The notes below the pieces were generated by a model. That model was not told the DNA's origin. It was given only the letters and a program-made list of their open reading frames with translations, and ran no database searches. Of a stretch of 64,000 bases of DNA, positions 1 to 64,000 are shown piece by piece. The stretch covers positions 1-64,000 of the forward strand of contig NZ_JAMXMY010000024.1 in the NCBI RefSeq assembly GCF_024055795.1, read 5' to 3'. A program made the position numbers and the translations under genes. The DNA comes from Actinoallomurus purpureus. Lineage in GTDB: Bacteria; Actinomycetota; Actinomycetes; Streptosporangiales; Streptosporangiaceae. The stretch's first letter is position 1. The number at the start of each line of letters is the position of its first letter.

Positions 1-26
1 GGCGGGGGCGGGGGCGGGGGCGGGGG
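1..26. repeat. G-rich hexamer tandem repeat (GGGGGC)n
   Basis: The window opens with four runs of five G separated by single C residues. Such a run of G tracts could form a G-quadruplex; it could also be the edge of a longer repeat cut by the window. Confidence 0.8.
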
Positions 27-229
27 AGGCCGTCGCCGGGATCGCGGAGCGCGTGCACTCGGCGGTCGGTCGGTGGTTCCGGCTGAGTTGGCCGCGGACG
101 CGCGGACGTCAACGTGCACGGCCCACGATGAGTCCATGAGCCGCGACGGCCGCGAGACGGGCGGCGGTCGTCGCGCGAATAGTCTGCGCGTGGCCTGGCT
201 GGCCGCCGAATTGTGTGTGAAACCCGGTA

Positions 230-259
230 TTGACAGCGGTTATGCCTCGTCCGTATCTT
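230..259 (+). promoter_or_regulatory. Vegetative-type promoter of the SapA-like gene
   Basis: A perfect TTGACA -35 hexamer (230-235) is followed after 18 bp by TATCTT (254-259), close to the housekeeping sigma consensus. Transcription would start near 266, leaving about 65 nt before the ATG at 331. Confidence 0.6.
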
Positions 260-330
260 TTCCTCAGCCAGAACCGAATCGGGGCGTGTTCGGAACGGTT
301 TACTCACTCGCTGTGGATTCGGAAGGCATC

Positions 331-789
331 ATGCGAAGCAAGAGGATTGTTACAGCCATGGCCATGGCCGGGGCGATCGTCGGCACGAGCATTGCGGTGG
401 CACCCGCCGCGATGGCCGATACCGCATCGATCTGCGGATCGTCGTACCACACCGTGTGGGGGCCGAAGAGCGTCTACACCGAGATCGGCATCTATGCGGG
501 TAGCGTCTACATCGGCTACAACTCGTCGAACGGCTACAACTGCGCGTACCTCACGGTGAGCAGCCAGACGGTGGCCTCGCACGGATATCGTCACAGCGTC
601 ACCATCATGAATACCAAGACCGGTGACCAGAGCCCGCCCGACGACGGCGCCTACAACTCCTTCGCGGGGCCCGTGTATGTGAAGGCGGTCGACGCCTGTG
701 TCAAGGCATGGGGAACCGTCACCTACACCCGCGGCGACGGCCTTGACGGCGACGGTTACTACAACACCGGCGCTGTGGCGTGCGGCTGA
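331..789 (+). CDS. Secreted SapA-like (spore-associated protein A family) protein
   Basis: This is a 152-residue protein with a Sec signal peptide (MRSKR, hydrophobic core, AMAD cleavage region) and a short mature domain rich in Gly, Tyr and Ser with paired cysteines. The block FAGPVYVKAVDACVKAWG matches the YAGPVYV-A-G-C-I-WGG signature shared by spore-associated protein A relatives, including the three others in this window (45368, 49360 and 50279). The start at 331 is preceded by GGAAGG; the open frame further upstream lacks a signal sequence at its beginning. Its molecular role is unknown; SapA relatives are found outside the cell or on spores. Family assignment is by pattern only. Confidence 0.7.
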   Translation: MRSKRIVTAMAMAGAIVGTSIAVAPAAMADTASICGSSYHTVWGPKSVYTEIGIYAGSVYIGYNSSNGYNCAYLTVSSQTVASHGYRHSVTIMNTKTGDQSPPDDGAYNSFAGPVYVKAVDACVKAWGTVTYTRGDGLDGDGYYNTGAVACG

Positions 790-845
790 CGTGCTCCGGA
801 GTGCACCTCCTGCGATGAACGCATGAGCCGCAAGGTGGAGTAGGG

Positions 846-960
846 CGATGTGACACGCGGCGCGCCGATGTGACACGCGGCGCGCTGTGCCACCACTTCG
901 CCGGCAAGGAAGAGCTCTTCCGCGCGGCCCGTGAGGTCCCTGCACGGGATGATCGATTCT
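846..960 (+). pseudogene. TetR-family regulator remnant (helix-turn-helix fragment)
   Basis: The frame around 870-930 reads TRGALCHHFAGKEELFRAA, which is the recognition-helix region of TetR repressors (usually TRGALYHHF-GKEELF). Nothing before it encodes the rest of the N-terminus and nothing after it resembles a ligand-binding domain. A perfect 20-bp tandem duplication (846-865 and 866-885) sits exactly at the broken 5' end. This is a dead fragment rather than a functional gene. The rest of 790-1197 shows no other gene. Confidence 0.7.
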
Positions 961-1197
961 TTGTTCGACGGATCGCCCGATTCCCGCTGACGCGGCGATC
1001 CGCGTGCGCTACCGTTGGCACGACTTCGAACACAGGTTCGATGTCATGTCCGTGCACGTCTTGAGGAGGCGGGGCCGGTGGCGATCCTCACCGCTCCGGG
1101 TGCGACGCGGTGCCGGCCGCATCGTCGCGCGACACGCCGTAGCACTTTCTACGGAAATCTACGGCCGCAGCTATATCCGCTCATAGAGTCCGAGAGC

Positions 1198-2388
1198 GTG
1201 GACCCCGTGCGCAATCCGTACGCCCCCGGCGCTGGACAGCGGCCGCCCGAGCTCACCGGGCGCGACCGCGAGCTGCGGCAGTTCGAGGTCGTCCTCGAGC
1301 GCGTCGCCCATGGCCGCCCCGAGCGCAGCATGATCCTCACTGGTCTGCGCGGCGTGGGCAAGACCGTGCTGCTCAACACGTTCCGGTCGATGGCGATCCA
1401 GCGACTGTGGGGCACCGGCAAGATCGAGGCGCGCCCCGACCAGTCGATCCGCCGGCCCGTGGCCTCGGCCCTGCACATGGCCGTGCGCGAGCTGGCCCCC
1501 CGGCATCGCGCGCCCGACCGCATCGAGGGATTCCTCGGCGTGCTCAAGGCGTTCGCGCAGGCCGACGCCGAGCCGGTCAAGGGCAAGACGGTGCCGCGCC
1601 GATGGAACCCGGGCATCGACGTGCCCGCCGCGCGCGGCCGGGCCGACTCCGGTGACCTGGAGATCGACCTGACCGAGCTGTTCGTCGACGCGGCGTCGGT
1701 GGCCACCGATCTCGGCGTGGGCATCGCCCTCTTCGTCGACGAGATGCAGGACATCCCGGCCGACGACGTGTCGGCGCTGTGCGCCGCCTGCCATGAGCTG
1801 TCCCAGAGCGGCGGCCCGCTCATCGTCGTCGGCGCCGGGCTGCCGCACCTGCCGGCGGTGCTGTCGGCCAGCAAGTCCTACTCCGAGCGCCTGTTCCGGT
1901 ACGCCCGCATCGACCGGCTCGACCGGGCCGCCGCCGACCTCGCCCTGCTCGCCCCGGCCGAGCGGGAGGGCGTGACTTTCACGCCCGACGCCCTCGACGC
2001 CCTGTACGAGGCGGCCGACGGCTACCCCTACTTCGTCCAGGCGTACGGCAAGGTGGCGTGGGACATCGCGCCCGAGAGCCCGATCAACGCGGGTGACATC
2101 AAGGTCGCGGCCCCCGAGGCCGAGGGGGAGTTGGCCGTCGGTTTCTTCGGCAGCCGGTACGAACGCGCGACGCCGGCCGAGCGCGACTACATGCGGGCCA
2201 TGGCGTCGCTGGGCGACGACCCGGTGCTGACCTCGAGCGTCGCCGAAGAGCTGGGCCGCAAGCCGTCCAGCCTTTCGCCGGCCCGCGATGGCCTGATCAA
2301 GAAGGGTCTCATCTACAGCGCGGAGCGCGGGCTGGTGGCCTTCACGGTCCCGCACTTCGGGCATTTCCTCAGGTCGCAGCCGGTCTGA
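1198..2388 (+). CDS. ORC/Cdc6-like or STAND-type AAA ATPase
   Basis: A 396-residue cytoplasmic P-loop ATPase. The Walker A motif GLRGVGKT lies at about residues 49-56 and the Walker B motif LFVDE at 178-182, the arrangement of Orc1-like AAA ATPases. The last 65 residues (LTSSVAEELGRKPSSLSPARDGLIKKGLI) look like a winged helix, suggesting an ATP-dependent DNA-binding protein. The GTG at 1198 is chosen because the conserved region begins just after it and the open frame upstream is low-complexity Arg. It stands alone, convergent with the isochorismatase gene. Its partner is unknown. Confidence 0.7.
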   Translation: MDPVRNPYAPGAGQRPPELTGRDRELRQFEVVLERVAHGRPERSMILTGLRGVGKTVLLNTFRSMAIQRLWGTGKIEARPDQSIRRPVASALHMAVRELAPRHRAPDRIEGFLGVLKAFAQADAEPVKGKTVPRRWNPGIDVPAARGRADSGDLEIDLTELFVDAASVATDLGVGIALFVDEMQDIPADDVSALCAACHELSQSGGPLIVVGAGLPHLPAVLSASKSYSERLFRYARIDRLDRAAADLALLAPAEREGVTFTPDALDALYEAADGYPYFVQAYGKVAWDIAPESPINAGDIKVAAPEAEGELAVGFFGSRYERATPAERDYMRAMASLGDDPVLTSSVAEELGRKPSSLSPARDGLIKKGLIYSAERGLVAFTVPHFGHFLRSQPV

Positions 2389-2390
2389 GG

Positions 2391-2602
2391 CCGTATATCG
2401 GCCTCTTGTGAAACCGCTATAGAGGCGTAGACATCGCGATCGTGCGTCGAGCGAAATCTACGACTGTCTAGCCAACACCTTAGAGAGCCCTAGAAAACGC
2501 GATGGCCGGGTGAGAAGCCGGACAGCCGTCGCACACCGGACCGCCGCCGATTCGAGTTCCGTATACGGGTTTCTAGCGCAGCCGGAAGAGGCCGCTATAC
2601 GG
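2391..2602. repeat. Imperfect inverted repeat flanking an intergenic spacer
   Basis: Arms at 2391-2408 and 2585-2602 match in 16 of 18 positions when one is reverse-complemented; the core is CCGTATAT-CGGCCTCTT. The self-palindrome CCGTATACGG lies between them at 2559-2568. The spacer (about 176 bp) is less GC-rich than the surroundings and contains repeated CTATAG/TCTAG words. The right arm overlaps the end of the isochorismatase gene. It could be a protein-binding region or a small decayed mobile element. Confidence 0.5.
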
Positions 2603-3179
2603 AGGCAGAGACGCCGATGAGGTCGGCGGTGCGGATGACCCGCGCGAACCGTCCGTGGTGCAGGCTGGCCGCGGTAGCGCGGGTGAGCTCCTCCGCCGTC
2701 ACCGTCTCCCCGTCCGGGCCCACGGCGTCGAACGTGTGCATCGCGTCGATCGGGTAGAGCACGTCGTACCCGAGGTTGCCGCCCATGCGGGCCGTGGTCT
2801 CGTTGCACATGTTCGTCTGGATGCCCGCGATCACGATCTGGCGGATCCCCCGCTCGCGGAGCCAGCCGTCGAGGTCCGGCCTGCCGTAGAACACCGAGTT
2901 GACGTTCTTGGTCACGAACAGGTCGGGCTCGGCACCGCCGAACGCCGCGATGACCGCGTCCTTGATCTCGTTGCCCGGGGACGCCGGCGCCAGCGGCGAC
3001 CCCTCCGGGCTGTCGTGCCGGACCAGCACGATCGGCCGGCCCGCCGCTCGCCAGGCCCGGATGAGGTCCACGATGTTCCGCTCGGCGGCCGGGTTGTCCC
3101 GTCGGCCGAAGTACGGGTCCTCGAAGCCCTTCTGGACGTCGATGACGATGAGCGCGGCGTTCTCACTGAGTTCTGTCAT
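2595..3179 (-). CDS. Isochorismatase-family cysteine hydrolase
   Basis: A 194-residue alpha/beta hydrolase of the isochorismatase/nicotinamidase superfamily. The catalytic triad is visible: Asp14 (VIDVQKGF), Lys91 (VTKNVNSVF) and Cys125 (QTNMCNETTAR), with the usual cis-peptide region VIAGIQTNMC. The substrate cannot be told from sequence. The gene is divergent from the GlxA-type regulator that starts 71 bp away, a common arrangement in which the regulator controls the hydrolase. An alternative start lies four codons upstream (3191). Confidence 0.85.
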   Translation of the reverse strand: MTELSENAALIVIDVQKGFEDPYFGRRDNPAAERNIVDLIRAWRAAGRPIVLVRHDSPEGSPLAPASPGNEIKDAVIAAFGGAEPDLFVTKNVNSVFYGRPDLDGWLRERGIRQIVIAGIQTNMCNETTARMGGNLGYDVLYPIDAMHTFDAVGPDGETVTAEELTRATAASLHHGRFARVIRTADLIGVSASV

Positions 3180-3250
3180 GTCACCGAGCATCCCGCCGAC
3201 GGCGTGGGGCCACGAGTGGCAGAAATGTCGATGTGCGGTACTTTTCTGCC

Positions 3251-4204
3251 ATGCGTACCGTCGGTGTCGTCCTCTGTGACGGCATCCGCCCCTTCGACTA
3301 CGGCGTGATCACCGAGGTGTGGGGCGTCTCCCGGCCCGGCTGCCCGGGCTTCGAGCTCTGGCGCTGCGGTGAGGGGCCCGTCGCCCTCCAACACGGCGTG
3401 ACCATCGCCCCCGACCGGGGCCTGGACGCGCTCCGCGAATGCGACCTCGTCGTCGTGCCCGGCCGCGTCGACGCCCTCGCCCCCGTGTCCGCCGCCGTCC
3501 TCGGCGCGCTGCGCGCCGCGCACGAGGCGAAGGTGCCGATCGCGTCGCTGTGCGCCGGGGCGTTCGTACTGGGCGCGGCCGGCCTGCTCGACGAGCGCCG
3601 GGCCGTGACCCACTGGGCCCTGACCGGAGCCCTCGCCGAGCGCTACCCCGCCGCCCGCGTGCAGCCCGACGTGCTGTTCGCCGAGGACGGCGGGATCTGG
3701 ACCTCGGCCGGTACCGCCGCCGGCATCGACCTGTGCCTCCACCTCGTGCGTCAGGCATGCGGCGCAGCCGTCGCGAACTCCATCGCCCGGCGCATGGTCA
3801 CCGCCGCCCATCGGGAGGGCGGGCAGGCGCAGTTCGTCGAGCATCCGGTCCCCGCTCCCGCCACCGCCCAGTCCGCCGTCGCCGACACCCTCGAGTGGGC
3901 CCGCCACCACCTCGCCGAGCCGCTGTCCGTCGCCGACCTGGCGCGGCGGTCCGGCACGGCCCCCCGTACGTTCGCGCGGCACTTCACGCAGCTGACCGGC
4001 ACGACGCCAGCGCACTGGCTCATCCGGCAGCGGGTCGCGGAGGCGCAGCGGCTGCTGGAGACGACCGACCTGGCCGTCGAGCAGGTGGCGGCGCGCACCG
4101 GATTCGGCACCGCCACCATGCTCCGCCGCCACTTCGCACGCGTCGTCGGCGTGCCGCCCACGAGCTACCGCCGTACGTTCGCCGGTTCCCCGACGAGCCC
4201 GTAG
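3251..4204 (+). CDS. GlxA-family transcriptional regulator (DJ-1/PfpI plus AraC HTH)
   Basis: A 317-residue regulator with an N-terminal amidotransferase-like domain (residues 1-170; nucleophile-elbow Cys101 in SLCAGAF, then AVTHW) and a C-terminal AraC-type double helix-turn-helix (LSVADLARRSGTAPRTFARHF and the second helix pair ending PPTSYRR). Such proteins are cytoplasmic one-component regulators. The ATG at 3251 is preferred over 3233 because the conserved beta strand TVGVVLCDG begins there. Its 3' end overlaps the convergent monooxygenase gene by 40 bp. It probably regulates the divergent hydrolase and possibly itself (inference from layout). Confidence 0.85.
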   Translation: MRTVGVVLCDGIRPFDYGVITEVWGVSRPGCPGFELWRCGEGPVALQHGVTIAPDRGLDALRECDLVVVPGRVDALAPVSAAVLGALRAAHEAKVPIASLCAGAFVLGAAGLLDERRAVTHWALTGALAERYPAARVQPDVLFAEDGGIWTSAGTAAGIDLCLHLVRQACGAAVANSIARRMVTAAHREGGQAQFVEHPVPAPATAQSAVADTLEWARHHLAEPLSVADLARRSGTAPRTFARHFTQLTGTTPAHWLIRQRVAEAQRLLETTDLAVEQVAARTGFGTATMLRRHFARVVGVPPTSYRRTFAGSPTSP

Positions 4205-5364
4205 TCCTTCAGCGTGAGGGCGTTGACGACCTCGTTGAGGAGCTCAAGGCGCTCCTCGTACGCCTTGGACGTCGCCTCCGCGTCGCCCGACGCCTGCGCC
4301 TCGATGTGCTCCCGGTTCTCCAGCGCCAGGGACTGGTTCGCGACGACGAAGTCGCGGAACTCCGTCTCGTACGCCGCGAACGCCGTCCGGTGATCGCCGT
4401 CGGCCGCCGCCAGCTCGCCGGCGAGGACGTACGCGCCGATGAGGGCCATGCTCGTACCCTGCCCCGTCAGCGGCGACCCGCAGTAGCCGGCGTCGCCGAG
4501 CAGCACGACGCGCCCGCGCGACCAGTGGTCCATGCGGATCTGGGCCATCGAGTCGAAGTGGAAGTCGGGCGCGTCCCACATGTACTTCAGCGCCGTCGGG
4601 AACACCCAGACGTCGCCGACGCGGTCGGCCAGGAGCCGCTTCTGCGCCTCGACGTCGCGGAAGTCGTAGTCGATGGGCTCCTCGGACTCGAAGCCGATGT
4701 AGACCCGGGCCTCCGCGTTGCCCCGCGCGCTCATGACGCCGCCGCCGACGTTGCCCGCCATGCAGAAGGTCTGCCAGCGGTCGAGGCCGAGGAAGTTGGG
4801 TGCGGTGTACACCGCGAGGTAGGTCCCGAGGTGGCGGATGTACTCCTGCTCGGGGCCGAACACCAGCCCCCGGACGTTGGAGTGCAGCCCGTCGGCGCCC
4901 ACCACGAGGTCGTACGACCGGGTACGGCCGCTCTCGAGGGTGACGTGGACCGCCTCCTCGTCCTGGACGATGGCGGCGATCGAGTCGTCGAACAGGTACT
5001 CCACCCGGTCCCCCACCGCATCGCGCAGCAGCTCGATCAGGTCGTCACGCAGGATCTCGATGTCGGGGCTGTCGAGGTCGCCGCCGCTGAACGTGCGCTC
5101 GGTGCTGGAGAACAGCTCATTGCCGGCCCCGTCGACCGCCGACGAGCCGCGCATGTCGGTCCTGAGCCGCCGCAGGCCGGGCAGGACGCCCATGTGCTCC
5201 GCGACGGTGATCGCCGGACCGCGCACGTCGATCGCCTGGCCGCCGGGCTGCGGTACGGACGCCCGCTCCACGACCGTCACGTCGAAGCCGTGGCGGTCCA
5301 GCCAGTACGCCTGGGCGAGACCGGCGATGCCGGCGCCGGAGATGAGGACGCTCGTGTTCCGCAT
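4165..5364 (-). CDS. FAD-dependent monooxygenase (PHBH/TetX-like)
   Basis: A 399-residue class A flavoprotein monooxygenase. It shows the N-terminal dinucleotide fold GAGIAG near residue 10, an Arg-rich segment after the first Rossmann strand, the DG motif VVGADGLHSNVR near 160, and the GD motif VVLLGDAGYCGSPLTGQG that binds the FAD ribityl chain. Length is normal for the family. Such enzymes hydroxylate aromatic or polyketide substrates with NAD(P)H and O2; the substrate is not identifiable. The ribosome site AGGGAG precedes the ATG. A long hairpin lies just upstream (5381-5416). Confidence 0.85.
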   Translation of the reverse strand: MRNTSVLISGAGIAGLAQAYWLDRHGFDVTVVERASVPQPGGQAIDVRGPAITVAEHMGVLPGLRRLRTDMRGSSAVDGAGNELFSSTERTFSGGDLDSPDIEILRDDLIELLRDAVGDRVEYLFDDSIAAIVQDEEAVHVTLESGRTRSYDLVVGADGLHSNVRGLVFGPEQEYIRHLGTYLAVYTAPNFLGLDRWQTFCMAGNVGGGVMSARGNAEARVYIGFESEEPIDYDFRDVEAQKRLLADRVGDVWVFPTALKYMWDAPDFHFDSMAQIRMDHWSRGRVVLLGDAGYCGSPLTGQGTSMALIGAYVLAGELAAADGDHRTAFAAYETEFRDFVVANQSLALENREHIEAQASGDAEATSKAYEERLELLNEVVNALTLKDYGLVGEPANVRR

Positions 5365-5380
5365 GAGGGACTCCCTGGGG

Positions 5381-5416
5381 TTCGGATCGGCGCGGTGTCT
5401 CCCGCGCCGATCCGAA
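5381..5416 (-). terminator. Strong hairpin between MauE-like gene and monooxygenase gene
   Basis: Two perfect 15-bp arms (5381-5395 and 5402-5416) enclose a 6-nt loop. It lies after the end of the minus-strand MauE-like gene and before the monooxygenase start, so it is probably a terminator; there is no T-run, so an operator role is also possible. Confidence 0.6.
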
Positions 5417-5486
5417 TATCGCCCCCGGTGCGCACCATCGGCTGACAGAGCACTGGCAGCCGGCGGCGTGCGGCGTCAGCGATCCC

Positions 5487-6293
5487 TCAGCGTCCGACGG
5501 GGCTGTGCACCCGCTGCGGACCGGAGTCGTCGTCCTGGCGTTCCCAGCCGGGATCCCAGGCGACCCCGGCGCGTACGCCCGACGGCCGTCCGTCGATCGG
5601 CACCGCGAACACCACCTCCACGGGCCGCCCGTCGACCTCCCCGGGGTAGACGAGGTAGCGATGGCACAGCTCGCGCCACACGTCGGTGGGCTCGCGCGAC
5701 GTCAGGGACGCCGCGTGCTCCCGCCAGGCCGGGCTGGGCCGCAACGCCGCGTAGGTCGCGCCGAGGGGGACGTCGCGGAACTCGCAGGGGATCGGATGGA
5801 GCCGGCGCTGGACGGCGGCCACCACCTCGGGGGACAGCGCCAGGAACACCGCGCAGTCCGCGGCCAGCAGCGCGACGGACCACCCTCCCGCCGAGCCGAG
5901 GACCTGCGCACCGGTCTTCGGGACTCCGGCCGACGCGACGGCCACCCCCGTCAGCACCGCCGCGCGGACCACGCCGAGACGGCCCGCGGGGGTCGAGCTG
6001 AGGCGGCCGAAGCAGCCGCACGCCTCGTCGGACCCGCGCCGGACGAGGTCGGCGACCACCGACGTCGCGCTCGCGAAGAACACCACGCTCGCCAGCCGGA
6101 CCACGAACAGCGGGGTCGTCAGCAGCAGGATCCCGAGCATCCCCTCGACGGCCGCCACGGTCAGGGTGACGGCGCCTCGCCGATCCCGGCCGAGAGCCGG
6201 CGTACGGGCGTGGGGGAACGCCTTCGCGACGCCCGCGACGAGAAGCAGGACGGCCAGGAACGGGATCTGTACCTCGAGGACGAGCGCGGTCAT
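5487..6293 (-). CDS. MauE/DoxX-like membrane protein with CGC motif
   Basis: A 268-residue protein. The first 170 residues are largely hydrophobic (about four membrane segments) and contain ACGCFGR (Cys92, Cys94), the hallmark of MauE-type proteins, thought to handle disulfide chemistry in the membrane. The C-terminal 100 residues (HPIPCEFRDV to the end) are soluble. Its ATG overlaps the stop of the upstream RlpA-like gene as ATGA, so the two are translationally coupled. No methylamine dehydrogenase genes are nearby, so the classical MauE role is unlikely; thiol chemistry on the Cys-rich upstream product is an attractive inference. Confidence 0.75.
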   Translation of the reverse strand: MTALVLEVQIPFLAVLLLVAGVAKAFPHARTPALGRDRRGAVTLTVAAVEGMLGILLLTTPLFVVRLASVVFFASATSVVADLVRRGSDEACGCFGRLSSTPAGRLGVVRAAVLTGVAVASAGVPKTGAQVLGSAGGWSVALLAADCAVFLALSPEVVAAVQRRLHPIPCEFRDVPLGATYAALRPSPAWREHAASLTSREPTDVWRELCHRYLVYPGEVDGRPVEVVFAVPIDGRPSGVRAGVAWDPGWERQDDDSGPQRVHSPVGR

Positions 6294-7234
6294 GGGCGGT
6301 CCACTCGTACCGTGACGTTGAAGCATCCGGCGTCCAGGTCGCCGCCCAGATCGACGAACGCGCTCCTGGACAGTTCGATCACCCGGCCGCGCGGGGAGGT
6401 CCCGCACCGCACGCAGCGGTCGCAGAACCGCGCCGCCAGGCAGCCGCACTCGATGACCGGCACGTGCGCCTCCAGACCAGTGCACTCGTTACGGACCCGC
6501 AGCTCGCTGCCCAGTGACAGGTACGGCAGCCGTGCGGCCGGACCGGCTCCGCAGCCGCCGCCGGCACCATGGGGATCCAGGGCCGGGTACGCCGCGCCGC
6601 GCACGCCGTCGGGATCGTCGTACCACGTCGCCGTGCCGCGCAGGACCCGCGCGGACGTGCCCGACCGGCGCGACGGCGGGGCGACCGCGTGCGGAGAGGG
6701 CTGGGGGGAGGTGCGCGCGGGGCGCAGCCCGATGACCTTGTGGTCCCGCCGGACGCCGATGACGTCGAGCAGCGCACCGGGCTCCAGCCGCGGATGGCGC
6801 ACCTGTACCCGGCGCAGCGCGTGCTCCGGCACGGTGACGGTCAGGTGCCCGCGATGCGGACCGGCGTCCACCTCGAACACCTCTCCGACGCGCTTGGTGA
6901 TCACACCGGTGACCCGCGCGATGTCGACCCAGACGCGCTCCGCGGCCAGGCCGCCGGCCCCCGCCGGGCGCACCACCACGTGCCGCCCGGGACGCAGCGC
7001 CGCGAGCTCGGCCCGGCCGTCGTACCAGATAGAGACCGAGGCCGACATCGGGAGCCGCACCTGTGAACCGTCCGCCAGGGTGAGCACGAGGACGTGCGGA
7101 CTGGCGTCGGCGATCACGCCCTCGATCGCGCGCCGGGGCCAGGAATCGTTCTCCTCGAGATAGCGCAGTGGATCGCTGAACACCGCCTCCCGTAGTCGAC
7201 GCCGACGGTGCATTAAATCGTGCGAGGGCAGCAT
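6290..7234 (-). CDS. RlpA-like double-psi beta-barrel protein with Cys cluster
   Basis: A 314-residue protein. The C-terminal 110 residues begin GTATWYDD and end GRVIELSRSAF-DLGG-LDAGCFNVTVRV, matching the order of motifs in RlpA-like double-psi beta barrels (G-A-S-WYG ... L-P-G---V-N ... GRVIDLS). Inserted between them is a dense cysteine cluster (ECGCLAARFCDRCVRC). The N-terminal part (about 180 residues) holds two beta-rich repeats. No signal peptide is evident. The start at 7234 is supported by GGAG about 9 nt upstream; 7252 is possible. It is coupled to the MauE-like gene by a 4-bp overlap. Confidence 0.65.
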   Translation of the reverse strand: MLPSHDLMHRRRRLREAVFSDPLRYLEENDSWPRRAIEGVIADASPHVLVLTLADGSQVRLPMSASVSIWYDGRAELAALRPGRHVVVRPAGAGGLAAERVWVDIARVTGVITKRVGEVFEVDAGPHRGHLTVTVPEHALRRVQVRHPRLEPGALLDVIGVRRDHKVIGLRPARTSPQPSPHAVAPPSRRSGTSARVLRGTATWYDDPDGVRGAAYPALDPHGAGGGCGAGPAARLPYLSLGSELRVRNECTGLEAHVPVIECGCLAARFCDRCVRCGTSPRGRVIELSRSAFVDLGGDLDAGCFNVTVRVDRP

Positions 7235-7480
7235 GGGGGAAGCTCCGAACATCGATGGACACGCTCATGGCCGTTGCGACGGAAGTCGCACGTCAAGCCT
7301 TACTCGGAGCGTTCCTTCTGTCGACTCCTTTGTCCAAATCGGCCAAAGATGCCGAGAGGTATACGTGACGGTTTTTCATGATTGCCGCGCGGCGGGTTGG
7401 CCGAAACATGAGGCCCGAGTTGATCCGTAATTACGATCTTCGTGCGATCGTCGGCATGGTGTCAGAACGAACTCCCCAGC

Positions 7481-8011
7481 ATGCCGGGCGGTCATGTGGG
7501 CGCAGCGACGCACGATGAGTTCCGTGACTACGTCGCGGCCCGGCGCCCCACGCTCCTGCGCGCGGCCCTCCTGCTCACCGCCGACCGTACCGAGGCCGAG
7601 GACCTGCTTCAGGCCGCCTTGGCCAAGACGTACCTCGCCTGGGACCGGATCGAGGACCGCACCGCGCTCGACGGCTACGTCCGTCGCGCGATGGTGAACA
7701 TCAACATCTCCTGGTGGCGGCGGCGCCGGCTGGAGGAGTACCCGACGGACGAGATGCCCGACACGCCCGTCGCCGACCACACCGACCGCAGCGAGCTGCG
7801 CGACGCGCTCGACCGCCTGCTGGACCGCCTGCCCGCCCGCCAGCGCGCGTACATCGTGCTGCGCTACTTCGAGGACCTCACCGAGGCCGAGATCGCCGAC
7901 GCGCTCGGCGTCAGCGTCGGGACGGTCAAGAGCACCGTCTCACGGGCCATGGCCAAGCTGCGCGAGGACGCCGACGAGGAGTTCGCCGACTCGACCGAGC
8001 CCGGGTACTGA
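7481..8011 (+). CDS. SigE-family ECF RNA polymerase sigma factor
   Basis: A 176-residue extracytoplasmic-function sigma factor. Region 2 is FRDYVAARRPTLLRAALLLTADRTEAEDLLQAAL and region 4 is LPARQRAYIVLRYFEDLTEAEIADALGVSVGTVKS, typical of the actinobacterial SigE/Sig50 subfamily. The ATG at 7481 places region 2 at the normal distance from the N-terminus; GTGs at 7442 and 7496 are alternatives. No anti-sigma gene adjoins it; the acyl-CoA synthetase follows on the same strand. Confidence 0.85.
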   Translation: MPGGHVGAATHDEFRDYVAARRPTLLRAALLLTADRTEAEDLLQAALAKTYLAWDRIEDRTALDGYVRRAMVNINISWWRRRRLEEYPTDEMPDTPVADHTDRSELRDALDRLLDRLPARQRAYIVLRYFEDLTEAEIADALGVSVGTVKSTVSRAMAKLREDADEEFADSTEPGY

Positions 8012-8057
8012 CAACGGCCCACGTGACGGACCACAATCCGGTCACACCGTTCCTAGC

Positions 8058-9686
<1,629 letters not shown>

Positions 9687-9790
9687 GTGCGGGTCGCGGG
9701 ATGGCGAGCGGTGATCGTCGAGGTTCGTCGTCGTCGGAGGTGCGAAAACTCTCGATGGGAGGGCGCCGACACCCGTCGCGGCCAATCGCT

Positions 9791-9820
9791 TTGCCGGTAG
9801 GGCCCCATGACCGGTACGCT
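9791..9820 (+). promoter_or_regulatory. Promoter of tRNA-Ser(GCT)
   Basis: TTGCCG (9791-9796) and TACGCT (9815-9820) are separated by 18 bp and lie 24 bp before the tRNA. The truncated tRNA copy at 39191 lacks this promoter. Confidence 0.55.
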
Positions 9821-9843
9821 GTGTGCGGCCTGCTGGCCACCGA

Positions 9844-9933
9844 GGAGGCTTCGCCTAGTCCGGTCTATGGCGCCGCACTGCTAATGCGGTTTGGGCTTAC
9901 CGTCCATCCGGGGTTCAAATCCCCGAGCCTCCG
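9844..9933 (+). tRNA. tRNA-Ser(GCT)
   Basis: A 90-nt class II tRNA. The acceptor stem GGAGGCT pairs with AGCCTCC (9926-9932), the anticodon stem CCGCA/TGCGG encloses loop CTGCTAA with anticodon GCT (9880-9882), there is a long variable arm, and the T loop reads GGTTCAAATCC. CCA is not encoded. A terminator hairpin follows directly. A 3' partial copy lies at 39191-39247. Confidence 0.95.
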
Positions 9934-9939
9934 CCCCAT

Positions 9940-9982
9940 GATCAGGGCCTTCCCCAGTGAACGTTGGGGAAGGCCCTTGATC
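9940..9982 (+). terminator. tRNA-Ser terminator hairpin
   Basis: Arms 9940-9956 and 9965-9982 pair over 17 bp with one bulge. The same hairpin, with a different loop, is duplicated behind the tRNA fragment at 39254-39296. Confidence 0.8.
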
Positions 9983-10258
9983 GTTTCTGGCGGCTGGAAC
10001 GGCCCCAGTTGCAGTCTCAGTTGCAGTTGCTATCCCTCGCCCCACAGGGCGGCAGCCATCCGGGTGCCCGCGTCCTGGATCTGGGCGGCGGCCACGAAGG
10101 TCTCACACACGCCGTGCAGACTCTCGGTGAACTCCCTGTCGAGCACGGACCACCGGCGTGCTCCGTACCGCCGGCCGCGTTGTCGCCGCCTTCCGAATCC
10201 GTTCCGGTAGCCGGCGCCGGAACAGAGAGCTGCGATCATTATCGATTGGTTACTACTT

Positions 10259-10612
10259 CTACTTGATGCAGTTGGTGGGGACCCAGCCCTTGCTGCCGCG
10301 GTACGTGACGTGATCCCAGTCGTCGGACTTGCCTCCGCACGCCTTGTACTTGCCGCCCTTCGGCGTGAACCCAATCCAGCAGGCCTTCGTGTTCTTGTAG
10401 ACGAAACGCAGGCTCGCGGAGTTGGAGCGGGGCGACTTGCGGAGGTGGATTTTTTCTTTCGCCGTAACGGAAATGCACTTCGAGGCTTGGACCGTCGGCG
10501 CGGCCTGGCGAGTCGTGGTGGTGGGTTGTTTCGCGAAAGCCGAGGTGGCGGTCCCCGCTCCAACAAGGGCGAGGGCGGCAACAGCCGAAGCGACGAACAG
10601 ATGTTTCTTCAT
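10259..10612 (-). CDS. Small secreted SH3-like protein
   Basis: A 117-residue protein with a clear signal peptide (MKKHLF, hydrophobic core, TSAFAK). The mature part has the bacterial SH3 pattern: IHLRKSPRSNSASLRFVYKNTKACW ... WDHVTYRGSKGWVPTNCIK, where the final Trp-Val strand and four cysteines are typical of secreted SH3b proteins in actinomycetes. It probably binds the cell wall or another extracellular polymer. A perfect Crp-type site lies upstream at 10798-10813. Confidence 0.75.
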   Translation of the reverse strand: MKKHLFVASAVAALALVGAGTATSAFAKQPTTTTRQAAPTVQASKCISVTAKEKIHLRKSPRSNSASLRFVYKNTKACWIGFTPKGGKYKACGGKSDDWDHVTYRGSKGWVPTNCIK

Positions 10613-10797
10613 GTGGGGGAGATCTTCCTCTCGGGGAGTCGCGTCCAGTCGACGTGTTCCTGTTGCTCCCAGGAACGCGGCCGCTCGGGTTGCTTATGTG
10701 CCCAATGCGACCCGTTTCCTCGCCGGGAGTCATCGGGAAATGTATTTTGATTATAGACATCTGGATGTCAGGTTTTGTGGCGACCTAAAGAACAACA

Positions 10798-10813
10798 TGT
10801 GACATGTATCACA
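10798..10813. promoter_or_regulatory. Crp/GlxR-type operator (TGTGA-N6-TCACA)
   Basis: TGTGACATGTATCACA matches the cAMP-receptor-protein consensus in all ten specified positions and is extended to a 22-bp palindrome (10795-10816). It lies in an unusually AT-rich stretch about 190 bp upstream of the SH3-like gene; no other gene starts nearby. Confidence 0.6.
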
Positions 10814-10905
10814 TGTGGATAGCAAGGTGATTTCGAGGCCGCCCGTCTCGGGCATTTTCACCAGGCGGTCGTCCGGCTCAGGGGGTCAGGGTTCGCCGTG
10901 CGTGG

Positions 10906-11496
10906 TCACGTGATCCGGAGAGAACCGTCTTCGTTCATCTCGAAGGCGCCGGTCCGTACGTGCAGGTGTCCCTCAGTGGGAAAGGCGGGCGGTCGGGGAG
11001 GGAGTAGGGAGCGGAGGACGTATCGGCATTTCTCCGCGACGCGACACGAAGCAGGGTTGTCCGCGGCGTGCAGCAGTTCGAGGGAGGCCAGGGGCATCCC
11101 GGCCTGCGAGCCGAGCGCCCATCGGGACACCGCCTCGAGCGCGCGGGGAGCGATTCCCCGGCCTCGGACCTCGGCCGACGTCCAATAACCCACCTCGGCC
11201 TTGGTGGGGTCCGCTCCTCCCTTGACGACGATGTGGCCGACGGGACGGTCGGGTTCGCTCAGGTCGCTGCCGCACTCCGCCACGGCGAAGCTGAAGCGGG
11301 TGCCCGCGGCCCAGCCGTCGTCTTGGTCGCGGATCCATCGACGGGCGTCGGCCTCGGTGACCAGAGAGGTGATCAACCGACGCATGTGCGGATCACGATG
11401 AGCCGTCACCAAGGCCATCGCGTCTTCGGCACGCCACGGTCGCAAGCGCAATGCGGGGGCGGACGCGGTCGAGTCCACGGACAGGGTGACGGTCAT
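10906..11496 (-). CDS. GNAT-family N-acetyltransferase (RimJ/RimL-like)
   Basis: A 196-residue acetyltransferase. LRLRPWRAEDAMAL is the usual first strand and helix of RimJ-like enzymes, and VRGRGIAPRALEAVSRWA is the acetyl-CoA pyrophosphate-binding motif (R-x-x-G-x-G/A). LELLHAADNPASCRVAEKCRY is the conserved segment near the substrate. The likely acceptor is a protein N-terminus or a small amine. It is monocistronic. Confidence 0.85.
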   Translation of the reverse strand: MTVTLSVDSTASAPALRLRPWRAEDAMALVTAHRDPHMRRLITSLVTEADARRWIRDQDDGWAAGTRFSFAVAECGSDLSEPDRPVGHIVVKGGADPTKAEVGYWTSAEVRGRGIAPRALEAVSRWALGSQAGMPLASLELLHAADNPASCRVAEKCRYVLRSLLPPRPPAFPTEGHLHVRTGAFEMNEDGSLRIT

Positions 11497-11592
11497 GCCG
11501 CTCCTTGATCAGGCCCCCGAGCACGGGGCGGTCGGCATCGGCGAAAGGTCCGAATGCTCGGGGGCCGTGGTCACGGAACGGGGGTAAGGCCG

Positions 11593-11635
11593 CACCGCCT
11601 TGCAGCGGTGTCCTTCACCGGGCAGTCTGCCCGGT
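11593..11635 (-). terminator. Tandem hairpins after the ricin-domain gene
   Basis: Two small perfect hairpins follow the minus-strand ricin-domain gene: CACCGC/GCGGTG (11593-11610) and an 8-bp stem with a 3-nt loop (11617-11635). There is no T-run. Confidence 0.5.
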
Positions 11636-11651
11636 CAGGACGCGTTGACGG

Positions 11652-12119
11652 TCACTTCAGGTACCAGATCTGGTACGCGCCCTGGTTCTTCTTGTGGGTG
11701 TAGACCTGTCCCTTGGCGTTGCCGTCCAGGTAGAGGTTGGTCGCCCAGTCGAGCCAGTTGGCCGGGGGGGCGAGCAGCCAGTACTGGTTGTTTCCGCCGT
11801 TGCATTTGAGGGTGTAGACCTTCCCGGCCTTGTTGCTGTCCAGGCAGCGGCCGGTCGCGACGTTCTTGACGTACCAGGCGGTCCTGATGTGGTCCATCTT
11901 GTGGGACGTGAGCTTCCACTGCTGGTTCTTACCGCCGTTGCACTTGAGCGTGTAGACCTTCCCCGCCTTGTTGCTGTCCAGGCAGCGCCCGGTGGCGTCC
12001 TGAACGATCCGGTGCGGGCCGATGGTCTGGGCGGACGCGGTGGTCGTCGTCGCGGCGACGAACCCTGCGGAGGACAGCAGTACTAAAGCGCCGGCCGTGG
12101 AGGAGGTTCTCATTCGCAT
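11652..12119 (-). CDS. Secreted ricin-type beta-trefoil lectin
   Basis: A 155-residue protein with a signal peptide (MRMRTSSTAGALVLLSSAGF ... ASAQ) and one beta-trefoil. Three QxW-type subdomains are visible: NQQWKL, NQYWLL and YQIWYL. The unit GRCLDSNKAGKVYTLKCNGG occurs twice almost identically, showing internal duplication. It probably binds galactosides or other polysaccharides outside the cell; no catalytic domain is attached. Confidence 0.85.
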   Translation of the reverse strand: MRMRTSSTAGALVLLSSAGFVAATTTTASAQTIGPHRIVQDATGRCLDSNKAGKVYTLKCNGGKNQQWKLTSHKMDHIRTAWYVKNVATGRCLDSNKAGKVYTLKCNGGNNQYWLLAPPANWLDWATNLYLDGNAKGQVYTHKKNQGAYQIWYLK

Positions 12120-12274
12120 CGGTCCCGTCTCCCTTGCCTCGCGGAAAAGTCGATTGTGCGGACCCGATCAACGTAACTCTGCGAACGATCTTGGTCGATA
12201 GCGGTCTTGGTGAATATTCGACGAATGTGGTCGGAGTCTGGTACGGGGGTCGAGGCGCCGGGGAACGCGCGAAA

Positions 12275-12300
12275 GTGCCCCGAGGGGTTCCTCGGGGCAC
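12275..12300 (-). terminator. Hairpin after CHRD-domain gene
   Basis: Perfect 11-bp arms (12275-12285 and 12290-12300) with a GGTT loop lie 19 bp beyond the stop of the minus-strand CHRD gene. Confidence 0.75.
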
Positions 12301-12319
12301 CGCCGCGGCTCAGGCTCCG

Positions 12320-13348
12320 TCAGTTGAAGAGCTGGCCCCGCACGGCGCCGCCGGGGAACTCGGCGCTGTGCAGGTTGGCGTAGAACCCCGACGGGTTGCC
12401 GGCGATCTGGCTCACGACCGCCCGGTCCACGCCGGTCGCGGTGCCGGAGATGGCGAAGACGGTGTTCGGCACGGGCGTGGTGAACAGCGGGACGACGACC
12501 GGGCCGTTGACGCCGAAGGCGCCCTTGTGGATGTGGCCGAGGGTCGGGTTGACGCCCAGCCAGGCGAAGGAGTAGCCGACCTGGTCGCCGCGGGCCCGGA
12601 TGAACGCGACGGCGCGGCCGTCGGGGTCGCCGACCTTCGGGCCGTTCGCGACCGGCACCTCCTGGTCCCCGGCGAGGAACGCCCGTGCCCCGCCGCCCTT
12701 CAGCAGCGCCAGGACGTCGGCGGCCCGGTTCAGCGGGGCGAGCTGCCCGCGGACGGCGCCGCCGGGGAACTCCTTGCTGTGCAGGTTCAGGTAGAAGCCC
12801 GACGGATTGGCGCGGAGCCGGTCCGCGACGGCCGGGTCGGAGACGGTGACGGCACCGGCCGCCGCGTCGGTGGTGTCCGGCATGGGGCTCGTGAACAGCG
12901 GGACCTTCACGTCTCCGTTGGCCCCGGCGACGCCCTCGTGAATGTGGCCGAGGGTGGGCGCGCCGATGTTCTTCCAGCTGAAGGCGAACGTGACCCGGTC
13001 GCCCTGGACGCGGACGACGCCGGTGGCGCTGCCGTCCGGGTCGCCGACGGCCGGCTTTCCGGCCACCGGGACCTCGTTGCGGCCTGACAGCCGGGCGGCC
13101 AGGAAGACCGGCTTCTGCCGGGCCCGCGCGATGGCGGCGTTCAGGTCGACCTGAGGCTCGGGCGCCTCGCTGGACGCGGCGGAGCTCGGCATGTCCATGC
13201 CCGGCATCCCGGGCGTCGACGGTGAGGTCGCCTGGGCGGGTTGGGAGCCGTACGGTGCGGGCGTTTCGGACTCCGCCCGGGCCGTGGCGGTGCCGAGCGC
13301 GCCGAAGGTGAGTGCCAGGGCCGGGATGGTGAGGGTACGAATGCGCAT
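12320..13348 (-). CDS. Secreted protein with two CHRD domains
   Basis: A 342-residue exported protein with signal peptide. Two CHRD-type domains are seen, each starting near FLAARLSGRNEVP or FLAGDQEVPVA and carrying LGHIHEG or LGHIHKG and FTSPMP or FTTPVP; each ends with a LHS-EFPGGAVRGQL block. CHRD domains are beta-rich extracellular modules first seen in chordin; their bacterial role is unknown. GGAG lies 8 nt before the ATG at 13348; the longer frame to 13462 is not needed. It is divergent from a lipoprotein gene, 154 bp apart. Confidence 0.85.
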   Translation of the reverse strand: MRIRTLTIPALALTFGALGTATARAESETPAPYGSQPAQATSPSTPGMPGMDMPSSAASSEAPEPQVDLNAAIARARQKPVFLAARLSGRNEVPVAGKPAVGDPDGSATGVVRVQGDRVTFAFSWKNIGAPTLGHIHEGVAGANGDVKVPLFTSPMPDTTDAAAGAVTVSDPAVADRLRANPSGFYLNLHSKEFPGGAVRGQLAPLNRAADVLALLKGGGARAFLAGDQEVPVANGPKVGDPDGRAVAFIRARGDQVGYSFAWLGVNPTLGHIHKGAFGVNGPVVVPLFTTPVPNTVFAISGTATGVDRAVVSQIAGNPSGFYANLHSAEFPGGAVRGQLFN

Positions 13349-13502
13349 TTCCAGTCTCCGTTCGCTGAGTCGTCCGGGAGTACGGCGGATACCGCGCGCC
13401 CGGTTCAAGGAAGAACAATTTTTTTCACATTGAACCCTCGCGACTTCGCGTGCGTACCGCATGCCGACACGCAGATCTCGGCTACGTCAGGGAGCAGTTC
13501 TC

Positions 13503-13970
13503 ATGCGCGCACGATTCGTCATCCTCGGTACCGCCCTCACCATCGGTCTCGCCGCGTGCGGCGGCGGCGGTGGAACCGAAGAGCGGCACCATTCGGCGGC
13601 CTCCGGTGTCCAGGCCGCGAGCGTCAAGATCAGCCAGTCGAGCCTGGGGCCGATCCTCACCGACCGGACAGGACGGACCCTGTACGCGTTCGCCAAGGAC
13701 AAGGACGGCGGCAGCAGCTGCACCGCGGACTGCATCGCCACCTGGCCCGCACTGACGAGCCGCGGCACCGTGACCGCCGCGAGCGGCGCGAACGGCTCGC
13801 TCCTCGGCAGCACCCGGAGGGCGGAGGGCACGACGCAGGCCAAGTACGGCGTCTGGCCGCTCTACTACTACGCCGGCGACATGAACGCCGGAGACGTGGA
13901 CGGTCAGGGCGTCGACGGAGTCTGGTTCGCCGTGGGCGCCGACGGAAAGCTGGTCAAGGCCGCAGGGTAG
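13503..13970 (+). CDS. Lipoprotein with secreted Y-X4-D repeats
   Basis: A 155-residue lipoprotein: lipobox LAAC at residues 16-19, then a Gly-rich linker. The mature part has the repeat LGPILTDRTGRTLYAFAKDKDGGSSCTADCIATWPAL and the matching VWPLYYYAGDMNAGDVDGQGVDGVWFAV, the signature of the secreted repeat family of unknown function (lipoprotein_15). The role is unknown; some relatives sit near sigma/anti-sigma genes, as here. GGAGC precedes the start. A terminator follows at 14065-14088. Confidence 0.85.
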   Translation: MRARFVILGTALTIGLAACGGGGGTEERHHSAASGVQAASVKISQSSLGPILTDRTGRTLYAFAKDKDGGSSCTADCIATWPALTSRGTVTAASGANGSLLGSTRRAEGTTQAKYGVWPLYYYAGDMNAGDVDGQGVDGVWFAVGADGKLVKAAG

Positions 13971-14064
13971 TCCGCCGTCGGAGAACGCGCGGGGAGGGCC
14001 GCTCGAACACACTCAGAGGACCTATCCGGAAAACCGGATGACTCGCGCCGAATTTCGCGAAAGG

Positions 14065-14088
14065 GCCGGGCGTATCCGCCCGGCTTTT
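14065..14088 (+). terminator. Rho-independent terminator after the lipoprotein gene
   Basis: Perfect 8-bp arms (14065-14072 and 14077-14084) with a 4-nt loop are followed by TTTT. It lies between convergent genes. Confidence 0.8.
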
Positions 14089-14116
14089 CGTGTTCCTCCC
14101 GGGTGGATTGGTTTAT

Positions 14117-14809
14117 TCAGACCGGTATCGACAAGAGGGTTCCGCCGCCCTCGATCAGCACGACCAAACGGGATATCTGCGCCCGCCCGACGCTGGTGCC
14201 GCCGTGGACCTGAAGATGGGCCGGCGCCCCCGGCATCCCGTATCCCTTGGGTGGAACCGCCCACTCCGTCACCGCGCGCCGTTGCCCGGTCCGGGTGACG
14301 GCCACCAGCCGGCAGGTCAGCGGGCCGCGGACACCGGCCAGATCGAGGGCGACCTGCGTCCCCCACGGCGTGCTCTCGGTCGCGACCATCCCGCTCGCGT
14401 GGGAGACCGGATCGGTTGCCGAGTGGCGCTCGCCCCGGGCCAGGAGGTCGGCGGCGGGGCTGCCGTGGTGGTGGGTCTGCGTGCGGGAGCCCGTGAGGGC
14501 GGCGCCGGCCGTCACCCCTCCCGCGACGATGGCGACACCGGCCGCCAGACCGATGACGAGGGTGCCGCGCCTGCGGCGGCGTGCGGCCCGGCGCCTGTGC
14601 CGCAACAGGTCGGTGACGTCTCCCGGCGCTCCACCGGGGGCGGGTTCGACCGGGTCGACTTCGGTGAGCAGCTCCCGCATCCCGGTGAACTGCTCCACCT
14701 CCGAGGCGCAGGACGCGCACGCGGCGAGATGTTCCTCGAACGCCCGGCGGTCGTCCTCCTCGAGCAGACCCAGAACGTAGGCGCCGACATCGGTGTGCGC
14801 GACGCTCAT
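14117..14809 (-). CDS. Zinc-finger anti-sigma factor, solitary duplicate
   Basis: A 230-residue membrane anti-sigma factor. Residues 1-45 carry the ZAS motif (EEHLAACASC), one membrane segment follows near residue 95 (TLVIGLAAGVAIVAGGV), and the exported domain contains GPLTCRLVAV-RTG and EWAVPPKGYG. The neighbouring anti-sigma factor (14957-15691) has the same layout and the same signature blocks, so the two arose by duplication; this copy has no sigma gene directly coupled to it. It would bind and hold an ECF sigma factor at the membrane. Confidence 0.8.
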   Translation of the reverse strand: MSVAHTDVGAYVLGLLEEDDRRAFEEHLAACASCASEVEQFTGMRELLTEVDPVEPAPGGAPGDVTDLLRHRRRAARRRRRGTLVIGLAAGVAIVAGGVTAGAALTGSRTQTHHHGSPAADLLARGERHSATDPVSHASGMVATESTPWGTQVALDLAGVRGPLTCRLVAVTRTGQRRAVTEWAVPPKGYGMPGAPAHLQVHGGTSVGRAQISRLVVLIEGGGTLLSIPV

Positions 14810-14956
14810 CTGGTCATCCCCCGGTCTCTCCCACACGGCGCGACCCACCCCGGATCACGTCATCGACCCTGGACTTCACCGTATCCGGGCACGGGCGCGA
14901 CGCCCACCTCCGGGCGCGACATCCCTTCCGAGCGCGGCGCCGGCCTTCCGGATCGT

Positions 14957-15691
14957 TCATACGGGGAGGCGGAGTAGCGTCCGGCCGTCGTTCGCCTCCA
15001 CCTCGAAGCGCACGAGGTCGGCGCGTGTGATCGCCGTGCCTCCGTGAACCTTGAGGTGCGCCGGTGAACCGGGAACGCCATAGCCCTCCGGCGGTACGGC
15101 CCACTCCGTGACGACGTGCCGCCGGCCCGTCCGGGCGACGGCGACCAACCGGCAGGTCAGCGGACCATGGACGTTGCCGAGGTCGAGGGCGACGTTCGTG
15201 CCCCAGCCCTTGCTCTCCATCGCGATCGTCCCCACGGCACCCGTCCGGGGGTCCGTTGCCGACCGCGTCTCGCCCGACCTGAGCAGGTCGGCGGCCAGGT
15301 TCTGATGGTCGTGGGCGATCTGTTGGTGCACGTGGTCCACGGTCGCCCCACGGCCGGCGGCGGCGCCGACCGTGGCACCGGCCACGACCAGCGTGACCGC
15401 GGCGGCGGCGCCGAGCACCGCGGTCCGCCTCCGGTGGTGGCGACGGGCCGTCCTGCGGTGGCGGAGCATGTCGACCAGCACGCCGTCCGGCTCGTCGTTC
15501 TCAGCGGGCGGCTCCAACTCGGCGGGCGGCTCCACGTCGCTCAGCAACGCCGCCAGGCCGGTCAGGTCGGGCAACTCCTCCGCACACGCGGCGCAGGACG
15601 CGAGGTGGGCCTCGAACGCGTGCCGGTCCGGTTCCTCGAGCAGATCGAGGGCGTACGCGGCGACGTCCGTATGCCGGATTCCGGCGGTCAC
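14957..15691 (-). CDS. Zinc-finger anti-sigma factor coupled to ECF sigma gene
   Basis: A 244-residue anti-sigma factor. The ZAS motif is FEAHLASCAAC, a membrane segment lies near residue 95 (AVLGAAAAVTLVVAGATVG), and the outer domain repeats GPLTCRLVAVARTG and EWAVPPEGYG. The GTG start overlaps the sigma-factor stop as GTGA, which fixes the start and shows translational coupling. It should hold the 15688-16332 sigma factor until an envelope signal arrives; the signal is unknown. Confidence 0.85.
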   Translation of the reverse strand: MTAGIRHTDVAAYALDLLEEPDRHAFEAHLASCAACAEELPDLTGLAALLSDVEPPAELEPPAENDEPDGVLVDMLRHRRTARRHHRRRTAVLGAAAAVTLVVAGATVGAAAGRGATVDHVHQQIAHDHQNLAADLLRSGETRSATDPRTGAVGTIAMESKGWGTNVALDLGNVHGPLTCRLVAVARTGRRHVVTEWAVPPEGYGVPGSPAHLKVHGGTAITRADLVRFEVEANDGRTLLRLPV

Positions 15692-16332
15692 GCGAGCACC
15701 CCCCGCTCTTCCAGGGCCAGCTTGAGCGCCCGGAGCGCGTAGTACGTCCGGGACTTGACCGTGCCGACGGGGATGCCCAGCACCTCGGCCGCCTCGTTGA
15801 CGCTTCGATCCCGCAGGATCGTCTCGCGCAGGATCTCGCGGTGGGCCGGCGTCAGGGCGTCCAGCGCCTGGGTCACGACGACCGAACGCAGGAGGCTCTC
15901 CATCCCGTCCGCGACCTGGAGGTGCTCCAGCGGTCCCTCCCCCGCCTCCGCCGGCCGTGCCGCCCTGCGGCGCCGGTCGTCGATGACGATCCGGCGCGCC
16001 ACGGTCGCCAACCACGGCATCAGCGAGTCGCCATCGGTGTCCAGGTGGCCGATCGAGTTCCAGGCGCGGATCATCGTCTCCTGGACCACGTCCTCCGCCC
16101 ACAGGCGGTCGCCGCCGACCAGGCGCATCACGAAGGTCAGCAGGGGGCGATGGTACGCGCGGTACAACTCCGCGATGATCCGGTCGTCGTCGGCCGCCCG
16201 GATCCGGCGACCCCACGCGCGCGGGCCGCGCGACCGCGGAATCCGCGGGGGCGAGCCGTCACGGCGGGCCGGCCCGGGATCATCGCCGGCAACATCTCGA
16301 CGCGGTGAGGAGACGGGGGTCTGCTGGCGCAT
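15688..16332 (-). CDS. ECF sigma factor (SigK/SigL-like)
   Basis: A 214-residue ECF sigma factor. Region 2 is seen as LLTFVMRLVGGDRLWAEDVVQETMIRAW and region 4 as LTPAHREILRETILRDRSVNEAAEVLGIPVGTVKSRTYYAL. The N-terminal 45 residues are low-complexity Arg/Pro and may not all be translated; an internal start close to DDDRIIAELY would give a normal-sized factor. It is co-transcribed with its anti-sigma gene. Confidence 0.85.
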   Translation of the reverse strand: MRQQTPVSSPRRDVAGDDPGPARRDGSPPRIPRSRGPRAWGRRIRAADDDRIIAELYRAYHRPLLTFVMRLVGGDRLWAEDVVQETMIRAWNSIGHLDTDGDSLMPWLATVARRIVIDDRRRRAARPAEAGEGPLEHLQVADGMESLLRSVVVTQALDALTPAHREILRETILRDRSVNEAAEVLGIPVGTVKSRTYYALRALKLALEERGVLA

Positions 16333-16640
16333 CTCCGGGCCCCGTTACGGACCGTGCCGTCTGGCGACGCGTGTCCCGGACGCACACTCGGCGTTCGCGG
16401 GCCGCACCAGGAGCGGCCGGGACGCTCCCGGCCGCCCCGCCCCCGACGGTTCGGCCCCCGCTCGATCGGCCCCCGGCCGTACTGTCCCCGTCCGTACGGC
16501 GATGGGCCGTCGAGTCATGTCGATCGTCCTGCCTTCCGAGTCCGATGTCGGCAGGAAGTACGCCAGCGCGTACGGCGGGGGTTCAATCGATCGGGAGGAA
16601 ATCCGAAAGAACGGGAGGAACGTCGGTCGCCCGGCCCGTC
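16333..16640. other. Intergenic region, no gene seen
   Basis: This 308-bp stretch lies between the sigma gene start and the aldo/keto reductase stop. The open frames here are antisense low-complexity Arg/Pro reading; no hairpin or repeat stands out. It must contain the sigma-gene promoter. Confidence 0.5.
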
Positions 16641-17603
16641 TCAGCCAGTGATCTCGGCGAGTTTTTCCAGGTCGTCGGGGCTCGGAGTCCACTGGCCGGC
16701 CTCGACGTTTCCGTGCACCTGCTCGGGAGAGGTGGCGCCGGCGATCACCGAGGCCACGGTCGGCTGGGCGGCGAGCCCGCCGATGGCCACGTGCAGCATC
16801 GACACGCCGCGCTGGTCGGCGAAGTCGCGGATCGCCTCGATGGTGTCCCAGTCCGCGGCGGCGTGCATGGAACGCCTGCCGTCGCCGATCCGCGTGCCGG
16901 CCGGAGGCGTCTCGTCCCCCCGGTACTTGCCGGTGAGCAGGCCGCTCTCCAGCGGGAAGTACGGCAGCAGGCCGACGCCGTACGCCTGGCAGGCGGGGAG
17001 GAGTTCGGCCTCGGGGCCGCGGCGCAGCAGGTTGTAGTAGTTCTGCGCGCTGACGAACCGGGCCCCGCCCGCGGCACGGGCGATGTAGTCGGCCTCGACG
17101 ACCTGCCATCCGGCGAAGTTCGAGGAGCCGATGTAGCGGACCTTGCCCTCACGGACCAGTTCGTCCAGCGCGGCGAGCGTCTCCTCGATCGGCGTCACCC
17201 CGTCGGGCGCGTGGTACTGGTAGAGGTCGATGTGGTCGGTCCGCAACCGCCGCAGCGACGCTTCGACGGCCCGGCGGATGTAACGTCGCGATCCGCGCGC
17301 GCCGAAGTCGGGGCCGCCCGCACCACGCATGTCCATGCCGAACTTCGTCGCGACGATCACGTCGTCGCGGCGGCCGGCGAGGCACTGGCCGAGGATGTCC
17401 TCGGAGAGGCCGGGTTCACCGCCGTAGACGTCCGCCACGTCGAACAGCGTGATCCCGGCGTCGAGGGCGGCGTCGATGACCTTCTGGCTGCCTTCGACGG
17501 TCTGCGTGCGCGTCTTGGGCCGGCCGAGGTTGTTACAGCCGAGACCGACGACGGAGACCATGAGACCGGAGTCGCCCAGCGGGCGATAGACCATATCGGA
17601 CAT
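16641..17603 (-). CDS. Aldo/keto reductase
   Basis: A 320-residue (beta/alpha)8 NADPH-dependent oxidoreductase. The catalytic tetrad is recognisable: Asp and Tyr in LFDVADVYG, Lys in VATKFGMD and His in YQYHAPD. SSNFAGWQ and the C-terminal VIAGATSPEQVHGN are family-typical. The start at 17603 (MSDMVYRPLG) is the usual N-terminus; the longer frame is Arg/Pro noise. Substrate unknown. Confidence 0.9.
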   Translation of the reverse strand: MSDMVYRPLGDSGLMVSVVGLGCNNLGRPKTRTQTVEGSQKVIDAALDAGITLFDVADVYGGEPGLSEDILGQCLAGRRDDVIVATKFGMDMRGAGGPDFGARGSRRYIRRAVEASLRRLRTDHIDLYQYHAPDGVTPIEETLAALDELVREGKVRYIGSSNFAGWQVVEADYIARAAGGARFVSAQNYYNLLRRGPEAELLPACQAYGVGLLPYFPLESGLLTGKYRGDETPPAGTRIGDGRRSMHAAADWDTIEAIRDFADQRGVSMLHVAIGGLAAQPTVASVIAGATSPEQVHGNVEAGQWTPSPDDLEKLAEITG

Positions 17604-17760
17604 ACGTCGAGCGTATTCGAGCACTTCGCGCCGCGGACGCTCGACCGCTTGGTCGCCGCCGGCGTGGGCGATGCGGGAAGCCGGGCCGCGTCGGCCCGTG
17701 CCTGGCCGTCTCCCCGGCCGGCCGCCGTGGTTCGGAGAACCCTGGATCAGCCGGCGTGGC

Positions 17761-17888
17761 GCCACCGGGCCTCTGCGCCACCGGGCCTCTGCGTCACCCC
17801 GCGTCGGCGTCACTCCGCGTTAGCGGCACCGGCCGTAGGCGCCATCGGGCCTCGGTGCCACCGGCCGTCGGCGGCACCAGGCGCTCCG
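17761..17888. repeat. Degenerate 16-bp tandem array, eight units
   Basis: Eight consecutive 16-bp units fit the consensus GCCACCGGSCSTCGGC. The first two (17761-17776, 17777-17792) are identical; the other six differ at several positions. Sixteen is not a multiple of three and no gene covers the array. Confidence 0.75.
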
Positions 17889-17901
17889 GGCCCGGTGGCC
17901 A

Positions 17902-17941
17902 CGCCGCCCCCTTTCTTTAAGGCCGCCTTAAGCGGGCGGCG
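17902..17941. repeat. Nested inverted repeat upstream of the alginate-lyase-like gene
   Basis: Outer arms CGCCGCCC (17902-17909) and GGGCGGCG (17934-17941) enclose the palindrome TTAAGGC-C-GCCTTAA (17917-17931). It is about 100 bp upstream of the lipoprotein gene; it may be an operator or leader structure. Confidence 0.5.
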
Positions 17942-18010
17942 CTTCTTCTTTAAGAGCGGCATAAAACGCGGATTCGGGAATCGTGCCATGCCTAGGATCA
18001 CCGCAAGTTT

Positions 18011-18025
18011 CGTAAAGTTTCCTAA
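18011..18025 (+). promoter_or_regulatory. AGTTTC-type repeat just before the alginate-lyase-like gene
   Basis: Within about 25 bp before the start, AGTTTC occurs twice (AGTTTCGTAAAGTTTCCTAACT; boundaries approximate), forming an imperfect palindrome AGTT...AACT. It overlaps the probable leader and could be a repressor site. The identity of the regulator is not known. Confidence 0.3.
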
Positions 18026-18039
18026 CTAGGAGTAGGTGC

Positions 18040-19266
18040 ATGGCTCGAATCCACGGTCGTCCCCGCGGCCGGTCCATCGCCGCCGTCGTCCTCGGCACCG
18101 CCCTGGCCGCGAGCGGCTGCGCCCAGGCCGGCGGCGCCACGAAGACCGCCGCGACCGTGAGCGTCAAGGCCGCACCAGCCGCCTTCGTCCATCCCGGAGT
18201 GCTGGTCAGCCAATCCCAGCTGGACTTCGTACGCTCGAAGGTCAAGGCGGGCGCGCAGCCGTGGAAATCCGCCTACGGCCAGATGATGGGCAGCAGATAC
18301 GCCTCCCTGTCCCGTACGCCGGCACCGCGTGCGGTGGTCGAGTGCGGCCCGATCAGCAACCCGAATCACGGCTGCACCGACGAGCGCGAGGACGCGCTGG
18401 CGGCCTACACCGACGCGCTCGCCTGGTACGTCACCCGGGACGCCCGGTACGCCGACAAGGCCATCCAGCTCATGAACGCCTGGTCCGCGGTGCTCAAGGA
18501 CCACACCAACAGCAACGCGCCGCTGCAGTCCGGCTGGTCCGCGTCGGCGTGGCCCCGGGCAGCGGAGATCATCCGGTACACCTACACCGGCTGGAAGAGC
18601 GACGCCATCACCCGCTTCGGCGGGATGCTGCGGAACGTCTACCTCCCGAAGGTCATCAACGGTTCCAACAGCAACGGGAACTGGGAGCTCAGCATGATGG
18701 AGGCCGCGGTCGGCATCTCCGTCTTCCTGAACGACCGGACGAGTTACGACAAGGCCATCGCCAGGTTCCGCAAGCGGGTGCCCGCCTACATCTATCTCTC
18801 CTCGGACGGCGCGCTCCCCGTCGCCCCCGCCGGTAGCGGCATCGACACGAAGTCCGAGATCGTCAAGTACTGGCAGGGCCAGTCGACGTTCGTGAGCGGC
18901 CTCACGCAGGAGACCTGCCGCGACTTCGTGCACACCGGATACGGCATCTCCGCGATCTCGCATGTCGCCGAGACCAGCCGGATCCAGAAGGAGGACCTCT
19001 ACCCGGAGGTCGGCGAGCGGCTCCGGCAGGCGCTGGGCTTCCAGGCCAAGTACCAGCTCGGCGCGGCGGCCCCGTCCTGGCTCTGCGGCGGCACGCTCAA
19101 GCGCGGTATCGGGCCCGTCACGGAGGTCGGTTTCAACGCGCTGCACAACCGGTCGGGCATCGCGATGACGAACACGCAGAAGCTCACCGAGCAGCAGCGG
19201 CCCGCGGGAACGAACAACCTTTTCGTCGCGTGGGAGACCCTGACCCACGCCGACAACCCGGCCTGA
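18040..19266 (+). CDS. Alginate-lyase-family lipoprotein
   Basis: A 408-residue exported protein. A lipobox ASGC at about residues 24-27 suggests lipid anchoring. The mature part fits the alginate lyase (PL5-like) alpha/alpha fold: HPGVLVSQSQLDFVRSKV, NNPNHGC-type loop (SNPNHGCTDERE), NSNGNWELSMMEA and CRDFVHTGYGISAISHVAET. Many actinobacterial members act on uronic-acid polymers or are uncharacterised, so alginate as the substrate is not proven. AGGAG precedes the ATG. A strong convergent terminator follows. Confidence 0.75.
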   Translation: MARIHGRPRGRSIAAVVLGTALAASGCAQAGGATKTAATVSVKAAPAAFVHPGVLVSQSQLDFVRSKVKAGAQPWKSAYGQMMGSRYASLSRTPAPRAVVECGPISNPNHGCTDEREDALAAYTDALAWYVTRDARYADKAIQLMNAWSAVLKDHTNSNAPLQSGWSASAWPRAAEIIRYTYTGWKSDAITRFGGMLRNVYLPKVINGSNSNGNWELSMMEAAVGISVFLNDRTSYDKAIARFRKRVPAYIYLSSDGALPVAPAGSGIDTKSEIVKYWQGQSTFVSGLTQETCRDFVHTGYGISAISHVAETSRIQKEDLYPEVGERLRQALGFQAKYQLGAAAPSWLCGGTLKRGIGPVTEVGFNALHNRSGIAMTNTQKLTEQQRPAGTNNLFVAWETLTHADNPA

Positions 19267-19276
19267 GCGGGCGGCA

Positions 19277-19305
19277 CCGGTCCACCGCGTCGCGCGGTGG
19301 ACCGG
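19277..19305. terminator. Bidirectional terminator between convergent genes
   Basis: Perfect 13-bp arms (19277-19289 and 19293-19305) enclose a 3-nt loop, between the lipoprotein gene and adenosine deaminase gene. Confidence 0.8.
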
Positions 19306-19309
19306 GCCG

Positions 19310-19349
19310 GCCACCCGGCGGTGAGAACGGCCACCCGGCGGTGAGAACG
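19310..19349. repeat. 20-bp direct tandem duplication
   Basis: GCCACCCGGCGGTGAGAACG occurs twice head to tail, without any mismatch, in the convergent spacer. Confidence 0.85.
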
Positions 19350-19406
19350 GCCGCGTGGCCGGCGTCCGTACGCGAAGCCCCGGGGCGACGTGGGGATCCG
19401 CTCCGC

Positions 19407-20405
19407 TCAGGCGACGGGTGACGACAGCCACGCGTCGATCTCCCGGCGCAGCCGTGCCCTGATCGTCTCGGGGGCAAAGGAAGACTCGACCCCCGCCCGC
19501 GACAGTTCGGCCAGCACGGCGTCGTCGTACCCGAACGCCTCACGGATCCGGGCGTACTCGTCGGTCAGCGTGGTGCCCACGATGGACGGGATGTCGGTGT
19601 TCACCGTCACGACGAGCCCGGCGTCCCGCAACCGGGGCAGTGGATGCGCGGCGAACGAGCGGGCCAGACCGAGCGCGACGTTCGACGAGGGGCACACCTC
19701 GAGGGGCAGGCCCCGGTCCCGTACCTCGGCGACCAGGTCGGCGTCGTCCAGCACGCGGATGCCGTGCCCCAGCCGCTCGGCGTGGCCGACGGTCATCGCC
19801 TCGCGGATGCTCGCCGGCCCGCAGGTCTCACCGGCGTGGTGCACGAGGTGGAGACCGGCCTCCCGGGCCGACTCGATCACCTCGGCGAACGGTGCCAGGG
19901 GATGGGACTCGTCACCGGCCAGACCGACCCCGAGGACCCCGTCCGCGGCGTACCGCGCGGCCAGGTCGACCGTGCGCCGGGCACGGTCCACCGAACGCCG
20001 CCGCGAATGATCCAGCAGGACCCGGCACTCGATGTCGTACGTGGCCTGTCCCTCGGCCAGCCCCTCGAGCACGGCCTCCAACGGCATCTCCGGCCGGCCG
20101 AGGCGCTCGCCGTGCGCGGCGGCGGTGAAGGTGACCTCGGCGTACCGCGTCCCCTGCGCGGCCTCGTCGGCACAGAACTCCACGGCGATCCGCCGGAAGT
20201 CCTCCGGCCGGCGCAGGCAGTCGCGGACGATGGTGCCCAGATCGGCGAACCGGCGGAAGCCGTCGAACACGACCGGGCCGCCGGCGGGCGGATCCGGGAC
20301 CGGCACCCCATTGGCCGTACCGATCTCCTGGAGCGTCGCCCACCGGATGGCGCTCTCCAGGTGGACGTGCAGATGGGCCTTTGGCAGGCGGGTCAGGTCG
20401 CGCAC
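19407..20405 (-). CDS. add: Adenosine deaminase
   Basis: A 332-residue TIM-barrel deaminase converting adenosine (or a related purine) to the inosine form. Zinc ligands are in HLHVHLES near residue 12; HHAGE carries the metal-binding and catalytic His-Ala-Gly-Glu; LEVCPSSNVAL and VTVNTDIPS are the two C-terminal motifs (the usual form is NTDDP, here NTDIP, with the metal-binding Asp kept). The enzyme appears functional. GTG start. It is single, convergent with the lipoprotein gene. Confidence 0.85.
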   Translation of the reverse strand: MRDLTRLPKAHLHVHLESAIRWATLQEIGTANGVPVPDPPAGGPVVFDGFRRFADLGTIVRDCLRRPEDFRRIAVEFCADEAAQGTRYAEVTFTAAAHGERLGRPEMPLEAVLEGLAEGQATYDIECRVLLDHSRRRSVDRARRTVDLAARYAADGVLGVGLAGDESHPLAPFAEVIESAREAGLHLVHHAGETCGPASIREAMTVGHAERLGHGIRVLDDADLVAEVRDRGLPLEVCPSSNVALGLARSFAAHPLPRLRDAGLVVTVNTDIPSIVGTTLTDEYARIREAFGYDDAVLAELSRAGVESSFAPETIRARLRREIDAWLSSPVA

Positions 20406-20977
20406 CCGCGCAGCTTAAGAACCAGATCCGGACATGTCATCTCAATATCGGGGGACCCCGCTCCGCAGTCGCAGGTCCGCCAGGCCGTTTCCAGGACCGC
20501 CGGGTAATGACAACACCAAGGATCGGCGCGGAATGGTGCGCGCGTCATTGCCCGTCATTTGCCGTACCGGTCTCCCGCCTGGGCATTCCCGTGCCTGCTC
20601 GTGGAGAACCGCGCCGCCGGGCGGGTGACCCTTTTACGTGCCGATCCGGCGCTCACCGACGGGCATGAAAGGCGGTGTTAGCCTTTCGACCGCTCAGCAA
20701 GAAGGCTCGACTTCCCGAGATCACCGGCCATCTGGAGGGTGCGTGAAGCGGTACGACCCGTACGCGCGGACGACGTTCTGCGCGACGAGTACGATCGCCG
20801 CCCAAGCATCCCGGTTTCCGCTTCCGCGGGCACGATGGGTGAATCTCGACAACATCCCGATCCGACGTGATCGTGTGATCCCGCCGCGCACGCTACTTGG
20901 CGAAAAGTCATTCGCGGCTGGATGACGGAAAACCGCCCGCGTCTTCACCGAAGAAAACAATCACCCTTGGGGGACCA
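20406..20977. other. Intergenic region before the chaplin-like gene
   Basis: About 570 bp separate the deaminase start from the chaplin-like start. Open frames here have no recognisable protein pattern. The region should hold two promoters; none matches the housekeeping consensus convincingly by eye. Confidence 0.5.
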
Positions 20978-21751
20978 ATGCGTAAATGGACTGTTCGCGC
21001 CGCCCGCGCCCTCCTCGTCGGAGCCGCGTTCGCGGCGGCCGGCGCCGGTATCGCCAACGCCGACACCACGAGCGGCGACCACAGCCTCCTCGGCGGAACG
21101 CAGATCCCGGTCACCGCTCCCAACCTGCTGGCGGGCAACGCCCTCAACGTTCTCAGCTCGAACTCGAGCGCGTCGACGGGCAGCACGCAGCGCTTCCGGT
21201 ACAGCTACCACCGCAGCCGCAACATCGAGGCGACCTCGCTCGGCGGCGGGTCCGTCGGAAGCGGTAACCAGGTCAGCGCTCCCGTGAGCGCTCCGATCCT
21301 GATCTGCGGCAACGCGATCGCCGCCGACGGCCTCGGCACCGCCACCTGCCACGGCTCCGCGAGCATCTCGAGCGGGTCCGCGTCGCAGGCGAGCTCCGCC
21401 TGCTCCGCCTGCGCTCAGGCGCCGGCGCAGCCGGCCGCCCCGGCCTGCCCGGCGGCCTGCGCTCCCGCGCAGCCGGCCGCGCCGGTCTGCTCGGACGCCT
21501 GCGCCGCACCCCAGGCTCCCACCAAGCCGGTCTGCTCGGAGGCCTGCACTCAGGTCGGGGCGCCGATGTGCTCCTCGGCGTGCGCCCAGCAGAGCGCCGA
21601 CTCGTCGCAGAGCCAGCTCCTCAGCAACAACCAGGCCAGCGTTCCGGTCTCGGCGCCCATCACCATCTGCGGTAACGCCGGGGCCATCCGGGGCCTGGCG
21701 GCGGCGGCCTGCGACGGGAACGCCTCCTTCACGAAGGGCGGCACCTCCTGA
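20978..21751 (+). CDS. Chaplin-like secreted protein with Cys-rich spacer
   Basis: A 257-residue exported protein (MRKWTVRAARALLVGAAF ... ANAD signal). Three modules resemble chaplin repeats: IPVTAPNLLAGNALNV (about 43-58), VSAPVSAPILICGNAIAADG and ASVPVSAPITICGNAGAIRG; chaplins show VPVN-P-N-CGN-V-V-G. Between the second and third lies a Pro/Ala segment with repeated C-x2-3-C pairs (CSACAQAPAQ, CPAACAPAQ, CSDACAAPQ, CSEACTQ, CSSACAQQ). This spacer is not usual for chaplins. It is probably a cell-surface hydrophobic-sheath protein of aerial growth (inference). A terminator follows. Confidence 0.65.
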   Translation: MRKWTVRAARALLVGAAFAAAGAGIANADTTSGDHSLLGGTQIPVTAPNLLAGNALNVLSSNSSASTGSTQRFRYSYHRSRNIEATSLGGGSVGSGNQVSAPVSAPILICGNAIAADGLGTATCHGSASISSGSASQASSACSACAQAPAQPAAPACPAACAPAQPAAPVCSDACAAPQAPTKPVCSEACTQVGAPMCSSACAQQSADSSQSQLLSNNQASVPVSAPITICGNAGAIRGLAAAACDGNASFTKGGTS

Positions 21752-21764
21752 CTCGAGCTCCATT

Positions 21765-21801
21765 CCGCCCGGCCGGTCCTCGGCCGGGCGGTTTTCTTTT
21801 T
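21765..21801 (+). terminator. Rho-independent terminator of the chaplin-like gene
   Basis: Perfect 11-bp arms (21765-21775, 21781-21791) are followed by a T-rich tract (TTTTCTTTTT). Confidence 0.9.
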
Positions 21802-22025
21802 CCCGGACGGTCGATTTCTCCTCTTTGCCGAACACCGAGGCCGGAACGGTCGGCTCCGTTTACTCGGATCTGACTCATCCGAATGTATTTACTGACCTCT
21901 CCTTATCGCGAATCTGTCGAGATCCGGATGGCGAGGATTGAGCCGAAAAGGGTAATGGTACGTCTCCCGTCTTTCAGGGTATGTGCTGCTGCTGAGTAGG
22001 TCACTTGCCATTTGGAGGATGGTGG

Positions 22026-23261
22026 ATGAAGTCGCCATACGACGATTGCGCTCCGGTCATAAGATTTCGTCTCGGCGCGGCGCGCCCCGCTTTACTGCGA
22101 TACCCGGTCATCGGTGTCAGCGTGCTGATCGCCTTGTCCGCACCGTCGGACGCGTCGGCCCGTACGGAGCGGAGATACGCGGTGATCGCGGCGTCGGGAA
22201 CGGCTCATGGGCAACGGCTGGCCGTGCACGCCTATGAGCGTTACCTCGCCCGGATCGCCGCCCAGAAGGCCGCTGCCCGCCGGGCCGTTCACTTCGCCTA
22301 CCGGCAGATGGGCAAGCCCTACCGCTGGGGCGGGGCCGGCCCGCGGTCGTACGACTGCTCCGGCCTGGCGATGGCCGCGTGGCGTAAAGGCGGCGTCGGC
22401 CTGCCGCACCGGGCCGACATCCAGTACCACACCATCCGGCGCAAGGTCCCGATCAGGAGCCTGCGCCCCGGTGATCTGGTCTTCTTCTCCGGCGCCAGCC
22501 ACGTCGGCATCTACGTCGGACACGGGCACTTCATCCATGCCCCGCACACGGGGACGGTGATCCAGCGCGGCTCCCTGACCGGCTGGCGGCGACGGGCCTT
22601 CGCCGGTGCCGCCCGGCCCGGAGCCCCCGCCTACCGGGCGTGGCCCCGATGGGTCCGGACGCTCGCCGGCCGTCCTCGACGGCAGGCCCCCGGGTCGGGG
22701 GCCGCATCGGCCCGGCCGGCGGTCTGGGAGGGCTCGCTGTCGGTACCGGCCCGGTCGGCGGCCGCGAACGGCTCGGCGTCCGTCCCACGTCGGCGGGCGG
22801 CCGTCTCCGGCGGCTCGCCGTCCGTACCGACGCGGTCCGCGGCGGTCTCGCACCGGGCCGCCGTCGCTCCGGCCGGATCCGGGGTCGCCTCGGGGGCTCC
22901 CGAATCCGCACCGGCGGGACCGGCCGCCGCGTCGGCCGTGACGGCCATGCCCACGGCCCCCAGCGGCTCGCCGGCGCCGAGCGGCTCAGCATCGGCGGGT
23001 TCGCCGGTACCGAGCGGCTCAGCACCGACGGAATCGCCGGCACCGAGCAGCTCGCCGGCACCGAGCAGCTCGCCGGCACCCAGCGGCGCGTCGGCGCGGG
23101 ACAGCGGCTCAGGGACGGCGTCCGGCGGCTCCCAGCCGACATCCGCGCGCGTCCAGTCGACGCCCACGCGTTCTCAGCCGACGCCCGGCGTCTCCTCGAC
23201 CGGACATGCGGGCTCGCCCGCCGGCGGGGAGAAGCCGACCGGGCAGGTGGGAGCGCCCTGA
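22026..23261 (+). CDS. NlpC/P60 cell-wall hydrolase with Ser/Pro/Ala-rich tail
   Basis: A 411-residue exported protein. After a membrane/signal segment (residues 20-45) comes an NlpC/P60 domain (about 75-185): catalytic Cys in YDCSGLAMAAW, His in ASHVGIYVGHG and a further His in FIHAPHTG. Such enzymes cut peptide stems of peptidoglycan. The remaining 220 residues are low complexity with PSGSAPTESPAPSS-type repeats and end in a Gly/Pro region, probably a wall-spanning linker. GGAGG lies 8 nt before ATG 22026, which decides the start. Confidence 0.85.
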   Translation: MKSPYDDCAPVIRFRLGAARPALLRYPVIGVSVLIALSAPSDASARTERRYAVIAASGTAHGQRLAVHAYERYLARIAAQKAAARRAVHFAYRQMGKPYRWGGAGPRSYDCSGLAMAAWRKGGVGLPHRADIQYHTIRRKVPIRSLRPGDLVFFSGASHVGIYVGHGHFIHAPHTGTVIQRGSLTGWRRRAFAGAARPGAPAYRAWPRWVRTLAGRPRRQAPGSGAASARPAVWEGSLSVPARSAAANGSASVPRRRAAVSGGSPSVPTRSAAVSHRAAVAPAGSGVASGAPESAPAGPAAASAVTAMPTAPSGSPAPSGSASAGSPVPSGSAPTESPAPSSSPAPSSSPAPSGASARDSGSGTASGGSQPTSARVQSTPTRSQPTPGVSSTGHAGSPAGGEKPTGQVGAP

Positions 23262-23348
23262 CCAGCGCCTCTCGGGTCTTACCGCACTGCAAAGGTTTAT
23301 TTGCGACGTACTGGGAAAAGTGCGTTCACGGCTGCTGTGGGGGCGAAC

Positions 23349-24035
23349 ATGAACGGAAACGATCGTGGTTCGGAGCGATGTCCCGGACACGGGCGATGGG
23401 CATCACCGCGGAACGACACGCGCCACGCGGTGATCCGTACGCTCGTCGCCGAGCATGTGCACGTGCTCCGGTTAGGGTTGTCCGCCTGTCTGGACCGTGA
23501 ACCCGATATCCGGGTCGTCGCCGACCTGAGCGACGGGGACGGTCTCGCGGCGGCGGTCGCGGAGTCGCGCCCCGCCGTCGCCGTCATCGATGTCGACCTG
23601 CCCCCGCCGGTGGGCTCCATCGGCGTGGCACACCTGCGCGAGCTGACCGCCGAGTGTTCCGTCGTGATGCTGGCCGACCGCGGTGACCCCGTCGGCGTCC
23701 GCCGCGCGCTGGCCGTCGACCCGCTCGGCCTGCTGAGCAGGCAGGCGCCGGTCGAGGTCCTGACGCGCGTCATCCGCCAGGTCGCGGCGGGCCGGCCGGT
23801 GATCGACCCGGAGCTGGCGGCCACTGCCCGCGCCGTCGAGGAGAACCCGCTGACGCCCCGCGAGCTGGAGGTCCTTCGCATCGCGGCGAACGGCGCGACG
23901 ACGGCGGAGATCGCCGCCCGGCTGTCCCTGTCCGTGAAGACCGTACGAAACCACCTGTCGAGCGCGATCACGAGGACGGCGGCCCGCAACCGGATCGACG
24001 CGATCCGGATCGCCATCGAGCGCGCGTGGCTGTGA
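23349..24035 (+). CDS. NarL/FixJ-type response-regulator-like protein
   Basis: A 228-residue regulator. Receiver domain: the phosphoacceptor Asp is probably in AVIDVDLPPP, but the usual acidic pair near the N-terminus is weak and the conserved Lys (usually LLKDAP) reads LLSRQAP, so it may work without phosphorylation. The C-terminal LuxR helix-turn-helix is typical: LTPRELEVLRIAANGATTAEIAARLSLSVKTVRNHLSS. No histidine kinase gene adjoins. GGGGGC precedes the ATG; the open frame begins 16 codons earlier. Its last codons form the first unit of a 32-bp repeat. Confidence 0.75.
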   Translation: MNGNDRGSERCPGHGRWASPRNDTRHAVIRTLVAEHVHVLRLGLSACLDREPDIRVVADLSDGDGLAAAVAESRPAVAVIDVDLPPPVGSIGVAHLRELTAECSVVMLADRGDPVGVRRALAVDPLGLLSRQAPVEVLTRVIRQVAAGRPVIDPELAATARAVEENPLTPRELEVLRIAANGATTAEIAARLSLSVKTVRNHLSSAITRTAARNRIDAIRIAIERAWL

Positions 24036-24104
24036 GCACGTGTGGGCTGTGAGCGCGCGTGGCTGTGAGCCGCGTGGGCTGTGAGCGCGCGTGGCTGTGA
24101 GCAC
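24019..24104. repeat. 32-bp tandem repeat over a gene 3' end
   Basis: GAGCGCGCGTGGCTGTGAGC begins at 24019, 24051 and 24083, giving a 32-bp period with about 2.7 copies. The first unit carries the stop codon of the regulator gene. Confidence 0.85.
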
Positions 24105-24133
24105 GGCGGGCGGTCCGGTCGATCGGCCCGCGG

Positions 24134-26788
24134 TCAGAGCGCGCCCGGCACCAAGGTCGCGCCGAGCGTGTCCAGGAGGTCCATCACCGGCTGCAGCTTC
24201 TCGTACAGCAGCAGGATCGGCTCGCCGGGTGCGGATACGCCGAGCGCGATGCCGACCGCGCCCTTGAGGTCACCCGCCGGGTGGACGTGGACGTCGGGGC
24301 GGGCGTCGACGAGCCCCCGCCTGATCAGGCCGGACATCTCGCCGGGTCTCCTGCCCCGCAGGTCCTCGTCCTCGTACACCACCACCCGCCCGAAGGACCG
24401 GGCGACCGCGCGGGCGGTGTCGATCACCAGGTCGTCGCAGCGGTCGCCGGGCAGGGTCACGGCCGCCACGCCGTCCCGCCGCCAGACCCGTCGCATGAGT
24501 TCGCCGACCGCGGCGACGGCCGCCGGGTTGTGGGCGTAGTCGACCACGACCGGCCGGTCGTCGATCCGGAAGGCGCAGCCGCGCCCCGGGTTGAGGTCGT
24601 GCGGCTCGAACGACCGCAGTCCCCGCGCCACCAGGTCGGCGCGCATGCCGAGGGCGCGGGCCGCCGCGGCGGCCGCCAGCGCGTTGCCGACGACGTGCCG
24701 GGCCAGCCCGCCGAACGACCCGGCGACGTCCGCGGCCGGCAGCAGCGCCAGCCTCTCCTCCGCCGTCCCCTCGGTCAGCAGGCCGTCCTCGACGAAGTAC
24801 GCGACGCCACCCGCCCGCAGGTGCCGCTCGACGCGTGGTTCGGCCGCCGACATGGCGAAGTAGCGGACGACCGGCTCGCGGTCCCGTACGCGCGGGCGGT
24901 CGGCCAGCGCGGCGGTCCGGGGGTCGTCGGCGTTCAGCACGAGGTGACCGCCACGGCGGATCTCCTCGGCGACCAGCGCCTTGATCTCCACGAGGTCGTC
25001 GACGGTGGTGATGTCGTCGACGCCGAGATGGTCGTCGGTGATGTTGGTCAGGACGGCGACGTCGGCGCGGTCGTAGCCGAGCCCCCGCCGTACGATGCCG
25101 CCGCGCGCGGTCTCGAGCACCGCCGCGTCGACGGTCCGGTCCGCGAGCACCATCGCGGCGGAGCGCGGGCCGGAGGCGTCGGCCCGGTAGATGAGCTCCC
25201 CGCCGACGTACACGCCCTCGGTGCTGGTCATCCCGATGCGCCGTCCGTCCTGCGCCAGCAGGTGCGCGATCATCCGTACGGTCGTGGTCTTGCCGTTGGT
25301 GCCGGTGACGGCCACGATCGGCACGCGTCCGGACGTGCCGGGCGGATACAGCCGATCGATGATCTCCGCGGCGACGTCGCGGGGCCGCCCCTCGTACGGC
25401 GCCAGGTGCATGCGCAGGCCGGGCGAGGCGTTCACCTCGATGACGCCGGAGGCGCCGGCGTTGGGCGGCAGCGGGGCGGCGATGTCCGGCAGGCGCAGGT
25501 CGATGCCGCAGATGTCGAGGCCGACCGTCGCCGCGACGCGGCGGCAGAGCCGTACGACGTCGGGGTGGACGTGGTCGGTGACGTCCTTGCTGGTCCCGCC
25601 GGTCGACAGGTTGGCGTTGCGGCGCAGCGTCACGACCTCGCCGGCGTTCGGCACGGAGGACGGGTTCAGGCCCCGGCGTGCCAGGTGGGTCAGCTCCGTG
25701 GCGCCGAGCGCGAGGCGGGTGAGCGGGCGGCCGTGGCCCTCGCCGCGCGCCGGGTCGGTGTTCGCGGCGGCGACCAGGTCGGCGATGGTGGACACCCCGT
25801 CCCCGGTCACCCGGGCCGGGCTGAGCTCGGCGGCGGCGACCACGCGGTCGCCGACCACGAGCACCCGGTGGTCTCGGCCGGGGACGTAGGTCTCCACGAG
25901 CACGGCGTCTCCGTCGGCGGAGGCCGCGCTGAAGGCGGCGGCCACCTCACCGGCGTCCGCGAGCTCGATCCACACGCTCTCCCCGTGGTGGCCGGCCAGC
26001 GGTTTGACCACGACCGGGGCGCCGATCTCCTCGTACGCCGCGATCGCCTCCTCGACGGTCGTCACGACGAGACCCTCCGGCACCGGCAGCCCGGCGCTCT
26101 CCAGGAGCCGCTTGGTGAGCATCTTGTCGCCCGCGGCCTCCACGCCGATCGCGGACGTCCGGTCGGTCATCGCCGCCCACACCGTGCGCCGGTGCCGCCC
26201 GTACCCGAGCTGCAGCAGGTTCAGGTCGCCGACCCGGCGTACGGGGACGCCGCGCCGCCGGGCCGCGTGGGCGAGGGCGGCGGTGCTGACGCCGAGGCGG
26301 GTCCGCTCGTGCAGCGAGGCGAGGGCGGCGAGTTCGGCGTCGAGGGCGCCGCCCGCCTCGCCGTCGTTGACCAGACCGGTCACCGTACGGACGGCGAGGT
26401 CGATGAGGTCGCCGACGAGCGGCGTCTCGGCGGGCTCGTCCCAGGGGCGTTCGAGGATGAGGTCGTAGCGTCCCGGTGCTCCGGCCCACACCGTACGGCC
26501 GAAGCAGACGTCCCGGCCGATCATCGCGGACAGTTCGAGCGTCACGTGCTCGGTGACGTGCCCGAAGTACGTGCCGCGGGCCATCGCGGTCAGCAGCCCG
26601 CCGGGCCGGCCCGCGGAGCAGTGGTGGTCGGCGAGGCCGGGAAGCGCGCAGACCAGCCGCTCGGCGAAGCCGGGGACGTCCGTGGTCTCCCGTTCGGTCA
26701 GTTCTCCTAAATCGAGCCGGGCGATGACCACCGGTCGCGAGACGTAGACGTTGGGACCGTTGAGCCGGCGCAAATGCTCGAGGTGCAC
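24134..26788 (-). CDS. cphA: Cyanophycin synthetase
   Basis: An 884-residue two-domain ligase, normal length for CphA. An N-terminal domain (1-160) and ATP-grasp domain (about 190-470; GDKMLTKRLLESAGLPVPEG, PLAGHHGESVWI, GIDLRLPDI, VIEVNASPGLRMH) are followed by a Mur-ligase-like domain starting VAVTGTNGKTTTVRM near 490. It polymerises Asp and Arg (multi-L-arginyl-poly-L-aspartate) with ATP. GTG start, with GGAGG inside the end of cyanophycinase; 3-bp gap. The pair forms a synthesis/breakdown operon. Confidence 0.92.
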   Translation of the reverse strand: MHLEHLRRLNGPNVYVSRPVVIARLDLGELTERETTDVPGFAERLVCALPGLADHHCSAGRPGGLLTAMARGTYFGHVTEHVTLELSAMIGRDVCFGRTVWAGAPGRYDLILERPWDEPAETPLVGDLIDLAVRTVTGLVNDGEAGGALDAELAALASLHERTRLGVSTAALAHAARRRGVPVRRVGDLNLLQLGYGRHRRTVWAAMTDRTSAIGVEAAGDKMLTKRLLESAGLPVPEGLVVTTVEEAIAAYEEIGAPVVVKPLAGHHGESVWIELADAGEVAAAFSAASADGDAVLVETYVPGRDHRVLVVGDRVVAAAELSPARVTGDGVSTIADLVAAANTDPARGEGHGRPLTRLALGATELTHLARRGLNPSSVPNAGEVVTLRRNANLSTGGTSKDVTDHVHPDVVRLCRRVAATVGLDICGIDLRLPDIAAPLPPNAGASGVIEVNASPGLRMHLAPYEGRPRDVAAEIIDRLYPPGTSGRVPIVAVTGTNGKTTTVRMIAHLLAQDGRRIGMTSTEGVYVGGELIYRADASGPRSAAMVLADRTVDAAVLETARGGIVRRGLGYDRADVAVLTNITDDHLGVDDITTVDDLVEIKALVAEEIRRGGHLVLNADDPRTAALADRPRVRDREPVVRYFAMSAAEPRVERHLRAGGVAYFVEDGLLTEGTAEERLALLPAADVAGSFGGLARHVVGNALAAAAAARALGMRADLVARGLRSFEPHDLNPGRGCAFRIDDRPVVVDYAHNPAAVAAVGELMRRVWRRDGVAAVTLPGDRCDDLVIDTARAVARSFGRVVVYEDEDLRGRRPGEMSGLIRRGLVDARPDVHVHPAGDLKGAVGIALGVSAPGEPILLLYEKLQPVMDLLDTLGATLVPGAL

Positions 26789-26791
26789 GGT

Positions 26792-27622
26792 TCACTCCTC
26801 CGCTGCGGGTACGGGGCCGAACCACGGTCTGCGCTGTCGCATGTCGAACCAGCAGCCGGCCGGGAGCAGATGCAGGCGGACCTGGAAGAGGGCCATCGGA
26901 TCGTCGTCGCAATCGGCGTATCCGACGGTCGCCTGGTCGGCGTCGACGACGGTCACGACACCGCTGCCGATCACCTCGAAGCGGCCGTCGCGGACCACGA
27001 TTGCGGTGTCCTCGTCGATGCCGACGCCCAGCCGCCCGGTGTCGAGCGCGATGCCGCTGAGGAGCCGGGGCAACCGGCCGCGTTCGGCGAAGTGCATGTC
27101 GATGAGCACGTTGTCGAGCAGGCCGAGGCCGGGACCGATCCGGACGGCGGAGGCGGCGACCTCGTGCCCGTCGCCGCCGAGGATCATCCAGCGGCCCATC
27201 GCGGTGGCGCCCGCGCTCGTACCGGCGATGACGAGCCCGTCGCCGCTGAGCCGTCGCCGCAGCAGGGTGTTGGCCTTCGAACCCACGAGGCTGCGGATGC
27301 GCGACTGGTCCCCGCCGCTGAACAGGACGCCGGTCGCCTCCCGCAGCACGCTGAGCGACGCCTGGCTGTCGGCGACCGCGCGGTGCGGGAGCCGCAGTTC
27401 GGTGACGGAGGCGACGCCGAGCCGGCGGAACACCCGGGTGTACTCGGCGGCAACCTCTTCGGGCATCTCGGTGGCGGTGGTCACCACCACGATGCGGGAC
27501 TCGCGCGCGCCGGCGAGGGCGACGAACTCCTCCAGGGGCCCGGTGCCGCAGGTGCGGTTCTCCGCGCCGCCGATCACCAGGAGCCGGCCATCGCGGGGGC
27601 GCTCCTCCCTTATGTCGGTCAC
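26792..27622 (-). CDS. cphB: Cyanophycinase
   Basis: A 276-residue serine peptidase of the S51-like family. The catalytic Ser is in the nucleophile elbow VIAGTSAGATAMGRWM; LLVIGGAENR, GVLFSGGDQSRI, LGLLDNVLIDMHFAERGRLPRL and VGIDEDTAIVV are all family motifs. It releases beta-Asp-Arg dipeptides from cyanophycin. It is the first gene of the cphB-cphA operon, with a GTG start. Confidence 0.92.
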   Translation of the reverse strand: MTDIREERPRDGRLLVIGGAENRTCGTGPLEEFVALAGARESRIVVVTTATEMPEEVAAEYTRVFRRLGVASVTELRLPHRAVADSQASLSVLREATGVLFSGGDQSRIRSLVGSKANTLLRRRLSGDGLVIAGTSAGATAMGRWMILGGDGHEVAASAVRIGPGLGLLDNVLIDMHFAERGRLPRLLSGIALDTGRLGVGIDEDTAIVVRDGRFEVIGSGVVTVVDADQATVGYADCDDDPMALFQVRLHLLPAGCWFDMRQRRPWFGPVPAAEE

Positions 27623-28206
27623 GACAGCTAGTTACCCTATTGTCACTTCAAGTAGTCGACCGGATCGGCGCTTGGAGAAGATGGTCAGGGCGCGGCGGGG
27701 TGCACGAGGGGGGCGGCGTGCGCGGCCGGGACGCGATCCTCCGGTTCTTCGACGCGATTGGTGCCATTCCGTCGGACCCGTGGGGGGCGGGCGAGAAGTT
27801 CGCGTGCGCCGTCGGTGTCGGTGCCAAGCGGTAGGGTCGCGAAGAATTCACCTAAACGACGCAAAAACTAGGATATGCGTAACTCCCTTCGCCGCCCTGA
27901 CCGTCACGGGCCTCTCTTACCGGGGCCGGCGGACGCTCCCTGTCGTCGGCTCCATCTCGCTGACCTGGTGGAACATCACGGTGTTCCCCATGATCCGACA
28001 GGTCGTCTATCTCATCGGTAAGCTTTGTCTTACCTCCAGGATCTTTCGCTGCCCCCACCACGTCTAAGGGGCTGCTGGATTCGCGACGAGCCGGAAGGAC
28101 ACCGGGAAGGCAAGAAAAAGAGCGGCGCTGGTCATCCTCCGAGAGGCACACTCTCTCCGAAGTGGAGCGAATGGGGGCGCGTAGCCCAGTTTGCTTTGGA
28201 GGTGTC
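27623..28206. other. Intergenic region with no confident gene
   Basis: About 580 bp between cyanophycinase and the cyclase-like gene. Short open frames (for example a 48-codon ATG frame at 27875-28021) have no recognisable pattern or good ribosome site. The part 27840-28060 is richer in A/T than its surroundings and probably carries promoters for both flanking genes. Confidence 0.45.
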
Positions 28207-28896
28207 ATGCCGCACACGGACGTTTATGCTGACGTTCGCCTTATCTACCGTCTTCTTCTGGCGGTCGACGTCGAGAAATACAGCACGCGCGACGCGCGGG
28301 GACAGCTGCGCGCCCAGACCGATCTGCGCAACATCCTCAGCCTCGCCGCGCAGAACGTCGGCCTCGACCGCAGCCTCTGGTACGAACAGGTCAGCGGCGA
28401 TGGCGAGCTCGCGGTGCTGCCCGAAGACGTCGACGTCTCCCTCGTCGTCGGGGACTTCACCCGCCAGCTCGAGACCATCCTGGGCGAGTTCAACCGCGAG
28501 AGGACCGGGGGCAGGCGGCTGCGGCTGCGCGTCGCACTGCACCACGGCACTCTCACGCCGGGGCCGTTCGGCCCGGCGGGCGACGCCCCCATCGTCGTCA
28601 GCCGGCTGCTGAACGCCAAGCCCCTGCGCCGGGTGCTCGCCGACCAGCAGCACCGGGACGTCGCGCTGATCGTCTCGCAGACGCTGTTCCAGGACGTCGT
28701 CCGGACCGGGTTCTGCTCCCTCGACCCGCACGACTTCCACGCGGTCCGGGTGAACGCCAAGGGTGTGCTCTACCACGGCTTCGTGCAGCGGCGCGCGGTC
28801 GAGGAGGAGATCGCTCAGCCGGTGCTGCGGGCGGTCGGAGGCGGCGGCGGGGCGGGCGGTTCGAACCTCGTCGCCCTTCCGGGTGGCCTGGGCTGA
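28207..28896 (+). CDS. Nucleotide-cyclase-like domain protein
   Basis: A 229-residue protein with the outline of a class III adenylate/guanylate cyclase: LLAVDVEKYS (Asp21, first metal position), WYEQVSGDGELAVLP (Asp65-Gly66-Glu67, the hairpin loop) and LRVALHHGTLTPG. Actinobacterial proteins of this type are common next to regulatory genes; whether they make a cyclic nucleotide is not established, and the second catalytic Asp is uncertain here. GGAGG lies 5 nt before ATG 28207. The tail is Gly-rich. It converges on the sigma-fusion gene. Confidence 0.65.
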   Translation: MPHTDVYADVRLIYRLLLAVDVEKYSTRDARGQLRAQTDLRNILSLAAQNVGLDRSLWYEQVSGDGELAVLPEDVDVSLVVGDFTRQLETILGEFNRERTGGRRLRLRVALHHGTLTPGPFGPAGDAPIVVSRLLNAKPLRRVLADQQHRDVALIVSQTLFQDVVRTGFCSLDPHDFHAVRVNAKGVLYHGFVQRRAVEEEIAQPVLRAVGGGGGAGGSNLVALPGGLG

Positions 28897-28920
28897 GGAC
28901 CACGGCACGGCACGCCGTGA

Positions 28921-30129
28921 TCAGAACAGCGACAGGTCCCAGGTGATGGTGACCGCGGTGGAGTGGCCTCCGCCGTCGGTCACCGTCACCACGGTCTGAC
29001 CGGCGGGCGTGATGCCCTGACGGTTCAGGATCACCTGGACCGTGGCGTGCTCACCGGCCGGGATCGCGCCGCTCACGTTCGACAGGACGATCTTCGAATC
29101 GCCGTTGGACGCGTTCCAGGCGACCTTGCCGTTCTTGGCGGACAGCTGGATGTCGGCGATCTTGGTGTCCGCGCGCAGGTGGACCGAGACGGGCGACACC
29201 ACGAGCGTGCCCTTGGGCGGCTTCGGCGACTTCTTCGGCGGCTTCGGACTTGTCGACGGGATCAGCTGGGGAAGACTGCCGGGAGGCGGCTGGGACCTCG
29301 GGCGAGAGGCCCGCGGCCGCGTCGTCGTGGCCCCATCGGACCGATGCGGCCGGGCGGACGGCGTCTTGGCCTGCGGCTTGCCCTGGCCGGGCCACTCCAG
29401 ATCCGGGACCGGCATGTTCGGGCCGATGAACATCAGCACGACGACGGCGGTGGCCAGCGCCGCCACCGACCCGCCGCTCGCGAACGCCCAGCGCCGCGCC
29501 AGCCGGGACGGCGCGTCCGGCTGACGGGGCATCCCCTCGGCCGTGAGGGCGCCGCCGCGCGCGGCGATCTCCGTACGGTATCCGGCGAGCTCCGGATCGG
29601 TGCCGGCGTGCAGCACCCGATGCCGGAGCGCGGCGGGCGGCTCCGGTACGGCCACCGCGTCCACGACCTTCTCGGCCTCGGGGAACTGCCGGTCGGCGCG
29701 GATCAGCCGCCGCTGGGCTCGCAGTGTCGTGATGCCGAGCGTCGCGGCCAGATCCTCGCCGGTCAGATCGTGGCGGTGAACGAGGAAGAGCACCTCCCGC
29801 TGGAAGAAGTCCAGCCGGGCGAAGGCCTCGTCGGCCGCCATCGCGGCCGGTCGCTTGCGGAGCAGGCAGCGCCGCCGCGCCGAGGCGTACAGCCAGGGGC
29901 GGAGTCTCTCGCGTTCGCGCAGACGCGGGGCGCGGCGCGACGCGTCGATGAAGGTGTCGTGTACGACGTCCGCGGCGGCCTTGGAATCGTCGAGGAGCGC
30001 CGCACAGTAGTCGTACAGCCGCTCGGCGTACACGTCGTAGAGCGTGGCGAGGGCCTCTTCGTCCCCCTCGTGCAGCGCCTTGACGAGACGCCTGTCGGCG
30101 GTGGGGGCGAACCGTGACCACCTTGCCAT
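28921..30129 (-). CDS. ECF-like sigma factor fused to membrane segment and extracellular domain
   Basis: A 402-residue protein. Residues 10-85 match sigma region 2 (LVKALHEGDEEALATLYDVYAERLYDY ... RLRPWLYASARRRCL) and 95-150 sigma region 4 (DFFQREVLFLVHRHDLTGEDLAATLGI-TLRAQRRL). A transmembrane helix is at about 214-236, then a Pro/Lys-rich linker (PSTSPKPPKKSPKPPKG) and a C-terminal beta-sandwich-like domain of about 90 residues (LVVSPVSVHLRADTKIADIQL ... TVTDGGGHSTAVTITW). This is a sigma factor carrying its own membrane anchor and outside domain, perhaps released by proteolysis. ATG 30129 is preferred over 30159. Confidence 0.75.
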   Translation of the reverse strand: MARWSRFAPTADRRLVKALHEGDEEALATLYDVYAERLYDYCAALLDDSKAAADVVHDTFIDASRRAPRLRERERLRPWLYASARRRCLLRKRPAAMAADEAFARLDFFQREVLFLVHRHDLTGEDLAATLGITTLRAQRRLIRADRQFPEAEKVVDAVAVPEPPAALRHRVLHAGTDPELAGYRTEIAARGGALTAEGMPRQPDAPSRLARRWAFASGGSVAALATAVVVLMFIGPNMPVPDLEWPGQGKPQAKTPSARPHRSDGATTTRPRASRPRSQPPPGSLPQLIPSTSPKPPKKSPKPPKGTLVVSPVSVHLRADTKIADIQLSAKNGKVAWNASNGDSKIVLSNVSGAIPAGEHATVQVILNRQGITPAGQTVVTVTDGGGHSTAVTITWDLSLF

Positions 30130-30319
30130 GCACGTGCTCCACGTATTTGGACGGCGCACTCCTGTTTACACCAGTGTCAAGGATAGGTCACAAGATCACA
30201 CGAAATAGCGCAAAAGCCGTGACCTGGTCTGCGGATCGATTGGGACGGACGGCGTGATTAGGCATGTTTCGGGAAAACAGGATCTTCACGGAACAATCCT
30301 CCTACGCGAAGGGGATTCG

Positions 30320-30385
30320 ATGAGCCCCGCGGAGCAGGAGCTCGAACGCGAACTCCAGGACGAGTACGAGAACCGACCGGACGGA
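30320..30385 (+). other. Possible short ORF start (uncertain)
   Basis: GAAGGGG lies 7 nt before an ATG whose first 22 codons (MSPAEQELERELQDEYENR...) look protein-like, but the frame then runs into the terminator and the antisense of the glycerophosphodiesterase gene. It may be a remnant or chance. Confidence 0.2.
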
Positions 30386-30410
30386 CGCCCCGTGGGGCAC
30401 GGGGCGTCCG
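30382..30410 (-). terminator. Hairpin after the glycerophosphodiesterase gene
   Basis: Perfect 11-bp arms (30382-30392 and 30400-30410) with a 7-nt loop lie 8 bp beyond the stop. Confidence 0.75.
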
Positions 30411-30417
30411 CGGCGGG

Positions 30418-31530
30418 TCAGCGGCCGAAGACCCGGTGCCGGGTCGACACGGCCAGTGCCGAGTCGTCGGAGAAGATCCCGTCGACGCCCAGCCTGTACA
30501 GGTCCGCGAGGTACCGCGACGCGTCACCCTCGGCCCTCTTGAAGTTCGGCGCGCTCGGGTCGCCCTGCTGGTACTCGGCGGGCAGGAAGTTGTTCTCCGG
30601 CCGCACCGTCCACGGATGCACGTCGAGACCGGCCCGATGCGCGTCCCGTACGAGCGTCGTCGGCGCACCGGCGTGGTTGTTCGCGTCCACCGGAATGATC
30701 CGCGAGATCGCCGGACCGATGCCGTCCGCGTACGCCGCGATCCACTTCAGCCCGTCCGGCTTGACCAGATCGTCGTACGAGCGCGGGTCCTTGTTCACGA
30801 CGAAGTCGTACGGCCGGTTGCCCTGCGTGTCGATCAGCTGGATCAGGCGGATGCTCGTCTTCTTGCGCAGCTCCCGCAGGTTCGCCGTCTCGAACGACTG
30901 GATGAACACCTTGTCGTTCCGGCCCTTGAACCCGTACTTCGCCAGGTCCTTCAGCAGCTCGTCCTCCAGCGGCAGGCCGATCGACCGGAAGTACGTCGGG
31001 TGCTTCGTCTCCGGGTAGACGCCCACGTGGTGGCCGCGCGCGAACGCCAGCACCTCCTCCAGCGTCGGGATCGGGTCCAGGCCGTCGAACGCGCTGCTCC
31101 CCGGCCGCACGTCCGGCAGCCGCTCCTTCGTCCGCAGCGTCCGCAGTTGTGCGATCGTGAAATCCTCGGTGAACCAGTCCGTGCGCTGCACGCCGTCCAC
31201 CGTCTTGGTCTTCTTCAGGCCGGCGAACTCCGGATGGCTCGCCACGTCGGTCGTGTCGGCCAGCCAGTTGTCGTGCCGGGCGACGAGCACGTGATCCTTC
31301 GTCGTCACGACGTCCGGCTCGATGTAGTCGGCGCCCATCTCGGCGGCGAGCTGGTACGCGTGCAGCGTCTCCTCCGGCCGGTACGCGCTGGCGCCACGGT
31401 GCGCGATCACGATCGACTCACGCGCCCGTTGGTGCGCCGGAGCGGCGGCACTGCTGCTCGTGGTCGCCACGGCGAACGCCGTACCCGCCGTCGCAAGGGC
31501 CAGCCCGCCAGCGAGAGGTCGTCGGGACAT
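30418..31530 (-). CDS. glpQ: Secreted glycerophosphodiester phosphodiesterase
   Basis: A 370-residue exported TIM-barrel enzyme. Signal region MSRRPLAGGLALATAGTAFA; catalytic motif IVIAHRGASAYRPEET, metal ligand EPDVV, VARHDNW, and later VGVYPETKHP, VFIQSF and DVHPWTVR, all classical for GlpQ-type enzymes that hydrolyse glycerophosphodiesters to glycerol-3-phosphate and an alcohol. AGGAGGT precedes the ATG at 31530; the longer frame is not supported. Confidence 0.92.
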   Translation of the reverse strand: MSRRPLAGGLALATAGTAFAVATTSSSAAAPAHQRARESIVIAHRGASAYRPEETLHAYQLAAEMGADYIEPDVVTTKDHVLVARHDNWLADTTDVASHPEFAGLKKTKTVDGVQRTDWFTEDFTIAQLRTLRTKERLPDVRPGSSAFDGLDPIPTLEEVLAFARGHHVGVYPETKHPTYFRSIGLPLEDELLKDLAKYGFKGRNDKVFIQSFETANLRELRKKTSIRLIQLIDTQGNRPYDFVVNKDPRSYDDLVKPDGLKWIAAYADGIGPAISRIIPVDANNHAGAPTTLVRDAHRAGLDVHPWTVRPENNFLPAEYQQGDPSAPNFKRAEGDASRYLADLYRLGVDGIFSDDSALAVSTRHRVFGR

Positions 31531-31621
31531 GGAATACCTCCTGAGTCGGAACGTGCGAAGGCTCACCGGTTTGCTTAGGGATTCCCAGTGTTACGCCTGT
31601 TACGTAGGTCGCTGTGGGGGC

Positions 31622-32186
31622 GTGGAGTTGCTGTGTTTGTCGAAGGCGGCGGAGCGTTCGGGGTGCATCTGATGACGCTTCGCCGGTGGGTGGCCGACGC
31701 CCTGACGGGTTGATCTCGCTCGAATTTTCGAATCATCGAGCGGAATGTCGATGCGGATCGCTACTGTGCGTACGTGTCTCGTCACGTATCGGCAAGAGGG
31801 GTGAACGACTCCCGCCCGGACGGGTATCTGGACGTGCTCAACGACCTCACGTGTGAGATCACCGCGGCGCTGCTGGCGGAGGATCGGTTGGCGCGCACCG
31901 TCGCCGACGCGCTGGCCGATACGGGCGAGTTCGTGAGGGTGGTGCGGGTGAGGTGTGAGGACCGTTTGGCCCGGTTCGGGGTGGGCTGGCTCAAGCGCCT
32001 GTTCGCGGCGGATGGCGTTGAGCTGGAGGTGCTGCACGCCGGCGGGTCCTGTGGCCGGGGTGATCTGTGGATTTCGCGTCCTTGGTGGCGATGTTTGCGG
32101 GGCGGGTGTACGGGATGCGGTCGGGCCAGGCGTGCAGGCGGCTGCCGGCCGAGAGTGGGCAGTGCCCGGCGGGTCGTGTCGCATGA
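31622..32186 (+). pseudogene. IS607-type serine recombinase (tnpA), frameshifted
   Basis: Three frames must be joined to recover the pattern. First: a short MerR-like start LSKAAERSG then, after one missing base near 31662, VHLMTLRRWVAD. Then a resolvase-like core EDRLARFGVGWLKRLFAADGVELEVLH. Near 32070 one more base is missing; the C-terminal DFASLVAMFAGRVYGMRS is readable only in the shifted frame. Its TGA overlaps the tnpB ATG as ATGA, the usual IS607 arrangement. The middle is diverged. The enzyme cannot be made intact. Confidence 0.7.
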
Positions 32187-34198
32187 GTAGCCGTAAGCTC
32201 CCGCTCGCCGAAGGCCAGGCCGCCCGGACCGCGGCCGCCCGCGTGCTTTTGCGTGGCGGGGTGAATGAGAAGACCGGAGAGGCTCTCACGGCGCGGGTGG
32301 TGGCCGAGCGGGTGGGCTGGGCCGCTGATTTGGTCGCGGGGATGGTCGCCGGTCTGCTGGCTGGGCGTTGGAACGCCGGTGATGTGGCCGTGCTGGCGGC
32401 CGGGGTGGATGATGCGGGTCGGGTCTTACCGTCGAACGCGTGGATGGCGTTGCGCAGGCTGGGCTGGGACGTGAGGGTCCCTGAGGGGTTCAAGGTCAAT
32501 GACCGGATCGTGCGGATGGCTCAGGAGCAGGCCGGGCGGACCCTGCGATCGGCGCGGCACCGGGCGGAACTGACCGGCGGCCTCCTGGCGACCTGGCCCG
32601 CCGACCCGGCCAAGCGCACGCCGGCCGAGTGGGCCGCCGTCCGTGAGGCGATCCCCGACGGCCGGTCCCTGCCCGCCAGTGTGATCAAAGCGCGCACCAG
32701 GCAGATCGCCGCCTTCTGCGATGAGCGCGGGCGGCTTCCGGTCGATGTGTTCGACCTGGAGGACGCGCCGCGCGTGGCGCGGATGCTGGTGCTGGCCGCG
32801 GTGGACCGCCAGCAGGCCACCCTGGAACGCGCCGAGGACAACCCGGCCAGGGCCCTGCTGCGGCTGCAACTGCCGACCCGCCCGGATCCGCGCTCGTATG
32901 CCGACTGGACCTGGGTGGCCTGCCCGATCACGCTGCCGCCCACCGTCCCGCCCGGCGCGGTGCTGCACCTGCCCACTCTGCGCCCCACGACCGGGCCGGG
33001 CGGTGGCAGGGTGCACGCCGACCTGGCGTTCTCCCATGCCGTCCCCAAAGCCGCCCGGACCGGGCACACCATTGCGTTGAGCGTGGACTGGGGTCTGAAC
33101 ACCCTGCTCAGTGCCGGGGCCTGCCGGTTGTATCCCGATGGCACGATCACTGCGCTGGGGGCGGGGGCGATGTTTAGGGCCGGTGGGGTGATGGCCCGCC
33201 AGCACCGGCTGCGCCGCCACGGCGAACACCTGCACGCCAAAACCGACACCTACACCCACCTCATCGGCGGCACCCCCGACCACGCCCTGGCCGCCAAACA
33301 CGCCGTGCTGACGGCCGAACGCCGGCACGTGGCCGACCGCCGCTCAGGCCTGAACGACGCACTGGCATGGTCGGCCGCGCGGTGGGCGGTGGACCAGGCC
33401 ATCGCCGCCGGCGCGACGGTGATCTATGTGGAGGACCTGCGGTCCATGGAGGCCAAAGGCATGGGCCGCACGATGAACACCCGCCTGTCCCAGACCGTAC
33501 GCGGACAGATCCTCGAACGGATGCGGCACCTGGCCGCCGAGACCGGCATCGCCGTCGTCACCGTCCCCGCCCGCAACACATCCAAGCACTGCCCACAGTG
33601 CCTGGTCCCCTTGCGGCACTGCAAAGCACCCGACCGCCCCACCACACCCGGATGGAAATGGGCATACTGCCCCGACCCGCACTGTGGCTGGCAAGGCGAC
33701 CGCGACCACGGCGCGTGGCGCCGCATCGCCGCCCGCGGGCTGACCCACCAAAACAACACCATCGTCGTCGACCGCGGCACCGGCCAGATGGCCATCCCCC
33801 GCGTCATCGACAAGCTCGAAACCGGCGCGGTCGTCACCCCGACCGCAAGTCCTCAGGTCAGCCGGGGTGAGCGGTCCAAGACCGGACCCACCCCGCGCCG
33901 AACTCCACGCCCCGCGCCCAGGCGACGCAGGGCACCCTCCACCCCCGGCCCCCAAAGGCCGGCGGGTCAGCGTCCGGAGGGACACGCTCACACGGACCAC
34001 AAGCCGCCTCGGGCGGCCTGCCGGTACCAGGGCGTGCACACGATCAGCTCAAATACCCCCACCACCCGCCGGCACCGGTCGCGGCACCGGCCCAGGGGGG
34101 CGGCGCTGGGCGCGGGCTTCCACCTGCACGCCCACGCCACCCCACCCCGGTGGGCAGATCCCCAACCCGAAACCACAACCGGACCAAGGATCGCTTAG
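32183..34198 (+). CDS. tnpB: IS607-associated TnpB, long form (RuvC/zinc-ribbon nuclease)
   Basis: A 671-residue protein, long for TnpB (about 400). RuvC-I is ALSVDWGLNTLL (Asp302), RuvC-II VIYVEDLRSME (Glu417), a four-Cys zinc finger has HCPQC (470, 473) and CPDPHC (496, 501), followed by RuvC-III DRDHGAW (Asp506/508). The first 290 residues have no obvious match to the usual TnpB N-terminus. The final 150 residues are Arg/Pro-rich low complexity and may overlap a structured guide RNA at the element's 3' end. TnpB proteins are RNA-guided DNA nucleases. The RuvC residues look intact even though tnpA is broken. Confidence 0.75.
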   Translation: MSSRKLPLAEGQAARTAAARVLLRGGVNEKTGEALTARVVAERVGWAADLVAGMVAGLLAGRWNAGDVAVLAAGVDDAGRVLPSNAWMALRRLGWDVRVPEGFKVNDRIVRMAQEQAGRTLRSARHRAELTGGLLATWPADPAKRTPAEWAAVREAIPDGRSLPASVIKARTRQIAAFCDERGRLPVDVFDLEDAPRVARMLVLAAVDRQQATLERAEDNPARALLRLQLPTRPDPRSYADWTWVACPITLPPTVPPGAVLHLPTLRPTTGPGGGRVHADLAFSHAVPKAARTGHTIALSVDWGLNTLLSAGACRLYPDGTITALGAGAMFRAGGVMARQHRLRRHGEHLHAKTDTYTHLIGGTPDHALAAKHAVLTAERRHVADRRSGLNDALAWSAARWAVDQAIAAGATVIYVEDLRSMEAKGMGRTMNTRLSQTVRGQILERMRHLAAETGIAVVTVPARNTSKHCPQCLVPLRHCKAPDRPTTPGWKWAYCPDPHCGWQGDRDHGAWRRIAARGLTHQNNTIVVDRGTGQMAIPRVIDKLETGAVVTPTASPQVSRGERSKTGPTPRRTPRPAPRRRRAPSTPGPQRPAGQRPEGHAHTDHKPPRAACRYQGVHTISSNTPTTRRHRSRHRPRGAALGAGFHLHAHATPPRWADPQPETTTGPRIA

Positions 34199-34335
34199 CT
34201 AATCAGAGACGCTACTTCCGTGAAATGACGCCGGGGAGACCTCTCCCTTACGGGAAGCCGTCCGGAACCAGCCGTACGTTCTCGTCGCACGCCGGCCCGA
34301 ACCACGGCTGCCCTTTCATCGTGCCGTGAAAGCCG

Positions 34336-35469
34336 TCAGCCATCCACGCCGTTGATGAGCCTGCCGTCCGTCGACAAAGGAGGATCCGCGAGCTGGGGAA
34401 AGTAGTGTCGGAAGAAGAGATTGGCGGTGAGTTCCCGGCGGCTTCGCACACCCGCTTTGTCGAAAACTGATTTCAAGTGATCCTGCACCGTGTACGGAGA
34501 AAGGTGCAGGCGCCGCGCGATCTCATTGGTCGATCTGCCCCGGAGCACATGTTGGGTTATCTGGCGTTCGCGGACGGACAATCCGTAGACGTCGAGGACG
34601 ATGGCCGTGAGATCTCTCGCCTCCGCGGGCGCGATGGAAACGGCGGTCGCGGGCTCGCCGCCCTGGTCGACCGTCCAGGCGTGCAATGTGAGCCAGCGGC
34701 CCGAGCCGATGGGGGCACGGGACCGCACCGGGGTGCCGGGCGTCGCCGTGCGGGCGCGGGTGGCCAGCGCCTGAACAGCGTAGGGGCAGGTCCTGTCGGT
34801 GGCCGATCCGCTCTCCTGGAGGTGACCGACCCAGTGCCGGGCGGTGTCCGAGAGCGACCGGACCCGGAGGTCGGCATCGAGCATGATCAGCCCGGGAGCG
34901 TCGGGAAGGTCCCCACGGTCGAGGCCCGTCAGCAGCAGCGAACGCCGCAGCGCGTCCGAGGCGGGCCTGCTGATGGCCTCCGCCAGAGCCGTGTCACCGG
35001 CGTCGAACGGCCGGCTGTCCTCGCCCCGGCACAGGACCAGAAGACCCCAGACCCGGTCGCCGTCACGGAGCATCACCCGCAGTTCGTCCGCGAGCCCCAG
35101 CGGTTCGAGGATCTCCCGGTAGTACTTGCTCGCCGGCAGATCGTGGTGCGTGGACTCGCTGAGCAGGCTGACCCGGGCGGCCCGCTCGGCCAGCGCGCGA
35201 ATGTTGTCGACGTCGTCCTGCTCGACGTGCTCGATCTGGAAGAGACGGTCCATGTACTCCGGCGGGAAGCCGTGCGCGTGCTGACCGCCGGTGTCCAGCA
35301 TCGTCGACGGATCGAGCAGGACTCCGCACCACACGTCGGCCGGCATGACCTCCGCCAGCGCCCCGACGGCCCGATCGATGACCTCGACGGCCCCGATATC
35401 GGACCGAAGTTCGAACTCGAATCTCCGGACCGAATCAGCGAATGGTCGACCTGGACGTGATTTGGCCAC
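34336..35469 (-). CDS. LuxR-family regulator with N-terminal sensor domain
   Basis: A 377-residue regulator. The N-terminal 280 residues are GAF-like (no cofactor motif recognised); the C-terminal 65 residues are a LuxR HTH: GLSVRERQITQHVLRGRSTNEIARRLHLSPYTVQDHLKSVFDKAGVRSRRELTA. GTG 35469 is chosen because translation from the upstream frame start (35598) would run across the shared divergent promoter region and its palindrome (35489-35506). It faces the Ser/Pro-rich membrane protein gene. Confidence 0.75.
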   Translation of the reverse strand: MAKSRPGRPFADSVRRFEFELRSDIGAVEVIDRAVGALAEVMPADVWCGVLLDPSTMLDTGGQHAHGFPPEYMDRLFQIEHVEQDDVDNIRALAERAARVSLLSESTHHDLPASKYYREILEPLGLADELRVMLRDGDRVWGLLVLCRGEDSRPFDAGDTALAEAISRPASDALRRSLLLTGLDRGDLPDAPGLIMLDADLRVRSLSDTARHWVGHLQESGSATDRTCPYAVQALATRARTATPGTPVRSRAPIGSGRWLTLHAWTVDQGGEPATAVSIAPAEARDLTAIVLDVYGLSVRERQITQHVLRGRSTNEIARRLHLSPYTVQDHLKSVFDKAGVRSRRELTANLFFRHYFPQLADPPLSTDGRLINGVDG

Positions 35470-35488
35470 GGTGACATCGTAGTGGGCT

Positions 35489-35506
35489 ATCCCAGAAATC
35501 TGGGAT
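35489..35506. promoter_or_regulatory. 18-bp perfect palindrome in divergent spacer
   Basis: ATCCCAGA-AA-TCTGGGAT lies in the 134-bp spacer between the LuxR regulator and the Ser/Pro-rich protein gene and is followed by TTTTT. It may be the operator of the LuxR regulator, or a terminator-like hairpin. Confidence 0.5.
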
Positions 35507-35603
35507 TTTTCTCTTTCTCTCGCCGACCTACCATCGATCTCAATGGGGGGGGCGATCAGTAAACGATCTCTCTTGCGCGGATTGCTGGAAAGAGGCATGT
35601 CGT

Positions 35604-36197
35604 ATGGCTCAGTCGACGGGGAGCACGCAAACCGAACAGCCGCCGTCTCACGACCACAGAAGGCATCCCTATCGGTCCTACTGGCTTACCGGCGGTATCG
35701 CATCCGTCATCGGCGGGATCATCAGCCTGATCGCGACCGTCACCTCAGGATCGGGCTCAGGGTCGGGCTCGGCGCCGGCCCAGATGCCGGCGCCGGTATC
35801 CATAACCTCACCGCCATCACCCTTGTCGCCTTCCCCTCCCTCGTCACCGGTCTCCTCTCCGGTCTCCTCCCCGGTCTCATCACCCATCTCGTCACCCGCC
35901 TCGTCCCCGGCCATGCCGGTGGGCAACAGCCCGCTGCCCGCCATCGGGGCGATCATGGTCCCGGCGGGGTACACCGCGGCCCTGGTGCACGCGGGGCAGT
36001 GGCTCAACACGCCGGTGACCGCCCGGCTGGTCCGGGGAACGAGAGTCCGGATCTACTGCACCGTCCAAGGCGGCCTGGTCGCGGGACCCACCGGCCACCA
36101 GAGCACCCTCTGGGACAGGATCGACGGCGGCTACATCCCCGATGTCGACGTCGACACCGGAACGCAGCAGCCGGTCCGCGGCAACTGCGGCACATGA
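35604..36197 (+). CDS. Membrane-anchored Ser/Pro-rich protein with C-terminal SH3-like domain
   Basis: A 197-residue protein. A short cytoplasmic head is followed by one membrane helix (about residues 25-47), a linker of near-perfect SSPVSSPV repeats (about 65-105) and an outer domain of about 90 residues with two cysteines (VPAGYTAALVHAGQWLNTP ... VRIYCTVQGGLV ... WDRIDGGYIPDVDV), like a bacterial SH3 fold. AAAGAGG precedes the ATG. Role unknown; it is divergent from the LuxR gene. Confidence 0.65.
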   Translation: MAQSTGSTQTEQPPSHDHRRHPYRSYWLTGGIASVIGGIISLIATVTSGSGSGSGSAPAQMPAPVSITSPPSPLSPSPPSSPVSSPVSSPVSSPISSPASSPAMPVGNSPLPAIGAIMVPAGYTAALVHAGQWLNTPVTARLVRGTRVRIYCTVQGGLVAGPTGHQSTLWDRIDGGYIPDVDVDTGTQQPVRGNCGT

Positions 36198-36331
36198 GGA
36201 CCGCCGGACCCGGCGCCACGCGCGGCGCACGACGCCGGATGCACCGCCTCACCTAGCGCCGGCGACCTCCGGAGCAGACGCCCCGGCCTGGCCGTCCCCG
36301 CCCGCAGCCCGATGTGGCGGAAGACATTCGA

Positions 36332-36361
36332 TTCGCGCGCTGAGGTCAAGTCCCGTACACT
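36332..36361 (+). promoter_or_regulatory. Probable tRNA-Arg promoter
   Basis: TTCGCG (36332-36337) and TACACT (36356-36361) are 18 bp apart, with the tRNA starting 12 bp downstream. The -35 is weak. Confidence 0.45.
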
Positions 36362-36372
36362 CTTGCACGCCA

Positions 36373-36445
36373 GCAGCCGTAGCTCAACGGATAGAGCATC
36401 TGACTACGGATCAGAAGGTTGGGGGTTCGAATCCCTCCGGCTGCG
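36373..36445 (+). tRNA. tRNA-Arg(ACG)
   Basis: A 73-nt tRNA. The acceptor GCAGCCG pairs with CGGCTGC, the anticodon stem TCTGA/TCAGA encloses loop CTACGGA with anticodon ACG, and the T loop is GGTTCGAATCC. CCA is not encoded. The PP2C gene on the other strand stops in its anticodon loop. Confidence 0.95.
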
Positions 36446-37366
36446 CACCAGATCAAAGGCCCGTTCCAGTTCAAGGAACGGGCCTTTGCTTTTGGCCGTG
36501 GGAGCCACGCTGGGAGCCACTGGCTCAGGATCCGAACGGATCCCGGAGAGCCAGCAGTATGCGGCCGACGCGTCGTCGTTTGCTTTGCCGCGTGGCCAGC
36601 GTTCGCCGTGAGGGTCGCTGTCCTCAGCCACGCGGACCCGGCGGATCAGCTCGGCCGGTCCCTCTTCCCCGAGAAGCTTGAGCGTGTCGGTCCAGTCGGT
36701 GAGGCCGAAGCGGTCGACTAGGCGGCTTGCGCCGTCGCTGAGCAGGGCGGCGGCCCGCACGGTGTCGGCCGGAAGCGATCCGGTCAACGCGTGCGTCGCG
36801 GCAGCCGGGTCGGTGTTGGCGACCCAGAAGCCTCCTTCGGTGTTGCGGTAGGAGGCGAGGGATTCGGTGTAGGAGCGGAGTGCTTTGGCGTGTTCAGGGC
36901 TTCCGGTGGGCAGGGCGTCCATCTCGGAGCGCAGGGTTCGGCTGGTCTGTGCAAGGCGGTCATCGGTCACGACGGTGGGAGCACCGTCGAGGACATCGAG
37001 CACCAGGACTGAGTCCGCCAGCACCAGGTATTCCAGGTCACGTCCGTTTCGCCGTACGGCGATCGCCGTCGCGGACGGGGTGCCAGGGTGGGTGAGGTCG
37101 CAGGTGTCAGCGTGCATGTCACGTACCCGGTTGATCCCGACCGCGAGCGCTTCGGTGAGCGGCCGGCGGGGCGTGACGCTCGCTTCGATGAGGAGTTGTG
37201 CACCGAGTTGGCGCGCGTACCAGGCGACACCATGGGAACACCCGGACTCGGTTCCGGTAGGCGTGCCCGCACCGTCCAAGAGAACGACCACGTCATTTGA
37301 TGCGGCGACGAAGTCCTCGTTCAGTCGTTCGGTCGATCCGGGAGCCGAGGCGAGCCAGACGCGCAT
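36404..37366 (-). CDS. PP2C-like protein phosphatase
   Basis: A 320-residue protein of PPM/PP2C type: STERLNEDFVAAS, VVLLDGAGTP, HPGTPSATAIAVRRNGRDLEYLVLADSVLVL and ALLSDGASRLVDRFG carry the metal-binding Asp residues in the expected order. The last residues RRDSNPQPSDP are read antisense through tRNA-Arg, with the stop in its anticodon loop, so the real domain probably ends near residue 290. ATG follows directly after the TAA of the upstream HTH gene (TAAATG), so the two are coupled. It may dephosphorylate a partner of the HTH protein (inference). Confidence 0.75.
   Translation of the reverse strand: MRVWLASAPGSTERLNEDFVAASNDVVVLLDGAGTPTGTESGCSHGVAWYARQLGAQLLIEASVTPRRPLTEALAVGINRVRDMHADTCDLTHPGTPSATAIAVRRNGRDLEYLVLADSVLVLDVLDGAPTVVTDDRLAQTSRTLRSEMDALPTGSPEHAKALRSYTESLASYRNTEGGFWVANTDPAAATHALTGSLPADTVRAAALLSDGASRLVDRFGLTDWTDTLKLLGEEGPAELIRRVRVAEDSDPHGERWPRGKANDDASAAYCWLSGIRSDPEPVAPSVAPTAKSKGPFLELERAFDLVRSRRDSNPQPSDP
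36455..36490 (+). terminator. tRNA-Arg terminator
   Basis: Perfect 13-bp arms (36455-36467, 36475-36487) with T-rich end follow the tRNA. Confidence 0.85.
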
Positions 37367-38230
37367 TTACAGGTCCTCGTGCCGATAGAGCGGCGTCAAT
37401 AGTTCTACATTGCCCGGTTCGTGGGTGTCGGGATCGTAGTCGACGCCCACGACGACGGAGAACGGCTGGTCACCAACCTGGCCCCACAGTGTGGCGATCT
37501 CGGTGGTGAGCAGATGCACGACACCGATCGAACCGGGCGGATGGACACCAGCGATCAGCAATACGGTGCCCTTTCCGTCCGGCCGGGGGAGCCTGCCGAG
37601 GTATCCGATGTCATGCGACTGCGACGGATCGGCGTCCGTCCCCGCCCGCAGTGTCTTGTCCGCTCGCGAGTCGTACAGCGTCCACCGGCCCTCCGGTGAC
37701 CGTTGCCAACGCAGTACCGGATCTTTCTCATACGTCTCGCGCACGGGCTTGGACATGCGTGGGCCGCAGATGACCAGCAGGCCAGGCCGGTTCAGGTCGA
37801 TCTCCCCATTGACTCCGACATGCTCAGAGGAGACTTCCAGGTCGAACGACCGCGCGAGATCTTCCAGCCGCTTGCCGGTGGTCAGGTCATCGAGGGTCAC
37901 CAGGGTCCGGTCACTGGCGGCGTCAGGCCGAAGGGGAGTCACCACCGTCACCGCACCCGTGCCGAGAAAGGCCCCTTCCGGTGCTGGACCGGTGTGGCGG
38001 ATCTGGTGAATGCGGCCCCGGCTGAGACCGGCCTGCTTGGCGATCTGGGCGTACGACAGGCCCTGACTGTGCAGATCCTGGATGACCCGCCGCCGTAGCC
38101 GTGCCAGCTCGGTGACTTCCTGCTGCGCGGTGGCGAGGCGTTCGGTGGCGAGGCGGAGCAGCACGAACGGGTCTTTGGTGGCCGCGATGCGGTCGACCTC
38201 GTGGAGTCGGGAGTAGATCCAGGTCCTCAT
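37367..38230 (-). CDS. HTH protein with Rossmann-like C-terminal domain
   Basis: A 287-residue protein. Residues 40-80 form a helix-turn-helix (RRRVIQDLHSQGLSYAQIAKQAGLSRGRIHQIRHT). The last 140 residues, LLVICGPRMSKPVRETY ... DIGYLGRLPRPDGKGTVLLIAGVHPPGSIGVVHLL, look like an alpha/beta domain with a glycine-rich turn; I cannot name the family. The gene is followed without a gap by the PP2C gene. No clear ribosome site is seen before ATG 38230, so it may be leaderless. Confidence 0.6.
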   Translation of the reverse strand: MRTWIYSRLHEVDRIAATKDPFVLLRLATERLATAQQEVTELARLRRRVIQDLHSQGLSYAQIAKQAGLSRGRIHQIRHTGPAPEGAFLGTGAVTVVTPLRPDAASDRTLVTLDDLTTGKRLEDLARSFDLEVSSEHVGVNGEIDLNRPGLLVICGPRMSKPVRETYEKDPVLRWQRSPEGRWTLYDSRADKTLRAGTDADPSQSHDIGYLGRLPRPDGKGTVLLIAGVHPPGSIGVVHLLTTEIATLWGQVGDQPFSVVVGVDYDPDTHEPGNVELLTPLYRHEDL

Positions 38231-38363
38231 GGGCGAGTACAGCCGCGGCCTGCCCTACGATCTGATGACCTTCGAGGAGCGTGACCAGGTCGACGCCGAA
38301 CGCACCGACGCGATCCGAGAGACCGTGTCCAGCCTGCCCTCGCGGCCCGGTACCCGACGCTAA
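38229..38363 (+). CDS. Small hypothetical protein (44 aa), possible
   Basis: This frame encodes MGEYSRGLPYDLMTFEERDQ... and ends with a TAA overlapped by the ribosome site AAGGAG of the next gene. Its ATG overlaps the start codon of the divergent HTH gene by two bases (CATG), an odd arrangement. No strong ribosome site is visible. Confidence 0.4.
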   Translation: MGEYSRGLPYDLMTFEERDQVDAERTDAIRETVSSLPSRPGTRR

Positions 38364-38377
38364 GGAGCCCCCCAACC

Positions 38378-38926
38378 GTGAAGATCATCGACCGCGTCAA
38401 GGCGTACATCCAACAGAAAAAGGGACGCGACCCCCGCTCGACCGGCTACCCGCTCGACGGAGCGGCCGACCCCGCCCCGGCGCAGCGCGACAGCGCAAGG
38501 CACAAGCAGAACCGCGATGACAAGAGGCTCGCGGTGTCCACGGCCCACGAGGCGCCGGAGCCCGAACCGGCCACCGAGCCGGCCACGGAACCGGCCACCG
38601 AGCCGGCCACCGAGCCGGCCACGGAACCGGCCACGGAACCGGCCACCGAGCCGGCCACCGAGCCGGCCACCGAGCCGGCCACCGAGCCGGCCACCGAGCC
38701 GGCCACGGAACCGGCCACGGAACCGGCCACCGAGCCGGCCACGGAACCGGCCACGGAACCGGCCACCGAGCCGGCCACGGAACCGGCCACGGAACCGGCC
38801 ACCGAGCCGGCCACCGAGCCGGCCACGGCGCCCGCCGCGTGCCCGCGCTGCGGCGCGACCGGCGAGGCGCCCTGCACGACCCCGTCCGGCAAAGCCACGA
38901 AGACCCACAAGGGGCGCGAGCAATGA
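38378..38926 (+). CDS. Repeat protein (PATE)n with C-terminal zinc ribbon
   Basis: A 182-residue protein from GTG 38378 (AAGGAG 11 nt upstream). It has a basic N-terminus (MKIIDRVKAYIQQKKGR), then 21 tandem ATEP tetrapeptides (38570-38821) and a C-terminal CPRCGATGEAPCTTPSGK ... H--R motif that resembles the short zinc-ribbon modules of actinobacterial mobile elements. The charged middle region is probably extended. Function unknown. Confidence 0.65.
   Translation: MKIIDRVKAYIQQKKGRDPRSTGYPLDGAADPAPAQRDSARHKQNRDDKRLAVSTAHEAPEPEPATEPATEPATEPATEPATEPATEPATEPATEPATEPATEPATEPATEPATEPATEPATEPATEPATEPATEPATEPATEPATEPATAPAACPRCGATGEAPCTTPSGKATKTHKGREQ
38570..38821. repeat. 12-bp coding minisatellite, 21 copies
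   Basis: Twenty-one 12-bp units encode ATEP. Only two forms occur: A (ACCGAG) 12 times and B (ACGGAA) nine times, the two differences always changing together. Units 12-20 are three copies of the 36-bp higher-order unit BBA. Confidence 0.95.
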
Positions 38927-39110
38927 GCAGCGGTGCTGCAGACTCCCGGACGGGTCCGCGGCCATCTAAAGGGGAATGAGTAGGCCCCAGGCGGTCTCTG
39001 CCAGACACGCGGGTGGTCCCAGAACTGGTCTCATTTGTGGCCGAGATCAAATAACAGTCGTTGACGTACGCCAAGGTCCGCCGACGTTTCGAGATATGCC
39101 TGCTCACCTG

Positions 39111-39148
<38 letters not shown>

Positions 39149-39190
39149 TCGACGGATCTTGGCGATGAACGGCGGAAGGTCGTTGGACTA

Positions 39191-39247
39191 ACTGCTAATG
39201 CGGCTTGGGCTTACCGTCCATCCGGGGTTCAAATCCCCGAGCCTCCG
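39191..39247 (+). pseudogene. tRNA-Ser(GCT) 3' fragment
   Basis: From the anticodon region to the discriminator base it matches tRNA-Ser at 9877-9933 with one difference. The 5' half and promoter are missing. Similarity continues through the terminator to about 39306. It looks like an attachment-site remnant or a duplication. Confidence 0.9.
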
Positions 39248-39253
39248 CCCCAT

Positions 39254-39296
39254 GATCAGGGCCTTCCCCACCGAACACAGGGGAAGGCCCTTGATC
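39254..39296 (+). terminator. Duplicated tRNA-Ser terminator
   Basis: The stem matches that at 9940-9982 almost exactly; the loop bases differ (CCGAACACAG here). It follows a tRNA fragment that is probably not transcribed. Confidence 0.7.
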
Positions 39297-39316
39297 GTCT
39301 CTGGCGCCCGAACGGT

Positions 39317-39577
39317 CGGCGTTCCGAGGCTGCCCTGCGCGAGCCGGCCGACTCGCTGCGCGAGGAGGAGAGGCCGAACGGACTGCGCGTCACGACCGTG
39401 TATCCCGGCGGGACCGCGACCGACCTGCTGGAACGGGTTAGTACCGAGTTCGGGCAGCCGTACGACCCGGATGCCGCCCTCCGCCCGTGCTCGGTTGCCG
39501 CTTTCGTCGTCAACGCGCTCGAAGCGCAGGGCGACGTGCACCCGGTTGAGCTGTCGCTACGCGCCACGCCGAAATAG
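39317..39577 (+). pseudogene. Short-chain dehydrogenase (SDR), 3' fragment
   Basis: The frame ending at TAG 39577 reads EAALREPADSLREEE then NGLRVTTVYPGGTATDLLERV and SVAAFVVNAL, typical of the C-terminal third of SDR oxidoreductases. The Rossmann NAD(P) motif and the catalytic Tyr-Lys are missing; the frame is cut off where the tRNA fragment and terminator begin. Confidence 0.75.
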
Positions 39578-39667
39578 ATCGCAGCCCCCTGGACAGTACG
39601 CAGACGAGTCCGGTCCTGGTGCTCCGACCGGCGGCGCTGATCGCCGTCCACCGCTGTCCATGACCGG

Positions 39668-40273
39668 TCAGTGACAGCCGTTCAGGTTGCCCCAGGCGTC
39701 CCACTTGGGCCACCAGCCATTGTTGAAGTTGTCGACCGTGTAGATGACCATGTTCCCGTCCGCTTGCAGCGCCAGGACGGTTTGGGGCTCGTTGTCACAG
39801 CCCCAGGTGCCGCTGGCCCAGAGCGGGTTGTCGTTGAGGTCGTACAGCACCATGTTTCCGTCTGTCTGGACGGAGAGTACCGACGCGAAACCCTTCGGGT
39901 CGCCGTTGGTGCCCGTAGTCCATACGGCATCGTTCGTATTGCCGTCCTGCCCCTCATAGAGCACGACATTGCCGTCGTCCTGGAAGTCGAGGGTCGCCGT
40001 CTTGCCGTTATCCAGGGACCAGGAGAACGTTTGGCCACGGAACAGGCATTTGTTGGTGAACCGTAGTTGGTACCCCTTGGGACTGCCGTCGCTGCCGTCA
40101 TTCCACTTCGCGGCATCTTGCCATTCGGGGCTGGTCCCGCCCGATTTGCACGGCACCGATGCCGTCGCGGTCGGCGCTGTGCCGATGATGGCAACCGTAG
40201 CGAGGAGAGTTCCCACGCCGATCACAAGGGCGGAAGTCTTCCTGACGGACATGAACGGTCGGATCTTGGCCAT
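39668..40273 (-). CDS. Secreted B-lectin (mannose-binding, bulb-type) protein
   Basis: A 201-residue exported protein: signal MAKIRPFMSVRKTSALVIGVG, then a bulb-type lectin domain with three Q-x-D-x-N-x-V-x-Y motifs (QDDGNVVLYEG, QTDGNMVLYDL, QADGNMVIYTV) and the WASGTWG block. It likely binds mannose-type glycans. GGAGGAG precedes ATG 40273; the longer frame is not needed. Confidence 0.85.
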   Translation of the reverse strand: MAKIRPFMSVRKTSALVIGVGTLLATVAIIGTAPTATASVPCKSGGTSPEWQDAAKWNDGSDGSPKGYQLRFTNKCLFRGQTFSWSLDNGKTATLDFQDDGNVVLYEGQDGNTNDAVWTTGTNGDPKGFASVLSVQTDGNMVLYDLNDNPLWASGTWGCDNEPQTVLALQADGNMVIYTVDNFNNGWWPKWDAWGNLNGCH

Positions 40274-40509
40274 GCTCTCCTCCATGAAGGACCCGGGGTT
40301 TCGCCGCATCGGTGCGACGTCATCCAGCACACGAGACAGCCAGGGCCTCCGTATGATCTCCACGGGGGTGAGGTACGTCACACTCATGGATCGGCTCAAG
40401 CCATCCGGCGAGCCGTGCCACGGCGTCCTGACAGATTCGGCCACATGTGGTCGATCTTCTTGTTTCCCACTGGGGCCTGCGTGACGGTAATCTCCGCCGG
40501 AGTCGCGGG

Positions 40510-41079
40510 ATGCGGGCAGACGAACAGTATGGGTGGTCGGGGGCGATGCGCACTCAGGGGGGCGGCTCCCCTGCCGGCGAGGATTTCCATGAGGTGTTCT
40601 GTGCCCTGCTGCCTCGGTTGTACCGGCGAGCGGCGCTGCTGGCTGGACGATCGGGTGCCGAGGACGCGGTCCACGAGGCGTATCTGAAGCTGTCGTCCCG
40701 TCCACGGCGGCTGCTGGACCATCCGGAGCCCTACGCTTATGCCTTCGCGGCGATGGTCAGCGTGATCCGTGACGAATGGCGCCGTGATCGCCGACAGGCC
40801 CTCGTGCCTCTGACCGGTGACGAGATCGGGTCATGGGACGGTGGCATCGGCCACAGGGAGGCCGAGCTGGAAGCGGTCGAGTTGCTGAGCGGGTTGTCGG
40901 CGAAGCAGGCGGCCGCGGTTCTGCTGGTGGATCTCGACGGCTACACCATCGATGAGGCGGCCGACATCCTGGGCGTGCATCGAGGTACGGTCTCCCGAGC
41001 AAGAGCACGCGCGTTGTTGGCCCTGCGATCGTCCTTGACCACTGGTACCGGACGAGAGGGGCGGGATGGTGATGGATGA
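40510..41079 (+). CDS. ECF sigma factor
   Basis: A 189-residue ECF-type sigma factor: region 2 FHEVFCALLPRLYRRAALLAGRSGAEDAVHEAYLKL and region 4 LSAKQAAAVLLVDLDGYTIDEAADILGVHRGTVSRARARAL. GGAG lies 7 nt before ATG 40510; ATG 40546 is possible. It overlaps the next gene by 14 bp, which suggests a sigma/anti-sigma pair. Confidence 0.8.
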   Translation: MRADEQYGWSGAMRTQGGGSPAGEDFHEVFCALLPRLYRRAALLAGRSGAEDAVHEAYLKLSSRPRRLLDHPEPYAYAFAAMVSVIRDEWRRDRRQALVPLTGDEIGSWDGGIGHREAELEAVELLSGLSAKQAAAVLLVDLDGYTIDEAADILGVHRGTVSRARARALLALRSSLTTGTGREGRDGDG

Positions 41080-41644
41080 GCAGGCCGGCAGTGAGCAGGA
41101 CGAACTGCGGGACCTGCTGCGGCGCGCGGACTCCTCGATCCGGATCCCGCCGGGTCTGAATGACCGCGTGATGGGCACGACCGGGGCCGGTGACCGGTGG
41201 CGAGCTCGCCGATGGAGCAGATGGCAGCCGGTTGCGGCGGCGATCGCCGCCGCGGTGCTGGCCGGCGGATCCTTCGCCGCAGGCACGAAGTTCGGCCGCC
41301 ACACCGAGCGGTCTGTACGCCCGGTGACCGCCGGTGCCCTGCCGGCGGACTTGACCGTCTACAACGCCGAACGTCCCTGCCAGAGCCTGCATACGATCGA
41401 ATGCGGCATCTCCATCAGAGACATCTCACGCGTAAAAGGCAGCATCACGGTGGCCCGCGTCTGGCACGGCGACGTCGTCCACGCCGACTGTGTGACCGCC
41501 GACGCCGATCCGGTCACCGACGAGGCCGGGGTATCCTCCACCCGCTGGTACCACGTCACCCTTCCGCACAGCGGCGTGACGGGATGGCTTCCAGGCGTAC
41601 GGACCCGCAACACCGTCGAGATTCCCCTCTGCACGACTCACTGA
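41066..41644 (+). CDS. Membrane protein, probable anti-sigma partner
   Basis: A 192-residue protein: 45-residue cytoplasmic head, one membrane helix (about 52-72, WQPVAAAIAAAVLAGGSFAAG) and an outer domain with four Cys (PCQSLHTIEC..., DC, LC). It lacks a ZAS zinc motif, so anti-sigma function rests on the overlap with the sigma gene and on topology. ATG 41066 overlaps the sigma gene end. Confidence 0.6.
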   Translation: MVMDEQAGSEQDELRDLLRRADSSIRIPPGLNDRVMGTTGAGDRWRARRWSRWQPVAAAIAAAVLAGGSFAAGTKFGRHTERSVRPVTAGALPADLTVYNAERPCQSLHTIECGISIRDISRVKGSITVARVWHGDVVHADCVTADADPVTDEAGVSSTRWYHVTLPHSGVTGWLPGVRTRNTVEIPLCTTH

Positions 41645-41646
41645 CG

Positions 41647-41729
41647 CCGTTGAGCTCATCGTGGAGACGGTGATCGACGCGGCCAGGGCTCGGGCCCACG
41701 CGGGTCACGAGTATGGCGTGGTCCTCGCG
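41647..41729 (+). pseudogene. Possible phosphofructokinase fragment
   Basis: A 27-codon frame after the membrane protein reads ELIVETVIDAARARAHAGHEYGVVLA, like the segment before the catalytic loop in phosphofructokinases. It is very short and then stops; chance cannot be excluded. Confidence 0.25.
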
Positions 41730-41789
41730 TAGGTCTGCGTCCCAACGACACCGCGCGGCATCCGTTGTGGATGCCGCGACCCCGAACCG

Positions 41790-41829
41790 CCAGCCGTTCA
41801 CCCATCTATCGGGTGAGCGGCTGGTTTTT
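41790..41829 (+). terminator. Rho-independent terminator
   Basis: 14-bp arms (one G-T pair) with a 7-nt loop are followed by TTTTTA; it ends the sigma/membrane-protein operon. Confidence 0.9.
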
Positions 41830-42010
41830 ATTTAAGGGCCTGGTGGGAGGGGCCAGAGATGACAGCAGCGATGACAGCAATACCAGCAGACACCAGCGCA
41901 CGTGATCAACATTCAGTAGAAGGTCAATCGCACAGTACGAGCCGGTGCGGCGCGGACGATCTGGTCCCGGGTGAGGGTGTCGCGTGGCATGCCGTCACCG
42001 TACGCAGCGG

Positions 42011-42095
42011 CTTGCACAAAGTTCAAGGAAGGACTTGCACAGTGTTCAAGTCGCGGTTAGCGTTCTTCCTGTCGGCCAGTTGAACTAAGTGCAAG
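42011..42095. promoter_or_regulatory. Array of three 17-bp repeats, two direct and one inverted
   Basis: CTTGCACAAAGTTCAAG (42011-42027) and CTTGCACAGTGTTCAAG (42034-42050) are direct copies differing at two bases, 23 bp apart; TTGAACTAAGTGCAAG (42080-42095) is the inverted copy. Each has a half-site CTTG...CAAG. The array sits 20-100 bp before the membrane-protein gene at 42115, so it is a likely operator cluster. Confidence 0.7.
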
Positions 42096-42114
42096 TCGAA
42101 GTGGAGCCCTCCGG

Positions 42115-42630
42115 ATGAACATCCTCGCCGCCGTCATGCAGCTGCTCGTCGCCGTCGCCTTCGTCAGCATCCCGGTCGTCCGCCACCGCTACGGCGCCGC
42201 CGCCAAGGCTGCAGCGGTCGCCGAGCTGCGCCGCCAGAACGTCCGCCCGGAGGTGCTGGAGGAGAACAAGCTCCGCTTCGACGCCGGAGGCCACGAGACC
42301 GCCGCTCCGGCCACCGTCGCCGCGATCATGGCCGCGACCGCCGCCCTGAACTTCGCCGACACCGGTCTGGCCCCGCTGATGACCTGGATCTTCTCCTCGC
42401 TCACCCTGCTGATGAACGCCGGGATCGTCTACAGCAACCTCACCGCGGTGAAGTCGGTGCGGGCCGCCTTCCGCCGCAAGGGCGACCCGGAACTGGCCCG
42501 CGTCGAGGTCACGCCGTTCCTCAAGGCCGCCGAGAACGCCTTCCCCCACTGGGTGCGAGCCCAGACCTACATCCGCAACACGGTGGTCTTCGCCGGCTCA
42601 GCCATCGCCCTGGTCGCCGTCTCCTTCTGA
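42115..42630 (+). CDS. Small integral membrane protein of unknown function
   Basis: A 171-residue protein with about four hydrophobic segments (residues 5-22, 62-80, 85-105 and 150-170) and a charged loop (RRQNVRPEVLEENKLRFDAGG). GGAG is 10 nt before the ATG. I do not recognise the family. The upstream repeat array and a strong terminator downstream show an isolated, regulated transcription unit. Confidence 0.7.
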   Translation: MNILAAVMQLLVAVAFVSIPVVRHRYGAAAKAAAVAELRRQNVRPEVLEENKLRFDAGGHETAAPATVAAIMAATAALNFADTGLAPLMTWIFSSLTLLMNAGIVYSNLTAVKSVRAAFRRKGDPELARVEVTPFLKAAENAFPHWVRAQTYIRNTVVFAGSAIALVAVSF

Positions 42631-42643
42631 CAACCCCTCCTGA

Positions 42644-42690
42644 TGAACAGGGCCTTCGCAGCGATGCCGTCGCCGCGAAGGCCCTGTTCA
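42644..42690. terminator. Bidirectional terminator
   Basis: Perfect 16-bp arms (42644-42659, 42675-42690) and a 15-nt loop separate the membrane-protein gene from the minus-strand small-gene operon. Confidence 0.85.
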
Positions 42691-42963
42691 CGTGGCGGTC
42701 TCGATCCGATCGTTCTTGGCGTCGTCGTCGCGCTGCACCCCGTGATACGTGCGGTCCTCGTCGCCGCAGAGCCCAGCCGCATGCCCAGCGTGGGCGCCCC
42801 GCTTGCGGGCCAGCGTCGCGGCGACGTAGGCGCCGAGTCCGAGCGCGCGGTCGGCACCGTACGGCAGAAACGGGGCGGTCCGGCCGTACGGGGGTCGGGT
42901 GGGCGCATCCCGTCGATCCGGTCGGGGCGGATCCTGCGATGGCCACGCGGGACGCGCCCACGT
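42688..42963 (-). other. Open frame without start, in phase with the 54-aa gene
   Basis: After the TAA at 42964-42966 the same frame stays open to a TGA at 42688-42690 inside the terminator arm. It encodes protein-like sequence (PYGRTAPFLPYGADRALGLGAYVAATLARKRG ... LCGDEDRTYHGVQRDDD). There is no ATG or GTG at a useful place; a CTG lies before PYGAD. It could be a further gene whose start was lost or a C-terminal part cut off by a new stop. Confidence 0.4.
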
Positions 42964-43128
42964 TTACGTGCCCCGGTCGAGGCGGGCGAGGATCGCCCGC
43001 GCCTCCTCGGGGAACAGGTGGATGAGGCGCTCGAGCGCGGTGAGTTGTGCCTTGCGGCTGGGGTGCCCGACGACGGACACCTCATCGAGCATGCGTCGGA
43101 AGTCTCCGACCTCGTCGGCGAGGCTCAT
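42964..43128 (-). CDS. Small protein, 54 aa
   Basis: MSLADEVGDFRRMLDEVSVVGHPSRKAQL... is helical and charged. The ATG overlaps the preceding gene's stop as ATGA, so it belongs to the XRE-linked operon. No family recognised. Confidence 0.6.
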   Translation of the reverse strand: MSLADEVGDFRRMLDEVSVVGHPSRKAQLTALERLIHLFPEEARAILARLDRGT

Positions 43129-43391
43129 GTGGCCGCCGCTTCGATCGCCCGGCACCGCTGCACGAGCCGCATCGGGTCGGGGTCGTCAACGATCACTGGG
43201 CCTGTGGTGCACGCGGCGAACGCGGTGTAGGCGCGCCGCCATCTCGACCACATCACCGCCCAGCCGCGGCACGCCGCCTGGACCGCGGCGAGATCCTGGA
43301 GACTTGGGTCCGTGACGATCGAACGGCGGACCGGAGGACGCGTCGGTCCGGCCGGCTCGATGCCGGCGAGTCGGCGGATACCCGCGATCAC
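43125..43391 (-). CDS. Small hypothetical protein, 88 aa
   Basis: The GTG overlaps the preceding stop as GTGA (fixes the start). It encodes VIAGIRRLAGIEPAGPT then a helical core DLAAVQAACRGWAVMWSRWRRAYTAF, ending AIEAAAT. A damaged copy of the gene's 3' part is found at the second XRE locus (about 45905-45975). Function unknown. Confidence 0.65.
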   Translation of the reverse strand: MIAGIRRLAGIEPAGPTRPPVRRSIVTDPSLQDLAAVQAACRGWAVMWSRWRRAYTAFAACTTGPVIVDDPDPMRLVQRCRAIEAAAT

Positions 43392-43723
43392 TGCTCGGCC
43401 CCGGCAGTCTCGGCGATGTGGAGGACGTTGCCGAGACGGCGGGCCGCCTCGTCGACGTCCTCGACGGGAACCATCGGCTCGTACTCGGGCGGTGCGTCGC
43501 GGGTCGGCCCGGACCACTGCCAGTGGTACCACAGGCCGCCCTGGTGCTCGCGTACGACGATCGGCTGCGTCATCCGAGTGTCGCCGGGGTTCCGGACCTC
43601 GACGACGCCGTCCGAACGCACCGTGACGTTCAGGCCGTGCCGGATGAGCAGCGGCGCGAGCTTGAGCACCAAGCCCTTGACCGCGTCGATCGATGGTGAG
43701 GGATTCGTGTCCTGTGCGTGCAC
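43388..43723 (-). CDS. Small protein, 111 aa, first partner gene of XRE regulator
   Basis: GTG 43723 has GGGAGG 8 nt upstream. The protein has a basic/hydrophobic head (VKGLVLKLAPLLIRHGLNVTVRSDG), VVEVRNPGDTRMTQPIVVREHQG and WYHWQWSGPTRDAPPEYEPM. It looks like a small regulatory or partner protein common next to XRE regulators in actinomycetes (inference). A 5'-intact but truncated paralogue lies at 45935-46207. Confidence 0.7.
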   Translation of the reverse strand: MHAQDTNPSPSIDAVKGLVLKLAPLLIRHGLNVTVRSDGVVEVRNPGDTRMTQPIVVREHQGGLWYHWQWSGPTRDAPPEYEPMVPVEDVDEAARRLGNVLHIAETAGAEQ

Positions 43724-43730
43724 CTCTTGC

Positions 43731-43776
43731 CTCCCAGTGTCCGCGTGTCCATCAGCTTGACCAGGACACTAGGGAG
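43731..43776. promoter_or_regulatory. Inverted repeat before the small-protein operon
   Basis: CTCCC-AGTGTCC (43731-43742) and GGACACT-AGGGAG (43764-43776) form an inverted repeat with one unpaired base, just upstream of the 111-aa gene's ribosome site. Confidence 0.5.
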
Positions 43777-43851
43777 GGCAGGCAGGAGGCTGACAGGGAC
43801 GGAACCCACCATCGCCAGCATGGCGTTCATCCGCGATTGGAGGGGTGCGTC

Positions 43852-45069
43852 CTAGTGTGCGACCCCGAGGAAGTCGGCGAGAGCGAAGATGCCGCGCGGT
43901 GGCTTGGGCCGGTCGAGCAACTGCCGGACGATCGCCACCGCCAAGCCATGCCGGCGTATCCAGCCAGGCGCCATCGCGCGGATCGTCCGCAGCGTCTCGA
44001 CGGCGTCAGCGTCACGGTACGTCTCGGCACGGGCGTGCGCGATGTCGAGCAGGAAGCGCACCTTCCACGACACCGGAGTCTTCCCGGACAGCGGCACCCG
44101 TTCGGCCATGGCGAGGACGTTGCCCCAATTTCCAGCCGCGGCCTCGACGGACGCGGCTTGCATCGCGACGGAGGTCGGGCCGAACACGGTGGTCCATCGA
44201 TCGGTCGAGTCGTCGCCGATCCGGTCGGCCGCCGCCCGCGCAACGGCGAGGAGCTCGCGTGCATCGTCATACCGCTCATGCCGGGCCGCTGCCGTCAGGC
44301 CCGACAGCAGGAGCCCGCCGTACACCGCCACGTGGCCCGGTGGCGAGCTGCGGAAGCTCGGTTCAATGCCGTCCGCGGTCGCCACCGCGACCCGTTCGGA
44401 GTCGGCGAGTCGGCCGGTTCGGAGGAAGATCCACGAGACGCTGTTGGCGAGCATGGCCGGCATCAGGGGACTACCGGACCGTTCAGCCGGCGCCTGAGCA
44501 CGGGCGAGGCCGAGCAGGGCGAGGTCTTCGTGCCGGCTCTGGACCATCGTGTGTGCACCGAGCTGGAGGGCCTTGGCAAGGACACCGTTGGCCTCGGTCG
44601 CCGTGCCGTTCGTATGCTCGCGGGTCGCCACGCGGGCCTCGGTGATGAGGTCGGGGAGGATCTCGCCGAGGGCGACGAAGTCGCCGGCGTGATAGTTGCC
44701 CCACGCGTCCTCAATGCCGCGCCGCAGCGTCGTGACGTCCGGGGCCTCGTCTTCCTCGGCGTGGTCGACGGCGGGAGCGAAGTCGTGCACGGGCGCCAGA
44801 GCCTTGCGGATGCGCTTGATATTCGGATCCTGCCGGGCCGGCTCCTGCTCAGCGACGCCGAACAGCAGCGCGGACGTCTCGATGCCGAGGGCGTTCGCCA
44901 GGGCGTTCATGGTGGACACCCGCGCGGATTGCCGCTGGCCCTGCTCAAGCTTGCGAATCGTGTCGACGTTCACACCGGAGCGCTCGGCGAGTTGCTCCTG
45001 CGTCTGTTCAGCGTGCCGGCGGGCGACCTTGAGCCGGTCACCAATGGACAGGTCGGGGCGAAGGTCCAT
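43852..45069 (-). CDS. XRE-family regulator with TPR-like C-terminal domain
   Basis: A 405-residue regulator. The N-terminal HTH (residues 8-62) reads SIGDRLKVARRHAEQTQEQLAERSGVNVDTIRKLEQGQR. The remaining 340 residues are helical repeats like the sensor part of peptide-sensing XRE regulators. It ends 128 bp before the 111-aa gene on the same strand. A paralogue lies at 46347-47534. Confidence 0.8.
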   Translation of the reverse strand: MDLRPDLSIGDRLKVARRHAEQTQEQLAERSGVNVDTIRKLEQGQRQSARVSTMNALANALGIETSALLFGVAEQEPARQDPNIKRIRKALAPVHDFAPAVDHAEEDEAPDVTTLRRGIEDAWGNYHAGDFVALGEILPDLITEARVATREHTNGTATEANGVLAKALQLGAHTMVQSRHEDLALLGLARAQAPAERSGSPLMPAMLANSVSWIFLRTGRLADSERVAVATADGIEPSFRSSPPGHVAVYGGLLLSGLTAAARHERYDDARELLAVARAAADRIGDDSTDRWTTVFGPTSVAMQAASVEAAAGNWGNVLAMAERVPLSGKTPVSWKVRFLLDIAHARAETYRDADAVETLRTIRAMAPGWIRRHGLAVAIVRQLLDRPKPPRGIFALADFLGVAH

Positions 45070-45143
45070 CGCTTACCCTTTGGTTGTTCCATCAGCTACC
45101 GACCAGGCTACGCGCGCATGCAAGGCCCGGTCGGGGAACACGA

Positions 45144-45173
45144 AGGCCCCGCCAGGCGAACCCGGCGGGGCCT
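45144..45173 (-). terminator. Hairpin after the SapA-like gene
   Basis: Perfect 10-bp arms (45144-45153, 45164-45173) around a 10-nt loop, upstream of the XRE gene and downstream of the 45368 gene. Confidence 0.7.
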
Positions 45174-45367
45174 CTCTGTCGTTTGGCTACTCGTCGCGGC
45201 CGACGAGACGTAGGTGCCGGGTACCCGGCGCGGGAGCCTGATCTTGGTCGATCTTGTCGTCGACGATGTCCGCGAACAGGTTGACGAGGCGAGGAGTCCG
45301 GGCCTGAAGATCTGTCCGCCTTGGCACTACCGAACCTAGGCGAATCCTCGCCTGGGAGATGTGCTGG

Positions 45368-45784
45368 TCAGCCGCAGTGCGACCAGTCCGAAATCCACTG
45401 AGTGGAGCCGTAGTGACCGCCCCACCCGATGCACGATCCTGCGGCGCTGAGCCTCACCGGACCGGCGTAGGTCGAGTAGTTACCCACGTCGTAGACGATC
45501 TTCCCGTCGCTTTGGCGCCGTAGCCAAGCCTCGACGGAGGTGGAGTTCGAGCTGTCCTTCCAGGTGACCACGCAGTTGGTGCTGCCGTTGTACATCAGGT
45601 AGATGGTGGCCGCGCCCAGATCGTGGGTGTCAATCACATGGTACGAGCCGCCGCCGCACGCCGCGATCGGCGACGATGCCGCCATTGCGGGAGTGCTGAC
45701 GGCCACGGAGCCAGCGACGGCAGCCGCACCGGCCAGGGCCAGCACGGCCCCCTTGTTGAACTTCCGCACAGAAACCGTCCTCAT
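45368..45784 (-). CDS. Secreted SapA-like protein
   Basis: A 138-residue exported protein (MRTVSVRKFNKGAVLALAGA ... AMAA). The mature part has four Cys, a NYSTYAGPVRLSAAGSCIGWGG block and a C-terminal HCG end, matching spore-associated protein A relatives more closely than the other copies here. Direct repeats of GTAATGATCGTA (45801-45812, 45822-45833) lie directly upstream. Function is unknown. Confidence 0.75.
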   Translation of the reverse strand: MRTVSVRKFNKGAVLALAGAAAVAGSVAVSTPAMAASSPIAACGGGSYHVIDTHDLGAATIYLMYNGSTNCVVTWKDSSNSTSVEAWLRRQSDGKIVYDVGNYSTYAGPVRLSAAGSCIGWGGHYGSTQWISDWSHCG

Positions 45785-45800
45785 TAACGTTGAAATGGGG

Positions 45801-45833
45801 GTAATGATCGTAACGACGGGCGTAATGATCGTA
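45801..45833. promoter_or_regulatory. Direct repeats GTAATGATCGTA x2 before the SapA-like gene
   Basis: Two identical 12-bp words (45801-45812, 45822-45833) are 21 bp apart, two helical turns, and lie 17-50 bp upstream of the start. Candidate activator or repressor site. Confidence 0.5.
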
Positions 45834-45904
45834 CACGTCCGTGCATGCGCTCGATGTGCAACCTCTGCTGGTCACTCCACCCCTGCTGAGGGCAGCTCAC
45901 GAGG

Positions 45905-46207
45905 TCGTGTCCGTTGCGTGGGGGTCGTCGACGATCACTGGGCCGGCGGTGCACGCGGCGAACGCGGTGTAGGCGCGCCGTCACGGGTCGGCCCGGACCA
46001 CTGCCAGTGGTACCAAAGGCCGCCCTGGTGCTCGCGTACGACGATCGGCTGCGTCATCCGAGTGTCGCCGGGGTTCCGGACCTCGACGACGCCATCCCAA
46101 CGCACCGCGACGTTCAGGCCGTCCTGGATGAGCAGCGGCGCGAGCTTGAGCACCAAGCCCTTGACGGTGGCGGTCGGCGGGGTGGGACCGTTTTCCTGTG
46201 CGTGCAT
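45905..46207 (-). pseudogene. Truncated paralogue of the 111-aa gene, fused by deletion to the 88-aa gene's 3' end
   Basis: The reading frame starts at ATG 46207 with AGGGAG upstream and follows the 111-aa protein to WYHWQWSGPTRD, then leaves the family and stops at 45935 with unrelated GAPTPRSPRAPPAQ. The DNA after the break matches the 88-aa gene's region RAYTAFAACT-GPVIVDDP, out of frame. A deletion has therefore removed the 3' part of the first gene and the 5' part of the second. Confidence 0.8.
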
Positions 46208-46346
46208 CTGTCACTCCCTGAGTTGCACCGGGTCGACGTACTGAGCACGCTATTTGCGCCGGTCACAGCGCAGAAGTGCCAGAGCGTCCCAGTCTTTCAA
46301 CGCAAAGTAAGCGTCGTTGTGGGACCGCACGTCCTACTCTGAAGTC

Positions 46347-47534
46347 ATGGGCGACGGCCTCACCATCGGCGAGCGGGTAGCGAAGCTCCGCCGGCAACGA
46401 CACCTCACGCAAGCCGAGCTTGCCGAACGGTCCGGCGTCAGCGTCGACCTCATTCGCAAGCTTGAGCAGAACCAACGCCGGTCGACGAGGATCGGCAGCT
46501 TGCAGGCCATTGCAGGTGCGCTCGACGTACAGGTCTCGGCGCTTCTCGACGGCCCTACGGCCAACGACGCGAGCAATGCCGGTGCCGGGATCAGTGAGCT
46601 ACGCCGTGCGCTCACTCCCGCTGGCCGTTCCCACATCGCCGAGCTCCCCACCGAAACCGAGGTACGGCTGAGCGCGGATGAGGCGTGGAGGCTGCACCAG
46701 TGTGGCGACTACGTGCTGTTGGCGCGAGTCCTACCCGACTTGATCGATGGTGCCCGTATTCGCGCTCAAGAGGAGCCGGGAGATAGCGCGTACAGGCTGC
46801 TCGCCGAGGCGTACCAACTTGCGGCGATGCTGCTTCTGGGCATCCGCTCCGAAGATCTCGCGTGCGTCGCCGCGGATCGGCTACAGGTCGCCGCGGACAA
46901 CGCAGGCGACTCTGCGACGACCGCTCGTGCCGCCGACACCTGGGCGTGGATCTACAGCCGGCAGGGCCGTCTCGACGACGCCCAGGGCATCACGCTCAAA
47001 GCCGCCGACAAAGCCGAGCCTGCCCGGTTCGGGAGCGCATCACCGGAGGACCTGTCGGTGTGGTGCGGACTGCTTCAGCGTGGCGTCATGGTGGCATCTC
47101 GCAAGGACGACGCGGACATGGTCGACGATCTGATCAGCCTTGCCGGAGCGGTCGGCCGCCGGATCGGTGATGACCGCATCGACCAATGGACGGTGTCCGG
47201 GCCGACCAACGTGGCAATGCACGCTGTGCGCTCCGCCGTCGAGCTGGGCGACCCGCGTAAGGCACTCAGACTCGCCGATGACGTGCCGCCGTCAGCGTCG
47301 CTGCCAACGGCGTGGTGCACCCGTCACCTACTCGACGTCGCGCACGCCCAGTACGCCGTCAAGCGGGATGAGGAAGCCGCATCGACGCTGCTGCGGATCG
47401 ATCGGCGCGCGCCGGGATGGCTGCCGTATCAGGGCGTCGCGCGGGAAATCGTCACGGAGATGCGGCGCCGGGAACCGCCATCACGGATCCGAGGTCTTAG
47501 ACAACTCGTCGAGGCGATCGGCATCGACGAGTAG
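46347..47534 (+). CDS. XRE-family regulator with TPR-like domain (paralogue)
   Basis: A 395-residue regulator: HTH LTIGERVAKLRRQRHLTQAELAERSGVSVDLIRKLEQNQR in residues 5-55, then helical repeats ending near RIRGLRQLVEAIGIDE. It is divergent from the broken small-protein gene and paralogous to 43852-45069, with the same HTH core (ERSGV-VD-IRKLEQ-QR). ATG 46347 is preferred; the open frame starts 10 codons earlier. Confidence 0.8.
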   Translation: MGDGLTIGERVAKLRRQRHLTQAELAERSGVSVDLIRKLEQNQRRSTRIGSLQAIAGALDVQVSALLDGPTANDASNAGAGISELRRALTPAGRSHIAELPTETEVRLSADEAWRLHQCGDYVLLARVLPDLIDGARIRAQEEPGDSAYRLLAEAYQLAAMLLLGIRSEDLACVAADRLQVAADNAGDSATTARAADTWAWIYSRQGRLDDAQGITLKAADKAEPARFGSASPEDLSVWCGLLQRGVMVASRKDDADMVDDLISLAGAVGRRIGDDRIDQWTVSGPTNVAMHAVRSAVELGDPRKALRLADDVPPSASLPTAWCTRHLLDVAHAQYAVKRDEEAASTLLRIDRRAPGWLPYQGVAREIVTEMRRREPPSRIRGLRQLVEAIGIDE

Positions 47535-47646
47535 AGACTGCGGTCTACGACGCACCGGCGTGCATCAGACGCCCCGGCGGGTTCGGTTGCGTCCACGGAC
47601 GTGGTGTACGAGTTTCCGCTGGTGACAGGCGCGGCGAGTCGGTGGC

Positions 47647-47687
47647 ACACAGGTGCCGCCACTCGTGGTGAGTGGCGACACCTGTGT
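47647..47687. terminator. Convergent terminator
   Basis: 18-nt arms (47647-47664, 47670-47687) pair at 17 positions around a 5-nt loop between convergent genes. Confidence 0.85.
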
Positions 47688-47736
47688 CGGGGGTCGCTGG
47701 ACCAGAGGAATTCGGGCCGGCGCGAGGTGGGAGGGG

Positions 47737-48714
47737 TTATCGCGCGGCGAAGACGAGGTCGTCGTCGATGTACTGCGACGCGGTGGAGGCGTGAATCAGC
47801 TGGGGGACGGTGATGTTGTGGTTGCTGCCGCTGGCCGGGTCCCAGGCGGAGAAATGGTCCACGATGTACCCACCGTTGAGGTTGGTGTCGCTGGTCGTGT
47901 GGTATCCGGCGCTGCCGTACAGCAGGATGTAATGACGGATGTTTGTTCCGGTCGGGTTGCTGGACCAGGGCAGCTTGGACGGGTCAACGAGGTACACGAC
48001 CGGGTTGGCGTTCGCGATCGACTGGTGTATCTGCTTGAACGCCAGCTCCGACGACTGGCCGGACGGCCCGAAGTCGTACAGGTGATATTTGTCGATCGAC
48101 CCCGGCTTGTACTTGTTGAGCACCCCCGCCAGCTTGCTCGGGAACGTGAAGCCGTACCGGTTGGTCTGCAGGTTGCTGGTGCTGGCCAGCGTGTTCTGCG
48201 AGGGCGCCGAGCCCTTGATCGTCCATAGCGCCGCCTGAACGGTCGCGGGGCCGCAGTACTTCGCGGAGTTCTCCTGCTTCTTGCCGTTCGCGTGCATGCC
48301 ACGAAGGATCATCGTCGGACGCTTGCTGCCGGCGATGATGATGTAGCCGTTGCCGTTCTGGACGACCCGATTGGCGGGCAGCCACGTGGTCGAGCACTGC
48401 TTATTGGCGCCCTTTGCCAGGGTTCCCGAGCAGGTCACCGTGCTGCTGATGTCCGACTTCCCGGGCACCTGAAGGTAGACACCGCCCTTGACCGCTCGCT
48501 TGGCCGAGGTCTTGACGCGAATGACGATTCGGGCCTTGGCGAACCCAGCGTTGTGTTGCATGCACGCGGTGTATGCGACGTTCTTATATGTACGAGAGTT
48601 GGTGCAGGTCTCGTACTTGGCTCCGCTCTGGCCGCCCCAACTTGCAGCATCGGCCGGTGCTACCAGCAGGATTGACGCAACGGCCGTTCCAGCTAGCACG
48701 ACAGGTATTCTCAC
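47737..48714 (-). CDS. Secreted C39-like cysteine peptidase
   Basis: A 325-residue exported protein (VRIPVVLAGTAVASILLVAPADA signal). The N-terminal 120 residues are a beta-rich Cys-containing domain. The peptidase domain starts with catalytic Cys in AKYCGPATVQAALW and has RHYILLYG (His) and VDHFSAWDPA (Asp), as in C39_2-like peptidases. AAGGAG precedes GTG 48714, which fixes the start over 48759. Target unknown. Confidence 0.8.
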   Translation of the reverse strand: MRIPVVLAGTAVASILLVAPADAASWGGQSGAKYETCTNSRTYKNVAYTACMQHNAGFAKARIVIRVKTSAKRAVKGGVYLQVPGKSDISSTVTCSGTLAKGANKQCSTTWLPANRVVQNGNGYIIIAGSKRPTMILRGMHANGKKQENSAKYCGPATVQAALWTIKGSAPSQNTLASTSNLQTNRYGFTFPSKLAGVLNKYKPGSIDKYHLYDFGPSGQSSELAFKQIHQSIANANPVVYLVDPSKLPWSSNPTGTNIRHYILLYGSAGYHTTSDTNLNGGYIVDHFSAWDPASGSNHNITVPQLIHASTASQYIDDDLVFAAR

Positions 48715-48941
48715 TTTGCTCCTTCGGGGGGATCGCCGCAAAATTCCTGCATCGGCCAAAATACGGATCCAAGATCAACAAAACAAGATCAAGTTGTGGT
48801 CGGTGGGCGGCCGGCTTCCAGAAAGACGTCGCCGTCGGGCCTGGGGGCTGGTTCGACCCGCACCTGAGAAAAGTCACCGACTCGGAGCGCCTGCACAGTC
48901 TGGTCAGCCATCGCCGGTCAGCCGCCTGAGCGCGTGCACAT

Positions 48942-49013
48942 AGCTCGGCAAAGGACACCGGGACAGCGGGGAACGTCCCGTGATGTCCGGTCCGACCTGG
49001 GCTTTGCCGAGCT
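48942..49013. repeat. Palindromic element, copy A
   Basis: 12-bp arms AGCTCGGCAAAG and CTTTGCCGAGCT enclose 48 bp with an inner hairpin. Copy B is at 49839-49911. The flanking DNA differs, so it may be a MITE-like unit or a structured RNA. Confidence 0.75.
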
Positions 49014-49090
49014 TTCAGTTCGTGGCGATGCGTCCGATCGGCCATCGGTGAGCGACCAACGAGACGTCGTGGTCGAACGGGTGCCGGCGT
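49012..49090 (-). pseudogene. SAM-dependent methyltransferase remnant, copy A
   Basis: A minus-strand frame reads HDVSLVAHRWPIGRIA and stops at the palindromic element; copy B (49985-50199) continues further. Only this fragment is present. Confidence 0.5.
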
Positions 49091-49359
49091 GCGACGCGAG
49101 GGTACTTCGCGGGCGGCGGGCACGGGATCCTGCTCTTCTGGACCGGCTGCCTCGCTCGTGGGCTCCTCGTGGCCCTCCCCGTCGGCGTCGTCGCTGAGCC
49201 GGCACTCGGACTGGTGTACGACCAGGCCTTCTGAGTTCGGCTCCGTCACGGCTCAGATCGGGTGGTCAGGCAGGCCAGGCATTCATCCGCCCGCAAGCCG
49301 GACGGGAGACCTCCTATGCGATGATCAACCCGCTCGTGATCGTTGGGGAAGGGGAACGC

Positions 49360-49779
49360 ATGTCCATGCGTCGCAGAATCGCAATGGCGGCGACCGTCGC
49401 ACTGGCCTCCTCCTGGGCCGTCGGCGCGGCCGCACCGGCGTACGCGACCGGTCCCTGTGGAAGCGGCTACACGCGGATCGACGTCTACGACATCTCCACG
49501 AAGAGCGGTGTGAAGAAGGGCTCCCTGGAGCTCTACTACGATTCCGCTTCCGGGAAGAATTGCGCCCTCGCGTACGGCGTCGGCAGCACGTATGGCACGA
49601 CGACCTTCAAGCAGGTCAAGATCGCCCGATCCACCGACCCGCTCTGGACGCCCGACCAAGGCTACTTCAAGTACTACGCGGGTCCGGTGTCCGTCTCGGC
49701 CGCGGGCGTGTGCATCGACCTTGAGGCGCAGATCGGCACCGACGCCTACGCGCTCGAGAACAACGTCCACTGCCACTAG
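49360..49779 (+). CDS. Secreted SapA-like protein (tandem copy 1)
   Basis: A 139-residue exported protein with signal MSMRRRIAMAATVALASSWAVGAAAPAYA. The mature part (GPCGSGYTRIDVYDISTKSG ... YFKYYAGPVSVSAAGVCIDLE) carries four Cys and ends HCH. A tandem copy (50279) is nearly identical over the first 80 residues. GGGGAAGGGG precedes the ATG. Function unknown. Confidence 0.8.
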   Translation: MSMRRRIAMAATVALASSWAVGAAAPAYATGPCGSGYTRIDVYDISTKSGVKKGSLELYYDSASGKNCALAYGVGSTYGTTTFKQVKIARSTDPLWTPDQGYFKYYAGPVSVSAAGVCIDLEAQIGTDAYALENNVHCH

Positions 49780-49838
49780 AGACGACATCGCCGGGGCATC
49801 GCTCGTCGCCCGTCGGCCCCCTGGATGTGCGTGCACAC

Positions 49839-49911
49839 AGCTCGGCAAAGGACGCCGGGGCAGGGTGGAACGTCCTGCGATGTCCGTCCCGACTCGGGAC
49901 TTTGCCGAGCT
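49839..49911. repeat. Palindromic element, copy B
   Basis: Same 12-bp arms (49839-49850, 49900-49911) as copy A. In the inner hairpin the stem GCGGG/CCCGT of copy A becomes GCAGG/CCTGC here, so one pair changed from G-C to A-T while pairing stayed intact. Confidence 0.75.
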
Positions 49912-49984
49912 TTCGGTGCGGCATCCCCGCGTCTTCGCTCAGGAGGTCGCGGCGCAGGGGGATGACGGGCGGGGTCTGCGTTTG

Positions 49985-50199
49985 CGGGCGAGGAAATAGC
50001 CGCGCTGGGCCTCTTTCGGCCTCACCGGCAGGCGCGCGTGTCGTTCGAGCGACCTCGGCGAATCCGGCGTCCCGCAACAGATCGGCGATGCGTCCGATCG
50101 GCCATCGGTGGGCGACCAACGAGACGTCGTGGCCGAATGCTCGCGTCGGGCGCAGTGGCTCCTCGCCGATCCGAAAGACGAGCAGGACGTGCCCAGGTG
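49985..50199 (-). pseudogene. SAM-dependent methyltransferase C-terminal remnant, copy B
   Basis: After a TGA at 50200-50202, the minus-strand frame reads PGHVLLVFRIGEEPLRPTRAFGHDVS then LVAHRWPIGRIADLLRDAGFAEVART. This has the order of strands and final helix of class I methyltransferases. A shift to another frame gives the likely end QRGYFLARKR. The SAM-binding N-terminus is missing. Confidence 0.65.
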
Positions 50200-50278
50200 G
50201 TCAACCCAGCCGGAAGCCAGGCGGGAGACTCCGTATGCGATGATCAACCCATTCATGATCATTGGGGAAAGGAAACAC

Positions 50279-50695
50279 ATGTCCATGCGTCGCAGAATCG
50301 CAGTAGCGGCGACCGTCGCACTGGCCTCCTCCTGGGCCGTCGGCGCGGCCGCACCGGCGTACGCGACCGGTCCCTGTGGAAGCGGCTACACGCGGATCGA
50401 CGTCTATGACATCTCCACGAAGAGCGGTGTGAAGAAGGGCTCCCTGGAGCTCTACTACAGCTCCGCTTCCGGGAAGAACTGTGCCCTCGCCTACGGTGTC
50501 GGCAGCACGTACGGAACGACGACCTACAAGTCGGTGTCCATCGCCCGGTCCGGCGATTACTGGACGCCAGACTTCGGCGACTTCAAGTACTACGCGGGTC
50601 CGGTGTACGTCTCGGCCGCAAACACCTGCATCGATCTCGAGGGGCAGATCGGCAGCGACGCCGACCGTGTCGTGAACGGTGTGCACTGCGGTTAG
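50279..50695 (+). CDS. Secreted SapA-like protein (tandem copy 2)
   Basis: A 138-residue exported protein, copy of 49360-49779. The signal and the first 80 residues are almost the same; the C-terminal third differs (YWTPDFGDFKYYAGPVYVSAANTCIDLEGQIG ... HCG). The leaders also match (ATGATCAACCC...ATGATCATTGGGGAAAGG here). GGGAAAGG precedes the ATG. Confidence 0.8.
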   Translation: MSMRRRIAVAATVALASSWAVGAAAPAYATGPCGSGYTRIDVYDISTKSGVKKGSLELYYSSASGKNCALAYGVGSTYGTTTYKSVSIARSGDYWTPDFGDFKYYAGPVYVSAANTCIDLEGQIGSDADRVVNGVHCG

Positions 50696-50696
50696 G

Positions 50697-50889
50697 GGAA
50701 GCGCTCGTCGACGAAGGCGTCGCGGCCTGGGTGTACGCGGTCCCGCGGCTCGGAACCACGCCGCTGTTCCGGCTCTGGAACCCGGTTATTCACGACCACT
50801 TCTACACGACCTCCGTCGATGAGCGGAACAACGCGGTAGTGAGGTACGGCTACGTCAGCGAAGGCGTCGCCTGCGAGGTTTACCCATAA
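50697..50889 (+). pseudogene. DUF5648-like repeat fragment
   Basis: The frame ending at TAA 50887-50889 reads LGTTPLFRLWNPVIHDHFYTTSVDERNNAVVRYGYVSEGVACEVYP, the repeated unit seen at the C-terminus of secreted esterase-like proteins (DUF5648 pattern). Only one or two units remain; no start is present. Confidence 0.7.
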
Positions 50890-50893
50890 AACG

Positions 50894-50977
50894 ATGGCCA
50901 AGGGCACCTACGCCCGCATCATCCTGACCACCGCCGACCTCGACGGCACCTTCGCGCGGCTGCAGGCCAGGCCCCTG
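50894..50977 (+). pseudogene. VOC/glyoxalase-family fragment
   Basis: A short frame reads TYARIILTTADLDGTFARLQA, typical of the second half of VOC proteins, then breaks off at the P450 gene end. Both sides are missing. Confidence 0.5.
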
Positions 50978-50986
50978 CCCGCGTCA

Positions 50987-52219
50987 TCAGTTGGGCGCGG
51001 GCACCGTGTCAGAGTCCGCGAACACCAGCGGCAGCGAATCCGGACCATGAATCATGGCCATTTGCGGCCGCCAGGCGATCGGCCCGGACACTGTCGGCGT
51101 GCCGAGCCGTTCGGCGAGGGCGGACAAACCCTCGGCGATTTCCAACTGGGCCAGTGCGTGGCCCAGGCAGTGATAAAGTCCGCCGCCGAAGACCAACTGG
51201 CGAGATGACTGTACCCGGCGGATGTTGAATTCGTACGGATTCTCGAATACACGCGAATCGTAGTTCGCCGACGGGACGCAACAGAAGATTACTCCGTCGA
51301 CGGGAAAATGCAGGTCCTGGTAGGTGAGTTCCACATTGGCGAAGCGCTGGATCAGCCGCGACTGAGGCGTCCAGCGAAGCACCTCGTTGACCGCCTGGGG
51401 CAGCAATTCCGGTCGCTGGCGCAACAGCGTCCACTGTGCGGGGTGCTGGCTGAACGCCACCAGCGCCCGCCCGAGCTGCCGCGACGTGGTGTCCTGCCCC
51501 GCCCACACCAGGAGCAGGACGAGATTTTTCAGCTCGGCGGCGCTGAGGGAGCCATCCTGGGCCTGCGCGGCGATCAGGGCGGAGAGCAGGTCGCGGCCTG
51601 GATTTCGTCGGCGGCGGGCGATCAGCGATTCGACGTAGGCGCCCATGCCCTCGATTCCGCTCTCCACCACGCGCACGACGTCCTCCGTCAACCCGGTGGC
51701 GAACGCCAGACCGATATCACCGGACCAGGCGTGGAACTGGTCGTAATCCTCGAACGGCACACCCAGCATCTCGCACATCACCAGGGCCGGCAGTGGATCG
51801 GCGAACGACGTCACGAAGTCACGCTCGTCGGAGGTGGCGATCTGATCGGCCAGGCGCGCCGCGGCCGCGCGGGTGAACGGTCGCAGACCCTCCACCACGC
51901 TGGGCGTGAAAGCTTTGCTCAGCAGACCACGCAGGCGCTTGTGGCTGGGCGCGTCCACGCTCATCAAAGTATGCGTCCACCAGTCGAAGAGCGGGCCCTC
52001 CGTGATGCCGAACAACGCCATGTACGCTTCGCCGCCCAGCCGGAAGCGATGGTCCCGCAGCAGTTCGGACACCTCGCGGTGCCGTAGCGCGATCGGTCCG
52101 ATGGGGCTGGGGGCGAACCAGTTCGCCTCCCGTGCCGCGGCGATCTCCTCACCGTCGAAGGCGAACAGCGGGTCGTGTAGATCGAGAAATGGGGCTGATG
52201 GAGTCGTGTCTATGGTCAT
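50987..52219 (-). CDS. Cytochrome P450 (last gene of biosynthetic operon)
   Basis: A 410-residue bacterial P450. Heme-binding motif FGGGLYHCLGHALAQLE; I-helix oxygen-binding motif VWAGQDTTSRQ; K-helix ExxR in NEVLRWTP; all essential parts are present. Start M at 52219 (MTIDTTPSAP); the upstream frame is Arg/Pro noise. It lies 43 bp after the VOC gene and is probably a tailoring hydroxylase. Confidence 0.9.
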   Translation of the reverse strand: MTIDTTPSAPFLDLHDPLFAFDGEEIAAAREANWFAPSPIGPIALRHREVSELLRDHRFRLGGEAYMALFGITEGPLFDWWTHTLMSVDAPSHKRLRGLLSKAFTPSVVEGLRPFTRAAAARLADQIATSDERDFVTSFADPLPALVMCEMLGVPFEDYDQFHAWSGDIGLAFATGLTEDVVRVVESGIEGMGAYVESLIARRRRNPGRDLLSALIAAQAQDGSLSAAELKNLVLLLVWAGQDTTSRQLGRALVAFSQHPAQWTLLRQRPELLPQAVNEVLRWTPQSRLIQRFANVELTYQDLHFPVDGVIFCCVPSANYDSRVFENPYEFNIRRVQSSRQLVFGGGLYHCLGHALAQLEIAEGLSALAERLGTPTVSGPIAWRPQMAMIHGPDSLPLVFADSDTVPAPN

Positions 52220-52262
52220 GGCCTCTCCCGTGGGTTGAGTCGTGCGGTCGGTCGCGTCGACC

Positions 52263-52619
52263 TCATTCGGCCGACGTGCCGGTCTGGATGTATTCGAAGA
52301 CGGCACCGTCCGGATTCCGCGCGATCATTCGGTCGCCGTTGGGTCCCGGTGCCGGTCCTTCCAGGATGTCGCCGCCCGCCCGGGTGATCTCGTGAACCAC
52401 CGGCGCGAGATCGGCCACCAACAGCGTGGCCACCCGATTGGTGAACCTGGCCGCGTCCGGGCCGGACAGCAGCAAGAACGGCCCCACGCTGGCCAGTTGC
52501 ACGCCGGCGAAACCGAAACGTTGGACCCGGTCGACACCGGAAAGGGCTTGGTACAACGGAATGGCCGCGTCGAGATCGGCCACCAGGACCCTGGCGATCA
52601 CCGCGGTGATGTTGGACAT
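52263..52619 (-). CDS. VOC-superfamily protein (glyoxalase/bleomycin-resistance-like)
   Basis: A 118-residue protein with the beta-alpha-beta-beta-beta repeat of the VOC superfamily (VARVLVADLDAAIPLYQAL ... ARFTNRVATLLVADLAPVVHEITRAGG ... NPDGAVFEYIQTG). Metal-binding residues are not certain. In such an operon it may be a tailoring enzyme or a self-resistance protein. Confidence 0.85.
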   Translation of the reverse strand: MSNITAVIARVLVADLDAAIPLYQALSGVDRVQRFGFAGVQLASVGPFLLLSGPDAARFTNRVATLLVADLAPVVHEITRAGGDILEGPAPGPNGDRMIARNPDGAVFEYIQTGTSAE

Positions 52620-52655
52620 TGCTCACTCCAGGCGACAGTTCCGGTCGGCGGTCCG

Positions 52656-53882
52656 CTACCAGGTGACGGGTAGCGAGTGGACTCCGTACGTGACATTGGA
52701 TCGGCGGTACGAGACGTCCTCGAACGGCACCGCGAGCCGCAGCGATGGGAACCTGCGCAGCAACGCGGGAAACGCCAGGTGCATCTCCAGCCGTGCCAGG
52801 GGCGCGCCGACGCAGTGGTGGATACCGTGTCCATAGGCCAGGTGGGTGCGCGGGGCCCTGGTGAAATCGAGACGGTCCGGGTCGGGGAACCTGGACTCGT
52901 CCCGGTTGGCCGATGGTATGGAAACCAGCACCTGCTCGCCCTTTTTGATCAATGTCCCATTGATCGTTACATCGTCCGTGGCCGTCCTGATCTCGCCGTG
53001 GTTGGGGATGGAGACATACCGCACGAGTTCATCGACCGCGCGCTCGACGATCCGCGGGTCGTCCCGCAACATCGCCAGCTGTTCCGGATGGCGGAACAGC
53101 GCGAGGGTACCGATGCCGAGCATATTCGCGGTCGTCTCGTGCCCGGCGACCAGCAGAAGGTTGCCGATGCCGACCAGTTCCTCGTTGGTGACGCCGATGC
53201 CGTGTTCCCTGATGATCCGGCCGAGCAGATTGTCTCCGGGATGCTCACGGTTGCGCGCGACCAGTTCCCGCATCCCAGCACGCAGTGCGTCGCGCGCCGG
53301 GATCAACGTCTCCAGGCTGGACATTACGTCCGTCATGATTCGGGTGAGACCGGCGAAGTCGAATCCGCCGTCCGGCGGCACGCCCAACATTTCACAGATC
53401 ACCGTCGACGGAACGGGCAGCGCGAACACATCGATGAGGTCGACCGGCGGCCCGGCGGACGCCATCACGTCGAGGTAGTGGTCCACGATGGCCTCGATCC
53501 GAGGGCGGAGCCGCCTCATCGCCGCAACGGTGAATTCCCCAGCGACCATCTGACGTAGCCGGGTGTGCTCCGGCGGGTCGCATTCAATGAACGTGCCGGG
53601 TTGCTGGTCGCGCAACTCTTCGGCAAGGGTGCGGTTCTCCGGCGCCGGGAGGACGATGCCCAGAGGGGTGAGCTCGCTGCTGAACCGGTGATCACCGAGT
53701 ATCGCCCGGCCGTCGTCGAATCGGGTGACCATCCAAACGAGGTCCCCGCCGTTGATGGACACCCGCACGATCGGCTCTTGTGCGCGTAGCCTGCGCATTT
53801 CCGGGTCGGGATTGAACGGGCATCCCGCCTCGCGACGGTACGGCAGCGGCAGCGGCAGCGGCAGCGTGGAATTCGCGGTCAT
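52656..53882 (-). CDS. Cytochrome P450
   Basis: A 408-residue P450: heme ligand motif YGHGIHHCVGAPLARLE, I-helix LLVAGHETTANM, ExxR in DELVRYVSI. The N-terminal LPLPLPLP stretch is encoded by CTGCCGCTGCCG-like repeats. Its ATG overlaps the stop of the upstream gene as ATGA. Confidence 0.92.
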   Translation of the reverse strand: MTANSTLPLPLPLPYRREAGCPFNPDPEMRRLRAQEPIVRVSINGGDLVWMVTRFDDGRAILGDHRFSSELTPLGIVLPAPENRTLAEELRDQQPGTFIECDPPEHTRLRQMVAGEFTVAAMRRLRPRIEAIVDHYLDVMASAGPPVDLIDVFALPVPSTVICEMLGVPPDGGFDFAGLTRIMTDVMSSLETLIPARDALRAGMRELVARNREHPGDNLLGRIIREHGIGVTNEELVGIGNLLLVAGHETTANMLGIGTLALFRHPEQLAMLRDDPRIVERAVDELVRYVSIPNHGEIRTATDDVTINGTLIKKGEQVLVSIPSANRDESRFPDPDRLDFTRAPRTHLAYGHGIHHCVGAPLARLEMHLAFPALLRRFPSLRLAVPFEDVSYRRSNVTYGVHSLPVTW

Positions 53883-54415
53883 GACGGCGGCCTCTCCGCA
53901 GAAAGGCCAGATGTCCCGCCGCGTTCATCCGCTGTAGACGACTCCTCCTCGCCCGCCGGTATATAGGCGACCCACTGGCAGCTGCGCTCGCCGAGTTCGT
54001 GCTCCACCCGTACGCCGAGCTGGTCGGCGGTCCGGTGGTGCAGATCGACGCAGTATTCGCATGGCCGCTTCAACGTCAGCTGGACGCCTTGACGCTGGGC
54101 GCGTTCCCGGTAGTCGTAGATGCCACAACGGCGCACGGTGAGCTGGGAGCGATCGGGTTCTTCAGTGCGAGTGGTGTCCGAGTCGTAGACCTCCAACATG
54201 GTCTCCAGACCGGTCAGTAGATCACGCGCCTGGCCGACGCGGTCCGGGATGCGCTTGCGTGTGGCTTCGGCGTTGATGCTCGCCACGTGCTCCGTCCACT
54301 GCGGAAGCGCAGCCGGCCCAAGGTAACGTTCGATGGCGGCCTGGGTACGGAAATACACCCCCAACACGAACTGGGTCTTTTCCGCGTCGGTCATCGGGCT
54401 CGGGTCAGGTTCCAT
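53879..54415 (-). CDS. Cys-containing protein of unknown function in biosynthetic operon
   Basis: A 178-residue protein from ATG 54415 (AAAGGA upstream). A helical N-terminus is followed by CGIYDYRERAQRQG, PCEYCVDLHH and CQWVAY: Cys97, Cys119, Cys122, Cys146, spaced like a metal or thiol site. The pattern is reminiscent of small hydrolase/V4R-like proteins but the family is not certain. ATGA overlap with the P450 gene. Confidence 0.6.
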   Translation of the reverse strand: MEPDPSPMTDAEKTQFVLGVYFRTQAAIERYLGPAALPQWTEHVASINAEATRKRIPDRVGQARDLLTGLETMLEVYDSDTTRTEEPDRSQLTVRRCGIYDYRERAQRQGVQLTLKRPCEYCVDLHHRTADQLGVRVEHELGERSCQWVAYIPAGEEESSTADERGGTSGLSAERPPS

Positions 54416-54441
54416 GGGTGATGATCCTTTCCACGACACGT

Positions 54442-55905
54442 TCAGCCGTTGCCAGGGCGCAGGCCAGTGGACGCCTCGACCTGGTTGAGAGTTTCGAACA
54501 GCACGGCCTCGATGGGCGCCGGCAGGGTGTCCCACATTCGGACCTCGTCCAGATCCAGCACACGGGACAGCTTCCAGCCGACATAGGACCCCATCGTGGC
54601 CAACGGAGGCAGCGTGTCCACGACGCGCACAGCGAAACGACGTCCGGTGAACGGTGTTCCTAGGCGTGCCGTCATCGATGCGAGCCACGCGTCGTTCGGC
54701 GGTCGGTCCGTGGTCACGAGGCAGACGACGTCCTGGCCGCGAACGACCAACATGTAGTTGAGCACGTAGGGCCCTGGCTCACCGTCCGACCACAGCGCCG
54801 CCTCGAAGTCCTCCTGCCGCACGTTGGCGCTGCCCAGCGTGAGCACGTCCTGCTGCCGGCCGAGCGTACGGATTACCGGCAGCGCCAGCCCGCATGGACA
54901 CCGCACCCCGGTCGTCTCGACGAGGTCGCCGGTTCGGTAACGCACCAGCGGGCGTGCCGGCAGGTCAAGGGTGGTGACGACCAGTTCGCCGCTGTCAGGG
55001 GTGCCGTCCACCAGCCGGGTCCCGCGCTCATCGTGCAGTTCCAGCAGGTAACTCTGCACCTGAAGGTGCAGTCGCCCCCGCTCGCAGGTGACCGCCGTCG
55101 TCCCCGTTTCCGACGAGCCGTAGGAGGCGACGTAGGCGGTCGCACCGGTGAGCCGTTCGACGTGCCGCAGAAGGTTGGCACCGGTCTGCTCCGCCATCAG
55201 CAACAGCCGGTCGAAACGCGGCAGCGCCACACCGCTACGGACGGCGAAGTGCAGCATTTCCAACAGCCGTGAGGCCGTGCCGACATAGATGTTGGCACGC
55301 AGCTCATGGGTCAGCCGAAGTACCCGTGTGTAATCACCGGTGACGTTGTCGACCCACAGGCGCATGGACATCACGCCGAGATATTCCAGGACCTTCTCGA
55401 ACTGGTACCCGGCCGGCGCGAACGGACCGTTGATCAGAATCAGCGCCGAGTCCGCAGGGCCGAGCATCCGCCCCCACATCTCGCCGATGTTCACCGTGTT
55501 CACGATCAGGTCGTCGATCGCTTTGGGTGCCGCGACCGGATCGCCGGTGGTGCCAGATGACTCGTAGTAGTGGAGGAAGCTGGTGATTTGTCTCGTGAAC
55601 GCGTCACGGGACCGTTCTCGCAGCTCACCACGGCCAAGGAATGGCACCGTGGGCAGCGTCTCCCTGAGCACGACATCGGCGGGCAGCAGTTCGGCCGCGG
55701 CGATCGCTCCGTCGGCACGCCATGCACGCAGGGATTCCGCGTACAGCTTGGAATGTGCCGCGACGGCGAGGGTGCCCAGGAACTTCCGTGCCTGCAGCGC
55801 GCGCAGGTCACCACGACCGGCGTGGACATCCCGAACGGTCCGAAGGTGGGATTCCAGCAGGTTCACGTAGTCGGTACGCACTTTCTCATCGCGCAGTAGT
55901 AGCAC
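54442..55905 (-). CDS. Adenylate-forming ligase (phenylacetate-CoA-ligase-like)
   Basis: A 487-residue acyl-adenylate enzyme of PaaK type: P-loop YYESSGTTGDP near residue 115, SYGSSETGTTAV (A5-like), RPLVRYRTGDLVETTGVRCPCG (A7/A8), followed by a short C-terminal lid. It would activate a carboxylic acid, with CoA or a carrier protein as acceptor; no carrier gene is seen. GGAGG lies 5 nt before GTG 55905, which decides the start over the 56013 frame. Confidence 0.85.
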   Translation of the reverse strand: MLLLRDEKVRTDYVNLLESHLRTVRDVHAGRGDLRALQARKFLGTLAVAAHSKLYAESLRAWRADGAIAAAELLPADVVLRETLPTVPFLGRGELRERSRDAFTRQITSFLHYYESSGTTGDPVAAPKAIDDLIVNTVNIGEMWGRMLGPADSALILINGPFAPAGYQFEKVLEYLGVMSMRLWVDNVTGDYTRVLRLTHELRANIYVGTASRLLEMLHFAVRSGVALPRFDRLLLMAEQTGANLLRHVERLTGATAYVASYGSSETGTTAVTCERGRLHLQVQSYLLELHDERGTRLVDGTPDSGELVVTTLDLPARPLVRYRTGDLVETTGVRCPCGLALPVIRTLGRQQDVLTLGSANVRQEDFEAALWSDGEPGPYVLNYMLVVRGQDVVCLVTTDRPPNDAWLASMTARLGTPFTGRRFAVRVVDTLPPLATMGSYVGWKLSRVLDLDEVRMWDTLPAPIEAVLFETLNQVEASTGLRPGNG

Positions 55906-56526
55906 GGTGCCTCCAGATGAGATCGACCAGTGACGTCGAGCGAGCACACTGCCGCTCCGTCTCGTCGGTCCGACGCAACGCCGCCGCCACTGAAGCTCGG
56001 CGCTGTGCGACAACTCCGTTTCGCGGGCAATAAGGCATGGCCGGGCCAGCGGAGATCAAATGCCCATCGACGGGCGGACCTATCGAAACGGGCGGGGCGG
56101 GGCAGAACGACTCAAACTTCCGGAGTGTCGGCGTTCGGCCAGATCACGGCGCTTTAGGGGAGGGCATCGGAAAGGGCAAGAAGTCGACGTTACGGGATGT
56201 GCACTTCACTTACCTGCAGGGCCCAAAAGCCGTTTACCGCCAACGTGTATCCGAATGACGACCTGGCTGACACTTCCGAGTAACGGGTGTCAATACCTTG
56301 AGGGCTCATCACAGCGCGACGCTTCACCTTCTGACGTGATCGAAAGTTCACGATTCGTAACCATGCCGCAGGTCAACTGTTGCGAGGGAAAGAGGGTGAG
56401 TAGTCAGTGAATTTATTCCGTCAGGATTCGGACGCCACAAAAGGATGATTCCGGACCTCGCGGGCGTCTGTCAAGGTTTTCTATGACAATTCTCTGTCCT
56501 TGTGGACAGGAGCAGCTTGCTGCGTG
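55906..56526. other. Long spacer upstream of the biosynthetic operon
   Basis: About 600 bp with no recognisable gene; GC content falls between 56170 and 56520. It should hold the promoter of the ligase operon. No palindrome long enough to call was seen. Confidence 0.4.
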
Positions 56527-56622
56527 GTAGGGGAGCTTTCGGCTCGGCTGGATGAGGCGAACGCGCGGATCGCTGAGCTTGAGGCGCGGTCGGGTGCCGG
56601 GGGCCGGCCGGTCGGTTGCCGA
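56527..56622 (+). pseudogene. Possible IS66-type transposase N-terminal fragment
   Basis: VGELSARLDEANARIAELEAR resembles the coiled-coil start of IS66-family transposases, then the sequence diverges. Very short and low confidence. Confidence 0.35.
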
Positions 56623-56806
56623 GCCTGCTGGAGCCTCTGGCCGGGCGGGCTCACACTTGCCCTGCGCGCCGCCGCCGACGATCCAGGGCCGAGTGATCTC
56701 TATGAGTCTGATCACATCACGTGGTGGTCCAGCGGGCGACGGCCATAGGCTCCACGCGCGATTCGGACAGTGGCCGACCGTCTGAACGTGGTGGAAAGGA
56801 TGCGCG

Positions 56807-57829
56807 GTGGGCGAGAAGAACCGCTATTGGAAGCTCGTCCGGAGGCCGGTCGGCGACGACTACGCCTCCGCTCTCGACCTGGTGGAGGACGAGACGCCCG
56901 ACCTCGTCGACGGCGATGTGCTGATACGTAACGCGTACTTCTCGCTCGACGCGGGCACGCGGATGTGGATGAGCGCACGCGAGGACTCGTACTCGCCGCC
57001 GACGCCGCTGGGTTCCCCGGTGATCGGAATGGTGCTGGGCGAGGTCATCGCCTCCCGCCATCCCGACTTCCGCGAGGGCGATCTCGCGCGTGCGTACGGG
57101 CAGTGGTCGGACTTCTCGGTGGCCCGGCCCGATGATACGTATGTCGAGCGGGTGAGCCGGCGTATCGACGACCCCCGCCAGCACCTGGCGGTGTTCGGAC
57201 CGAACGGCTGGACGAGCTACCTCGGCGTCGCCGAGTACGGTGCCGCCAAGGCAGGCGACACGTTCGTCGTGTCGGCGGCGTCGGGGGTCACCGGCGCGCT
57301 CGCCGGGCAGGTGGCCGCTCAGCTCGGCTGCCGGGTCATCGGGATCACCGGTTCGGCGGAGAAGGCCGCGTGGATCACCGAGGAACTGGGATTCGACGCG
57401 GCGGTCAATCGCCAGGACGGCGATGTCGCCGAACAGTTGCGCGCCCTGTGCCCGGACGGAATCGACCTGTACTTCGACAACGTCGGCGGAGCGATTCTGG
57501 ACGCCGCACTCGAGAACATGGCGCTGTTCGGGCGGATCGCGGTATGCGGGCTGCTGGCCAATTACGGCGAGGAAGGGCCGGTGCCCGGGCCGTACAAGTT
57601 CGATCAGGTGCTGATGAAGCGGCTGACCTTCACCGGGTTCTTCTCCCCGGACTTCTACCACCGTGGTCCGGACGTCAACCGGCGCCTTCAGCCCTGGTAC
57701 GAGGCGGGCAGGTTGCGGATGACGTTCGACGTGACGGACGGCCTCGAGAACACCTTGACCGCTTACGGCAGGCTCTTCTCCGGCGCGAAGATCGGCAAAT
57801 CGCTCGTGCGGCTCGTCGACGGGAACTGA
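56807..57829 (+). CDS. NADP-dependent MDR oxidoreductase (CurA/2-alkenal reductase-like)
   Basis: A 340-residue medium-chain reductase without zinc ligands. NADP motif VSAASGVTGALAGQVAAQLG; early YFSLDAGTRMWMS; FDNVGGAILDAAL is the conserved core of this subgroup. It reduces an activated double bond in enones. GTG start at 56807. Confidence 0.88.
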   Translation: MGEKNRYWKLVRRPVGDDYASALDLVEDETPDLVDGDVLIRNAYFSLDAGTRMWMSAREDSYSPPTPLGSPVIGMVLGEVIASRHPDFREGDLARAYGQWSDFSVARPDDTYVERVSRRIDDPRQHLAVFGPNGWTSYLGVAEYGAAKAGDTFVVSAASGVTGALAGQVAAQLGCRVIGITGSAEKAAWITEELGFDAAVNRQDGDVAEQLRALCPDGIDLYFDNVGGAILDAALENMALFGRIAVCGLLANYGEEGPVPGPYKFDQVLMKRLTFTGFFSPDFYHRGPDVNRRLQPWYEAGRLRMTFDVTDGLENTLTAYGRLFSGAKIGKSLVRLVDGN

Positions 57830-57930
57830 GCACGGCCGGGTCCGGCCGATCGGTGGATTCCCGTGGTCGAAGATGTGCGGGGTCTCCAGTCCCTGGCCGG
57901 TTGGACCGCGGCGACTCCCCCGGCGGGAGA

Positions 57931-58275
57931 TCAGGTGTCGGCGAGGGCGGCGGCGACGTCGTCGTACATCGGGAGGCGCTGGGCCAGGCCTGTGATCCAC
58001 AGGACTCGGGCGGTGTGGTACTTCGCGCCGGCCAGGGCGAGGAAACCGTCTTCGGTGGCGGTCAGGCGCTTCCAGTAGGAGACGACGGTGCTCAGGGCGC
58101 TGGTGTCCATGAAGTCCAGGCCGGTCAGATCGAGGATGATCTTTCCGCCATTTTCCCGGATGATCTTGTCCAGGTAGGTGATGAGTTCGGCGCGGCTGAT
58201 GATGTCCAGCTCGCCGTTGATGTGCAGGACGGTGCGGTCGCCACGCCGGCTGGAGGAGAGTTCGAGCGCTGCCAT
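57931..58275 (-). CDS. STAS-domain anti-sigma-factor antagonist
   Basis: A 114-residue STAS protein: VLHINGELDIISRAELITYLDKII, IILDLTGLDFMDTSALSTVVSYW (Ser after Asp-Thr is the probable phosphorylation site). ATG 58275. It follows the HATPase gene by 38 bp on the same strand; the two likely form an RsbV/RsbW-like pair. Confidence 0.85.
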   Translation of the reverse strand: MAALELSSSRRGDRTVLHINGELDIISRAELITYLDKIIRENGGKIILDLTGLDFMDTSALSTVVSYWKRLTATEDGFLALAGAKYHTARVLWITGLAQRLPMYDDVAAALADT

Positions 58276-58313
58276 GGTGTCCCCCTCGGCCTTGGAGGAC
58301 CCAAGGTACCGGG

Positions 58314-58811
58314 CTAGATGTACCGCGCTGTCGGAGAGAGTTCCAATCGTACGACTGTGCCGTTGATCCCCGTCCGGATGTGAACGGCCGAGCAGATCTG
58401 GCGGGCGACCCAGATTCCCATGCCGCCCTCCGCCTCGGGCGATGGTGGGTTGCCGCCGGGGTCGGCGGAGGGCATCCAGGTGCCGCGGTCGTGGATCTCC
58501 GCCACGACGCACCCGTCCTGGGCCCACATGCGCAGTTGGGCGTGGGGCGACCCGTGGCGCACGGCGTTCGTCGCGATCTCGTTGACGGCGATCACCAGGT
58601 CGCCGATCAGATCGGCGCCGACCTTGTATCGGCGGGCGTGCACTTCGGTGAAGCGGCGCACGCCTGGCAGCTGTTCCGCCGTGAACTTCATCTCGTCCAT
58701 GGGGCCGGCCGAATCGTTCGGTGGTGGCTGCCAGGGTCTGGCTATGGAGTGGGTGGCCACCATAACGAGCCCTCGCATGTCTGTCTCACCCTGCCCCTCA
58801 TTCGAGGTCAT
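58314..58811 (-). CDS. HATPase (RsbW/SpoIIAB-like) regulatory kinase
   Basis: A 165-residue protein. The N-box NEIATNAVRHG and G1 EIHDRGTW, then GGMGIWVARQICSAVHIR, are typical of anti-sigma kinases/ATPases of the RsbW type. ATG 58811 (GGGTGAG upstream). It would phosphorylate the STAS protein or bind a sigma factor; no sigma gene is adjacent. Confidence 0.82.
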   Translation of the reverse strand: MTSNEGQGETDMRGLVMVATHSIARPWQPPPNDSAGPMDEMKFTAEQLPGVRRFTEVHARRYKVGADLIGDLVIAVNEIATNAVRHGSPHAQLRMWAQDGCVVAEIHDRGTWMPSADPGGNPPSPEAEGGMGIWVARQICSAVHIRTGINGTVVRLELSPTARYI

Positions 58812-59103
58812 ACTCACCCGTACCATCGCGACTCAGTTCTGCGCAGTGTCATATACCCATTTGACGTGCTTTGTTGCCTGGTACAGGTGACTTGTCGGGA
58901 CAGTCGATCTACCTGGGGCGACGGTGCTCCGCCCGCCCGGGGGCTCATGGTCCGGCGTCTGCGCGACACGTCTATGGGCATGTCCGAGGCCGCCCGCCGT
59001 TCGGTGTGCGGGCCCCCGTACCGACGTTCGCCGTCGGCGAGGCCTCGGCGGTGAGGCGGTTTTGGCCTACTTTGCCAGTAAACGACGCTTCTCTGGAGGA
59101 CGC

Positions 59104-59532
59104 GTGGCCATCGTCGTGAGTCTCGCGGCAGGGGAGGATCAGCCGGTCGAACCTCAGGCCGACGCCTTCGTGCTCTTTCGTACCGAACTCTCCGACACCC
59201 ACGGGCTGCATGGGGGCGACCTCTACTCGATCATCGTCGGAGAGGCGTACTGGGCGCTGTGCGACGCGCTGGCGGTCATCACGGGCCTGCGGGCGGACGA
59301 TCCGGTCGACGTCGCCTGGACCCGCATGAACGCCCAGGGGACGGCCGTCGTCGACGACCCGTGGCGCATCACGTACCGGGGCGATCCGGACGGCGGCCTG
59401 CGCACGTCGCACGGCGGCCAGTTCGGTCTCGACCGTACGATGCGGCTGCGCCTCCGGGTCCATAATCCGAACGACTATCCGATCACCGTCGGCGCCGCGA
59501 CGCTCGCGCGGGTCGCGTTGGTCGGCTACTGA
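59104..59532 (+). CDS. Hypothetical protein, 142 aa
   Basis: GTG 59104 has GGAGG 3-7 nt upstream. The protein starts VAIVVSLAAGEDQPVEPQAD, is rich in beta strands and ends NPNDYPITVGAATLARVALVGY. I do not recognise a family. It converges on the FHA gene operon, with a shared terminator. Confidence 0.7.
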   Translation: MAIVVSLAAGEDQPVEPQADAFVLFRTELSDTHGLHGGDLYSIIVGEAYWALCDALAVITGLRADDPVDVAWTRMNAQGTAVVDDPWRITYRGDPDGGLRTSHGGQFGLDRTMRLRLRVHNPNDYPITVGAATLARVALVGY

Positions 59533-59578
59533 TCCGCGCCGATCGGGCCCCGGAGATCCAGGGCCCGATCAGCGCGGA
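59533..59578. terminator. Convergent nested hairpin terminator
   Basis: Inner arms GATCGGGCCC/GGGCCCGATC (59541-59550, 59561-59570) and outer arms TCCGCGC/GCGCGGA (59533-59539, 59572-59578) form a long stem between convergent genes. Confidence 0.8.
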
Positions 59579-59588
59579 CGAGACCATC

Positions 59589-60764
59589 TCAGCGGCCGAA
59601 TCGCACCTGGCCGCGCGCGTCGGCGGCGAGGCGCACGGAGTCGCCGTCGCGGATGGGCGCCTGCTCGCCCGGCTGGAGTCGGCGGTCGTTGACGAAGGTG
59701 CCGTTCGTCGAGCGCTCGTCGCGCACCCACGCCTGGCCGGTGCCGTCGATGCCCAGCGTGGCGTGCCGACGCGAGACGTTGTCGAACCGGGAGAACGTGC
59801 CGGCCACCGGCGACTGCACCGGGTCCCGGCCCAGCACCAGCTCCTGCCCAGGGTTGACCTGCAGCTCACCCGAGGAGAACTGCAGGAACAGCGTGAGCTG
59901 CTGCTGGGGGCCGCCGCCGGCCTGATCGTGCAACGGGCGCAAGCACGAGACACAGACCGGATTGCCGATGTCGGGGATGTCGGCGCCGCAGTGCGGGCAG
60001 AACGGCGTGAACGCGGCCGTCGACTCGCCACCGGTCATGGTGGGCTCGCGCGGCGGCGGCGGCACGTGCGGCGCGCTGGGGCCGCCGTACCCACCGCCCG
60101 CGTAACCCTGCTGCTGCGGCGGGGCGTACTGCTGCTGGGGCGCGCCGTAAGGCGGCTGCTGGTCCTGCTGCTGCGGGGGAGCGCCGTACGGGGACGGATC
60201 CTGCTGCGGCGGCGCGCCGTACGGCGGCTGGCCCTGCGCCGGCGGATAGGGCGCGCCCCGCTGGTCCTGCGGCGCGCCGTACGGCTGCTGTGGCTGGTCC
60301 TGCGGGGCGCCATAGGACTGCTGCGGGGGAGCGCCGTACGGGGACGGGTCCTGCTGCTGGGGCGCGCCATAGGGCGGCTGCTGGTCCTGCTGCGGCGGCG
60401 CGCCGTAGGGCTGCTGATCCTGCGGGGCGCCGTAGGGCTGCTGCTGGTCCTGCTGGTACGGGGCCTGCGGCTGCTGCGGCGGGTACTGCTGCTGGTAGTC
60501 CTGCTGCGGCGGGGCGTACTGCTGCGGCGCGCCGTACGGCTGCTGGTCCTGCTGCTGCGACCCGCCATAGGGCTGCTGGTCCTGCTGTGGCGGGTACTGC
60601 TGCTGCGGATAGGGCGACTGTCCCTGGTCCTGCGGCTGGTAACCGCCGGGCTGCTGCGGGGCAGGGGGCGCCTCCCGCCGGGCCAGGTTCGCTCCGCAGT
60701 TGATGCAGATGAGATCCCCTTGCCGTACCGGAGCGGCACAGACCGGGCATGTCAGGGGCGCCAT
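59589..60764 (-). CDS. FHA-domain protein with zinc ribbons and Gln/Pro/Tyr linker
   Basis: A 391-residue protein: N-terminal zinc ribbon CPVCAAPVRQGDLICINCG, then about 180 residues of QQQDQQPYGAPQQ repeats, a second zinc ribbon FCPHCGADIPDIGNPVCVSC and a C-terminal FHA domain (ELVLGRDP ... VSRRHATLGID ... RSTNGTFVND), which binds phosphothreonine. It ends the operon with the radical-SAM and ClpB-like genes; its start overlaps the radical-SAM gene end by 13 bp. It could report kinase activity to the AAA protein (inference). Confidence 0.88.
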   Translation of the reverse strand: MAPLTCPVCAAPVRQGDLICINCGANLARREAPPAPQQPGGYQPQDQGQSPYPQQQYPPQQDQQPYGGSQQQDQQPYGAPQQYAPPQQDYQQQYPPQQPQAPYQQDQQQPYGAPQDQQPYGAPPQQDQQPPYGAPQQQDPSPYGAPPQQSYGAPQDQPQQPYGAPQDQRGAPYPPAQGQPPYGAPPQQDPSPYGAPPQQQDQQPPYGAPQQQYAPPQQQGYAGGGYGGPSAPHVPPPPREPTMTGGESTAAFTPFCPHCGADIPDIGNPVCVSCLRPLHDQAGGGPQQQLTLFLQFSSGELQVNPGQELVLGRDPVQSPVAGTFSRFDNVSRRHATLGIDGTGQAWVRDERSTNGTFVNDRRLQPGEQAPIRDGDSVRLAADARGQVRFGR

Positions 60765-61422
60765 GAAACCTCCCCGGCGTGTACACCGGAGAGCGAAAGT
60801 CGCTCCGTCAGCCGCTCCATGTCGCCCCTCCGAGGAATCCCGATGTAGTAGATGCGGTTGTCGTCCACCGAAACCTGCATATGGGGGGCTTCTCCGCCCC
60901 TCTCCGCGTCACCATAGCGTTTCCTGCCAAGGTCACTCACAGCGATGATCTGTTGGTTCGAAGATCCACGCCACCGAAGCCCCCGATCTGCTTGGTTCAG
61001 GCGTTCAATGTACGGTCCCGCGACGACCGCATCGCACAACTCGAGAAGTTCGCGGGTGCGGGCGGACCGCCGCAGCCGTGACGCCGCGTAACCGCTGTAC
61101 ACCAGAACGTCCACCTCGGGGGACGCCCAGGCGCGAATGCCGAGCAGGAGGGCGCGCAGCGCCTCCGGCTGCTGGAACGGCTCTCCCCCGGAGATCGTGA
61201 CCCCCTCGACGTGGTCCAGCGACCGCAGCCAGCCGAGCACCGTGGAGACCGGGATGGCGGTCCGCGGATCCGCCTCCCAGGTGTCACGGGACAGGCAGCC
61301 GGGACAGTGGATCGTGCACCCCTGGGTCCAGATGCCCGCCCGGCGCCCCGGGCCGAGCGTGGTGACGGGGAAGTGCGCCTTGGCCAGCAGCAGTGTCCGC
61401 TCCTGGTCACGCGGACCGGCGT

Positions 61423-61426
<4 letters not shown>
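60752..61426 (-). CDS. Radical-SAM / 4Fe-4S activase-like protein
   Basis: A 224-residue protein. GIWTQGCTIHCPGC holds Cys37, Cys41 and Cys44 (Cx3Cx2C), the radical-SAM cluster. TISGGEPFQQPEALRALL and DVLVYSGYAASRLR resemble NrdG/PflA-like activases. GTG 61426 overlaps the AAA gene's stop as GTGA, so the start is certain. Substrate unknown. Confidence 0.85.
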
Positions 61427-63234
<1,808 letters not shown>

Positions 63235-63333
63235 CTGCCGAAGCCTAACCGCTGTGGGGCTCGTCTTCCGGAGGGTGACGACCGCGTGGTCCGAAAGGTC
63301 CGGTGATCACGCGATCGTCACCGAAAGGCCGCC

Positions 63334-63933
63334 TCAGCCGCCGACCGCGCTCGCCGGCGGAGCCTTGTCCTGGAAGCCGGCGCCCGCGCCGCCGGCGTCC
63401 TTGCGGAACCCCTCGATCCCGCCCGCGACCGAGCCGATCTCCGCCGGGTCGGCCTGCCCGCCCTTGAGCTTGCCGGCCAGGTCCTTCATCGACGCGCTGA
63501 GCTTGTCGATCGGGCCGATCAGCACCTTGCACAGAGTCGGGTCGGACTGCGCGTTGGTCTTCGCCCGCCGGAGCTGGTCGAAGGCGAACACCGCGGCGGC
63601 CGCCGCCTTGACGATCGCCCGCTTGCGTTTCGGCGCCCCGCCCTTGAAGGCGCCGTTCTTGTACGGCGTGTAGATGTAGCGCTTGAACGTGCCCGCCGCC
63701 AGGCCGGCGTTGGTGATGAACCGCGTCTTGGCGAACTTCCTCGTCGCCTTGGCCGGGCAGGCCGCCGGAGTGGCCGTCTGCCCGTAGGCCCCCGGCGCCC
63801 CCGACACGCCCGGGGCGCCCGTCGGCGCGCCATTGGCCGGGGCCTGTACCGCGGGCCGGCTCTTGGTCCCGCCGCCGCACCCCGACAGGGCGAGCAGCAT
63901 TATCGAAATGATGATAAAAGATTTCCGGAGCAT
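63334..63933 (-). CDS. Lipoprotein of unknown function
   Basis: A 199-residue protein with lipobox LSGC at about residues 16-19 (MLRKSFIIISIMLLALSGCGGG), a Pro/Gly/Ala-rich linker and a basic, mostly helical mature domain (KRKRAIVKAAAAAVFAF, IGPIDKLSASMKDLAGKLKGG). I do not recognise a family. Confidence 0.75.
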   Translation of the reverse strand: MLRKSFIIISIMLLALSGCGGGTKSRPAVQAPANGAPTGAPGVSGAPGAYGQTATPAACPAKATRKFAKTRFITNAGLAAGTFKRYIYTPYKNGAFKGGAPKRKRAIVKAAAAAVFAFDQLRRAKTNAQSDPTLCKVLIGPIDKLSASMKDLAGKLKGGQADPAEIGSVAGGIEGFRKDAGGAGAGFQDKAPPASAVGG

Positions 63934-64000
63934 TCGTTTCCCCCGAATAGCTCACTGACTTGGACAATTCCGATGCGCCCTCGGCATCGCACTTCCTTTT

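What the first reader, a model, noticed from the sequence alone, without database searches (positions are those of the whole stretch)
31622..34198. Broken IS607 tnpA beside an intact, unusually long TnpB
tnpA needs at least two frameshift corrections, while the 671-residue TnpB keeps all RuvC and zinc-finger residues. A TnpB surviving after its transposase died suggests retention as a nuclease or domesticated RNA-guided protein. The 290-residue N-terminal region and the 150-residue Arg/Pro tail are not normal; the tail may overlap a guide-RNA gene.
Basis: partly seen in the sequence, partly recalled or inferred. Interest (0 to 1): 0.7.

Follow-up and report, generated by a model that had tools for sequence, protein, structure and literature searches.

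The report
Guide RNA nested inside TnpB gene
A decayed jumping gene in a soil actinomycete keeps an apparently intact RNA-guided DNA-cutting enzyme whose long tail is read both as protein and as the guide RNA, and the same genome also holds tiny mobile elements that carry the guide RNA alone.

Summary
Observation confirmed. The window holds a 2,655-bp IS607-type element (31559-34213) with a wrecked tnpA and an open 671-codon tnpB (32183-34198) with RuvC and zinc-ribbon residues. The length is a family trait: 41 of 42 long copies keep the tail motif. The own copies and one of another Actinoallomurus species share tnpA lesions (six copies), yet tnpB shows purifying selection (dN/dS 0.17-0.38 in the main domains of five of them). 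Fifteen of 61 loci have a near-full tnpA.

New here: the guide RNA lies inside the tail's coding sequence. Codons 564-632 have depressed synonymous change and covarying helices. Codons 633-657 have ordinary synonymous change and the lowest amino-acid change of six segments (pN/pS 0.13). Indels keep frame up to about codon 657, not beyond. A model of the RNA then found guide-only mini-elements: 7 complete in this genome (238-267 bp), and 22 further right-ended copies in 8 of 22 other TnpB-bearing genomes. They lack the 633-657 segment and their indels ignore frame.

'Domesticated' is not supported; 'retained nuclease' and 'tail overlaps a guide-RNA gene' are. Transcription, cleavage and use of the solo guides in trans are inferred.

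The parts
31559..34213 (+). whole IS607-type element, left end AGGCTCAC..., right end ...AATCAGAGACGCT
   Evidence: five copies in the genome share both ends and diverge abruptly outside
31622..32182 (+). tnpA pseudogene (IS607 serine recombinase remnant)
   Evidence: TnpA matches in two frames from 31876 on; lesions shared with L002-L005 and L007; NCBIfam transpos_IS607 26.9 bits on a fragment, under the cut-off of 110
32183..34198 (+). tnpB, 671 codons
   Evidence: open frame; Pfam, NCBIfam and PHROGs TnpB/Cas12f-type matches
32183..33052 (+). N-terminal 290 residues, probably an enlarged recognition lobe
   Evidence: conserved over the family; AF2 elements at low confidence; Foldseek aligns the model to Cas12f over about 470 columns with low TM-scores
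33872..34078 (+). tail codons 564-632: coding and guide-RNA core at once
   Evidence: many four-fold sites invariant or nearly so, pS 0.248 vs 0.465-0.495 in the main domains; covarying helices
34079..34153 (+). tail codons 633-657 (HRPRGAALGAGFHLHAHATPPRW type), protein-level selection
   Evidence: pN/pS 0.13 with pS 0.493; codon periodicity; segment absent from guide-only elements
33861..34213 (+). guide RNA (reRNA) scaffold; a guide would begin at 34214
   Evidence: RNAalifold and pair counts; covariance model R1 matches 33904-34032, the window copy being one of its training rows. The 5' end is inferred
33969..33974 (+). strand AGCGTC, pairs with 34208-34213 (pseudoknot in the preferred structure)
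   Evidence: 99.5% paired cells, almost invariant in 36 copies; 99.4% in 27 guide-only RNAs
34208..34213 (+). terminal GACGCT, last bases of the element and 3' end of the scaffold
34042..34048 (+). strand pairing with 34198-34204 (one mismatch in the window copy; GATTGGC/GCCAATC in guide-only elements)
   Evidence: window pairing read by eye; pair counts (columns found)

Best explanation
This is a tnpA-dead, tnpB-alive copy of an uncharacterised actinobacterial IS607-type element. Its long TnpB (652-677 aa in 42 copies) has a translated tail of which codons 564-632 also form the guide-RNA scaffold, ending at the element's right end so that the flanking host DNA becomes the guide. Shown by sequence: the nested architecture, dual selection (RNA plus protein), covariation, shared lesions in tnpA, purifying selection on tnpB among the copies that carry them, and guide-only mini-elements with the same ends. 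Inferred: TnpB trims its own mRNA to the reRNA, cuts the copy of the insertion site that lacks the element and so keeps it in the genome; it may also load the guides of the mini-elements in trans, which would give this genome 14 RNA copies (12 with the right end) for five tnpB genes, one of them with a stop, and a reason for TnpB to outlast TnpA. The selected C-terminal peptide (codons 633-657) sits in a loop of the RNA and must act as protein, most likely in reRNA binding or cis assembly (inference).
For: Tail motif in 41 of 42 long copies. Four-fold site heterozygosity 0.184 and 0.171 in codons 571-600 and 601-630 vs 0.445 and 0.426 expected; 0.448 vs 0.451 in 631-660. pN/pS of six segments 0.38, 0.33, 0.67, 0.60, 0.13, 0.71. 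Gap runs: 22 of 23 are multiples of 3 in columns 1-374 of A2, 2 of 8 after; beyond residue 600, where the row filter no longer forces the frame, 14 of 15. The RNA core in guide-only elements has 2 of 13 multiples of 3, in tnpB-linked copies 9 of 9. Covariation: 37 double-change cells vs 8.3 shuffled, 96.7% paired vs 28-43% slid; guide-only set 63 vs 23.9, 95.1% vs 30-41%. R1 matches 22 of 27 sources, 26 of which were not used to build it. A Streptomyces group 48% identical in the core keeps the codon phase CAG CGT CCG, a GFHHLHA motif and the AGAGACGCT end. Shared tnpA lesions, clade, dN/dS. Mini-elements.
Against: No transcript, protein or cleavage data. L002 of this genome has a stop in tnpB. 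The shared lesions could have spread by gene conversion. The segment borders were chosen after seeing the alignment; in close pairs the 633-657 ratio is noisy (0.05-0.77) and the linker 521-563 shows little or no constraint (0.45-1.78). P1 and the AGCGTC/GACGCT helix hardly vary, so they rest on complementarity. The structures were drawn from the same alignments, which favours them against slid controls; in A4 'further pair types' was reached by 29 of 500 shuffles. R1 did not match L079 or L080, nor L035, L054 and L060, and its matches to the distant group (24.9-28.4 bits, E 0.0006-0.003) are little above an unchecked match of 24.0 bits. AF2 confidence is low. No empty site or TAM was found. 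Trans use of solo guides is untested.
Confidence: 0.75

Rival explanations
1. The tail is only a read-through of the RNA gene and has no function as protein, as described for the C-terminal domain of ISDra2 TnpB.
For: In ISDra2 the C-terminal domain is disordered, poorly conserved and dispensable (PMC10097598, PMC11844463, passages read). AF2 gives no structure for the tail, at low confidence.
Against: Codons 633-657 have the lowest pN/pS of six segments with normal pS; triplet indels in tnpB-linked copies only; the segment is missing from guide-only RNAs; a similar motif in a group 48% identical in the core.
Confidence: 0.1
2. The conserved RNA-like pattern is a DNA-binding region for the transposase, not a guide RNA.
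For: The last bases are the element's right end and must be recognised by TnpA (established for transposon ends in general; no call).
Against: Compensatory changes in several helices; conservation reaches about 350 bp inside; kept in copies whose tnpA carries shared lesions.
Confidence: 0.06
3. A host-domesticated TnpB, for example a TldR-like RNA-guided repressor or a defence nuclease.
For: TnpB outlives TnpA; PADLOC models of Cas12 effectors match weakly.
Against: Five copies at five sites with precise element ends, catalytic residues intact. TldR loses RuvC residues (recalled, no call). The neighbourhood was not searched for defence genes.
Confidence: 0.07
4. The five copies lost tnpA independently and recently; TnpB is intact only because there was no time to decay.
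For: Copies differ in their further tnpA deletions.
Against: All five and the copy of another Actinoallomurus species share an 11-base gap and the same derived block, and dS between the copies compared is 0.28-0.49 in the N-terminal and RuvC segments.
Confidence: 0.08

Closest known systems
ISDra2 TnpB and its omega/reRNA (IS200/IS605)
   Same: RuvC nuclease; guide-RNA gene overlaps the 3' end of tnpB and the right end of the element (PMC10097598, passages)
   Different: 408 aa; there the functionally important parts of gene and RNA are said not to overlap except for a few nucleotides and the C-terminal domain is dispensable; here the RNA core lies in a conserved tail with a further protein-selected segment; serine recombinase, not Y1
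RAGATH-18-guided IS607 TnpB (ISFba1)
   Same: IS607 context, TnpB with reRNA downstream (PMC11061315, passages)
   Different: about 390 aa on average; its reRNA is described as totally independent of the coding sequence; no RAGATH-18 match here
IS1341-type tnpB-only elements
   Same: tnpB between element ends without a working tnpA
   Different: a tnpA remnant is present, so by the rule in PMC9956272 (passage) this counts as decay of IS607, not IS1341
Stand-alone omega-RNAs of IscB (Altae-Tran 2021, recalled, not read)
   Same: guide-RNA genes away from the nuclease gene, thought to act in trans
   Different: here they are miniature IS607-type elements for a TnpB, with left end, guide RNA and right end only
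Cas12f / Cas12g effectors
   Same: nearest solved structures by profile and, for Cas12f, by fold
   Different: no direct repeats of 20 or more bases, at most 200 bases apart, in 30500-36500; IS607 tnpA partner in relatives

Membership tests
IS607 family element | IS607-type serine transposase TnpA upstream of tnpB | tested here: met
   for the family: two intact TnpAs tested score 130 and 142 bits on NCBIfam transpos_IS607, cut-off 110; 15 of 61 loci have a near-full match next to tnpB; in the window only a pseudogene
IS607 family element | no terminal inverted repeats, no target duplication | tested here: inconclusive
   by eye the ends AGGCTCAC and GACGCT are not inverted repeats; no inverted-repeat search was run and no empty site was found
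TnpB (OMEGA nuclease) | RuvC D-E-D and zinc ribbon | tested here: met
   invariant in A1; Pfam TNB domain above gathering score; full-length guided_TnpB model below its cut-off
TnpB (OMEGA nuclease) | guide RNA from the right end of the element | tested here: met
   structure and covariation; expression not tested
TnpB (OMEGA nuclease) | RNA-guided DNA cleavage | not testable with these tools
   needs the bench
ISDra2-type overlap | C-terminal domain not conserved and not overlapping essential RNA | tested here: not met
RAGATH-18 reRNA | match to Rfam RAGATH-18 | tested here: not met
   no such match in window 31400-34600 (E up to 5) or in 5 mini-element loci (E up to 1); whether the model is in this release was not looked up
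CRISPR type V effector | CRISPR array nearby | tested here: not met
   no direct repeats of 20 or more bases, at most 200 bases apart, in 30500-36500; further out not searched
IS1341 | tnpB only, with no tnpA-derived sequence | tested here: not met
   tnpA remnant present
TldR / domesticated TnpB | loss of RuvC catalytic residues and a fixed host locus | tested here: not met
   residues kept; five scattered copies; the definition is recalled

The most novel reading that the evidence does not exclude
A mobile nuclease-guide network: a long TnpB whose translated, selected tail is overprinted on its own guide RNA, plus a dispersed family of guide-only mini-elements that borrow this TnpB in trans. 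TnpB outlives its transposase because it keeps the whole guide-bearing family in the genome, and codons 633-657 are a dedicated peptide (reRNA capture, or a nascent-chain signal that couples translation to guide release) that the solo guides do not need to encode.
Probability: 0.35. Interest if true: 0.8.

Novelty: new variant of a known kind. Interest (0 to 1): 0.64.

Why it matters
Published work on ISDra2 concludes that essential parts of tnpB and its guide RNA avoid overlapping. Here the RNA core and a selected protein tail share the same bases, with a natural control: the same RNA freed of coding in mini-elements. That makes two questions directly testable: what a TnpB tail does, and whether a TnpB can serve mobile guides in trans. 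It also gives a case of TnpB outlasting its transposase under purifying selection, with several copies to compare.

Tried and rejected
Rfam gave no usable match. Viral contigs and phages gave no relative. Relatives gave no empty site for the window insertion (right flank only), so the TAM and crossover bases stay open; a nearly constant A before GGCTCAC is noted only. AF2 with 27 rows was poor; Foldseek on it gives the TnpB/Cas12 family and nothing finer. RNAalifold on A2 paired 33975-33981 with a 3' partner; I prefer the CCCTCC/GGAGGG stem with a pseudoknot because it can be drawn in both sets, but its bases hardly vary and the choice is not proven. Domestication, CRISPR origin and a transposase-site reading were considered and rejected for the reasons given. 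The only near-full IS607 tnpA found in the genome with our query (C23) sits with a 325-aa TnpB-like ORF of another kind. A cross-genus claim for the shared tnpA lesions was dropped: identical hit coordinates indicate that the 'same genus' genome G003 is Actinoallomurus iriomotensis, so L007 is another species of the same genus.

Dropped rows: of 61 loci, 42 entered the protein alignment (open frame of at least 600 aa, match starting by residue 10 and reaching residue 600); L002 was thereby left out of dN/dS and tree. 37 remained after near-duplicates were removed, 36 with a found right end in A2; the tree used 38. dN/dS was run for ten pairs: six among four own copies, three of the four with L007 (not L004-L007), and L001-L006. 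Of 121 R1 matches, 34 were below 96 bits and 32 of these were fetched (two partial ones in G068 were not); 7 had homology to the window TnpB within about 500 bp, 25 had none, and 22 of the 25 had the right end; a left end was recognised by pattern in 10 of the 22. The 87 stronger matches were not checked one by one for an adjoining tnpB. A4 holds 27 distinct RNAs (29 less two duplicates).
Full report
WHAT IS THERE. The window carries a 2,655-bp element, 31559-34213. Five copies in the same 9.25-Mb genome (the other four 85-87% identical to the window TnpB) align from AGGCTCAC at the left end (AGGCCCAC in L002, GGGCTCAC in L003) to GACGCT at the right end and diverge abruptly outside. The window's tnpB is open for 671 codons. 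Residues fitting the RuvC and zinc-ribbon sites are invariant among 27 aligned members. Family models place the C-terminal part with TnpB/Cas12f; the nearest solved chains by profile are Cas12g and Cas12f, by the RuvC part. A low-confidence AF2 model (pLDDT 51, pTM 0.33) with a helical stretch set in a beta-rich N-terminal part matches Cas12f, ISFba1 TnpB and Fanzor2 by fold, with TM-scores of 0.13-0.31 for the matches at E up to 0.001. So the 290-residue N-terminus is most likely an enlarged recognition lobe; this is weakly supported.

THE FAMILY. One scan of GTDB-type genomes gave 56 loci, by their titles all actinomycetes. With the five own copies, 61 loci were examined. 42 have a frame of at least 600 aa covering residues 10-600 (652-677 aa); beyond residue 600, 41 of 42 keep GFHxHAH, L037 being the exception. 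The other 19 did not pass that filter (contig ends, stops, frameshifts or deletions). A near-full, stop-free tnpA match adjoins tnpB in 15 of 61; two tested ones pass the NCBIfam IS607 cut-off. A parsimony count on the best 38-row tree needs five changes of tnpA state, which suggests repeated loss, though 13 of 35 inner branches are weak. A more distant group on Streptomyces plasmids (48% over the core; three records) and haloarchaeal TnpBs (22-25%; the one opened, L080, has an annotated IS607 transposase next to it) are related.

TNPA DIED FIRST. The window copy, the other four and the copy of Actinoallomurus iriomotensis (L007) share an 11-base gap and a common derived block in tnpA. The four own copies that could be placed group with L007 (99/94 support); L002 was not in the tree. 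The window genome appears to belong to that genus: the 'same genus' genome G003 and the genome of L007 (G061) give identical hit coordinates. Among these five copies (nine pairs) dN/dS is 0.28-0.38 in the N-terminal region and 0.17-0.25 in RuvC, at dS 0.28-0.49; the linker 521-563 is loose (0.45-1.78). tnpB was thus kept for some time after tnpA was damaged, though L002 now has a stop. The copies sit at different sites with precise ends, which fits mobilisation in trans (inferred).

THE TAIL IS TWO THINGS. Codons 571-600 and 601-630: four-fold degenerate sites have heterozygosity 0.184 and 0.171 against 0.445 and 0.426 expected from the core for the same amino acids (0 of 5,000 draws as low). 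Of the 30-codon blocks outside the tail three are mildly low (p 0.03-0.04). Some unusual third bases are the same in 37 of 37 copies. Codons 633-657: pS 0.493, like the N-terminal region, but pN 0.066, the lowest of six segments (ratio 0.13; RuvC 0.33), with strong codon periodicity (0 of 2,000 permutations). The borders were chosen after looking, and in close pairs the ratio is noisy (0.05-0.77). Codons 658-671: ratio 0.71. Gap runs are multiples of three in 22 of 23 cases in columns 1-374 and in 2 of 8 after; past residue 600, where the row filter has no hold, in 14 of 15. Runs at one place are not independent. The protein under selection therefore ends at about residue 657.

THE RNA. On 36 right ends (alignment A2), a 35-pair structure has 97.8% paired cells against 31-43% when slid, and 36 double-change cells against 6.7 in shuffles. 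A 42-pair version with the CCCTCC/GGAGGG stem and a pseudoknot between 33969-33974 and 34208-34213 has 96.7% and 37 against 8.3; those two helices hardly vary, so they rest on complementarity, and structures drawn from the same rows are favoured against slid ones. A covariance model R1 was built from 36 tails and run on 27 sources, of which only the window was in its training set: 22 of 27 match at E up to 0.01, the window and 16 others at 74-134 bits, L051 (cut) at 50.5 and L055 at 44.1, the 48%-identical group at 24.9-28.4 bits (E 0.0006-0.003); an unchecked second match in L058 has 24.0 bits. L035, L054, L060, L079 and L080 gave none. The distant group keeps CAG-CGT-CCG in the same codon phase, a GFHHLHA motif near the C-terminus and an AGAGACGCT end, which supports its weak RNA match. 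The RNA is in no Rfam family at the thresholds used.

GUIDE-ONLY MINI-ELEMENTS. R1 on the own genome gave 14 matches: five in tnpB and nine elsewhere. Of the nine, seven are complete mini-elements of 238-267 bp with a left end, the RNA and the right end; L099 and L100 lack the usual right end. A DNA search added three short fragments. In 22 other genomes chosen for having this TnpB, R1 matched 22 of 22, 121 matches in all; 32 of the 34 below 96 bits were fetched: 7 have homology to the window TnpB within about 500 bp, 25 do not, and 22 of the 25 carry the right end, in 8 of 22 genomes; a left end was recognised by pattern in 10 of the 22, and L162 and L165 look partly deleted. None of the 41 stretches (32 plus 9 own) has TnpA homology. 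Copies with the same RNA sequence and different flanks (L168/L170; L171/L172) point to recent movement. Of 60 genomes, the own one included, only the own and G003 match (stricter filters). On 27 distinct solo RNAs a 52-pair structure has 95.1% paired cells against 30-41% slid and 63 double-change cells against 23.9 shuffled; one of five measures (further pair types) was reached by 29 of 500 shuffles.

THE NATURAL CONTROL. In solo RNAs the core has gap runs that are multiples of three in 2 of 13 cases; in tnpB-linked copies 9 of 9, three of which lie where the filter forces the frame. The loop that holds codons 633-657 in tnpB is 123-166 nt, but 7-57 nt in solos. So the frame is kept because the tail is protein, and the 633-657 segment is not needed by the RNA.

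HOW IT MOST LIKELY WORKS. Inferred from the family: TnpB can trim its own mRNA to the guide RNA (PMC10278001, passages read), the right flank is the guide, and cutting the site that lacks the element favours its retention; a gene drive of insertion sequences in plasmids by such nucleases is reported (PMC11870625, title and start of abstract in a listing only). Here one RNA strand serves both. The solo guides have the same scaffold and should be usable by the same TnpB, which would make TnpB worth keeping without TnpA. The peptide 633-657 could hold the reRNA or act on the translating ribosome; this is open.

AGAINST WHAT IS KNOWN. For ISDra2 the omega RNA overlaps residues 335-408, but the important regions of gene and RNA do not overlap except for a few nucleotides, and the C-terminal domain is dispensable (PMC10097598, PMC11844463; passages read). 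RAGATH-18 IS607 TnpBs have a guide independent of the coding sequence (PMC11061315, passage). IS607 TnpBs in six surveyed species measure 361-447 aa (PMC9956272, passage; its seed set left out sequences over 600 aa). In the listings of nine searches and the passages read I saw no description of this family, of a selected tail or of TnpB guide-only elements; the library holds open-licence papers only, and stand-alone IscB guides are known to me from recall (Altae-Tran 2021). I therefore class it as a new variant of a known kind.

LIMITS. No expression or activity data; no TAM or empty site; the solo guides' link to this TnpB is by scaffold similarity and co-occurrence; the genome counts come from genomes chosen for having TnpB.

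Noticed in passing
own genome G000: C4, C8, C11, C14, C21, C23, C24, C26 (loci L092-L100): Nine guide-RNA copies without tnpB, seven of them complete 238-267-bp mini-elements; two (L099, L100) share a different 3' sequence in place of the right end.
   Followed up: yes
left end of the mini-elements, about 60 nt before the RNA (L092-L098, L171-L184): A conserved block of roughly 25 nt directly before the RNA may be its promoter; a similar left end precedes tnpA in full elements (by eye).
   Followed up: partly
Micromonospora loci L010, L011, L013, L016, L019, L026, L030, L032: These copies keep a match only to the first part of tnpA (HTH region) before tnpB and lie in one clade of ten, so a tnpA-deleted form seems to have multiplied.
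   Followed up: partly
L078, L081, L082 (Streptomyces plasmids): A divergent group of TnpB, about 730 aa, 48% identical in the core, with a still longer tail and the same right-end bases.
   Followed up: partly
G000:C23:43901-44464 (L157): The only near-full IS607 tnpA found in the genome with our query sits with a short 325-aa TnpB-like ORF of another kind.
   Followed up: partly
window 30418-31566 (- strand) and 34336-35598 (- strand): The element lies between a gene whose translation looks like a glycerophosphodiester phosphodiesterase and one with a LuxR-type C-terminus (by eye, no family search).
   Followed up: no
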